A stretch of DNA of 42,884 nt from Caldilineales bacterium. Lineage in GTDB: Bacteria > Chloroflexota > Anaerolineae > J102. Location: NCBI GenBank assembly GCA_013360575.1, contig JABWBG010000018.1, forward strand, positions 1 through 42,884, written 5' to 3'. This document shows, one piece after another, positions 1-42,884 of the stretch. Position numbers and translations under genes: made by a program. A model generated the notes under the pieces. That model worked only from the letters and a program-made list of their open reading frames with translations, was not told the origin of the DNA and did not search any database. Numbering within the stretch: the stretch's first letter is position 1; each line of letters begins with the position of its first letter.

Positions 1-997
1 CGGGGAGATAGCCGCCGCGGTAGCCGCGCAGCGCGTCGGCAGCCTCCCCGCGCTCGCGCAGGGCCTCGCGCAGATAGGTGAGCAGCAACTCGACGCGCAG
101 CCGCGAGCGGGCGAAGTGGATGCTCTGCACCCCGGCGGCGTACAGGCGGGCGCCGATCTGCTGCGCCTCTAGCAGGCTGCTGCGCCGCAGGCCCAGGTCG
201 GGGTCGAGCAGGGGCGGGTTGTAGAAGATGAAGTGTTTTTCGCCCGTGGGCGCGCCATTGTCCGCGATCAGGGTGACAGGGGCCTCGATCAGGCGCTCGG
301 CGTGCTCCGCCGGGTTGGCGATGGTGGCCGAGGTGAGCAGAAAGCAGGGATCGGCTCCATAGAAGCGGCAGATGCGGCGCAGCCGGCGCAGCACGTTGGC
401 CACGTGCGAGCCAAACACGCCACGATAGGTGTGAATCTCATCGATGACGACGAAGCGCAGGCCGGCCAGAAGCCGCGCCCAGGTGGTGTGGTGGGGCAGG
501 ATGCCGGTGTGCAGCATGTCGGGGTTGCTGAGCAGCAGGCGGGCGTTTTGGCGGATGGCCTGGCGTTGGCCGGCGGGGGTGTCGCCATCGTAGGCGGCGG
601 CGGGGAGGCTGGCCTGTACGGCGGCGGCCAGTTCGTGCAGCCCGGCCAGTTGGTCGTGGGCCAGGGCTTTGGTGGGGTAGAGGTAGAGGGCGCAGGCGCC
701 GATCTCGCGCAGCAGGGTGTGGAAGATGGGCAGGTTGTAGCACAGCGTCTTGCCCGAGGCGGTGGGGGTGACGACGACAACGTTTTCGCCGGCCAACGCC
801 GCGGTCGTGGCCAGGGCCTGGTGGGTGTAGGGCAGGTAGATGCCCTGCTCACGCAGGGCCAGGGGCAGCCGCGGGTCGAGTTCTTGCGGCCAGGGCGCGT
901 AGCGGGCCGGGCGCGCGGGCAGCCGCTGCCAGGCGGTGACCTGGCGCAGGAACGCGGGATCGCTTTGCAGCGCGGGCAGTAGTGTGGTGAGAGACAT
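1..997 (-). CDS. DEAD/DEAH-box helicase, N-terminal part (runs off window start)
   Basis: Minus-strand translation from the ATG at 997 reads [27 protein letters not shown]...[20 protein letters not shown]...[24 protein letters not shown]...[17 protein letters not shown]. Walker A-like TASGKT, DEIH and TSAT motifs. Not listed in the ORF track because there is no stop inside the window. Confidence 0.85.
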
Positions 998-1064
998 GCG
1001 GCCTCAAGCCATGTTCCGCCGCCGCGGCGGGCGCGGGGATGGGGACGTGGGCAGTATAGCACGG

Positions 1065-1100
1065 GGGCAGGGAGCGGGGGAGCGGGGGGCGGGATGGGAG
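1065..1100 (+). other. G-run tract, potential G-quadruplex, in a divergent intergenic region
   Basis: gggggcagggagcgggggagcggggggcgggatggg: more than four G-runs of 3 or more with short loops. Confidence 0.5.
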
Positions 1101-1206
1101 CAGTATGACAGGGATCATGGCACGGCCACGGCGGGCGCAGTACCATCAGTGCATGTTATTTTTTGGTCGTTCCGCAACAGTTTACCTCACAGGTTGAGGC
1201 CCGTTC

Positions 1207-2691
1207 ATGCGCAAATTCAAAAGACGTTCCTGGATTTTAGGGGCGATGCTCACTTTTGGGGCCATCGCCGCCGCATTATTTCTGTTTCTGCCCAGACAGG
1301 CGTCGAATAGGGACGACCCCTGGGCGCATGTGCCCAAACATCCCGTGCACACCGAGCACACGGTGACGCTGCTGGCAGGGCCCTTCGAGAGCGGGCAAGA
1401 GGTGACGCAGGCTTGCCTGCAATGCCACCCCAACGCCGGCGCGCAGATGCTGCAATCCTCCCACTTCACCTGGGAGCACGGCCCCTACGACTTGCCCGGC
1501 CATGACGAGCCGGTGCTGGGCGGCAAGAAATATGTGATCAACAACTTCTGCATCGGCATCACCTCGAACTGGCCGCCCTGCACCGCCTGCCACGCCGGTT
1601 ACGGCTGGGAAGATGAGACCTTCGATTTCAGCGATGTCGCCAACATCGACTGCCTGGTCTGCCACGAAACCACCGGAACCTACGTCAAGAAAAACGGCGG
1701 CTATCCCGCCGAGGGTGTGGATCTGGCGGCGGTGGCCCAGAGCGTGGGCAATCCCACGCGCAGCAATTGCGGCAGTTGCCACTTCAACGGCGGCGGCGGC
1801 GATGCCGTCAAACATGGCGATCTCGACACCTCGCTCACCTTCCCCAATGACGAACTGGATGTACACATGGGCAAGCATGATTTTGTCTGCACCGACTGCC
1901 ACCGCACCCAGGATCATCAGATCGGCGGGCGCTCGATCTCGGTGAGCATGGACACGGCCAATCAGATCGCCTGCACCGACTGCCACCTGGCCACCCCGCA
2001 TGAAGATTCGCGCATCAACAACCACACCGCCAGCGTGGCCTGCCAGACCTGCCACATCCCCGAATTCGCCCGCAAATTGGCCACGAAGGTGGAATGGGAT
2101 TGGTCGCAGGCGGGGCTGGATATCCCCCAAGACCCGCACGAATACCTGAAGATCAAGGGCGCCTTCGTCTACGAAGATGATGTTGTGCCCGATTATGCCT
2201 GGTCGAATGGGGAGATCGAGCGCTACATCCTGGGCGATTCTATCGATCCGGCGCAGGTGACGCACATGAACTCGCCCACCGCCGATATCACCGACCCCAC
2301 GGCCAGGATTTGGCCGTTCAAAATCCACAGGGCGATGCAGATCTACGATAGCGAGTACAACTATCTCCTGGTACCCAAAACCTACGGCGAAGGCGGGTAT
2401 TGGGTCGATTTTGATTGGGGCGAGGCCGCCCGCCTGGGCGCAGAAGCCACCGGCCTGGCCTACAGCGGGCAGTACGATTTTGCCCCCACCGACATGTATT
2501 GGCCGATCACGCATATGGTGGCGCCCAAAGAACAGGCGCTGCAATGCGATACCTGCCACGTCGAAAACGGCGAAGGCATCCTGGACTGGCGGGCGCTGGG
2601 CTATGAAGGCGACCCCATGTTCTATGGCGGGCGCGCCGCCCGCCTGTTGGCCGCGCAAAGCGCCGTCAACAGCGAAGGAGGGGCGAAATGA
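1207..2691 (+). CDS. Octaheme c-type cytochrome, tetrathionate reductase (OTR) family
   Basis: Eight CXXCH motifs (CLQCH, CTACH, CLVCH, CGSCH, CTDCH, CTDCH, CQTCH, CDTCH), N-terminal signal/anchor, OTR-like block NNFCIGITSNWPPCTACHAGYGW. Confidence 0.9.
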   Translation: MRKFKRRSWILGAMLTFGAIAAALFLFLPRQASNRDDPWAHVPKHPVHTEHTVTLLAGPFESGQEVTQACLQCHPNAGAQMLQSSHFTWEHGPYDLPGHDEPVLGGKKYVINNFCIGITSNWPPCTACHAGYGWEDETFDFSDVANIDCLVCHETTGTYVKKNGGYPAEGVDLAAVAQSVGNPTRSNCGSCHFNGGGGDAVKHGDLDTSLTFPNDELDVHMGKHDFVCTDCHRTQDHQIGGRSISVSMDTANQIACTDCHLATPHEDSRINNHTASVACQTCHIPEFARKLATKVEWDWSQAGLDIPQDPHEYLKIKGAFVYEDDVVPDYAWSNGEIERYILGDSIDPAQVTHMNSPTADITDPTARIWPFKIHRAMQIYDSEYNYLLVPKTYGEGGYWVDFDWGEAARLGAEATGLAYSGQYDFAPTDMYWPITHMVAPKEQALQCDTCHVENGEGILDWRALGYEGDPMFYGGRAARLLAAQSAVNSEGGAK

Positions 2692-5363
2692 TGTTCCGGC
2701 CCCGCAAATGGCTTGTCGTTCTTGTGGTCATGCTGACGGCGTGGCTGGGTGTGGCCGGCAGCGCCCTCGCCGACCCCTCGCCCCTGCACCCCGTTTTCCC
2801 CTTCCTCGATCAAGATGGCGTCAACGTGCTGGAATCGGGCCGGCCGGTATCGACCATGCAAACCTGCGGCGGCTGCCACGACACCGCCTACATCGCCGAG
2901 CACAGCTACCACGCGGCCGTCGGCCAGGATCATTCTGTCGCGGCTGGGCAGGTGGCGGATGGCCGGGCCTGGGACATGAGCCGGGGCCTGTACGGCAAGT
3001 GGGATCCGATCCTCTACCGCTATCTCACCCCGGACGGCGATGCGTTGTTCGATTTGGGCGCGCCCGACTGGATTCAGACCTATGGCCTGCGCCATGTGGG
3101 CGGCGGCCCGGCCCAGTTCAGCCTCGATGGCGCCGACCTGAGCACCCTCTCCCCGGCCCGCGGCGACCCGCAAACGACCAGCCATGATCCGGCCACCGGC
3201 CAGGACAGGGCCTGGGATTGGCAGGCGTCGGGCACGGTGGAGATGAATTGCTTCCTCTGTCACATCGCCGAGCCGGACAACGAGGCCCGCAAGGCCACAT
3301 TGCAGGCCGGGCAGTTTGGCTGGGCGAACACCGCCACACTGCTGGGCAGCGGGCTGGTCGAGAAAACCGCGGATGGCTGGCTGTGGGATGCCGCCGCTTT
3401 TGGGGCCGACGGCGCCCTGTTGCCCGAAAACGTCCTCGTGCAATCGGCCACATCGAACAACTGCGGGCAATGCCACGGCGCCGTCCATCTCGAAAACGAT
3501 CCCCTGATCTGCGCCGACATCAAGGCCAGCGACTGGAGTTCGATGCGCACCGGCCAGATCTATTCCGGCCAGCGCCTGTCCGATTCGGGCCTGAACATGG
3601 CCGGGAAAGAGGGGCTGATCTTGCCCTGGGACATCCACGCCGAGCGCAATCTCAAATGCACCGACTGCCATTTCTCGCTCAACAATCCCGCCTATCAACA
3701 GGAATCGGAGCTCACCCGGCCGGACTACCTGACCTACGACCCCCGTCGTCAGCCCCTCGGCGACTACCTCTATCGCCCCAACCACGACTTTGCCAAAGGC
3801 GACACGGCCCAGCATCCCCTGGCCCCCGAGCTGAGCGACTCGATGCGGCAGTGCGCCGAGTGCCACGACAGCGCCGAGACGCACGCCTGGCTGCCCTACG
3901 CCGAGACGCACATGAACGCCGTCGCCTGCGAATCATGCCACATCCCCAAGATGTACACGGCGGCGCTGGAATCGAATGACTGGACCGTGCTGACCTTGGC
4001 CGGCGTCGCCCCTTCCACCCACCGCGGCGTGGAGGGCGAGTGCGGCAACCCCCGCGATCTGATGATCGGCTACCATCCCATTTTGCTGCCGCAAGCGGAT
4101 GCCGACGGCGTCACCCGCCTGTCGCCGTTCAACCTGATCACCACCTGGTATTGGGTGCAGGGCGAGCCGGAGCGGCCGGTGCGGCTCGAAGATCTGCAGG
4201 CGATCTATCTGGATGGCGACGGCTATCAGGCCGATGTCCTGGCCGCGTTCGACGCCAACAAAGATGGCCAACTGGATGAGACCGAACTGCGCCTGGACAG
4301 CGACTTCAAGATCGAGCTGATCCGCCGGCGGCTGCAAGGGCTGGGCCTGCAAAACCTGCAAATCCGCGGCGAAGTGTTGCCCTACAACATCAGCCACAAT
4401 GTGGTTTCGGGGCAATGGGCCACCAAAGAATGCGACGCCTGCCACAGCGACGACTCGCGCATCGCCCAAAGCCTGCCCCTGGCCCCCTACACGCCCGGCG
4501 GCGTCACTCCGACCTTCGCCGGCAACTCTGGCATCTCGCTCAGCGGCGATTTCACGACCGACAGTGATGGGGCCTTGCGCTACGCGCCGAACATCGCTGC
4601 CGAAAACCTCTATCTGCCCGGCCACAACCGCCTGCCCTGGGTCGATATCGTGGGCTGGCTGGCCTTTCTGGGCGTGTTCGCGGGCATCCTCGGGCACGGC
4701 GGCTATCGTTTGTACCTGTCGGCCAAGAATCCTCCGCCGGCGCACGAACTCAAGTCGGTGTACATGTACAGCTTTTACGAGCGGCTGTGGCACTGGACGC
4801 AGGCCATCGTCATCATCCTGCTGATGGCCACCGGCATCGTCATCCACCGCCCCGACCAATTTGGGGCCATCGACTTTGGTCTGGTCGTGCCTGTTCACAA
4901 CATCCTGGCCATCGTGCTGGTGATCAACGCCGTGTTCTCGTTGTTCTACCACTTCGCCAGCGGCGAGATCAAGCAATATCTGCCGCGGCCGGCGGGCTTT
5001 TTCAGCCAGGGGCTGCTGCAGATCGAGTTCTATCTGCGCGGCATCTTCCGGGGCGATCCCCACCCCTTCGCCAAAACGCCCGAACGCAAGCTCAACCCGC
5101 TGCAACAAGTCACCTATTTCGCCATCCTCAACCTGCTGCTGCCCGCGCAGATCCTCACCGGCCTGCTCATGTTCGGCGTCAGTTTGTGGCCCGATCTGGC
5201 GGTGCATCTGCCCTACCTGGCCCCCATCCACACCCTGGTCGCCTGGTTCTTCGTCTCGTTCCTGGTCTTGCACATCTATCTGACCACCACCGGCCCCACG
5301 CTCACCGCCGACCTGCGGGGCATGATCACCGGCTGGGATCAGGTGGAAGCGCATGGTCAGTGA
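2688..5363 (+). CDS. Seven-heme cytochrome c fused to C-terminal membrane cytochrome b domain, with EF-hand loop
   Basis: Seven CXXCH motifs (CGGCH, CFLCH, CGQCH, CTDCH, CAECH, CESCH, CDACH), then a TM and cytochrome b561/FdnI-like region (YERLWHWTQAIVIILLMATGIVIH...LVLHIYLTTTGP). ATGA overlap with the upstream gene. Confidence 0.9.
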   Translation: MMFRPRKWLVVLVVMLTAWLGVAGSALADPSPLHPVFPFLDQDGVNVLESGRPVSTMQTCGGCHDTAYIAEHSYHAAVGQDHSVAAGQVADGRAWDMSRGLYGKWDPILYRYLTPDGDALFDLGAPDWIQTYGLRHVGGGPAQFSLDGADLSTLSPARGDPQTTSHDPATGQDRAWDWQASGTVEMNCFLCHIAEPDNEARKATLQAGQFGWANTATLLGSGLVEKTADGWLWDAAAFGADGALLPENVLVQSATSNNCGQCHGAVHLENDPLICADIKASDWSSMRTGQIYSGQRLSDSGLNMAGKEGLILPWDIHAERNLKCTDCHFSLNNPAYQQESELTRPDYLTYDPRRQPLGDYLYRPNHDFAKGDTAQHPLAPELSDSMRQCAECHDSAETHAWLPYAETHMNAVACESCHIPKMYTAALESNDWTVLTLAGVAPSTHRGVEGECGNPRDLMIGYHPILLPQADADGVTRLSPFNLITTWYWVQGEPERPVRLEDLQAIYLDGDGYQADVLAAFDANKDGQLDETELRLDSDFKIELIRRRLQGLGLQNLQIRGEVLPYNISHNVVSGQWATKECDACHSDDSRIAQSLPLAPYTPGGVTPTFAGNSGISLSGDFTTDSDGALRYAPNIAAENLYLPGHNRLPWVDIVGWLAFLGVFAGILGHGGYRLYLSAKNPPPAHELKSVYMYSFYERLWHWTQAIVIILLMATGIVIHRPDQFGAIDFGLVVPVHNILAIVLVINAVFSLFYHFASGEIKQYLPRPAGFFSQGLLQIEFYLRGIFRGDPHPFAKTPERKLNPLQQVTYFAILNLLLPAQILTGLLMFGVSLWPDLAVHLPYLAPIHTLVAWFFVSFLVLHIYLTTTGPTLTADLRGMITGWDQVEAHGQ

Positions 5364-5485
5364 TGGACGGTGGACGGTGGGGACGATGGACGATGGGACG
5401 ATGGACGATCCAGTCACGCCGCTTGAGCAACGTCTTAATCCCCAATCTCCAATCTCCAATCTCCCTTTTTGGAGGCATTTTCAGC

Positions 5486-6082
5486 ATGACTACGGCAACC
5501 CAAGCAAAACTGCCGGCAAAGGCCCGAACTAAAACCAAAGTCACAGCCCCGCCCAAGGCGTTCACCAATCCCTACCTGGGCGGCGTGCTCCTGGGCGTCG
5601 TCCTCTTCCTCGCCTTCTACCTCACCGGCAACGGCCTGGGCGCGTCCGGCGGGCTGAACCGCATGGTCGTCTGGTTGATCGATCTGGCGGCGCCGCAATA
5701 CGCCGACCGCGTCTCCTATCTCATCCAGTATGCCGGCGGCGACAAGAACGCCCTGGACAACTGGATCGTGCTGCTGACGGTGGGCATTTTCCTGGGCGGG
5801 TTGGCGTCGGGCTGGCGGGGCAATCGCCTGAAGTGGGAGACGGTGCGCGGGCCGCAGATCAGCGACCGCCAGCGCTGGGCCTTCGCCCTGATCGGCGGCG
5901 TCATCGCCGGATTCGGCGCCCGCATGGCCAGGGGCTGCACGTCTGGGCAAGGCTTATCGGGCGGGGCCACCCTGTCGGTGGGGAGTTGGGCCTTTCTGAT
6001 GGCGTTCTTCTTCGGCGGCTATGCCCTGGCCTATCTCCTGCGCAAATTATGGCGTCCGGCCGACCCTGAACCGGAATCATAA
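5486..6082 (+). CDS. YeeE/YedE family (TsuA-like thiosulfate/sulfur) transporter
   Basis: MTTATQAKLPAKARTKTK... with ARGCTSGQGLSGGATLSVGSW motif. GGAGG RBS at 5471-5475. The ORF-track start at 4787 is an out-of-frame read-through artefact. Confidence 0.88.
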   Translation: MTTATQAKLPAKARTKTKVTAPPKAFTNPYLGGVLLGVVLFLAFYLTGNGLGASGGLNRMVVWLIDLAAPQYADRVSYLIQYAGGDKNALDNWIVLLTVGIFLGGLASGWRGNRLKWETVRGPQISDRQRWAFALIGGVIAGFGARMARGCTSGQGLSGGATLSVGSWAFLMAFFFGGYALAYLLRKLWRPADPEPES

Positions 6083-6222
6083 TGAAAACGATGCTTTTCG
6101 TCAGTTTTCACGATGGATCATGGACGATAGCAAATGCCGGATAGAAGCGACAAGAATCGTCCATCGTCTATCCTTGCATTTCGACCGAAATTTCATCTCA
6201 ATCATGACTTCTGGAGGCGACC

Positions 6223-7446
6223 ATGGGGCCTTTTCCACTCGATGCCACACTCGGTAAAGCCGCAACTTACATCATTTATGTGCTGATCGGCATGGGATTC
6301 GGCTATTCCCTGGAGACGGTGGGCTTTGGCCGTTCCACCAAACTGACGGCGCAGTTCTATTTGCGCGATATGACCGTGTTCAAGGTCATGTTCACGGCAG
6401 TGCTGGTGGCCATGGTGCTGGTGTTCGGCTTTGCCGGCCTGGGCTGGCTGGATTACGACCGCATCTGGGTGCCGCCGACCTATCTGCTGCCGGGCGCGCT
6501 GGGCGGCCTGCTGGTCGGTGTGGGGTTCATCATCGGCGGCTTCTGTCCCGGCACCTCCATTGCCGCCCTGGCCACGCTGAAAAAGGATGCCCTGTTTTTT
6601 CTGATCGGCATTCTGGGCGGCGTCGTGCTCTTTGGCGAGACCTCGCCGCTCTATGATCACTTTCTGGAATCCACCTACATGGGCCGCCTCACCCTGCCCG
6701 ACATGCTGGGCCTGCCCGCGGGCGTGACGGTGTTCATCGTCACGGTCATGGGCGTGTTGGCCTTGTGGGGGGCCGAGCAGATCGAAAAATCCGCGCGCCA
6801 AAAGGATGGGCTAGAGGTGAAGCCTGTGGGCAAAAAGACGGCGCTGGGCTGGGGCGGGTTGATAGTTGCCGGTCTGGCGGTGATGCTGATCGGCCAGCCC
6901 ACGACAGAGCAACTCTGGCAGCGGGTGGCGCCCGAAAAGCAGCCCATCCTCGACAATCGCGAAGTGCAAATCCATCCGGCGGAGCTGCGCGACGTTTTCT
7001 TCAACACCCGGCTCAACCTGATCATGCTCGATCTGCGCCCAGAGGCGGACTACAATCTGTTTCACATCAACGGGGCCAAACGCGTAGCGCTTGCGCAGTT
7101 GCAGGGGATGGGATCAGAGCTGAAAGCGGCGCCCGCGGGCACGTTGGTTGTGTTGATGAGCAACGACGAAACCCTGGCCACAGCCGGCTGGAAGATCCTG
7201 GTCGCCGAGGATGTGGGCAACGTTTACATTTTGGAAGGCGGGCTCAACAACTTCATCGCCCTGTGCAGCGAGTCGCCCTTCGAACCCATGCCGGGCGGCG
7301 ACGAGACCCTGCGCTTCGTGATCGATGCCGCTCTGGGCGGCAACCACACTATTTCTAACCTGCGCCAGCAAGGCAAAGAGTTCGAATATGCGCCCAAGGT
7401 GAAGATCGAGCAGAAAGCGCCGACCGGCGGCGGTGGTTGCGGCTAG
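6223..7446 (+). CDS. YeeE/YedE transporter fused to a rhodanese-like domain
   Basis: GGFCPGTSIAALATLKKDALFF YeeE motif, then rhodanese-like LDNREVQIHPAELRDVFFNTRLNLIMLDLRPEADYNLFHINGAKRV...; C-terminus PTGGGGCG. Confidence 0.88.
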   Translation: MGPFPLDATLGKAATYIIYVLIGMGFGYSLETVGFGRSTKLTAQFYLRDMTVFKVMFTAVLVAMVLVFGFAGLGWLDYDRIWVPPTYLLPGALGGLLVGVGFIIGGFCPGTSIAALATLKKDALFFLIGILGGVVLFGETSPLYDHFLESTYMGRLTLPDMLGLPAGVTVFIVTVMGVLALWGAEQIEKSARQKDGLEVKPVGKKTALGWGGLIVAGLAVMLIGQPTTEQLWQRVAPEKQPILDNREVQIHPAELRDVFFNTRLNLIMLDLRPEADYNLFHINGAKRVALAQLQGMGSELKAAPAGTLVVLMSNDETLATAGWKILVAEDVGNVYILEGGLNNFIALCSESPFEPMPGGDETLRFVIDAALGGNHTISNLRQQGKEFEYAPKVKIEQKAPTGGGGCG

Positions 7447-7447
7447 C

Positions 7448-7571
7448 AGGGACGAGGCCAGCGGCGCGAGATGCCTGCCAGCCGCGAAACGGTTTTCCGC
7501 TGGCCTCGTCCCCGCGCGTGCGGACGCGGCGGAGGGACGAGGCCAGCGGAGTGAGATGCCTGCCAGCCGCG
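7448..7571. repeat. 39-bp direct repeat pair (7448-7486 and 7533-7571) with a central inverted copy at 7497-7512
   Basis: agggacgaggccagcgg[cgc/agt]gagatgcctgccagccgcg twice (2 mismatches); ccgctggcctcgtccc between them is the exact reverse complement of the first 16 nt of either copy. Confidence 0.88.
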
Positions 7572-7799
7572 CCGTTGCCGCACGTGTTCGACCGCTTCTG
7601 GCGGGCCCAGCCTTCACGGGCGCGGGAGCAGGGCGGGTCGGGACTGGGCCTGGCCATCGTCAAGCAGCTGGTCGAGGCGCAGGGCGGGCAGGCCGGCGTG
7701 GAGAGCGAGCCGGGGCGGGGGAGTGTGTTTTGGGTAAAAATGCAGCGCTCGCGTCATGGCGCGAGCTTGACAGGGGAGGGGAATGGGTATATCATATGA
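7572..7799 (+). pseudogene. Truncated histidine kinase, C-terminal HATPase_c fragment
   Basis: PLPHVFDRFWRAQPSRAREQGGSGLGLAIVKQLVEAQGGQAGVESEPGRGSVFWVKM: F box and G2 box, no dimerisation/N-box region upstream; begins right at the end of a repeat copy. Confidence 0.75.
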
Positions 7800-7841
7800 C
7801 TCGCTGGTCACATGACTGTGTGGTCGCTTTCATTTCTGACG

Positions 7842-8468
7842 ATGCCTACAGAGACATTCTTCAACCTGCCGGCGGAAAAGCGGGATATGATCTGCCAGGC
7901 GGCGATCGCTGAATTCGCGGCCCATTCATTCGAGCAGGCCAGCATCAATCGCATTGTGGCGAATGCCGGGATCGCCAAGGGTAGTTTCTACCAATATTTT
8001 GCAAATAAAGAGGACATTTTCCTTTATTTGCTGCAACTGTCAGGACAGGCAAAACTTGCTTATCTTGAACCGATATTACGAAATTCCGGAGAATATGATT
8101 TTTTTGCCCTCTTGCGGGATCTTTACGTATCCGGCATTCAATTTGCAGAGAAACATCCAGAATATGCAGAAATTGGCAAGAAATTGATGAAAAGCAAAGG
8201 GACGCCCATCTACGCTGCGGTTATGAACGCAAGCATGCCCACAGCAGATGAATTCTTCGTCCTTTTATTGGAGAATGCGATCCGCAGAAAAGAAGTGAGA
8301 GCAGACATCGATGTGGCTATGTTTGCACACCTGATTGCCGCCATGAACGCCTTGGTGATCGAGTACTATTGCGAACACAGCGCATCGACACATGATGGCA
8401 CGATGCTCGCAACGGTCGAGCGCTTTATCGATTTTCTCAAATACGGCCTGGCTGCACCGGCCGCTTGA
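7842..8468 (+). CDS. TetR/AcrR family regulator
   Basis: MPTETFFNLPAEKRDMICQAAIAEFAAHSFEQASINRIVANAGIAKGSFYQYFANKEDIFLYLL: TetR HTH. The ORF-track start at 7812 may be too early. Confidence 0.87.
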   Translation: MPTETFFNLPAEKRDMICQAAIAEFAAHSFEQASINRIVANAGIAKGSFYQYFANKEDIFLYLLQLSGQAKLAYLEPILRNSGEYDFFALLRDLYVSGIQFAEKHPEYAEIGKKLMKSKGTPIYAAVMNASMPTADEFFVLLLENAIRRKEVRADIDVAMFAHLIAAMNALVIEYYCEHSASTHDGTMLATVERFIDFLKYGLAAPAA

Positions 8469-8511
8469 TTATCCTGCGTTGTACGTAAAAAGCTTTCATG
8501 AGAGGACTCAC

Positions 8512-9384
8512 ATGAGCATTATCGCAGTCAACAACCTTACCAAGTATTACGGCAAATCTCGCGGTATTGTCGATGTCTCTTTCCAGGTGGAGGAAGGAGA
8601 GATATTCGGGTTTATCGGCCCGAACGGCGCCGGCAAATCCACCACCATCCGCCTGCTGCTGTCTCTGATTTACCCCAGCAGCGGCAGCGCCGCCATCTTT
8701 GGCAAAGATGCCATCCAGCACGGGCCTGTGATCCGGCAGGAGATCGGCTATCTGCCTTCGGAGGTGTTCTATTACGAACGCATGAAGGTGATCGACCTGC
8801 TCAAGTATTCGGCCAGCTTTTTCCCCGGCGATCATACCGCCCGCATGCACGAGCTGGCCGAGTATATGGAGCTGGATCTGGGCCGGCGCATCGATGACCT
8901 CTCGTACGGGAACAAGAAAAAGGTCGGGATCGTGCAGGGCCTGCTGCATCGCCCCAAACTGCTCTTCCTCGATGAGCCTACCAGCGGGCTGGATCCGTTG
9001 ATGCAGCGCAAGTTCTTCCAACTGATCCGCGAGGAGAACCAGCGGGGTGTGACCGTGTTTTTCTCTTCGCACATCCTGGGCGAGGTGCAGCGCCTGTGCA
9101 ACCGGGTGGGGATTATCAAAGAGGGCCGAATAGTCGAGATCTCCGATATCCGCACCCTGCAACAGAACAATTACAAGAAGATCCGGGTGGCGGCCGGCGA
9201 GTTGAACCCCGCCTATTTCGCGGCGGCGGGCGTGACCGATCTCGAACATGCCAACGGCGTTGTGCGCTTCTTCTTCAAGGGCGACATCAACACCGTAGTG
9301 CAGCAAATCAGCAGCCTGAATGTGACCGATGTGACGATCGAAGAACCGACATTGGAAGAGATCTTCATGCATTACTACGAATAG
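8512..9384 (+). CDS. ABC transporter ATP-binding protein (ABC-2 exporter type)
   Basis: Walker A GPNGAGKST, signature LSYGNKKKVGI, Walker B LLFLDEPTSGLDP. Confidence 0.93.
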   Translation: MSIIAVNNLTKYYGKSRGIVDVSFQVEEGEIFGFIGPNGAGKSTTIRLLLSLIYPSSGSAAIFGKDAIQHGPVIRQEIGYLPSEVFYYERMKVIDLLKYSASFFPGDHTARMHELAEYMELDLGRRIDDLSYGNKKKVGIVQGLLHRPKLLFLDEPTSGLDPLMQRKFFQLIREENQRGVTVFFSSHILGEVQRLCNRVGIIKEGRIVEISDIRTLQQNNYKKIRVAAGELNPAYFAAAGVTDLEHANGVVRFFFKGDINTVVQQISSLNVTDVTIEEPTLEEIFMHYYE

Positions 9385-9393
9385 GTGAAGATA

Positions 9394-10203
9394 ATGAGCA
9401 CAACTATCTTTAAACATGAATTTCGCATGCGTCTAAGATCAGTTATCATCTGGTCGTTGGCGGTAGCGGCGATTATTTTTCTATATCTGGCGATCTATCC
9501 ATCTTTCTCCCAGGACGCCGAGCTATTGAATGAAATGATGGCTAACTTCCCGCCAGAATTGTTAGCGGCGTTCGGTATGACCGGCATTGATATGGCCTCT
9601 GTACTGGGCTTTTATGGCTTGATCTTTCTTTTTGTGCAGATCTGCCTGGCCGTTCAGGCCGCGAACTATGGCTTTGGCCTGGTTTCGATGGAAGAGAGAG
9701 AGTTGACCGCGGATTTCCTGCTCTCGAAACCGGTGTCGCGCCAGCAGATCCTGACCAGCAAGCTGCTTGCCGTCTTGATCTGTCTCACCATCACGAACGC
9801 CGTCACCTGGATCAGCACCTTTGCCGCCCTCGCGCTGTTCAGCCAGGGCCGGCCCTACGAGGCCCGGCATCTGGTGCTGCTCTTGCTCAGCATCGTGATC
9901 TTCCAACTGGTTTTTCTGACGGTAGGCGTCGTCGTCTCGCTGCTGGTGAGACGCGTGCGCAGCGTCACGCCCTATGCCATGGCCTTGGCCTTCGGCGCCT
10001 ATCTGCTGGGCGCGTTCAGCGACATGCTCGGCGACGTCAAGCTGGAGTTGATCACCCCGTTCAAGCATTTCGATGCCAGCTACATTCTGCAAAATGGCGC
10101 CTACGACCTGCCGCGGGTCATGATCAGCGTCGTGGCCATCGTGGCGTCTGTGATGGGCAGTTACTGGCTCTACACCCGCCGGGATATTCCCTCGGTGACG
10201 TAA
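9394..10203 (+). CDS. ABC-2 type permease
   Basis: Multi-TM protein immediately after the ATPase; EERELTADFLLSKPVSRQQIL motif of ABC-2 permeases. GTG at 9385 is an alternative start. Confidence 0.85.
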   Translation: MSTTIFKHEFRMRLRSVIIWSLAVAAIIFLYLAIYPSFSQDAELLNEMMANFPPELLAAFGMTGIDMASVLGFYGLIFLFVQICLAVQAANYGFGLVSMEERELTADFLLSKPVSRQQILTSKLLAVLICLTITNAVTWISTFAALALFSQGRPYEARHLVLLLLSIVIFQLVFLTVGVVVSLLVRRVRSVTPYAMALAFGAYLLGAFSDMLGDVKLELITPFKHFDASYILQNGAYDLPRVMISVVAIVASVMGSYWLYTRRDIPSVT

Positions 10204-10215
10204 GGAGGATGGCAC

Positions 10216-11010
10216 ATGAACATCTTTTGGCGAGAGTTGAAGGCGAATTTCAGGTCGCTGATCATCTGGAGTGTGATCGTGGCCCTGTTCGTGCTGGTTG
10301 GCGTTTCCAAGTTCTCGGCTTACTATGGCAACCCGGAAATGTTGGCGATTCTGGATGCTATGCCACAAGAACTATTGGAAGCGTTCAATATGCGAGCGTT
10401 CAATCTGACGACGCTCAGCGGGTTTTTTGGCATCATGTTCACCTATTTCGCGCTGCTGTTATCGATTGCGGCGGCGATGTGGGGCAGCGACATCCTCTCG
10501 AAGGAAGAGCGGGACAAGACCGTCGAGTTTTCGTTGGTGTTGCCGGTCACGCGCAGCAAACTGATCACGGCCAAGGCCCTGGCCGCGGTCGTCCACTGCC
10601 TCGGCCTGCTGCTGGTCACCTGGGGCGCGTCCATCGTTGCGGCCAGGCCATACGATCCTGAGGCTGCCTTTTTCAGCTTCCTGTCGTTGCAGATGCAATC
10701 GCTGTTCGTCCTGCAACTGCTGTTCCTGGCGATCGGCATTTTCTTGGGCGCGGCGATGAAAGAATACCGCCGGGCCGGGGCAGCGGCCATTGCTGTGCTG
10801 CTGGCGACTTATTTCATGTCGATCATCTCCGGCTTGCATGACAAGCTCGACTTCCTCAAGTATCTGTCCCCGTTCAAATACTTCGATGCCGGCATGATGC
10901 TGCACGAATCCCGATTCGACATGACCTTTGTGCTGTTGGCCGTGGCGATCATCCTGGTCAGCATGGCCGGGGCCTATGCGACATACGCCCGGCGGGATCT
11001 GTACATCTAA
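10216..11010 (+). CDS. ABC-2 type permease (second subunit)
   Basis: Paralogous to the previous gene (EERDKTVEFSLVLPVTRSKLITAK; C-terminal YARRDLYI vs YTRRDIPS), six-TM pattern. Confidence 0.86.
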   Translation: MNIFWRELKANFRSLIIWSVIVALFVLVGVSKFSAYYGNPEMLAILDAMPQELLEAFNMRAFNLTTLSGFFGIMFTYFALLLSIAAAMWGSDILSKEERDKTVEFSLVLPVTRSKLITAKALAAVVHCLGLLLVTWGASIVAARPYDPEAAFFSFLSLQMQSLFVLQLLFLAIGIFLGAAMKEYRRAGAAAIAVLLATYFMSIISGLHDKLDFLKYLSPFKYFDAGMMLHESRFDMTFVLLAVAIILVSMAGAYATYARRDLYI

Positions 11011-11043
11011 CCGATCGGCGCACTGAAATCAGGCGTTTTGGGG

Positions 11044-11094
11044 CGCTGGACGATGGGGGCGCGTGTTCGCCAAGGGGGTCGCCATCGTCCAGCG
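11044..11094. repeat. Intergenic snap-back hairpin, 13-bp perfect arms
   Basis: cgctggacgatgg (11044-11056) / ccatcgtccagcg (11082-11094). Confidence 0.75.
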
Positions 11095-11263
11095 TCAGGA
11101 AAAGCAGCCGGGGAGGGATCTGATCATGACTGCGGGTTAGCCGATCTTTTTGTGCCGGTCGGCGATCTTGGATGACGTCCCATCATTGCCCGCGCTCGGA
11201 AGTTGTGCTAGACTCGCATGGTAGCAGGCTGGATTCATCCCCCAACATCACACTGAGATTGCT

Positions 11264-13003
11264 ATGGCAGCTATCATTGCAGAAATCCGCCGCGGGGCCT
11301 ATTACGACTCCGTGGTGCTCATGCAGTTACAACGTGCACTGGTTGCGTTGGCCGGCGTCATCGACGCCGGAGTCGTGATGGGAACAGCGGCAAACAAAGA
11401 GATCCTGGCGCAGAGCGATCTGCTCACGTCGGAGGCGCAGGCTGCCGCCGCCGATGACCTGGTGATCGTGGTCAAGGCGGAGTCAGAAGCCGCGGCCGCG
11501 GCTGCCGTCGCCCAGGTCGATGCCCTGCTCACCCGCAAGCGCACGGCCAGCGAGCAGGATTACCGGCCCAAATCATTGGAAACCGCGGCGGAGATGCTGC
11601 CGGAGGCGCAGTGGGTGCTGATCTCGGCGCCGGGCCAGCACGCGGCCGGGGTCGCCCGCGCGGCCCTGCGCCTGGGCAAGCATGTGTTTTTGTACAGCGA
11701 CAACGTTTCCAGCGCGGATGAAGTCGCCCTGAAAAAGGAGGCAGCCGAAAAGGGCCTGCTGGTCATGGGGCCGGATTGCGGCACCGCCATCGTCAACGGC
11801 GTGGGCCTGGGCTTCGCCAATGTGGTGCGGCGGGGCCACATTGGCCTGGTGGCGGCTTCGGGCACCGGTCTGCAAGAGGTCTCGACGCAGATCCACCAGT
11901 TGGGCGGGGGGCTGTCGCAGGGGCTTGGCACCGGCGGCCGGGATTTGAAGGAAGCGGTGGGGGCGATCACCGTCCGCCAGGCCCTCGATCTGCTGGATCG
12001 AGACCCCGACACCCGCGTCATCGTCCTGATCTCCAAGCCGCCCGCGCCCAAAGTGGCCGATCAACTGCTGCAAGCCGCGCGGCGGGCAGGAAAGCCGGTC
12101 GTGGTCGATTTCATCGGCTACAAGCCCGCACAAACCCAACTCGACAACGTCACCTTCGTCTCCACCCTCGGCGCCGCCGCCCACCTCGCCGTCGACCTCG
12201 CCAACCAACAAACCAATCTCCCAATCTACCAACCCCCCAACCAACCAACCACCCACCCAACTAACCAACCAACCACCCACCCAACTAACCAAAAATACCT
12301 GCGCGGCCTCTTCTCCGGCGGCACGCTTGCCTACGAAGCCCTGCTGATCTTGCAAGATTACCTGCCCGGCGTCTACTCGAACATCCCCCTTGACCCGTCC
12401 TACAAGCTCCAAAACAGCCTGAGAAGTCGGGAGCATACGCTCATTGACCTGGGCGAGGATGAATTCACCGTGGGGCGGCTGCACCCGATGATGGACAACG
12501 ATCTGCGCATCCGCCGCCTGCGCCAGGAAGCGGAAGACCCCGAAACCGCCCTCATCCTCCTCGACGTGGTGCTGGGCTACGGCAGCCACCCCAACCCGGC
12601 CAGCGAACTGGCCCCGGCCATCATCGAGGCGAAAGGCCTGGCGCAACTGGCCGGGCGAGACCTGGCGGTCGTGGCCGTGGTGGTGGGCACGGATGAAGAC
12701 CCGCAAGACTTCCACAGCCAGATCAAGCAACTGCAACAGGCGGGCGCGGTCGTGTTCACCAGCAACCAACAGGCGGTGGAGCATGTCGGGCGCACGCTGA
12801 TGGCCGCGGGCGGCGTCTCCGGCCTGCCGCCGGTCTCGCTCGACCTGCTCGCCCATCCCCTCGCCGCCATCAACGTCGGCCTCGAATCCTTCGCCGCGGC
12901 CCTGCAAGCCCAAGGCGCCGCCGTCATCCACGTCGATTGGCGGCCGCCCGCGGGCGGGAATGAGCGGTTGGCAGGGATTTTAGCGAGGATGAGAGGGAAT
13001 TGA
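11264..13003 (+). CDS. fdrA: FdrA-family protein (succinyl-CoA synthetase-like fold)
   Basis: RRGAYYDSVVLMQLQRAL, MGPDCGTAIVNGVGLGFANVVRRGHIGLVAASGTGLQEVSTQIHQLGGGLSQGLGTGGRDLKEAVG, LRGLFSGGTLAYEALLIL: CoA-binding/ligase-like motifs typical of FdrA; followed by DUF1116. Confidence 0.88.
   Translation: MAAIIAEIRRGAYYDSVVLMQLQRALVALAGVIDAGVVMGTAANKEILAQSDLLTSEAQAAAADDLVIVVKAESEAAAAAAVAQVDALLTRKRTASEQDYRPKSLETAAEMLPEAQWVLISAPGQHAAGVARAALRLGKHVFLYSDNVSSADEVALKKEAAEKGLLVMGPDCGTAIVNGVGLGFANVVRRGHIGLVAASGTGLQEVSTQIHQLGGGLSQGLGTGGRDLKEAVGAITVRQALDLLDRDPDTRVIVLISKPPAPKVADQLLQAARRAGKPVVVDFIGYKPAQTQLDNVTFVSTLGAAAHLAVDLANQQTNLPIYQPPNQPTTHPTNQPTTHPTNQKYLRGLFSGGTLAYEALLILQDYLPGVYSNIPLDPSYKLQNSLRSREHTLIDLGEDEFTVGRLHPMMDNDLRIRRLRQEAEDPETALILLDVVLGYGSHPNPASELAPAIIEAKGLAQLAGRDLAVVAVVVGTDEDPQDFHSQIKQLQQAGAVVFTSNQQAVEHVGRTLMAAGGVSGLPPVSLDLLAHPLAAINVGLESFAAALQAQGAAVIHVDWRPPAGGNERLAGILARMRGN
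12241..12288 (+). repeat. In-frame perfect 24-bp tandem duplication inside fdrA
   Basis: ccaaccaaccacccacccaactaa at 12241-12264 and 12265-12288, within a larger C/A-only stretch (12207-12295) encoding NQQTNLPIYQPPNQPTTHPTNQPTTHPTNQ. Confidence 0.95.
12872..12994 (+). repeat. Direct repeat copy A (genuine 3' end of fdrA)
   Basis: 123 bp, 119 identical to 13771-13893 (offset 899 bp). Confidence 0.97.
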
Positions 13004-13049
13004 CGATCAAGGATTGATGATTAATGATTGAGTTTTCGTGAGAATCGCC

Positions 13050-13445
13050 ATGAATATTCCTGAAATCATTCAGTATTGGTTGAAATCCGCAGAAGATGAT
13101 TGGCCGATTGTCGGTCGTTTGTTTGCCAGCAGTGATTTTCATTACGCCTTGTTCTTCGGTCATCTGTATGTCGAAAAACTGTTGAAAGCGCTGATTGCCC
13201 AAGCCACGTCCGAGCATGCCCCTCGCACACATAATCTATTAATTTTAGCTGACCGGGCTGGCATGCAATTAAATGATGAAAAACGTCAGCAACTGATACG
13301 GATTACGGCTTATAATCTGGAAACCCGTTATCCCGAAGACCGATCAGCATTGCGCTTACGCTACACTCAATCATTCACCGCCCAAGAAATCGATGTCATC
13401 GAGGAAATAGCATCATGGCTGAAATCACAGATTCACCCAGAATAA
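13050..13445 (+). CDS. HEPN domain protein (putative partner of MNT nucleotidyltransferase)
   Basis: MNIPEIIQYWLKSAEDDWPIVGRLFASSDFHYALFFGHLYVEKLLKALIAQ...APRTHNLLILADRAG...AYNLETRYPEDR; overlaps the MNT gene by 31 nt. Confidence 0.86.
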   Translation: MNIPEIIQYWLKSAEDDWPIVGRLFASSDFHYALFFGHLYVEKLLKALIAQATSEHAPRTHNLLILADRAGMQLNDEKRQQLIRITAYNLETRYPEDRSALRLRYTQSFTAQEIDVIEEIASWLKSQIHPE

Positions 13446-13765
13446 TTGATCAAACTTCGCAGGCTGAGGTTATACGACTTGTGCGCGAGTTTCTTCGCAT
13501 ACTTTACTCACAAGATATCCATATCGAGGCTGTATATCTCTACGGTTCGCACGCTATAGGCGCTGCAGATGCTGATAGTGATATTGATGTAGCAATCGTC
13601 TCGCCCGATCTCAGTGGAGATCGTTTACAAGACTGGATGCGATTGACAATGACAGCCACACAGGTGGACTTACGTTTTGAAGTCGTCGGCTTTCGTCCGG
13701 AACAGTTCCGTGATGAACATCCGCTCGCCTGGGAGATAAAAACCCGAGGCATACTTGTACAATGA
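13415..13765 (+). CDS. MNT-type nucleotidyltransferase (minimal NTase)
   Basis: YLYGSHAIGAADADSDIDVAIVSPD: GS...DSDID catalytic motif. Confidence 0.88.
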   Translation: MAEITDSPRIIDQTSQAEVIRLVREFLRILYSQDIHIEAVYLYGSHAIGAADADSDIDVAIVSPDLSGDRLQDWMRLTMTATQVDLRFEVVGFRPEQFRDEHPLAWEIKTRGILVQ

Positions 13766-13902
13766 ACCGAAACGTCGGCCTGGAATCCTTCGCCGCGGCC
13801 CTGCAAGCCCAAGGCGCCGCCGTCATCCATGTCGATTGGCGGCCGCCCGCGGGTGGAAATGAGCGGTTGGCAGGGATTTTAGCGAGGATGAGACAACGCT
13901 AA
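13762..13902 (+). pseudogene. Orphan 46-aa fdrA C-terminal fragment, ATGA-coupled to the MNT gene (may still be translated)
   Basis: ATG at 13762 overlaps the MNT TGA and is in frame: MNRNVGLESFAAALQAQGAAVIHVDWRPPAGGNERLAGILARMRQR*. Confidence 0.82.
13771..13893 (+). repeat. Direct repeat copy B (duplicated fdrA 3' end)
   Basis: See copy A; 4 mismatches, all third codon position and synonymous. Confidence 0.97.
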
Positions 13903-13905
13903 ACC

Positions 13906-14065
13906 ATGTCAACGATCTGGCGTCCGCAATTTTCCATCACGCCCCTCATGGCTCAACGCCTGATGAGCATCGAGGCGACGAAAGCTGTTGTGGAACGCAC
14001 GCCGCGAGCACGCTCCTACCGTTTATCGGCAATACATCGGCAATTTAACGGCAACATCATCATCT
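13906..14065 (+). pseudogene. Possible degraded N-terminus of a Fic-family protein
   Basis: MSTIWRPQFSITPLMAQRLMSIEATKAVVERTPRARSYRLSAIHRQF resembles Fic N-terminal regions (F-x-IT...LM-IE...VERTP...R-x-R-x...IH) from memory; the ORF then runs into DUF1116 in another frame with no Fic motif. Confidence 0.4.
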
Positions 14066-14077
14066 TGAGGCAATCCA

Positions 14078-15319
14078 ATGAACATCGACCAAGCAAACCG
14101 CGAAGCAACCGACCGTATGATCGAAGCCCGGCCCGTGCTGGTGGGCGTGGGCAAGGCGCTCGACGTCATCCCCGGCATGCGGGAGGATCTCTTGCTGCAC
14201 GCCGGCCCACCGATCACCTGGGCGCGGGCGTCGGGGCCGATGCGCGGGGCCATCACCGGCGCGCTGATCTTCGAGGGCAAGGCCAAAGATGAGGCCGAAG
14301 CCGCGAAGCTGGTGATATCGGGCGAGATCGCATTGGAGCCGTGCCACCATCACCAGGCGGTGGGGCCGATGGCCGGCCTGACTTCGGCTTCGATGCAGGT
14401 CTACATCGTCGAGAACAAAACGCACGGCAATTTCGCCTATTCCAACCTGAACGAGGGCTACGGAAAAGTGCTGCGCTACGGCGCGTACGACGCCAGCGTG
14501 ATGGCGCGCATGCACTGGATGAATGAGGTCATGGCCCCGGTGCTGGGCGACGCCATCGCCGCCAGCGGCGGCATCGACATGCGGGCGCTGCTGGGCGAGG
14601 CCCTGCACATGGGCGATGAAGGGCATAACCGCAACAAGGCCGGCTCCATTCTCTATTTGAAGGCGCTGGCCCCGCACGTGGCCAAGGCCGCGCCCACGCC
14701 GCAGATCGCCGCCGACATCCTCAAAGCCATCGGCGACAACGCCCTGGCCGTGCTCAACCCGGTCATGGCCGCGTGCAAAGCCGCGGCGGACGCCGGATTC
14801 GGCATCGAGGGCAGCACCATCGTCAGCGTCATGGCCCGCAACGGCACCGATTTCGGCATTCGCGTGTCTGGACTGGGCGAGCAGTGGTTCACCGGGCCGG
14901 TGGGCATGCCCCGCGGCCTCTATTTCCCCGGTTTCAGCGCCGAGGATGCCAGCGGCGACATCGGCGACAGCACGATCACGGAGACCGCGGGCATTGGCGG
15001 CTTTGCCATGGCCACGGCCCCGGCCATCGTCACCTTCGTCAGCGGCACGCCCAAAGACGCCATCAACACCACCATGGAGATGTTCGAGATCACCTTTGCC
15101 GAGCACAAATATTTCACCATGCCCGCGCTCGATTTCCGCGGCACGCCCACCGGCATCGACATCCGCAAAGTGGTCGAGACCGGGATCACGCCCCGCATCA
15201 ACACCGGCATCGCTCACAAAAACGCCGGCGTGGGCCAGGTCGGCGCCGGCCTCGTGCGCCCGCCGATGTCGATATTTGAGGAAGCGTTGGTGGCGTACGC
15301 GGAGCGATACGGTTATTAA
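14078..15319 (+). CDS. DUF1116 family protein (YlbE-like)
   Basis: LLHAGPPITWARASGPMRGAITGALIFEG...PCHHHQAVGPMAGLTSASMQVYIVENKTHGNFAYSNLNEGYGKVLRYGAY...GDEGHNRN; adjacent to fdrA as in E. coli fdrA-ylbE. Confidence 0.9.
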   Translation: MNIDQANREATDRMIEARPVLVGVGKALDVIPGMREDLLLHAGPPITWARASGPMRGAITGALIFEGKAKDEAEAAKLVISGEIALEPCHHHQAVGPMAGLTSASMQVYIVENKTHGNFAYSNLNEGYGKVLRYGAYDASVMARMHWMNEVMAPVLGDAIAASGGIDMRALLGEALHMGDEGHNRNKAGSILYLKALAPHVAKAAPTPQIAADILKAIGDNALAVLNPVMAACKAAADAGFGIEGSTIVSVMARNGTDFGIRVSGLGEQWFTGPVGMPRGLYFPGFSAEDASGDIGDSTITETAGIGGFAMATAPAIVTFVSGTPKDAINTTMEMFEITFAEHKYFTMPALDFRGTPTGIDIRKVVETGITPRINTGIAHKNAGVGQVGAGLVRPPMSIFEEALVAYAERYGY

Positions 15320-15455
15320 GGACGGAAGACGGAGAACGGAAGACGAAGGACGAAGGGTGTTCTCGTCTTCTGTCTCTCGTCCTCCATCCTCCATCCTTTG
15401 TCCTCCGTCCTCCATCCTTCGTCTTCCGTCTTCCGTCCTTCGTCCTTCCATCCCC
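15320..15455. repeat. Intergenic degenerate hairpin repeat, purine arm then pyrimidine arm
   Basis: ggacggaagacggagaacggaagacgaaggacgaag ... cgtcttctgtctctcgtcctccatcc...cttcgtcttccgtcttccgtccttcgtcc. Confidence 0.85.
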
Positions 15456-15485
15456 ATTTGCCAATCCTAATAGCGAGTCCTATCC

Positions 15486-16271
15486 ATGAAAATCCACGAC
15501 CTCTCCCAACCCCTCAACCAAGAATGCTCGTTCTGGCCGTTCTATCCGCCGTTCGAGGTCAAGTACTTCAAACGGAAATCGGAGCACGGCGTCAATGCGC
15601 AGTACATCCAGACCTCGAACCACATGGGCACGCATCTCGACGCGCCCCGGCACTTCGTCACCGCCGGCAAGACCATCGACGAGCTGCCGCTGGAATGGCT
15701 CTACGGCCCCGGCGTCATCGTCGATCTCAGCGACATGCTGGATGAGCTGGACATCTTTGGCCCGGAAGATATCGAGGCGCGCGTCGAAGTGCGCGAGGGT
15801 GACATCCTCTACATCTACACCGGTTGGAGCAAATACGGCCAGTTCGGGGCCTCGCCGGACGAGGAAAAGTACATCCACCGCCATCCCGGTCCGCACTACA
15901 GCATCTGCGATTGGCTGCTGAGCAAGAAAATCCACCTCTGGGGCGTGGACATGATCTCGACCGACCACCCCATGAATCTGCCCATCGGGCGTTTCTTGGG
16001 CAAAGGCGGGTTGGAGCACTGGGCCAAAGTCCGGGCCAAGTGCGTGGCCAAGTTCGGCGAGGAGAATATGAGCGTGTTTTTCCCCGACTCGGCCTACCAG
16101 CTCACGCACAACGCCCTCTTCCCGCACGATTGCGTTCATGTCGAAAACTTGGGCGGCGAGATCGGCAACCCGGCTCTGCTCAACCGTCGCATCACCCTTG
16201 GCTGCTTCCCCTGGCTGTTCAAGGGCGGCGAGGCGGCGTTTGCGCGGGCCGTGGCGTTTACGGAAGATTGA
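15486..16271 (+). CDS. Cyclase family protein (kynurenine formamidase-like metal-dependent hydrolase)
   Basis: HDLSQPLNQE...SNHMGTHLDAPRHF...: HxGTHxDxPxHF motif. Confidence 0.87.
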   Translation: MKIHDLSQPLNQECSFWPFYPPFEVKYFKRKSEHGVNAQYIQTSNHMGTHLDAPRHFVTAGKTIDELPLEWLYGPGVIVDLSDMLDELDIFGPEDIEARVEVREGDILYIYTGWSKYGQFGASPDEEKYIHRHPGPHYSICDWLLSKKIHLWGVDMISTDHPMNLPIGRFLGKGGLEHWAKVRAKCVAKFGEENMSVFFPDSAYQLTHNALFPHDCVHVENLGGEIGNPALLNRRITLGCFPWLFKGGEAAFARAVAFTED

Positions 16272-16327
16272 CGAAAGATGAAAGACGAAGGACGAATGGT
16301 GTTTTCGTCTTCCGTCCTTCGTCTTTG
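16270..16327. repeat. Intergenic snap-back hairpin repeat
   Basis: gacgaaagatgaaagacgaaggacgaa / ttcgtcttccgtccttcgtctttg. Confidence 0.85.
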
Positions 16328-16358
16328 AATTCATCATCCAGGAGGAGCCAGCATTTTC

Positions 16359-17243
16359 ATGAAACCACCCTCGTTTAAATACCACGCGCCGCGGTCGGTG
16401 GAGGAGGCGGCCGGTCTGTTGGCCGAACACGGCTACGATGCCAAGCTCCTGGCCGGCGGACAGAGCCTGATCCCGACTATGAACTTTCGGCTGGCCCAAC
16501 CGGCTGTGCTGATCGACCTCAACCGCATCCCCGAATTGGCCTACATCCACCCGGCCGGCGATGGCGGCGTGCGCATCGGCGCCATGAGCCGGCATGTGCA
16601 GGTCGAGAAAAGCGACCTGATCGCCCAGGCCGCCCCCCTGATCCATGAGACCATGCCCCTGATCGCCCATCCGCAGATCCGCAACCGCGGCACCTTCGGC
16701 GGCTCCATCGCCCACGCCGACCCGGCCAGCGAGCTGCCGGCCGCCTTGCTGACGCTGGGCGGCCGCGTTCAGGCGCGAGGCGCAAAGGGAGCACGCTGGA
16801 TCGAGGCGGACGAGTTCTTCCTCGGCCTGTTCACCACGGCCCTGCAGCCGGATGAATTGCTGGCCGAAGTGCGCTTCCCGGCCCTGCCCGCCCGCGCCGG
16901 CTTTGCCGCCCGCGAGGTGGCCCGGCGGCATGGCGATTACGCCCTGGTTGGGGTCATGGCGCTGGTGGGGCTGGATGCCGGGGGGGCGTGCAACCTTGCC
17001 CGTCTCACCTATTTCAGCGTCGGCGACGGCCCCACGCCCGCGCCCCAGGCCGCGGCCGCGCTGATCGGACAGCGACCGACATCTGAGGCGCTCGCGGCAG
17101 CAGCAGAACTGGCCGCCAGCGCCGACATCCCCGAACCGGTGGCCGATATCCACGCCACCGCCGCATTCCGCCGCCATTTGATCAAAGCATTGGGCAAACA
17201 AGCACTGCAGCAAGCATTCATCCGAGCCGGAGGCGCAGCATGA
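16359..17243 (+). CDS. Molybdenum hydroxylase FAD-binding subunit (CoxM/XdhB-like)
   Basis: FKYHAPRSVEEAAGLLAEHGYDAKLLAGGQSLIPTMNFRLAQP...IRNRGTFGGSIAHADPASELPA. Confidence 0.92.
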   Translation: MKPPSFKYHAPRSVEEAAGLLAEHGYDAKLLAGGQSLIPTMNFRLAQPAVLIDLNRIPELAYIHPAGDGGVRIGAMSRHVQVEKSDLIAQAAPLIHETMPLIAHPQIRNRGTFGGSIAHADPASELPAALLTLGGRVQARGAKGARWIEADEFFLGLFTTALQPDELLAEVRFPALPARAGFAAREVARRHGDYALVGVMALVGLDAGGACNLARLTYFSVGDGPTPAPQAAAALIGQRPTSEALAAAAELAASADIPEPVADIHATAAFRRHLIKALGKQALQQAFIRAGGAA

Positions 17244-17713
17244 GCGAGACAATGATGATTTCGTTGACTGTCAACGGGCAGCGCTACCAGCGCCAGGTCG
17301 AGCCGCGGCTGCTGCTCAGCGATTTCCTGCGCCACGAGCTGGATCTGACCGGCACGCACGTGGGCTGCGAGCATGGCGTGTGCGGGGCCTGCACCATCCT
17401 GGTGGATGGCGTGGCCGTGCGCTCCTGTCTGATGTTCGCGGTGCAGGCGGATGGCTGCGAGCTGCTGACGGTGGAGGGGCTGGCCCCTGGCCCCGAACAA
17501 CTGCACCCGTTGCAGGCTGCTTTCCGCCAGGCCCACGCTCTGCAATGCGGTTTCTGCACGCCCGGCTTCCTGATGACGCTCGCGCCCTGGCTGGCACAGC
17601 ATCCGAACCCGACCGATGAGGAAATCCGCCTGGCCCTCTCTGGCAACCTCTGCCGCTGCACAGGGTATCAGCACATCGTCGAGGCGGTGAAGATGGCGGC
17701 AGAGATATGCTAG
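17240..17713 (+). CDS. Molybdenum hydroxylase 2Fe-2S subunit (CoxS/XdhC-like)
   Basis: GCEHGVCGACTILVDG and QCGFCTPGFLMT...NLCRCTGYQHI. Confidence 0.94.
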   Translation: MSETMMISLTVNGQRYQRQVEPRLLLSDFLRHELDLTGTHVGCEHGVCGACTILVDGVAVRSCLMFAVQADGCELLTVEGLAPGPEQLHPLQAAFRQAHALQCGFCTPGFLMTLAPWLAQHPNPTDEEIRLALSGNLCRCTGYQHIVEAVKMAAEIC

Positions 17714-17731
17714 AACCAAGGAGAGGAGCAG

Positions 17732-18001
17732 GTGCCCAAACTTTGGCAGTACGGGCCTTACATCTTCTTCTGCTATGTGTATGATCTACTGAATGAACCA
17801 GCGCATGTTCATGTACGCGCAGGTAATGCAGAAGCAAAATTTTGGCTGAATCCGGTTAGAATCGCGTGGAATCATGGACACAAGTCAGATGATATAACTC
17901 GGATCGAGCGTTTGATCCATGAGAATCAAAATCGTAACAATTCATCTTATTTTGTCATTGCGAGGGGCGATAGCCCCGAAGCAATCCCCAACGCTGATTG
18001 A
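17732..18001 (+). CDS. DUF4160-like protein, C-terminus apparently replaced by repeat sequence
   Basis: GTG start; MPKLWQYGPYIFFCYVYDLLNEPAHVHVRAGNAEAKFWLNPVRIAWNHGHKSDDITRIERLIHENQ matches the DUF4160 pattern (PxHVHV..G.AkFWL). After ~17950 the frame runs into a gtcattgcgag...gaagcaatc repeat. Confidence 0.65.
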   Translation: MPKLWQYGPYIFFCYVYDLLNEPAHVHVRAGNAEAKFWLNPVRIAWNHGHKSDDITRIERLIHENQNRNNSSYFVIARGDSPEAIPNAD

Positions 18002-18045
18002 CATCCACAGAATTGACGAGCCACCTTGGAGATTGCTTCGCTGCC
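17954..18045. repeat. gtcattgcgag/gaagcaatc-type dispersed inverted repeat
   Basis: gtcattgcgaggggcgatagccccgaagcaatcccc ... gattgcttcg; gaagcaatc (17978-17986) is the reverse complement of gattgcttc (18031-18039). Confidence 0.65.
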
Positions 18046-18082
18046 GACGATTATTCAAGAAGCTACGGCGTTTATTACACAC

Positions 18083-18108
18083 AAAAAAAGCCGCTGAACG
18101 CGGCGGCT
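18083..18108 (-). terminator. Intrinsic terminator of the candidate sRNA
   Basis: Minus strand AGCCGC-CGCGTTCA-GCGGCT-TTTTTT. Confidence 0.7.
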
Positions 18109-18202
18109 CTGGCTTGGTGGCAATAAAAAAGCCAGGGATATAGGATTGTGCAGACCGTAGTCCAACAATCACACGGCATGGAGCCGAATTTTGTCCGCTG
18201 GC
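18083..18202 (-). ncRNA. Candidate structured small RNA (~118 nt), antisense to the flanking operon
   Basis: Consensus-like promoter, GCCAG...CUGGC closing stem, hairpins CGGC-UCCAU-GCCG and GAUUGUuGGAC-UACG-GUCUgcACAAUC, ending in a hairpin plus U-tract. Confidence 0.5.
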
Positions 18203-18208
18203 AAATGT

Positions 18209-18236
18209 AGTATAGCAAAACCAGAGGGAATGTCAA
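18209..18236 (-). promoter_or_regulatory. Sigma70-like promoter driving the candidate sRNA
   Basis: Minus strand TTGACA-(16 bp)-TATACT with extended -10 TGC. Confidence 0.62.
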
Positions 18237-18279
18237 CCGTTTTTTTAATGCCTTCCCTCCAATCCCCGGAGACCTACCC

Positions 18280-20625
18280 ATGACCACCCGCACCTTCGGC
18301 CAACGCATTCGCCGCAATGAAGACCCCGTGCTGCTCACAGGCCAGGCGCTGTTTACCGACGACGTCAATCTGCCCGGCATGCTGCATGTGGCCTTCAAAC
18401 GCAGCGATTACGCCCACGCCCGCATCCTCAGCATCGATACCTCGCTGGCCGCAGCGATCGAGGGCGTGGTCGCCATCTACACCGCCGCGGACCTGGGCGA
18501 TTACTGGCGGCCCGGCCCCCTGCTGGTCTCGCCCCCGCCGATCAAAGATGTCGTGTTCAACACCCGCACACAGGTGCCCCTGGCCCGCGACAAAGTGCGG
18601 CACGTGGGCGAACCGATCGCCATGGTCGTCGCCACCAGCCGCTACATCGCCGAGGACGCGGCCGAGCTGATCTTCGTCGATGTCGAACCCCTGCCTGTGG
18701 TGGTGGACATGGAACAGGCCCTCGACCCGGCAGCGCCCCTGATCCACGAAGACCTGACCCAAAACCTGGTGGCGCACGTGATCCAACAGAAAGGGGACTA
18801 CGCCGCGGCCAAAGCGCAGGCCGATGTGGTGGTCAGCCGCCGTCTGTACTACGATCATGGCGTGGCCGCGGCCATGGAGAACCGCGGGGTGGTGGCCAAC
18901 TGGGATCGCAAGAGCCAGCACCTCACCGTCTGGGACACCACACAGGCGCCGGTGGTCATCCGCAACGGCCTTTCTGGCCTGCTGGGCCTCTCCGCCGCCC
19001 AGGTGCGGGTGATTGCGCCCTTCATCGGCGGCGGCTTCGGGCCTAAGATCATGATGTTCTACCCCGAAGAAGTGCTGGTGCCCTGGGTCTCCATGCAGCT
19101 CAACCGCCCGGTGAAGTGGATCGAGGACCGCCGCGAAAATTTCATGAGCACCACGCACGAGCGGGATCAGGTGCACTGGGCCGAGATCGCCCTCAGCAAA
19201 GAGGGGCGCATCCTGGGCTTCAAAGATTTCTTCTTGCACGATAACGGCGCGTATGGGCCTTACGGGTTGACTGTGCCGATTAATTCTCAATGCACGCTGT
19301 TGGGCTGTTACGACGTTCCCGCTTATTACAGCGAATTCAAGGCGGTTTTCACCAACAAGATGTACGTCACGCCCTACCGTGGGGCGGGGCGGCAACATGG
19401 CGTGTTCGTGATGGAGCGCATGCTCGACTTCGCCGCCCAAGAACTGGGGCTGAGCGTGCATGAAATCCGCCGCAAGAACTTCATCCCCCCCGCCGCCTTC
19501 CCCTACAACAACGCCATCATCTATCAGGATTTCGCGCCCCTGGTCTATGACAGCGGCAATTACGAGCCGGCCCTGGATAAAGCCCTGGATCTGATCGATT
19601 ACGATCGTTTTGTGCGCGAAGAGCAACCGAAATTGCGGGCCGAGGGCCGGCTGGTGGGCATCGGCCTGGTTTCCTACGTCGAAGGCACCGGCATCGGGCC
19701 GTACGAGGGCGCGCGCGTGCAGATCGAGCCGAACGGGCTGGTCAACGTCGCCACCGGCATCGGCACGCAGGGTCAGGGGCATTTCACCTCCTTTGCTCAG
19801 CTTGTGGCCGATCAGGTGGGGGTGGATGTGCGCCACGTGCGCATCAGCACCGGCGACACCGACAAATTTCATTGGGGCACCGGCACTTTTGCCAGCCGCG
19901 GCGCGGTGGTGGCGGGCAACGCCGTCCACGCCGCGGCCGAACGAGTGCGCGAGAAGATCCTGAAGCTGGCCAGCGAGGAATTGGAAGCCGCGCCCGAAGA
20001 CCTGGAACTGACCGATGGCGTCGTGCGCGTCAAAGGCGTGCCCGGCTCCGCCATCAAACTGGGCGACCTGGCGGTGCGGGCCAATCCCCTGCGCGGCGCG
20101 GTCAAGCCGGGCATGGAGCCAGGGCTGGAGGCCACCGCCTATTTCGGCCCGGAACGGGGAGTCACGGCCAGCGGCATCCACGCCCTCATCGTCGAGGTCG
20201 ATCCAGAAACGATGCAGGTGCAGATCAAGCGCTATGTCACCGTCCACGACTGCGGGCGGGTGATCAATCCCCTGATCCTCGATGGCCAGATCCACGGCGG
20301 CATCGCCCAGGGCATCGGCAATGCTTTTTACGAAAAGGTGGTCTACGACGCCAATGGCCAGCTCTTGAACGGCTCTTTCATGGATTATCTGATCCCCACC
20401 AGCATGGAAGTGCCCCGGATCGAGGTCGATCATGTGGAAACGCCCTCTCCCTCCAACCCGTTGGGGATCAAGGGCGCGGGTGAGGCGGGCGCCATCCCCA
20501 CCGGCCCCGCCTTTGCCCAGGCGGTGGAAAACGCTCTGGCCCCCTTCGGCGTCGAGATCCTGGAAATCCCCCTCAGCCCCAACCGGCTGTACGAATTGGT
20601 GCAGGCGCGGCGGCAAGAGGCGTGA
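18280..20625 (+). CDS. Xanthine dehydrogenase/aldehyde oxidase-family molybdopterin-binding subunit (not form I CO dehydrogenase)
   Basis: FGQRIRRNEDPVLLTGQALFTDD...APFIGGGFGPK...PYRGAGRQHGVFVMERMLD...GIKGAGEAGAIPTGPAFAQAVENAL. Confidence 0.93.
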   Translation: MTTRTFGQRIRRNEDPVLLTGQALFTDDVNLPGMLHVAFKRSDYAHARILSIDTSLAAAIEGVVAIYTAADLGDYWRPGPLLVSPPPIKDVVFNTRTQVPLARDKVRHVGEPIAMVVATSRYIAEDAAELIFVDVEPLPVVVDMEQALDPAAPLIHEDLTQNLVAHVIQQKGDYAAAKAQADVVVSRRLYYDHGVAAAMENRGVVANWDRKSQHLTVWDTTQAPVVIRNGLSGLLGLSAAQVRVIAPFIGGGFGPKIMMFYPEEVLVPWVSMQLNRPVKWIEDRRENFMSTTHERDQVHWAEIALSKEGRILGFKDFFLHDNGAYGPYGLTVPINSQCTLLGCYDVPAYYSEFKAVFTNKMYVTPYRGAGRQHGVFVMERMLDFAAQELGLSVHEIRRKNFIPPAAFPYNNAIIYQDFAPLVYDSGNYEPALDKALDLIDYDRFVREEQPKLRAEGRLVGIGLVSYVEGTGIGPYEGARVQIEPNGLVNVATGIGTQGQGHFTSFAQLVADQVGVDVRHVRISTGDTDKFHWGTGTFASRGAVVAGNAVHAAAERVREKILKLASEELEAAPEDLELTDGVVRVKGVPGSAIKLGDLAVRANPLRGAVKPGMEPGLEATAYFGPERGVTASGIHALIVEVDPETMQVQIKRYVTVHDCGRVINPLILDGQIHGGIAQGIGNAFYEKVVYDANGQLLNGSFMDYLIPTSMEVPRIEVDHVETPSPSNPLGIKGAGEAGAIPTGPAFAQAVENALAPFGVEILEIPLSPNRLYELVQARRQEA

Positions 20626-20665
20626 TCACAGACCCGGCGACCGATCATCGCTTGCGCTGCTGACA

Positions 20666-20693
20666 TTGACAAGCCGGTGCAGACGGCTATAAT
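20666..20693 (+). promoter_or_regulatory. Sigma70 promoter upstream of the BMP transporter operon
   Basis: TTGACA (20666-20671), 16-bp spacer, TATAAT (20688-20693); both hexamers perfect consensus. Confidence 0.78.
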
Positions 20694-20755
20694 TTGCCCA
20701 GTTTGGGCGTGCCGGCGTCACAGTCGCCGCCGTGGCCGGCTGATTCTGGCCCCAT

Positions 20756-20825
20756 CACAGCACGCCTCGATGCAGGGTTCGACAACGCCGGACGGGCCGC
20801 CCCCACGATTCTGTCCGGCGCTGTG
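20756..20825 (+). promoter_or_regulatory. Structured 5' leader element, riboswitch-like candidate
   Basis: CACAG (20756-60)/CTGTG (20821-25); CGCCGGAC (20786-93)/GTCCGGCG (20813-20); internal TCGA-tgcagggt-TCGA hairpin (20767-20782) in the junction. Confidence 0.42.
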
Positions 20826-20888
20826 CAGGACAATCTCATAGTTTGTTTCTCAATCCACTCACAAACAGAATCCAAGGAGAAGGAACGC

Positions 20889-22130
20889 ATGAACAAGAAG
20901 TTCAGTCTGATGTTGGCGCTGCTGCTGCTGGTGGCAGTTGTGGCTGCCGCCTGTCAGCCGGCGGCAACGCCCGCCCCCGCCCCCGCCGCCGCTGAGGAGA
21001 TCACGCTCGCCATCGAGCACTTCAGCATCATTCAGGGCACTACCTGGTCTGGCGCCCACGACCGCGCCGGCAAGCGCATCGCCGAAAAGTACGCCAACGT
21101 CGATTACATCCAGCGCGAAGAAGTCGGCCCCGACCTGTCCGTGCCCTACGCCGAGGAAATGATCTCGGCCAACGGCGCCGACATCGTGGTCGGCAACGCC
21201 GAATTCATGGGCATGCCCCTGAAAGAGATCGCGGACAAGTACCCCAACGTCGATTTCGTGTCGATCGTGGCCAGCGATCTGTCCACCAAGAGCAATTTCC
21301 TGCGCGTCTTCCCCCGGCAATACCAGGCGCTCTATCTCGAAGGCCTGATCGCCGGCGCCCTGACCCAAACCGGCAACATCGGCATCGTCTCGGCCTTCCC
21401 CTCGGTGCAGGTCATCCGCCGCCAGGCCGGCTTTGTGCTGGGCGTGCAGGATGCCGCCGAAATGCTGGGCAAGGAGATCAACATCTATGTCAAGTATGCC
21501 GGCGACTGGTACCTGCCGCAGGAGGAGCGAGAAATCGCCGCCACCCTGGTCGATCAGTACAAAGTCGATGTGCTGACGCAGCAGACCGACTCTGGCTCGC
21601 CGCTGGATGTCGCCACCGAGAAGGGCATCTGGTTCGTGGGCAAGGACATGGACATCGTCGGTTTCTATGGCTGGTCCAGCACCGACACGGTGGCCGTCTC
21701 CTTCGACACCCGCTGGGAAGTGCTCTACGACCACATCATCCAGGCCCGCATGGCCGGCCAAGCGCGGCCGACTGTGCTCTACCTGGGCATGGAATCGACC
21801 ATGACCCTGGCCGATGGCACCGTGGCAGCCACCGTCGATATCATGAATGACGGCAAGGTTGGCCTCGACGCCATCAGCCCCAAGGCCCTGCCCCTGATCC
21901 CGCAAGCGATCCTCGACCAGGTGCAACAGCGCCGCGAGCAGATGATGAAGGGGGAATGGGATCCCTTCACCGCCCACGCGCTGGTCAGCAATGGCACCGG
22001 CCTGGCCCTGGAAGGCACGCCGATCCCCGCCGCGGGTACCGTGGTCAAGGCCGCGGGCGAGACGCCCACCGCCGAGTGGCTGCTGGGCCAGTTCAACTTC
22101 GACCTGCAAGGCACCACCGTGCTGGAGTAG
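20889..22130 (+). CDS. BMP family ABC transporter substrate-binding lipoprotein
   Basis: MNKKFSLMLALLLLVAVVAAACQPAATPAPAP lipobox; AEEMISANGADIVVGNAEFMG, GNIGIVSAFPSVQVIRRQAGFVLGVQ; AAGGAGAAGG RBS. Confidence 0.9.
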   Translation: MNKKFSLMLALLLLVAVVAAACQPAATPAPAPAAAEEITLAIEHFSIIQGTTWSGAHDRAGKRIAEKYANVDYIQREEVGPDLSVPYAEEMISANGADIVVGNAEFMGMPLKEIADKYPNVDFVSIVASDLSTKSNFLRVFPRQYQALYLEGLIAGALTQTGNIGIVSAFPSVQVIRRQAGFVLGVQDAAEMLGKEINIYVKYAGDWYLPQEEREIAATLVDQYKVDVLTQQTDSGSPLDVATEKGIWFVGKDMDIVGFYGWSSTDTVAVSFDTRWEVLYDHIIQARMAGQARPTVLYLGMESTMTLADGTVAATVDIMNDGKVGLDAISPKALPLIPQAILDQVQQRREQMMKGEWDPFTAHALVSNGTGLALEGTPIPAAGTVVKAAGETPTAEWLLGQFNFDLQGTTVLE

Positions 22131-22173
22131 CAGTCCCCTGTAGCCGGGCATTCCTGGCAGCAACCACACCTCC

Positions 22174-22216
22174 TGAGGCTCTCACAAAGGGGCGCCGCCC
22201 CGATGTGAGAGCCTCA
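22174..22216 (+). promoter_or_regulatory. Intercistronic stem-loop between the SBP and ATPase genes
   Basis: TGAGGCTCTCACA-aa-GGGGC-gcc-GCCCC-ga-TGTGAGAGCCTCA: 13-bp outer and 5-bp inner perfect stems. Confidence 0.8.
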
Positions 22217-22257
22217 AGATTGTCCTGACGCCGCCGGTCAGCCACCCACACCCATCC

Positions 22258-23817
22258 ATGCCACAAGCAATCCTTTCAGGGATCAAACGGGGCGATGTCG
22301 TCCTGGAACTGCGCGGGATCACCAAGCGCTTTCCCGGCGTCCTTGCCAACGATCAGATCGATTTTACCATGCGGGCCGGGGAGATCCACGCCATTCTGGG
22401 GGAGAATGGGGCGGGCAAGAGCACCCTGATGAACATCCTCTTCGGGCTGCTGCAACCGGATGAGGGCGAAATCTATGTGGGCGGGCAGAAAGTCACATTC
22501 CGCTCCCCCCTCGACGCCATCGAGATGGGCATCGGCATGGTGCATCAAAACCGGAAGCTGGTGCTGGCCCACTCTGTGATCGAGAACATCGTCCTGGGCC
22601 ACCCGCGCGCGGGCAAAATCCTGAACCTGACCCAGGCGCGGGCCGAGATCGAGGCCCTCTGCCGGCGGTATGGCTTTGCCGTGGACCTGGACGCCAAGGT
22701 GTGGCAGCTGGCGGAGGGGGAAAAGCAGCTGGTCGAGATCCTGAAATCCCTCTACCGCGGGGCCAAGATCTTGATCCTGGATGAGCCGACCTCGGCCCTG
22801 GCCCCGCCCGAAACCAAGAAACTGTTGGCCTCGATCGAGGCCATGTCGCAGGATGAACTGGCTATCGTGCCCTTCATCACCCACAAATTGCCGATTGTGC
22901 TGGCCACCAGTCACCGCGTGACGGTGCTGCGCCAGGGCCGGGTGACGGCGCGGCTGGAGACAGTCCACTCCACCGAGCAGAGCCTGGCCAAGGAAATGGT
23001 GGGCAGAGAGGTGATCTTCCGCCTGGATCGGGTGGCGGTGGCGCGGGGCGAGCCTGTGCTCCAGGTGCAGAATCTATCGGCGCGCAGCGACCGCGGCTTC
23101 ATGGCCGTCAAAGGCGCCTCTTTCACCGTGCACGAGGGGGAGATCTTTGGCATCGCCGGCGTGTCGGGCAATGGCCAGCAGGAATTGGCCGAGGCCCTGA
23201 CCGGCCTGCGCAAGGTGGAGGAGGGCAAAGTGCTGCTGAAGGGGGAGGAGATCACCCACGCCCCCGCCCGGCGGCGCTGGCAGCGCGGCCTGGGCTACAT
23301 CCCCTCCGAGCGCAACACAGTAGGCTCGATTGCCGATTTTTCCCTGATCGACACTGTTTTGATGAATTACTATTTCGATCACGATTATACCCCGCGCGGG
23401 TTGGTGGATTATGCTCGCGTGCGCCAATTGACCGAAGATCTGATCGCCGAATATGGCGTGGCCACGCCCGGCGCCGAAGTGAAGGCCAGAAACCTCTCCG
23501 GCGGCAATTTGCAGAAGATGATCCTGGCCCGTGTGCTCTCGCGCAAGCCGCGGCTATTGATCGCCAATTTGCCCACGCAGGGGCTGGATGTCGGCGCCAT
23601 CGAGTTCGTGCAGAACAAATTGATCGCGGCCAAGCGGGACAAGGCCGCGGTGCTGCTGATCTCAGAAGACCTGGATGAGGTGCTGTCGCTGAGCGATTGG
23701 GTGGCGCCGATGTACGAAGGGGAGCTGATGGGCATCCTCCCCGGCGAAGGGGCGCTGCGCGAGCACGTGGGCGTGTTGATGGCAGGCGGCGCCAAGGGCG
23801 AGGAGGCAACGCCATGA
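22258..23817 (+). CDS. ABC transporter ATPase, double NBD (BMP/nucleoside or sugar type)
   Basis: Walker A GENGAGKST, Walker B ILILDEPTSALAPPE, second NBD signature NLSGGNLQKM. Confidence 0.94.
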   Translation: MPQAILSGIKRGDVVLELRGITKRFPGVLANDQIDFTMRAGEIHAILGENGAGKSTLMNILFGLLQPDEGEIYVGGQKVTFRSPLDAIEMGIGMVHQNRKLVLAHSVIENIVLGHPRAGKILNLTQARAEIEALCRRYGFAVDLDAKVWQLAEGEKQLVEILKSLYRGAKILILDEPTSALAPPETKKLLASIEAMSQDELAIVPFITHKLPIVLATSHRVTVLRQGRVTARLETVHSTEQSLAKEMVGREVIFRLDRVAVARGEPVLQVQNLSARSDRGFMAVKGASFTVHEGEIFGIAGVSGNGQQELAEALTGLRKVEEGKVLLKGEEITHAPARRRWQRGLGYIPSERNTVGSIADFSLIDTVLMNYYFDHDYTPRGLVDYARVRQLTEDLIAEYGVATPGAEVKARNLSGGNLQKMILARVLSRKPRLLIANLPTQGLDVGAIEFVQNKLIAAKRDKAAVLLISEDLDEVLSLSDWVAPMYEGELMGILPGEGALREHVGVLMAGGAKGEEATP

Positions 23818-24947
23818 AACTGGGCCCGTATCGACTGCAACTGCAAAAACGGCTGGCGTTGAGCAGCGCCAAAGCGGGGGCCATCTCCTTGCTGGCCATT
23901 GTGGCGGCGCTGGCCCTGTTCAGCCTCCTCTTCATCCTGGCAGATGTCAATCCCTTGACGGCCTACCAGAAGATCTTCAGCTACGCGTTCTTCAATCGCT
24001 TTGGCCTGCCCCTGACCATCAGCCGGTTTGCCTTCTTGCTGCTGGCCTCGCTGGCCTTCATCCTCCCCTTCCGGGCCGGATTGTGGAACATCGGCATGAC
24101 CGGGCAATTGTATCTGGGCGCGCTGGCCGCGTTTGCCGTCATCTTCTTGTTCAAGGGCGACCCCGCTACAGGGGTGCGGCTGCCCCCGGCCCTGCTCATC
24201 CTGCTGATGCTGCTGGCCGCGGCGCTGGGCGGGGCGTTGTACGCCGCCATCGCCGGTTTTCTGCGCGGCAGTTACGGCGTCAACGAGATCGTGGTGACGA
24301 TGATCCTGAATTTCATCGCCTTTTGGCTGGTTTCCTACATGATCAAAGATGGCGGGATGTTCATGAATCCGGGTGGGCGGGGCGAGAGCTTCGAGTTGCC
24401 GGCCGCGGTGCGGGCGCCGATGATCTTGGGCGCGCCTTTCACCATCTATCTGGCCCTGCTGCTGGCCCTGCTGATCACCTTCCTCTTTGCCCGCACCCGC
24501 ATCGGCTACGAGATCAAGGCCTACGGCCAAAGCCCGGCCGCGGCCCGCTACGCCGGCGTGAACACGGCCTTCCTGCCCCTGTTGGTGTTCCTGTTGGGCG
24601 GGGCAGTGGCCGGGTTGGCCGGCTATCATTACTTCGCGGCGGTGCCGGGCGTGTACAAGATCGCCCGCAACTATGGCTTTTTTGGCGATCTGGCTTTCTA
24701 CGGCATCATCTGCGGGCTGATCTCGCGCGGCCACCCGCTGGCAGCCATCCCCGTGGCCTTTTTGTTTGGCGGCCTCTCCATCGGCGGCAGGTTCGTCCAG
24801 GGCGAGTTGAACATGAGTTTCGGCCTCGATTATGCCCTGCTCGGCGTGCTCATGATCACGCTCGTGGCCTTCCAATTCTTCTTCCGCTACCAGATCGCCT
24901 GGATCAAGACTGACAAGGAGCCTCGACATGTGGGAATTCGCAACTAG
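23814..24947 (+). CDS. ABC transporter permease (BmpC/YufP-like)
   Basis: ATGA overlap; GLWNIGMTGQLYLGALAAF, GSYGVNEIVVTMILNFIAFWLVSYMI, AYGQSPAAARYAGVN. Confidence 0.91.
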   Translation: MKLGPYRLQLQKRLALSSAKAGAISLLAIVAALALFSLLFILADVNPLTAYQKIFSYAFFNRFGLPLTISRFAFLLLASLAFILPFRAGLWNIGMTGQLYLGALAAFAVIFLFKGDPATGVRLPPALLILLMLLAAALGGALYAAIAGFLRGSYGVNEIVVTMILNFIAFWLVSYMIKDGGMFMNPGGRGESFELPAAVRAPMILGAPFTIYLALLLALLITFLFARTRIGYEIKAYGQSPAAARYAGVNTAFLPLLVFLLGGAVAGLAGYHYFAAVPGVYKIARNYGFFGDLAFYGIICGLISRGHPLAAIPVAFLFGGLSIGGRFVQGELNMSFGLDYALLGVLMITLVAFQFFFRYQIAWIKTDKEPRHVGIRN

Positions 24948-25803
24948 AAGCCTGGAAGCCTCCACCATCTTCACCTTCGCCGCTCTGGGGGAGTTGATCG
25001 GCCAGCGTTCCGGCATTCTCAATGTCGGCGTGGAGGGCGCGATGCTTTTCGGCGCCACCCTCGGCTTCATCGCCGCCCAGCTCACCGGCAGCTATCTGAT
25101 CGGCCTGCTGGTGGGCCTGGCCATCGGCGCGCTGCTCGGCCTGCTGCACGGCTTCTTTTCCATCACCCTCGGCGGCGATCAGGTGGTCAGCGGCATGGGC
25201 ATCTGGATTGTGGGGTTCGGTCTGACCACCTACATCGGCAACCCCTACACCGGCCCCCTGGGCATGGCCCGCATCCCCAACGTTTTCGGCCTCTCCCCTT
25301 TCGTCTATCTTGGCATCCTGTTGGTGCTGGCGACCTGGTTTTTGTTTTCCAAAACCAGCCTGGGGCTGCGCATCCGTTCGGTGGGCGAAAACCCGGCTGT
25401 GGCCGAGGTGTCGGGCATCGACGTGGCGCGCACGCGCTATTTCAGCGTGATCCTGGGCGGCATGCTGATGGGGCTGGCCGGCGCCATCTACGGACTCAGC
25501 TACAACCCGGTGTGGAATTACAATTTTCTCATGGGCTGGGGCTTTATCGCCCTGGCCCTGGTCTTCTTTTCGATGTGGAATCCCTGGCTGTTGCTGGGCG
25601 GCGCCATCCTCTTCGGGGCCATGTGGCAGCTCTCGCTCAGCCCCGAACTGGTGCTGCCCGGGTTCCTTTCCCGTTACCTGTGGCGCACCGTGCCCTTTGT
25701 CATCACCCTGCTGGTGCTGTTCGCCATGTCCAGCAAGTGGTTTCGCGGGCGCTGGGGCGCGGCCAAGCCCGCGGCCCTGGGCGAACCGTACATCAAGGGG
25801 TGA
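24928..25803 (+). CDS. ABC transporter permease (BmpD/YufQ-like)
   Basis: FTFAALGELIGQRSGILNVGVEGAMLFGATLGF, GLRIRSVGENPAVAEVSGIDV. Confidence 0.92.
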   Translation: MWEFATRSLEASTIFTFAALGELIGQRSGILNVGVEGAMLFGATLGFIAAQLTGSYLIGLLVGLAIGALLGLLHGFFSITLGGDQVVSGMGIWIVGFGLTTYIGNPYTGPLGMARIPNVFGLSPFVYLGILLVLATWFLFSKTSLGLRIRSVGENPAVAEVSGIDVARTRYFSVILGGMLMGLAGAIYGLSYNPVWNYNFLMGWGFIALALVFFSMWNPWLLLGGAILFGAMWQLSLSPELVLPGFLSRYLWRTVPFVITLLVLFAMSSKWFRGRWGAAKPAALGEPYIKG

Positions 25804-25815
25804 TATTCGCTATTC

Positions 25816-25862
25816 GATAGTGGGTAGTGGCCATCGGTTCCACTATCCACTACCCACTATCC
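25816..25862. repeat. Intercistronic hairpin, 15-bp perfect arms
   Basis: gatagtgggtagtgg (25816-25830) / ...ccactacccactatc. Confidence 0.88.
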
Positions 25863-25875
25863 CTGAACGTACAGC

Positions 25876-27075
25876 ATGAACAAACAAACTGCTCTTCAAA
25901 ATATCCTCGTCCTGGACATGACCGAAGCCATGGCCGGGCCTTACGCCAGCATGATGCTGGGCGACCTGGGCGCGGAGGTGATCAAGATCGAACGCCCCGG
26001 CCAGGGGGATATGGCGCGGGGCTGGGGGCCGCCCTTTGCCGGCGGCGAGAGTGGCTATTTTCTCAGCGCCAACCGCAACAAAAAAAGCCTCACGCTCAAC
26101 CTGAAGGAAGCGCGCGGGCAGGAGGTCTTTCACCAACTGATCGCCCGCGCCGATATTTTCCTGATCAACCAGCCCCGCCTCGACTCCCTGAAACGGCTGG
26201 GGGCCGATTACGACACCCTCAGTACCCGCAACCCGCGGCTGATCTACTGCGCCATCAGCGGCTACGGGCACACCGGCCCTTACGCCGGGCGCAGCGGCTA
26301 CGATCTGGCCGCGCAGGGCGAAGCGGGCACCATGGCCCTCACCGGCGAGCCGGACGGCCCGCCCGTGCGCTATCCCGTGCCGATCAGCGACATCACCGCC
26401 GGGCTTTACACCACCATGTCGGCCCTCACCGCCCTGTATGTGCGGGAACGCAGCGGCCGCGGCCAGTTCATCGACGTCTCTCTGCTCGACGCCCAGATCA
26501 CCTGGCTGACCAACCTGGCCGGGGCCTACTTCGTCAGCGGCCGGCGGCCCAGCCGCCTGGGCAACTATCATCCTCAGATCGCGCCCTATGAGGTCTTCCA
26601 GGCCGCGGACAAGGCCTTTCTGGTGGCCGTCGGCTCCGAGCGCCTGTGGCAGAGCTTCTGCGCGGCGGTGGGCGTGGCCGAAACCCTCGGCGCCGACCCT
26701 CGCTATGCCACCAACGCCGATCGCCTGGCCCACCGCACGGCCCTGCACGCCGCCCTGGAGCAGGTGTTTGCCACGCGGCCCGCGGCCTTTTGGCTGGAGC
26801 AGATGCGCGCGGCCGGCATCCCCTGCGGGCCGATCAACGAGATCGACGAAACCCTGGCCGATCCGCACGTGCTGGCCCGCGGCATGGTGGTGGGGATGGA
26901 GCACCCCGCCGCCGGCGACATCCGCGTGCTGGGCAACCCCATGCACCTCAGCCACACCCCGCCCACCTACCGCCTGCCCCCGCCCACCCTCGGCCAGCAC
27001 ACCGACGAGATCCTGGCCGCGCTCGGCTACAGCCCCGTCGACATCGCCGCCCTGCACGAATCTGGCGTTGTCTGA
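25876..27075 (+). CDS. CaiB/BaiF family CoA-transferase
   Basis: LVLDMTEAMAGPYASMMLGDLGAEVIKIERPGQGDMARGWGPPF...FLSANRNKKSLTLNLK. Confidence 0.94.
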   Translation: MNKQTALQNILVLDMTEAMAGPYASMMLGDLGAEVIKIERPGQGDMARGWGPPFAGGESGYFLSANRNKKSLTLNLKEARGQEVFHQLIARADIFLINQPRLDSLKRLGADYDTLSTRNPRLIYCAISGYGHTGPYAGRSGYDLAAQGEAGTMALTGEPDGPPVRYPVPISDITAGLYTTMSALTALYVRERSGRGQFIDVSLLDAQITWLTNLAGAYFVSGRRPSRLGNYHPQIAPYEVFQAADKAFLVAVGSERLWQSFCAAVGVAETLGADPRYATNADRLAHRTALHAALEQVFATRPAAFWLEQMRAAGIPCGPINEIDETLADPHVLARGMVVGMEHPAAGDIRVLGNPMHLSHTPPTYRLPPPTLGQHTDEILAALGYSPVDIAALHESGVV

Positions 27076-27076
27076 A

Positions 27077-27155
27077 TGATTAGAGATTAGAGATTAGAGA
27101 TTAAGGATTAAGGATTGGCGAGTAATCGTTAATCATTAATCCTTAATCATTAAAT
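27077..27155. repeat. Intercistronic degenerate hairpin repeat
   Basis: atgattagagattagagattagagattaaggattaaggattgg / aatcgttaatcattaatccttaatcattaaat. Confidence 0.85.
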
Positions 27156-27165
27156 ATTGATACTT

Positions 27166-28470
27166 ATGTCTCATTCTTCCTTCATCCACCCCGCCCCCCT
27201 TGCGCCCCTCGCCGCCGGGCTGCGCACGGGCCAGCTCGATTTGCTCGACACGCTCGACGTCTGGTGGGGCCGCATGGCCGCGGTGGAACCGCATCTCCAG
27301 GCCTTCATATCGGAGGATCAGCGGCAGCCGCGGCTGCACGTGGCTGCTGCCGCCCTGCTGGCCGCGTATCCGGATGCCAACACCCGCCCGCCCCTCTTTG
27401 GCGTGCCCATTGGCGTCAAGGATATCTTCCACGCCGCCGGTTTTCCCACCCAGGCCGGCTCTCGCCTGCCCGCGCAGCGCCTCGCCGGCCCCGAAGCAGC
27501 CAGCGTCAGCCGGCTGAAAGAGGCCGGCGCCCTGGTCATGGGCAAGACGGTCACCACCGAATTCGCCTATTTCGAGCCAGGCCCGACCCGCAATCCCCAC
27601 AATCTGGCGCACACGCCCGGCGGCTCCAGCAGCGGTTCCGCCGCGGCCGTGGCTGCCGGCCTTGTCCCCCTGGCCCTGGGCACACAGACCATCGGCTCGG
27701 TCATCCGTCCCGCGGCTTTTTGCGGCATCGTCGGCTTCAAACCCAGCTACAACCGCATCGATCCGGAGGGGCTGCTCTTCTTCTCCCCCTCTGCCGATCA
27801 TGTCGGCCTGTTCACGCAGGATGTGGCGGGCATGCGCCTGGCCGCGGGGCAACTGTGCCGCGGCTGGCAGGAGATCTCCCCTCCCGACCGGCCGGTGCTG
27901 GGCATCCCGGCGGATGACTATCTGCAGCAGGCCTCGGCCGAGGCGCTGGCCCTGTTCGAGCAGCAGGTTGCAGCCTTGCAAGCGGCCGGCTACGCGCTGG
28001 AACGCGTGCCCCTGTTCCCCGACATCGCCGCCATCAACACCCGCCACCGCCGCCTGATCGCGGCCGAGTTCGCCGCGGAGCACGCGGCCTGGTTTGCTGA
28101 ATTCGCGCACCTGTACCGGCCCCGCACCGCCGCGCTGATCCAGGAGGGGCAGCGCGTGCCGGAGGAGGAGGTGGAGGAAAGCCGCGAGGGGCAGAGCCTG
28201 CTCCGCCAGGAGATCGAGCATGTGATGGATGTGCACGGCATCGACCTGTGGATTTGCCCGGCTGCGACCGGCCCCGCGCCCCTCGGCCTGGACGCTACTG
28301 GCGACCCGATCATGAATCTGCCCTGGACGCACGTGGGCTTGCCGGCCCTGACGCTGCCCGCGGGCCGAGCCGCCAACGGCCTGCCCGTTGGCCTGCAACT
28401 AGTGGGGCGGTGGATGGAGGACGAACACCTGCTGGCCTGGGCGGGGGCAGTGCGTAGTTTGTTGGCGTAG
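27166..28470 (+). CDS. Amidase signature family hydrolase
   Basis: GVPIGVKDIF, HTPGGSSSGSAAAVAAGLVPLALGTQTIGSVIRPAAFCGIVGFKPS. Confidence 0.94.
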   Translation: MSHSSFIHPAPLAPLAAGLRTGQLDLLDTLDVWWGRMAAVEPHLQAFISEDQRQPRLHVAAAALLAAYPDANTRPPLFGVPIGVKDIFHAAGFPTQAGSRLPAQRLAGPEAASVSRLKEAGALVMGKTVTTEFAYFEPGPTRNPHNLAHTPGGSSSGSAAAVAAGLVPLALGTQTIGSVIRPAAFCGIVGFKPSYNRIDPEGLLFFSPSADHVGLFTQDVAGMRLAAGQLCRGWQEISPPDRPVLGIPADDYLQQASAEALALFEQQVAALQAAGYALERVPLFPDIAAINTRHRRLIAAEFAAEHAAWFAEFAHLYRPRTAALIQEGQRVPEEEVEESREGQSLLRQEIEHVMDVHGIDLWICPAATGPAPLGLDATGDPIMNLPWTHVGLPALTLPAGRAANGLPVGLQLVGRWMEDEHLLAWAGAVRSLLA

Positions 28471-28601
28471 GGTGTGTGGAGGACAACAACATGCGTTGGG
28501 TTGCGTTTGGGAGTCACCGCCAATTCTGGCATACTTTGGGGCAATTGCCGTATCTCGTCAAAATCATCCTTGCGGCAGGGTCTTCCGGTTCTCACACTTC
28601 A

Positions 28602-28669
28602 GCCACGAATTTCACGAATTGACACGAAAAGGTAGGCTAAAATTCGTGAGAATTCGTGAAATTCGTGGC
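28602..28669. repeat. Intergenic hairpin, 19-bp perfect arms
   Basis: gccacgaatttcacgaatt (28602-28620) / aattcgtgaaattcgtggc (28651-28669). Confidence 0.9.
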
Positions 28670-28753
28670 AAAAAACAAGACAGGATGCCGCCAAACATTA
28701 GAACCGGAAAGCCCTGTCCTTGCGGCTGCATTTCCGTTCAGGAGGAACCAACA

Positions 28754-30403
28754 ATGGTGAAACCGCATACTGCTCACACCGACACGCCCAGTCCCGTCTT
28801 TTCCGCCTGGAGCGACCTTCTGGCCGACGCCGCCTCGCGCCCGTGGCTGGCCGGCTTGCTCTCCCGTCGGGGCGCGGCCACGTTCCGTCGCTTCATCTAC
28901 TTCTATCACCGGCTGCTGGGTCTGCCTGCGCGCCTGCGCCGACGTTGGCAGCGCAAACTGGGATTGAGCCTGGCCGGGACCGCGCTGTTGTTGGCGTTGT
29001 CCGGCTCCGCCATTTATGCTGCCCCCGGCGGCGTCATCGTCGTGGATGAGGTGAACTGCACACTGGTGGACGCCATCACAGCCGCTAATACAGACACGGC
29101 CACCGGCGGCTGTCCTGCCGGCTCCGGCGCGGATGTGATCGAGTTGCGGGCGGATGTGGTGTTGACGGAGGTGAATAATCTTGGCAACAACTTCGGAGCA
29201 ACGGGCCTGCCGGTGGTATCGAGCGAGATTAGGATCGAAGGCGGAGGACATACGGTTGGCCGGAGAGCGGATGCCCCTGACTTTCGCATATTTTCCGTGC
29301 AGCACTCTGGTAGACTTACGCTGCGCAACGCGATTGTTAGCGGGGGAAACAGTGAATCGTTTGCCGGCGGCGGCGGTATTGACGTGAACAGCGCCACCTT
29401 GATCGTCGACGATAGCGTCATCACCGGCAACACAGCTACTATCGGCGGCGGCATCAATGCCAATTATGCCTCTCTGTCGGTGAGCAACAGCATCATTTCC
29501 AATAATTCGGCTACGCTAGGGGGCGGCGTTCACGCCTACGTCACCGATACAAAAATTCAAAGCAGCTCTCTTTCCGGCAACATGGCTGACCTTGGGGGCG
29601 GGATATATATCTACAGATCAGGTGTCGAGATTGCTCGGAGTGTTCTTTCCGGCAACGTGGCGGGCAGCGGGGGCGGAATATCAGTACAGAGGTATGGCCT
29701 CGTCACAGTTGTCAATTCCACGCTTTCAGGCAACTCAGCCAATTATGGCGGCGGCGTAACTGGCGAAGGCGACATCGGCATGATCATTTCAGCCAGCACG
29801 CTAACCTCCAACATGGCTGACAAAATGGGCGGCGGGATCAGAAGCGGTCTGTTTTCAAGGCTCACACTTAGCAACAGCATTGTGACCGGAAACTCGGCCG
29901 GGGTTTCGGGAAAAGAGATTCGCAATGACGGTTCCGTGACCACGAATGGCAATAATTTCATTGGCCACAGCGCCGAAACCAGCGCCCAGGCATTCTCCGG
30001 CTTCACACCCGGCCCCACCGACATCGTCGCTACCAGCGACGGCACGCACCCGACCGCACTGACCGGCATTCTCGCTGCAAATCTGGCCGACAACGGCGGC
30101 CCTACGCTCACGCACGCGCTCGTGCCCGGCAGTCCGGCCATCGACGCCTCGCCCAGCGCCGGCTGCGCCGCCGCGCCCGTCAACGGCGTCGATCAGCGCG
30201 GCTTCCCGCGTAACGTCAATGGCGATGGAGCACCCTCGGAGAACGAATGCGACATCGGCGCATATGAAACACAGTTTGAGTCTTCGCCTACTCCCACTCC
30301 CACCCCGCCTCCCCCCGCCGAAATCCCGGAACCGACCACCCTGCTCCTCCTCGGCAGCGGCCTGGCCGGTCTCGCCGCCTACATCCGCCGCCGCGCCGCC
30401 TGA
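28754..30403 (+). CDS. Secreted parallel beta-helix (choice-of-anchor/CSLREA-like) protein with PEP-CTERM signal
   Basis: Repeated S.I.GN.A..GGGI motifs; C-terminus PTPTPTPPPPAEIPEPTTLLLLGSGLAGLAAYIRRRAA. Confidence 0.87.
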   Translation: MVKPHTAHTDTPSPVFSAWSDLLADAASRPWLAGLLSRRGAATFRRFIYFYHRLLGLPARLRRRWQRKLGLSLAGTALLLALSGSAIYAAPGGVIVVDEVNCTLVDAITAANTDTATGGCPAGSGADVIELRADVVLTEVNNLGNNFGATGLPVVSSEIRIEGGGHTVGRRADAPDFRIFSVQHSGRLTLRNAIVSGGNSESFAGGGGIDVNSATLIVDDSVITGNTATIGGGINANYASLSVSNSIISNNSATLGGGVHAYVTDTKIQSSSLSGNMADLGGGIYIYRSGVEIARSVLSGNVAGSGGGISVQRYGLVTVVNSTLSGNSANYGGGVTGEGDIGMIISASTLTSNMADKMGGGIRSGLFSRLTLSNSIVTGNSAGVSGKEIRNDGSVTTNGNNFIGHSAETSAQAFSGFTPGPTDIVATSDGTHPTALTGILAANLADNGGPTLTHALVPGSPAIDASPSAGCAAAPVNGVDQRGFPRNVNGDGAPSENECDIGAYETQFESSPTPTPTPPPPAEIPEPTTLLLLGSGLAGLAAYIRRRAA

Positions 30404-30426
30404 TAATCCGCAATCCCAAATCCGCC

Positions 30427-32766
30427 ATGACGCAACCCGACCCCCTCCGCTCCGTCTACACCTCCAACCTGCCCGGCATCCTCGACCATTTCGGCATCTC
30501 GCTGGCCGTGAGCACCTACCAGGCAGGCAAGGTGATTTTGGTGCGCAACGACAACAGCGCCATCAACACGCACTTCCGCACCTTGCAGAAGCCGATGGGC
30601 ATTGCCGTGGACGGGCCACGCCTCACGGTCGGGGGGCAGAACACCGTCTGGTATTATCGCAACATGCCCGCCGTCGCTCCCAAGCTGGAGCCGAAGGGCA
30701 AGCATGACGCCGCCTACATCCCCCGCCAGATTCACGTCACCGGCGACATCGACATCCACGAAATGGCCTGGGGCCGGGATGACGATCTCTGGATCGTCAA
30801 CACCAAATTCTGCACGCTCTGCACCCTCGACCCCGACCACAGTTTCAACCCGCGCTGGCGTCCCCATTTCGTGTCTGCGCTCACGCCTGAAGACCGCTGC
30901 CATCTCAACGGGTTGGCGATGGTCGATGGCCGCCCCAAATACGTCACTGCCCTGGGCGAGACCGACGCCGCCGGGGCCTGGCGGGTGAACAAGCGGGACG
31001 GCGGCATCCTCATGGACGTGGACACGAACGAAATCCTGCTGCGGGGGCTGTCGATGCCGCACTCGCCGCGGCAGTGGGCGGGCCGGCTGTGGCTGCTGGA
31101 ATCGGGGCAGGGCACGCTGGCCTGGGCCGATTTGCCGAATCGCACCTGGCACACTGTCGCCACATTGCCCGGCTTCACTCGCGGCGTCGATTTCGCCGGG
31201 CCGCTGGCTTTCATCGGCCTCTCGCAGGTGCGGGAAACGGCGGTGTTCAGCGGTATCCCCCTCGTCGAACGGCTGGACGAGCGCATTTGCGGCGTCTGGG
31301 TCGTCAACGTGCAGACGGGCGAGATCATCGCCTTTCTACGCTTCGAGGAGGGCGTGCAGGAGATCTTCGCCGTACAAATCCTGCCCAATCGCTTCCCCGA
31401 CATGCTGGAATTCGGCGATGCGTTGATCAATACCTCGTATGTGGTGCCGGACGAAGCCCTGCGGGATGTCCCGACCGTGTTGAGGGAACCCGCCCGGCCC
31501 GATAGCCCCACCGACGCCTTCGTCGCCGCCATCAACGAGGGCGCCGCCCTGCTCGATCAGGATCAGGTGGAGGAGGCGATGGCGCAGTTCCGGCAAGCGC
31601 AGGCCCTGAATCCCAACGCCGCCGTGGTCTACAACAACATCGGCAACGCCTACACCGCACAGAACCGCCTGCACGATGCGGTCGAGCAGTATGAAAAGGC
31701 CATTGCTTTACAGGCCGACTTCCCTGACGCCCACATGAATCTGGGCATGGCCCTACTCAAGCTCGGCGATCTGCCCCGCGGCTTCGCCGAATTCGACTGG
31801 CGTTGGCAGACCCGTTTCTTCACGCCCTTCCTGCCGCCGCAGCCCCGCTGGGACGGCTCGCCCATGCCGGATAAAACCCTGCTGGTGCACACCGAACAGG
31901 GCGCGGGTGACACCATCCAGTTTGCCCGCTATCTGCCGCTGATCAAGCAGCGCGTGGGCAAGGTGTTGCTGGTGGCCCCGGAGCCGCTGCAACGACTGTT
32001 GGCCGGCGTCGACGGCGTGGACGAAATCCGGGGGCCGGGAGACGTTCCCGCCGCGGCTTTCGACGCCTACGTGCCGATGATGACGGTGGCCGGGCTGCTG
32101 GGCACGACGCTGGAGACTGTGCCCGACCAGGTTCCGTATCTCAGGCCTCCGCACGACGAGCGATGGACGATGGACGACGGGTCACGCAATACGCAGTACG
32201 GTGTACGAAACAGTCAACAGCAAACAGTCAACAGGCAACAGTCAACGAATAACCCGGAACATCCGCTGCGGGTGGGTATCGCCTGGGCGGGCAGCCCCAC
32301 GCAGGGCAACGACCGCAATCGTTCGGCGTTGCTGGCCGAGTTTGCACCGCTGCTCGATATTCAGAACATCGAATGGCACAGCCTGCAAGTGGGTGAAAAG
32401 CGGGCGGAGTTGGAAGCCTTAATCATTACTCATCAATCATTGATTATTGAGGATCGGGGATTAAAGATTAAAGATTGGGCGGATACGGCGGCGGTGATCA
32501 GCGGGCTGGATCTGGTGATCAGCGTGGACACGGGCGTGGTGCATCTGGCTGGGGCGCTGGGCAAGCCGGTATGGGTGCTGCTGTGTTACGCGCCCGACTG
32601 GCGCTGGCTGCTCGACCGTCCCTCGACAGGCTCGGGACAAAGCCCCGACTCGCCCTGGTATCCCACCGCCCGACTGTTCCGCCAGTCCCGGCCCCAGGAT
32701 TGGGCGAGTGTGATGGCCGAGGTGAGGGAGGCGTTGGCGGGGTTGGCGGGTGGTTGGAGAGCGTAA
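30427..32766 (+). CDS. TIGR03032-like domain + TPR + GT9-like glycosyltransferase fusion
   Basis: N-terminal LDHFGISLAVSTYQAGKVILVR...LGETDAAGAWR...; TPR AVVYNNIGNAYTAQNRLHDAVEQYEKAIALQADFPDAHMNLGMALLKLG; C-terminal GDTIQFARYLPLIKQRVGKVLLVAPEPL...VISVDTGVVHLAGALGKPVWVLL. Confidence 0.8.
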   Translation: MTQPDPLRSVYTSNLPGILDHFGISLAVSTYQAGKVILVRNDNSAINTHFRTLQKPMGIAVDGPRLTVGGQNTVWYYRNMPAVAPKLEPKGKHDAAYIPRQIHVTGDIDIHEMAWGRDDDLWIVNTKFCTLCTLDPDHSFNPRWRPHFVSALTPEDRCHLNGLAMVDGRPKYVTALGETDAAGAWRVNKRDGGILMDVDTNEILLRGLSMPHSPRQWAGRLWLLESGQGTLAWADLPNRTWHTVATLPGFTRGVDFAGPLAFIGLSQVRETAVFSGIPLVERLDERICGVWVVNVQTGEIIAFLRFEEGVQEIFAVQILPNRFPDMLEFGDALINTSYVVPDEALRDVPTVLREPARPDSPTDAFVAAINEGAALLDQDQVEEAMAQFRQAQALNPNAAVVYNNIGNAYTAQNRLHDAVEQYEKAIALQADFPDAHMNLGMALLKLGDLPRGFAEFDWRWQTRFFTPFLPPQPRWDGSPMPDKTLLVHTEQGAGDTIQFARYLPLIKQRVGKVLLVAPEPLQRLLAGVDGVDEIRGPGDVPAAAFDAYVPMMTVAGLLGTTLETVPDQVPYLRPPHDERWTMDDGSRNTQYGVRNSQQQTVNRQQSTNNPEHPLRVGIAWAGSPTQGNDRNRSALLAEFAPLLDIQNIEWHSLQVGEKRAELEALIITHQSLIIEDRGLKIKDWADTAAVISGLDLVISVDTGVVHLAGALGKPVWVLLCYAPDWRWLLDRPSTGSGQSPDSPWYPTARLFRQSRPQDWASVMAEVREALAGLAGGWRA

Positions 32767-32795
32767 AAAATGGTTGGGGAACTTGATGGGTGAAG

Positions 32796-32839
32796 CGTGA
32801 TGCGTGAGACAGAACGACGATCACATTTTACGCATCACG
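32796..32839. repeat. Intergenic hairpin repeat
   Basis: cgtgatgcgt (32796-32805) / acgcatcacg (32830-32839). Confidence 0.7.
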
Positions 32840-33007
32840 TATCAAAGGCGTGATGCCGCTTCCAAACAGGCCCTTTGCACCGCACCTGTCATGTGTGTTA
32901 TGGTCGCCCCCTTCGGTATGCAGAGACTCCGAGGCATCGCTGCCACCATGTGCCGATCCAAGTGCAACAATCCAAAATCGTTTCACCACCCGGAGAGGAA
33001 ATCACCC

Positions 33008-33770
33008 ATGAACGCATCCCCACCCCATGAGCCGCAGGGTGTAGCCATCGCCGCTGACCCCGCCAGCGCCTGGCAGTCCCTGCTGGCCGAGGCGCACGGA
33101 AAAACCCTGGCTGTTGCGCCTGCTCGGCGAACAGGGTGCACCCCTGTATCTGCGTTTCCGGGCGGCGTACCAACGCCTGCTCCAGTTGCGGCCGGGCCAA
33201 TTACGCCGCCTGCAACGCAAGCTGGGCGTGGGCCTGGCCGGGGCTGCTCTGCTGCTGGCCCTCAGCGGCTCGCCCGGCCTGAGCGCGCCCAACGGGGCGA
33301 TGACGGTAACAAACGGTACGAGCACGGTTGCCAACAGCGACGGCTGTTCGCTGCCGGAAGCGATTATCAACGCCAATGCCAACGACCAGAGCGGTTCGAC
33401 CGACTGCGCCGCGGGCAGCGGCGCCGACACCATCACCCTGGTCACCGACGTGACCCTGACAGCAGTGCACAACTCGACCTATGGCGCTACCGGCCTGCCC
33501 GTTGTCAGCAGCGAGATCACGATCGAGGGGGCGGGGCACACGATCAGCCGGGATGGGGCAGCGCCCAATTTCCGCATCTTCGCTGCCAACAGCGTCGCCA
33601 ACCTGACTTTAAGCAGCGTGGCGGTGAGCGGCGGCAGTTTTCCGGACGGACGTGGCGGCGGCATCTACGCCAAGTCCGCCAGTGTGACGGTGACGAACAG
33701 CACTATCTCCGGCAACTTTTACTTTATCAAACACAAACAGCTTCGCTTTGCGGGGTGTGCCCGCGTGTGA
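33008..33770 (+). pseudogene. Frameshifted and 3'-truncated paralog of the 28754-30403 protein
   Basis: MNASPPHEPQG...SAWQSLLAEAHGK | frameshift at ~33105-33107 | (T)WLLRLLGEQGAPLYLRFRAAYQRLLQL...LQRKLGVGLAGAALLLALSG...GAGHTISRDGAAPNFRIF, ending abruptly at ~33718. Removing one C restores alignment to SAWSDLLADAASRPWLAGLLSRRGAATFRRF. Confidence 0.8.
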
Positions 33771-33771
33771 G

Positions 33772-34665
33772 TCAGTCCTGGTGAGATGGGGCGGGCTTTC
33801 TGGCCGGCCACCCTCGCCGCTGCCACACCCACCCCCGGCCCGGCGCAAACAAAAAGGCCAGCAGGAAAAGGGCCGTGCTCACCAGCACGATGGCCGCGCC
33901 CGAAGCAATGCTGATGTAGAAGGAGAGATACAACCCCGCCGCCCCCGCAAACGCGCCGATCAGCCCGGCGGTCAGCATCATCGTCGGCAGCCGGCGGGTG
34001 AGCAGATAGGCCGTGGCCGGCGGCGTCACCAACATCGCCAGCATCAGGGCAATGCCCACCGTCTGCAATGAGACCACGATGGTGATGGCGATCAGCGCCA
34101 GCAGCAGATAATTGAGCAGTTGAGCGGGGATGCGCAGGGTCTCGGCCAGCACCGGGTCGAAGGAAATCACCAGAAATTCTTTGTAGAACAGGATGATGGC
34201 CAGGATCACCAGCAAGCCAAAGCCGAGGATCAGCCCCAGATCGCTGTTGGTCACGCCCAGGACATTGCCGAAGAGGAAATGGGCCAGGTCCACGGCATAA
34301 TTGCGCACGCTGGAGATGAGGGCCACGCCCAGGGCAAACATGCCGGCGAAGACGATGCCGATGGCGGTGTCCTCCTTCAGTTGCGCGCCCCGGCTGATGA
34401 AGCCGATGCCCAAAGCGCTGAGCAGGGCCGTGATCAGCGCCCACCAAAAGACCGCGATCTGCGCCCCCCCGCCCAGCAGATAACCCACGGCCACACCGGG
34501 CAAGATGGCGTGGGCCAAGGCGTCGCCGAAAAAGGCCATGCCTCGCAGCACGATGTAGGAGCCGACCGTGGCGCAGACAACGCCCACCAGCATGGCCGCC
34601 AGCAGCCCGCGCACCATGAAGCTGTAGGAAAGAGGGGAGAGGAGCCAGTCGAGCAGGTGGGCCAT
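33772..34665 (-). CDS. Metal (Zn/Mn) ABC transporter permease, ZnuB/MntB-like
   Basis: MVRGLLAAMLVGVVCATVGSYIVLRGMAFFGDALAHAILPGVAVGYLLGG; LMLAMLVTPPATAYLLTRRL. Confidence 0.93.
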   Translation of the reverse strand: MAHLLDWLLSPLSYSFMVRGLLAAMLVGVVCATVGSYIVLRGMAFFGDALAHAILPGVAVGYLLGGGAQIAVFWWALITALLSALGIGFISRGAQLKEDTAIGIVFAGMFALGVALISSVRNYAVDLAHFLFGNVLGVTNSDLGLILGFGLLVILAIILFYKEFLVISFDPVLAETLRIPAQLLNYLLLALIAITIVVSLQTVGIALMLAMLVTPPATAYLLTRRLPTMMLTAGLIGAFAGAAGLYLSFYISIASGAAIVLVSTALFLLAFLFAPGRGWVWQRRGWPARKPAPSHQD

Positions 34666-34685
34666 GGCGGAGTGCGCAACGCAAA

Positions 34686-34700
34686 TGAGATTTCATCTCA
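34686..34700. promoter_or_regulatory. Palindromic operator candidate upstream of the metal permease
   Basis: TGAGAT-ttc-ATCTCA, perfect 6+3+6 inverted repeat 21 bp upstream of the minus-strand start codon. Confidence 0.42.
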
Positions 34701-34823
34701 ATTATAGGCTGGCGGCAGAGGATGTCCAAACCGCCGCTGTCATTGCAGTGGATTTGGCGAGCACAGAATCCCTGTGGTATCGTTTGTGCAATTTACCATA
34801 ATATAACAAATTGTAACACATCT

Positions 34824-35393
34824 ATGCTGACAGAAGAACGCCGCCAACACATCCTCGCCCAGATCCAGGCCGCCGGCAAGGTGCAGGCCGCGCATCTGGC
34901 CGCGCACTTTGGCGTGTCGCGCATGACCATCCACCGTGATCTGGCCTATTTGCACGCCCGCGGCTGGGCGCGCAAGGTTTTTGGCGGCGCGGTGGCCATG
35001 GAAACAGAGAGCGTGGAGCCGGCAGCCGGCGCCCCTGCCGGGGGCTGCGCCATGTGTGGGGCACGGCTGCGCCAGCGCACCGCCTTTGTGTTGCAATGCG
35101 CGGATGGCGCCCGTCTGCACGCCTGCTGCCCGCACTGCGGCCTGATGCTGCTGGCCGGCCGTGGGGATGTGGTCTCGGCCCTGGCCGCGGATTTCCTGCA
35201 CGGCCGCATGATCAACGTGCGCGACGCTGCCTTCCTGGTGGGGCCGGAACTCTCCCTCTGCTGCGCGCCCACCATCCTTTGCTTTGCCAGCCGGGCCGAG
35301 GGCGAGCGTTTTCGGCAGGGATTCGGCGGCGACCTGCTCGATCACCTCCAGGCCCAGGCCTCCCTGCAGCAATCCATGGCCCTCCACCCCTAA
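34824..35393 (+). CDS. DeoR-type HTH regulator fused to a Cys-rich NosL-like domain
   Basis: MLTEERRQHILAQIQAAGKVQAAHLAAHFGVSRMTIHRDLAYLHARGWARKVFGGAV, then GGCAMCGARLRQRTAFVLQCADGARLHACCPHCGLMLLAGRGDVVSALAADFLHGRMINVRDAAFLVGPELSLCCAPTILCFASRAEGERFRQGFGG. Confidence 0.72.
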   Translation: MLTEERRQHILAQIQAAGKVQAAHLAAHFGVSRMTIHRDLAYLHARGWARKVFGGAVAMETESVEPAAGAPAGGCAMCGARLRQRTAFVLQCADGARLHACCPHCGLMLLAGRGDVVSALAADFLHGRMINVRDAAFLVGPELSLCCAPTILCFASRAEGERFRQGFGGDLLDHLQAQASLQQSMALHP

Positions 35394-35423
35394 CCCTCCC
35401 CCTCTCTCCCTCTCTATCTGCTC

Positions 35424-35485
35424 TCTCTATCTCCCCTCTCTATCTCCCCTCTCTATCTCCCCTCTCTATCTCCCCTCTCTATCTC
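35424..35485 (+). repeat. Tandem repeat, 13-bp unit tctctatctcccc (4 perfect copies plus partials)
   Basis: Units at 35424-35436, 35437-35449, 35450-35462, 35463-35475, then partial. Confidence 0.96.
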
Positions 35486-35504
35486 TCTCTGCAAGGACAC
35501 CCCC

Positions 35505-35987
35505 ATGCGCATCCGACTCCTCCTTCCTCTCCTTCTCCTCCTGGCCGCGGCGCTGCTCCTGACCGCCTGCGCCGGCGCCACAGACACCGACACGGCCACC
35601 GCTGGCGTCGTCGTCAGCGAGATCTGGGCGCGGCAGGCCCCCGCCGGCGGCAATAGCGCCGCCTACATGATCCTGCACAACCACGGCGCCGCGGACGACG
35701 CCCTGATCGGAGCCAGCACCGACATCTGCCACAGCGTGGAGCTGCACGAGACGCAGATGGAGAATGACGTGATGAAGATGCGCCCGGTCGCAGGCCAGCG
35801 CATCCCCATCCCCGCCAACGGGCAGGTGGAATTGCAGCCGGGCGGGTTGCACATCATGTTCATGGGCCTGAAACAGCCGCTGGAACCGGGCGCGCGCTTC
35901 GATCTCACCCTCACCTTTGCCAACGCCCCCGCGCAGACCCTCTCGGTGGAAGTGCGGGAGATGAGCGGCATGTCGTCCATGCATTGA
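35505..35987 (+). CDS. PCu(A)C-type periplasmic copper chaperone lipoprotein
   Basis: Lipobox LLTACAG; IWARQAPAGGNSAAYMILHNHGAADDALIGASTDICHSVELHETQMENDVMKMRPV...GGLHIMFMGLKQPLEPG. Confidence 0.9.
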   Translation: MRIRLLLPLLLLLAAALLLTACAGATDTDTATAGVVVSEIWARQAPAGGNSAAYMILHNHGAADDALIGASTDICHSVELHETQMENDVMKMRPVAGQRIPIPANGQVELQPGGLHIMFMGLKQPLEPGARFDLTLTFANAPAQTLSVEVREMSGMSSMH

Positions 35988-36173
35988 GTGGGCCGGCGCG
36001 CTATTCAGAGGTGCAGGCCGCAGAAATAGAGGGGCGGAGGGCGAGGGCAGAGGGCGGGATGCGCGCCCGGCATCGCCGCGGGGCCAGATTGGTGGTGCAG
36101 CTTCCATCGGCCCATTTGCCTCTGCCTGCCTGGCTCCGGCATAATCGCGCTGCGGGATCGTCCCGCCCACTCC

Positions 36174-36716
36174 ATGAATGATCCCCTGCCCCTTTTTGTC
36201 GCCGACCCTGACCAGGTGGCTGCGCGCGGTCAGGCTTTGGCCCCGCAGCAGTGGGCCTGGTACGATCAAGTGCAGCCGCTGGCCGCGGCCGGTGATCCAG
36301 ATCTGATCGCAGCCCTGACCACCACCCTGGCCACGGTCAGCGCCGCTATCGATTGCACGACCTGCGGCCGCTGCTGCCGGCAGATGGGCCCGCAAGTCGA
36401 GGCTGCGGAGGCTGCCGCCCTGGCCGCCGCCCTGGGGTTGCAGCCGGAGTTGTTCCGCCGCGGCTTTCTGCGCCCGCTGTGGCCGGCCGCGGCGGAGGAT
36501 GAGCAGGTGTGGCTGCTGCCCTCGCCCTGCCCCCTGCACGATGGCCTGCTCTGCACCGTGTACGCGGCGCGACCCCGGCCCTGCCGCGATTTTCCCCAGG
36601 CCGCAGGCCAGACGCCCGCCGCGCATCTAGGCCAGTTGGTGGAATTTGCCCGCATCTGCCCCATCGCCTTCAACACCGTGGAGCAGGTGCGGCAGAGGGT
36701 GAAGGGGCCGGCATGA
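36174..36716 (+). CDS. YkgJ/CxxCxxCC-type cysteine cluster protein
   Basis: IDCTTCGRCCRQMGPQV...CPLHDGLLCTVYAARPRPCRDFP. Confidence 0.83.
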   Translation: MNDPLPLFVADPDQVAARGQALAPQQWAWYDQVQPLAAAGDPDLIAALTTTLATVSAAIDCTTCGRCCRQMGPQVEAAEAAALAAALGLQPELFRRGFLRPLWPAAAEDEQVWLLPSPCPLHDGLLCTVYAARPRPCRDFPQAAGQTPAAHLGQLVEFARICPIAFNTVEQVRQRVKGPA

Positions 36717-37381
36717 CCTCCTCTCCTTCCCTGATCCTGGCTTCGGCCTCCCCGCGGCGGCGGCAGTTGCTGGCCTTTTTGGCCGCGGACTTCACGGTGG
36801 CCAGCGCGGACATCGACGAGCAAGCCCTGCCGGCGGAGGCGCCGCTGCCGCACGTGCTGCGGTTGGCCGAAACCAAGGCGCAGGTGGTAGCATCACGCCA
36901 TCCCCAGGCATGCGTCCTCGCCGCCGACACCATCGTCGTGCAGGATGGAAGCATCCTGGGCAAGCCTGCCGGCCCCGCCGAGGCCCGGTGCATGCTGCAC
37001 CGCCTGCGGGCCGCGACGCACCAAGTCATCACCGCGGTGGCGCTGGCGCATCAGGGCCAGACCGTGACCGCCGCGCACACCAGCCTGGTGACGATGCGGT
37101 CGTACAGCGACGCCGAGATCGCCGCCTACATCGCCACCGGCGATCCCCTGGACAAGGCGGGCGCCTATGCCATTCAGCACCCCACATTTCAGCCCGTGGC
37201 CCATTTTCAGGGCTGTTTCGCCTCGATCATGGGCCTGCCGTTGGGCGTCGTCGCCGATCTGCTCAGCGCCGCCGGCCTGCCCCCTGCCCCTGCCTGGCCT
37301 GACGCCTGCGCCCGTCTCGGCGGTTCTTGCTGCCAATGGCGAATGAAGAATGGCCAATGGTCAATGGTCAATGACGAATGA
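36713..37381 (+). CDS. maf: Maf family nucleotide pyrophosphatase
   Basis: LILASASPRRRQLLAFL...VLAADTIVVQDGSILGKPAGPAEA...GDPLDKAGAYAIQ; ATGA overlap. Confidence 0.93.
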   Translation: MTSSPSLILASASPRRRQLLAFLAADFTVASADIDEQALPAEAPLPHVLRLAETKAQVVASRHPQACVLAADTIVVQDGSILGKPAGPAEARCMLHRLRAATHQVITAVALAHQGQTVTAAHTSLVTMRSYSDAEIAAYIATGDPLDKAGAYAIQHPTFQPVAHFQGCFASIMGLPLGVVADLLSAAGLPPAPAWPDACARLGGSCCQWRMKNGQWSMVNDE

Positions 37382-37432
37382 AAAATGACGAATAACCAAT
37401 AACAAATAACCAATAACCAATAACTAATGACT
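37333..37432. repeat. Degenerate short-unit repeat overlapping the maf 3' end and rsgA start
   Basis: aatggcgaatgaagaatggccaatggtcaatggtcaatgacgaatg...aataaccaataacaaataaccaataaccaataactaatgac. Confidence 0.85.
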
Positions 37433-38338
37433 AAAGGCCTGGTTTTACGCGTTTATTCTGATTTTTACGATATCGAAGCTGAAGATGGCAGCCTGTGGCA
37501 GTGTAAGATCGCCGGTCGTCTCAAACGGCAGAAGCTGCACACCACCCTGCTGGCAGCCGGCGACCGTGTGCAGTTCGACCCGGTGGATGTCGAGGCGGGC
37601 GCCGGCCTGGTGACCGAGATCGCGCCGCGGCAGCGCGTGCTCTCGCGGGTGCGGCCCGGCGGCGGCCATCCCTTCGAAGATGTGATCCTGGCCAACCCGG
37701 ACGAGATCATGATCGTCTTTGCTGCGGCCGAGCCGGAGCCGCATCTACGCATGCTAGATCGCTTCCTGGTGGCGGCGGAGGCCTCGGAACTGCAGATCTT
37801 CATCGTCATCAACAAGATCGACATCAGCGGCGAGGAGCGGGCCCGGGCCATCTTCGGGTTGTACGAGCAGGCGGGATACCCCCTGATCTACACCAGCGCC
37901 AAACGTGATATCGGCATCGAAGCCCTGCGCCGGCGCCTGGCTGACCATATCACCGTGGTGTCAGGCCCTTCCGGCGTGGGCAAATCCGCGCTGATCAACT
38001 GCGTGCAGCCGGGCCTGAAACTGCGCACCGGCGAGGTGATGGACATCGGCAAGGGCCGCCACACCACCCGCGCCGCCCAACTGCTGCCCCTGCGCGGGGG
38101 CGGCTACCTGGCCGACACGCCCGGCCTGCGCGAGCTGGGCCTGTGGGACATCCGCGCCGAGGAGCTTTCCGATTATTTCCCGGAGATCCGCGGCCACGCC
38201 GCAGACTGCAAGTTCAGCTTCTGCACGCATTTGCACGAGCCGGGCTGCGCGGTGCAGGCCGCGCTTGCCGCCGGCCTCATCCACCCCCACCGCTGGGATA
38301 GCTACCAACGCCTTTACCGTGGCAACCTTGATGATTGA
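37427..38338 (+). CDS. rsgA: Ribosome small-subunit-dependent GTPase A
   Basis: Circularly permuted GTPase: VINKID, SGPSGVGKSALIN, DTPGLRELGLW, zinc-site C-term CKFSFCTHLHEPGCAVQ. Confidence 0.95.
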   Translation: MTKGLVLRVYSDFYDIEAEDGSLWQCKIAGRLKRQKLHTTLLAAGDRVQFDPVDVEAGAGLVTEIAPRQRVLSRVRPGGGHPFEDVILANPDEIMIVFAAAEPEPHLRMLDRFLVAAEASELQIFIVINKIDISGEERARAIFGLYEQAGYPLIYTSAKRDIGIEALRRRLADHITVVSGPSGVGKSALINCVQPGLKLRTGEVMDIGKGRHTTRAAQLLPLRGGGYLADTPGLRELGLWDIRAEELSDYFPEIRGHAADCKFSFCTHLHEPGCAVQAALAAGLIHPHRWDSYQRLYRGNLDD

Positions 38339-38413
38339 TGATGAAGGAGTCTAGCAAAAATAACCTAGACAAACCTCCCTCCTCCTCGTAAGAGACGACT
38401 GAAAACCCTCACC

Positions 38414-40609
38414 ATGACCCTTCTCTCCACCCTCAACCCCCCCCAACGGCAGGCGGTGACGACCACAACCGGGCCGGTGCTGGTGCTGGCCGGGCCGGGG
38501 TCGGGCAAGACCCGCGTGCTCACCCACCGCGCGGCGTATCTGATCCAGGAACTCGGCGTCGAACCGTGGCGGCTGATGGCCGTCACCTTCACCAACAAAG
38601 CCGCGGGGGTGATGAGCGAACGCACCGCGGCCCTGCTGGACTCGCCGCAGGGCCTGCGCGGCATGATCCTGGGCACTTTTCACAGCATCTGCGCCCGTTT
38701 CCTGCGCATGCAGGCGGTGGCCATTGGCCTCAACCCGCGTTACGTCATCTTCGACAGCGATGATCAGTTGCAGGTCGTCAAACAGGCGCTGCGCGACCTC
38801 AATCTGGATGAAAAACGCTACAACCCTCGCGCCATCCACGCCGCCATCTCCAACGCCAAGAATGAACTGCTGACCCCCGAAACGTTTCCCATCACCACCC
38901 ATCACGAAGAGATCGCGGCCCGCGTCTACGCGCGCTACCAACATCTGCTTGCGCTCAGCAGCGCCCTGGACTTCGACGACCTGCTGATGCGGGCCGTGTT
39001 CATGCTGCGCGACCACGAGCCGATCCGCCGGCAATATCAGCAGCGGCTGCAATACATCATGGTGGATGAATTCCAGGACACCAACAGCGCCCAATACGAA
39101 CTGGTGCGCCTGCTGGCCGAGGGGCAGCGCAATGTCTTCGTGGTCGGGGATGAAGATCAATCGATCTACGGCTGGCGCGGGGCCGATTTCCGCAACGTCG
39201 AGCGCTTCCGCCAGGATTTTCCCGACGCCAAAGTCATCCTCCTGGAGCAGAATTACCGCTCCACCCAGATCATCCTGGACGCGGCCAATGCCCTGATCAG
39301 CCGCAATTTTCACCGCACACCCAAAAAACTCTTCACCGACCGTGGGGCCGGGGTCAAGATCGTGCTGCATCAGGCCTTCGACGAGCAGGACGAGGGCAAT
39401 TTCATCCTGGATGAGATCGTCCGCCTGCAACAGGAGGGCGCGGCCCAGCCGGGGGACTGCGCCATCATGTACCGCACCAACGCCCAATCCCGCGCGGTGG
39501 AAGAGGCCTTCATCCGCCGCGGCGTACCCTACCGCCTGGTGGGGGCCACCCGCTTCTACAACCGCCGCGAGATCAAGGACGCGCTGGCCTACATGCGGCT
39601 GGCGCACAACCCGCACGACGATGTCAGCCTGCGCCGGGTGATCAATGTGCCCCCGCGCAGTATCGGCGCCGCATCGGTCGATCGTCTTAGTAGCTGGGCG
39701 GCCACGCTCGACGCCAGCCTGTACACCGGGCTGCGCCTCTTGGGCGGCGATGCTGAGCCTGAACTGGCGGCCCGCGCCGGGGTTCATCCCTTCAGCGGCC
39801 GCGCCCGCACCGCCCTGATGCACTTTTACACCCTGTTGCAAGGCTGGATCGCGGCGGGGAGCGTGCTCACCCCCGCCCAACTGCTCGATCGCATCCTCGA
39901 CGAGTCGGGCTATCGCGACTGGTTGCAGGATGGCAGCGAGGAGGCCCAGGAGCGCTGGGACAACGTGCTGGAGTTGCGCACCGTCAGCGCCGGTTACGAT
40001 GACCTGCCCCGCGATCAGGCTCTCGCCGCCTTTCTGGAAGAGGTGGCGCTGGTCAGCGATGTGGATGATTACGAAGCAAGCAGCAACGCGCCCACTCTGC
40101 TCACTTTGCACGCGGCCAAGGGCCTGGAGTTTGGCGTGGTCTTCATCACCGGCCTGGAAGAGGGCCTGCTGCCGCACAGCCGTTCTCTCGAGGACCCCGA
40201 TGGCATGGAAGAGGAGCGGCGGCTGGCCTACGTCGGCGTCACCCGCGCCGCCAACCGCCTCTATCTGCTGCACACCTTCCGCCGCAGCGCCTGGGGCCGC
40301 TCCGAGCCGAGCGCTCCCTCCCGTTTTCTGCGCGATCTGCCTGCCTCGGTCACCAGCGGCCACCGCCCCGGCAGCGCCCACCGCCGCATGACCACGTGGG
40401 GCCGCGAGCCTCAGGCGCCGGCCTCTCGCCACAGCCCCAGCAACCGCTTGCAGTTCAGTCCCGGCCAACGCGTGCGCCACCCCACCTTCGGCGAGGGCAC
40501 GGTCATCACCTCCACCCTCATGGGTGGGGATGAAGAAGTCTCTGTCGCTTTTCGCAGCCAGGGCGTCAAGCGCTTCCTCGCCTCCCTGGCCAATCTCAAA
40601 CCAGTGTAG
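38414..40609 (+). CDS. UvrD/PcrA/Rep family DNA helicase
   Basis: LNPPQRQAVTTTTGPVLVLAGPGSGKTRVLTHR, MVDEFQDTNSAQYELV, VVGDEDQSIYGWRGAD, LTLHAAKGLEF. Confidence 0.96.
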   Translation: MTLLSTLNPPQRQAVTTTTGPVLVLAGPGSGKTRVLTHRAAYLIQELGVEPWRLMAVTFTNKAAGVMSERTAALLDSPQGLRGMILGTFHSICARFLRMQAVAIGLNPRYVIFDSDDQLQVVKQALRDLNLDEKRYNPRAIHAAISNAKNELLTPETFPITTHHEEIAARVYARYQHLLALSSALDFDDLLMRAVFMLRDHEPIRRQYQQRLQYIMVDEFQDTNSAQYELVRLLAEGQRNVFVVGDEDQSIYGWRGADFRNVERFRQDFPDAKVILLEQNYRSTQIILDAANALISRNFHRTPKKLFTDRGAGVKIVLHQAFDEQDEGNFILDEIVRLQQEGAAQPGDCAIMYRTNAQSRAVEEAFIRRGVPYRLVGATRFYNRREIKDALAYMRLAHNPHDDVSLRRVINVPPRSIGAASVDRLSSWAATLDASLYTGLRLLGGDAEPELAARAGVHPFSGRARTALMHFYTLLQGWIAAGSVLTPAQLLDRILDESGYRDWLQDGSEEAQERWDNVLELRTVSAGYDDLPRDQALAAFLEEVALVSDVDDYEASSNAPTLLTLHAAKGLEFGVVFITGLEEGLLPHSRSLEDPDGMEEERRLAYVGVTRAANRLYLLHTFRRSAWGRSEPSAPSRFLRDLPASVTSGHRPGSAHRRMTTWGREPQAPASRHSPSNRLQFSPGQRVRHPTFGEGTVITSTLMGGDEEVSVAFRSQGVKRFLASLANLKPV

Positions 40610-40615
40610 CCGCCG

Positions 40616-40653
40616 AAAAAACCCTAAAGATTTCCAAACCTTTCAGGGTTTTT
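40616..40653 (+). terminator. Hairpin terminator after the uvrD-like gene
   Basis: AAAAACCCTaAAAG-atttccaaac-CTTTcAGGGTTTTT. Confidence 0.8.
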
Positions 40654-40754
40654 ACGGCGACTACTCCACGTTATTGCGCAAATACCCGAAAAAAAACACC
40701 AAAAAACCACAAAATACGCAATACGTACCCCCACTCTGTAAAGGACACTCCCCC

Positions 40755-42599
40755 ATGCCCTCTCGCATTCGCCATATCGCTTTGGCCGGGCTGCTTTTGC
40801 TGGCTTTGGCCCTGTTGGGCGGGGCCGGCGACAGCGCCGCCCGGCCCGATCCCCGCATCGACGCCCGCGTCCTCGCCCAGATCGCCGGCGAGGGCAGCGC
40901 CGACGCCCTCATCCTCCTGGCCGAGCGCCCCGATCTCAGCCCCGCCTATGCGCTGAGCAGCAAAGAAGCGCGCGGGCGCTGGGTGTACGAGACCCTCACT
41001 GCGGCCGCGGCCCGCAGCCAGCCCCCGGTGCTGGCCGAATTACAGGCCGCGGGCATTTCCTACCGCCGTTTTTGGGCCGCCAACGCCATCCTCGCCCGGC
41101 TCGATCGCCGCGCCCTGACTGCGGTGTTGGCCCTGCCCGGCGTGGCCGCGGTGCGCGCCGATGCCATCCACCAGGGCATCAGCCCCCTGCCTGCCGAAGA
41201 ACTGGCCGCGGCTGCCCCGGCCAGCATCCCCTGGGGCGTGCAGCGGGTGGAAGCGCCCTGGGCCTGGCAGCGCGGCTTCACCGGCGCCGGCGTGGTGCTG
41301 GCCGGGCAAGACACCGGCTACACCTGGGAGCACCCCGCCCTGATCAACACCTACCGCGGCTACGATCCCGCACGCGGCGTCTTCGACCACAACTACAACT
41401 GGCGCGACGCCATCCAGACCCCGATCAGCGGCGTCACCAACCCCTGCGGCTACGGCTCTCTCATCCCCTGCGACGATAACGGCCACGGCACCCACACCAT
41501 GGGCACCATGGCCGGCAATGACCTGGATCCCACAGACGCGGCCTGGCCGGCCGGGGCCGAGCACGCTATCGGCGTCGCCCCCGGCGCCAAATGGATCGGC
41601 TGCCGCAACATGGACAAGGGCGTGGGCCGCGTTTCCACCTATCTCGATTGCTTCGAATGGCTGACCGCGCCCTATCTCTTCGGCGGCGATCCGCTGGGCG
41701 ATGGCGACCCCAGCAAAGCCCCCGATGTGATCAACAACTCCTGGTCTTGCCCCCTGCCCACCTCCCCCGGCCCGACCGAGTGCGCGGCCGATGAGATCGG
41801 CCTGATCGAGCCGGCGGTGGAGGCCGCGGATGCCGCCGGCATCCTCGTCGTGGTCTCTGCCGGCAACTATGGGCCTGTGTGCGGCACGATACTCGATCCT
41901 CCCGCCATCTATCCCCGCTCTTTCTCCACCGGCAACACCACCAGCTCCGACTCTCTGGCCGGCAGCAGCAGCCGCGGGCCGGTGACCTATCAGGGCCGCA
42001 TCCTGCTCAAGCCCGACATCGCCGCGCCCGGCAGCAGTATCCTCTCCAGCCGCGGCAGCGATGCATACAGCACCAGCACCGGCACCAGCATGGCCGCGCC
42101 GCATGTGGCCGGCGTCGCCGCCCTGCTGATCCACGCCCAGCCCAGCCTGCGCGGGGATACGGATCTGATCAAAGCCATCCTCACCCACACTGCCGATCCC
42201 ATCATCGACTTCGCCTGCGGCGGCGATCCCAGCGGCCGACCCAACAACCGCTTTGGCTGGGGCATCGTCAATGCCCGTCGCGCCATCGAATCGCTCAGCC
42301 AGCCCGGTTTCCTCGCCGCCCGCGTCTCCGATGCCCACGGCGTTCCCATCACCGGCGCCACGGTGCGCATCTATGATCGCAGCGGTGTTCTGGTCGCCAA
42401 AAAGATCAGCGACGCCTTCGGCGATGTCAGCTTTAAGGTGGGCTGGGGCGCGTACCGCGTCCAGGCCATGGGCGTGGCCCACGTCCCTGCCATCGTCGAG
42501 CCCGCGTATGTCATTGGCGGCCAGACCACCAACCTCTCTTTCCGGCTGCAGAGCCTGCCCCTGTACACGCCTCTGATTCTGAAAGCCTCCAAACCCTAA
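40755..42599 (+). CDS. Secreted S8 family serine peptidase (subtilase) with C-terminal Ig/carboxypeptidase-regulatory-like domain
   Basis: Signal peptide; VVLAGQDTGYTWEHPAL (Asp), DDNGHGTHTMGTMAG (His), STGTSMAAPHVAGVAALL (Ser). Confidence 0.94.
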   Translation: MPSRIRHIALAGLLLLALALLGGAGDSAARPDPRIDARVLAQIAGEGSADALILLAERPDLSPAYALSSKEARGRWVYETLTAAAARSQPPVLAELQAAGISYRRFWAANAILARLDRRALTAVLALPGVAAVRADAIHQGISPLPAEELAAAAPASIPWGVQRVEAPWAWQRGFTGAGVVLAGQDTGYTWEHPALINTYRGYDPARGVFDHNYNWRDAIQTPISGVTNPCGYGSLIPCDDNGHGTHTMGTMAGNDLDPTDAAWPAGAEHAIGVAPGAKWIGCRNMDKGVGRVSTYLDCFEWLTAPYLFGGDPLGDGDPSKAPDVINNSWSCPLPTSPGPTECAADEIGLIEPAVEAADAAGILVVVSAGNYGPVCGTILDPPAIYPRSFSTGNTTSSDSLAGSSSRGPVTYQGRILLKPDIAAPGSSILSSRGSDAYSTSTGTSMAAPHVAGVAALLIHAQPSLRGDTDLIKAILTHTADPIIDFACGGDPSGRPNNRFGWGIVNARRAIESLSQPGFLAARVSDAHGVPITGATVRIYDRSGVLVAKKISDAFGDVSFKVGWGAYRVQAMGVAHVPAIVEPAYVIGGQTTNLSFRLQSLPLYTPLILKASKP

Positions 42600-42625
42600 A
42601 GATTTCTAAAACCTTTAGGGTTTGG
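42589..42625. terminator. Hairpin overlapping the subtilase stop codon, same family as 40616-40653
   Basis: CCAAACCCTAAAG-atttctaaaac-CTTTAGGGTTTGG, 13-bp perfect stem between convergent genes. Confidence 0.75.
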
Positions 42626-42631
42626 GACGCC

Positions 42632-42884
42632 TTACGCCGCGCGCCGGGACGGCCACATCCGCCGCACCCGCCACTGGCCCGCGGCCACATCCAACAGCAG
42701 CTCGAAGCGGGTGCCCTCCTCCGCTTCCACCAGCATTTGCAGGCCGCCGTTCGCGGTCTCCGTCTGCCGGCCCCAGCCGATCAACACCCAGCGCCGTTCT
42801 TGCAGCCACAGGGCCTGCGGCTGCCATTGCCCGGCCCGCCAGGTGGCCTCCACCACCACGGGGCGGTCGAGCATGCGGGCGCGG
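42632..42884 (-). CDS. Hypothetical protein, partial (DUF6504-like?)
   Basis: Minus-strand ORF open to the window end: ...MLDRPVVVEATWRAGQWQPQALWLQERRWVLIGWGRQTETANGGLQMLVEAEEGTRFELLLDVAAGQWRVRRMWPSRRAA. Confidence 0.4.
   Translation of the reverse strand, partial: RARMLDRPVVVEATWRAGQWQPQALWLQERRWVLIGWGRQTETANGGLQMLVEAEEGTRFELLLDVAAGQWRVRRMWPSRRAA

Follow-up and report, generated by a model that had tools for sequence, protein, structure and literature searches.

An unregistered family of small structured RNAs lies, in many bacterial phyla, on the opposite strand at the end of a nuclease-like gene (DUF3800), whereas most of the predicted viral contigs that carry it have the RNA alone, half of the copies next to tRNA genes. 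We identified the family from a single locus in the window, the whole 42,884-nt stretch analysed here (Caldilineales bacterium, GCA_013360575.1, contig JABWBG010000018.1). Minus-strand positions 18202-18131 encode a three-way-junction RNA with a near-consensus sigma-70 promoter and terminators, and the DUF3800 gene beside it is reduced to about 28 codons, leaving an orphan half of a two-gene unit. The reading we favor, at about even confidence and without expression, binding or toxicity data, is that DUF3800 and the RNA form a protein-RNA toxin or defense pair in which the RNA restrains the nuclease and phages carry decoys.

A structured RNA between coxS and coxL

An earlier note, made from the sequence alone, proposed a stand-alone minus-strand small RNA with a strong promoter, a three-way-junction-like fold and an intrinsic terminator between coxS- and coxL-like genes. 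Our analysis confirms the observation and supports this interpretation. The locus contains the following features.

18231-18236 (minus strand): -35 element TTGACA
18209-18214 (minus strand): -10 element TATACT, preceded by TG (extended -10); predicted start of transcription at about 18202, inferred from spacing
18130-18205 (minus strand): structured RNA core, three-way junction P1-P2-P3, matching our two covariance models at 90 and 86 bits
18194-18202 (minus strand): helix P1, 5' strand GCCAG.GGA, pairing with UCCCUGGC at 18138-18131
18174-18186 (minus strand): P2 hairpin CGGC-UCCAU-GCCG, nearly invariant, a likely recognition element
18144-18170 (minus strand): P3 hairpin GAUUGUuGGAC-UACG-GUCUgcACAAUC, variable in sequence with conserved pairing
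18125-18135 (minus strand): CUGGC of P1 followed by six U, the first terminator-like end
18083-18108 (minus strand): second terminator hairpin AGCCGC-CGCGUUCA-GCGGCU-UUUUUU, embedded antisense in the DUF3800 relic
18046-18129 (plus strand): relic of the 3' end of a DUF3800 gene, about 28 codons aligned, ending in YGVYYTQKKPLNAAALAWWQ and the stop, with one in-frame TAA in the aligned stretch
17940-18044 (plus strand): interspersed, palindrome-rich repeat of about 105 bp, abutting the DUF3800 relic
17732-18001 (plus strand): DUF4160 gene (Pfam PF13711), part of the material between coxS and coxL, its 3' end overlapping the repeat

The promoter elements are separated by a 16-nt spacer and match the consensus at 11 of 12 positions; 3 promoter-like sites were found in 17000-19500 against 0.8 expected. 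The minus strand then carries GCCAGCGGACAAAAUUCGGCUCCAUGCCGUGUG... to CUGGC-UUUUUU at 18125. The strand folds as the earlier note described, with an MFE of -28.2 kcal/mol (z = -3.3), and none of 200 shuffles did as well. Three details required correction. Helix P1 has 8 pairs (GCCAG.GGA/UCCCUGGC), the UNCG-class loop of P3 is not conserved (UGCG, UGUG, CGCG and others occur), and the second terminator is also the antisense of the codons ...TQKKPLNAA of the lost DUF3800 gene. The earlier note also missed that the RNA is normally half of a convergent pair with DUF3800, of which this locus keeps only a relic.

Rfam 15 has no match at gathering scores in the window, and seven sub-threshold matches around the locus (E 0.59-7.5) are unrelated families. 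A DNA search found the RNA once in its own genome and in seven other genomes of 60 relatives (E 4e-30 to 1e-8). The alignment shows that the promoter, GCCAG/CUGGC, the UCGGCUCCAUGCCGUGUG block and CCUAUAUCC are conserved, while P3 changes by compensation. A covariance model found matches in 49 of 397 genomes of the class. On 47 distinct sequences, 93.6% of cells are paired, all 8 P1 pairs and all 11 P3 pairs have changes on both sides, and the covariation score is 0.439 against 0.153 for shuffles and at most 0.077 for slid structures. Over 80 distinct sequences, 21 of 23 pairs are doubly changed and the score is 0.465 against 0.172 shuffled and at most 0.073 slid; P2 shows rare covarying forms (CGGG/CCCG and UGGC/GCCA). 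The G-U pairs that occur in P1 and P3 would be A-C mismatches on the other strand, so the minus strand is the right one.

Upstream of the RNA, 61 of 77 distinct loci score at least 9 of 12 for TTGACA/TATAAT, against about 7% of shuffles and none of 72 control stretches, and the -10 element usually ends 3 nt before the model start. A T-tract lies within 120 nt of the RNA end in 65 of 77 loci against 8-11 in control stretches. In 39 loci it falls within the first 10 nt after P1, and in most others it lies 30-49 nt further on as a hairpin inside the DUF3800 coding sequence. There the codons are biased as the antisense terminator predicts, with CCG for P in 48 of 67 against 193 of 743 elsewhere (p 1e-13) and AAA for the first K in 39 of 45 against 570 of 990 (p 7e-5), although K and Q codons pooled over the YTQKKPL motif showed no bias.

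It is very unlikely that the locus is merely a DNA-level element or a set of chance palindromes, such as a mobile-element end or a bidirectional terminator. The RNA does border a repeat with at least 41 copies in this genome (90-100% identical), and it sits in an insertion between coxS and coxL. However, the repeat ends at 18044, the RNA is single-copy, P1 and P3 covary, and the promoter is conserved on one strand at fixed spacing; a MITE or IS origin was rejected. The coxS/coxL context is incidental, as the gap between these genes is 569 nt here and 20, 23 and 62 nt in three relatives, and homologues sit in unrelated places, such as what looks like a type III restriction locus in another genome, where the DUF3800-RNA pair lies between genes resembling the modification and restriction subunits. 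A different insertion of about 700 nt between coxS and coxL, beginning with a short ORF that looks like an antitoxin, was seen in one further genome.

Near-obligate linkage to DUF3800

In the homologous loci with intact neighbors, the 3' end of the RNA meets the 3' end of a gene on the other strand that Pfam calls DUF3800 (PF12686). We then fetched loci by the DUF3800 protein alone, which gave 285 relatives, of which the best 80 were kept, from Chloroflexota, Poribacteria, Planctomycetota, Cyanobacteria (Tolypothrix, Nostoc), Latescibacterota, Verrucomicrobia and others. The RNA model hits 79 of 80, always antisense at the stop codon and nearly all at 50-92 bits; the contig of the one exception ends five bases after the match. 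In 37 of 79 loci the stop codon is exactly 14 nt inside the RNA match (the TAG is the complement of CUA in CCUAUAU), and most others lie within about 10 nt of the RNA end. In the class, 16 further DUF3800 loci, most of them divergent, gave 15 with the RNA, the exception being an 82-aa fragment. Protein and RNA distances correlate (Mantel r 0.57, 0 of 2000 permutations).

The convergent overlap at the stop codon in nearly all loci, and the terminator hairpin lying inside the coding sequence in many, could indicate antisense regulation, in which the RNA pairs with the 3' end of the DUF3800 mRNA, as may occur in type I pairs such as TxpA/RatA or BsrG/SR4. We consider this unlikely. The conserved core (P2, the junction and most of P1 and P3) lies outside the overlap and is preserved as structure, not as complementarity, and phage copies have no DUF3800 gene to overlap in 23 of 25 contigs. 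DUF3800 is a soluble protein of about 280 aa with a predicted RNase H-like fold and not, like the toxin of type I systems, a short hydrophobic peptide.

Predicted RNase HII-like fold of DUF3800

AlphaFold2 on 20 sequences gives pLDDT 88, and the best PDB matches by Foldseek are RNase HII (1eke, 1uax; E about 1e-5), with Argonaute PIWI domains far weaker. D15, E16, G18 and D19 of the DExGD motif are invariant, which resembles what is probably the DExG motif of RNase HII. No PDB relative was found by sequence. The PADLOC model DUF3800_VII, which likely represents the effector of retron type VII, matches the protein weakly (E 2e-12).

The main rival explanation is that the RNA is an activating cofactor, with DUF3800 as an RNase H-fold nuclease that works only as a ribonucleoprotein with this RNA, as a scaffold or guide, for defense or RNA processing. 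Such a role predicts the same near-obligate linkage and would suit the correlated distances and the RNase H fold with weaker Argonaute/PIWI matches; in addition, a DUF3800 protein occurs with Cas12a2 in CRISPR loci and has been linked to putative ncRNAs (PMC10910872). However, there is no variable single-stranded stretch that could be a guide, since variation lies in helices that keep pairing, and the persistence of the RNA without DUF3800 in cells and phages is not predicted by a pure cofactor role. We regard this alternative as rather unlikely, though the strongest of the rivals.

Orphan RNAs and asymmetric loss

In the window, the DUF3800 relic (profile match to positions 257-284 of 288, E 8e-4) lies directly beside the 41-copy repeat, while the RNA keeps a strong promoter, its fold and both terminator signals. 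The RNA might still act on other DUF3800 proteins, or it may be a recent leftover. The same genome has a second, intact DUF3800 gene (contig C339, 9001-9786) with a divergent RNA (33.5 bits) at its stop codon, belonging to a subfamily found across the class.

RNA without a complete DUF3800 is common. Of 50 loci of the class found through the RNA, 21 have an intact DUF3800, 5 a nearly full-length but interrupted one, 14 relics and 10 none, although some of the last are near contig ends. RNAs next to relics pair as well as those next to intact genes (95.5% against 94.4%), and 10 of 14 keep a strong promoter. In contrast, DUF3800 without the RNA was seen only as one fragment. This asymmetry is expected if the RNA makes the protein tolerable, but it could partly reflect ascertainment, as searches starting from the RNA favor surviving RNAs and the protein profile was built from RNA-linked loci.

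The unit is not consistently found in defense islands. Type I specificity subunits are somewhat enriched (5 of 120 immediate neighbors, against 0-8 hits per relative genome), but most other neighbors are unrelated.

RNA copies in predicted viral contigs

Exact core patterns found 26 copies of the RNA in 25 IMG/VR contigs, mostly divergent (19-63 bits), and not all of these contigs are equally sure to be viral. P1, which lies outside the search patterns, covaries in 8 of 8 pairs in this set. Only two contigs have a DUF3800 gene. Thirteen of 26 copies lie within 300 nt of a tRNA gene on the same strand, against 0 of 79 cellular loci (p 7e-10). In two contigs (L191 and L194) the RNA directly follows a tRNA 3' end, and L194, a 137-kb predicted viral contig, holds two copies (1694-2054) between tRNA-Met, tRNA-Phe, tRNA-Ser and tRNA-Tyr genes. 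Terminase or integrase genes occur on several contigs, and in two (L197 and L210) tRNA and RNA are close to a terminase large subunit gene. In three others (L186, L190 and L193) a divergent RNA lies downstream of tRNA-Tyr; in L186 and L193 an RtcB RNA ligase gene lies about 120 nt beyond the RNA, and L186 and L190 also carry DNA methylase genes. Close DUF3800 relatives were absent from INPHARED phages and nearly so from PLSDB plasmids.

The proximity to tRNA genes could also suggest that the RNA acts on a host target of its own, tRNA-like or translation-related, and that DUF3800 processes or degrades it. This is improbable, because in cellular loci the RNA is tied to DUF3800 and never next to tRNA genes (0 of 79), it has no tRNA-like fold, and it has no Rfam match.

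Relation to known RNA families

DUF3800-associated RNAs are already known, and Rfam 15 includes DUF3800-I (RF02969), DUF3800-VIII (RF03075) and DUF3800-IX (RF02968). The RNA described here is a new family, insofar as published DUF3800 motifs are represented in Rfam, and is probably a sister of DUF3800-IX. Both have a three-way junction with the same order of helices, GAA in the first junction and CUA before the closing strand. In four of nine DUF3800-IX loci inspected, a DUF3800-like ORF lies on the opposite strand with its stop at the RNA 3' end, and DUF3800-IX also occurs without DUF3800. However, neither model finds the other. DUF3800-IX has no match in the window at E<=10 or in homologous loci at E<=2-5, although the same model finds three other places in this genome (contigs C360, C10 and C9), of which the one at C9 has a DUF3800-like ORF antisense at its end. 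P1 of DUF3800-IX is longer and its P2 is a different hairpin (GUCgCCGUaUGGcGGC), whereas the RNA here has the invariant CGGC[UYCAU]GCCG and CCUAUAU. Other DUF3800 motifs gave no match for any RNA of this family at E up to 5-10 in cellular loci. DUF3800-I was not found in 150 genomes of the class, but this is uninformative, as the control gave no signal anywhere. One viral copy (L196, 1290-1449) lies 9 nt from a sub-threshold DUF3800-VIII match on the same strand, possibly two DUF3800-type RNAs in tandem.

Implications for DUF3800 function

We infer that the RNA, of about 70-120 nt, binds its cognate DUF3800 protein through the conserved P2 hairpin and junction and keeps it harmless, like the RNA of a type III toxin-antitoxin pair, and that the nuclease is let loose when the RNA is lost or outcompeted, probably in anti-phage defense. 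Phages that carry the RNA alone would then use it as a decoy antitoxin. In ToxIN, escape phages gained a pseudo-ToxI RNA (PMC5086642), but this precedent is an analogy only. ToxIN likewise pairs a protein nuclease with a structured RNA, yet the RNA here is a single three-way junction instead of repeats, it is convergent with its own promoter and not co-transcribed upstream, and the predicted fold of the protein is RNase HII-like, apparently instead of the ToxN fold. More tentatively, a widespread class of RNA-restrained RNase HII-like toxins may act in anti-phage defense, with phages of several kinds carrying the bare RNA in tRNA clusters as a decoy antitoxin, its 5' end in some arrays being made by tRNA processing instead of a promoter.

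DUF3800 is a domain of unknown function and its RNA motifs have been orphans. What is most new here is the near-obligate pairing across phyla, the predicted RNase HII-like fold of this subfamily, the terminator inside the gene and the phage orphan copies in tRNA clusters. Together with an arrangement shared with DUF3800-IX, this near one-to-one protein-RNA pair makes the function directly testable, with a loss asymmetry that points to restraint by the RNA and phage copies that suggest an arms race.
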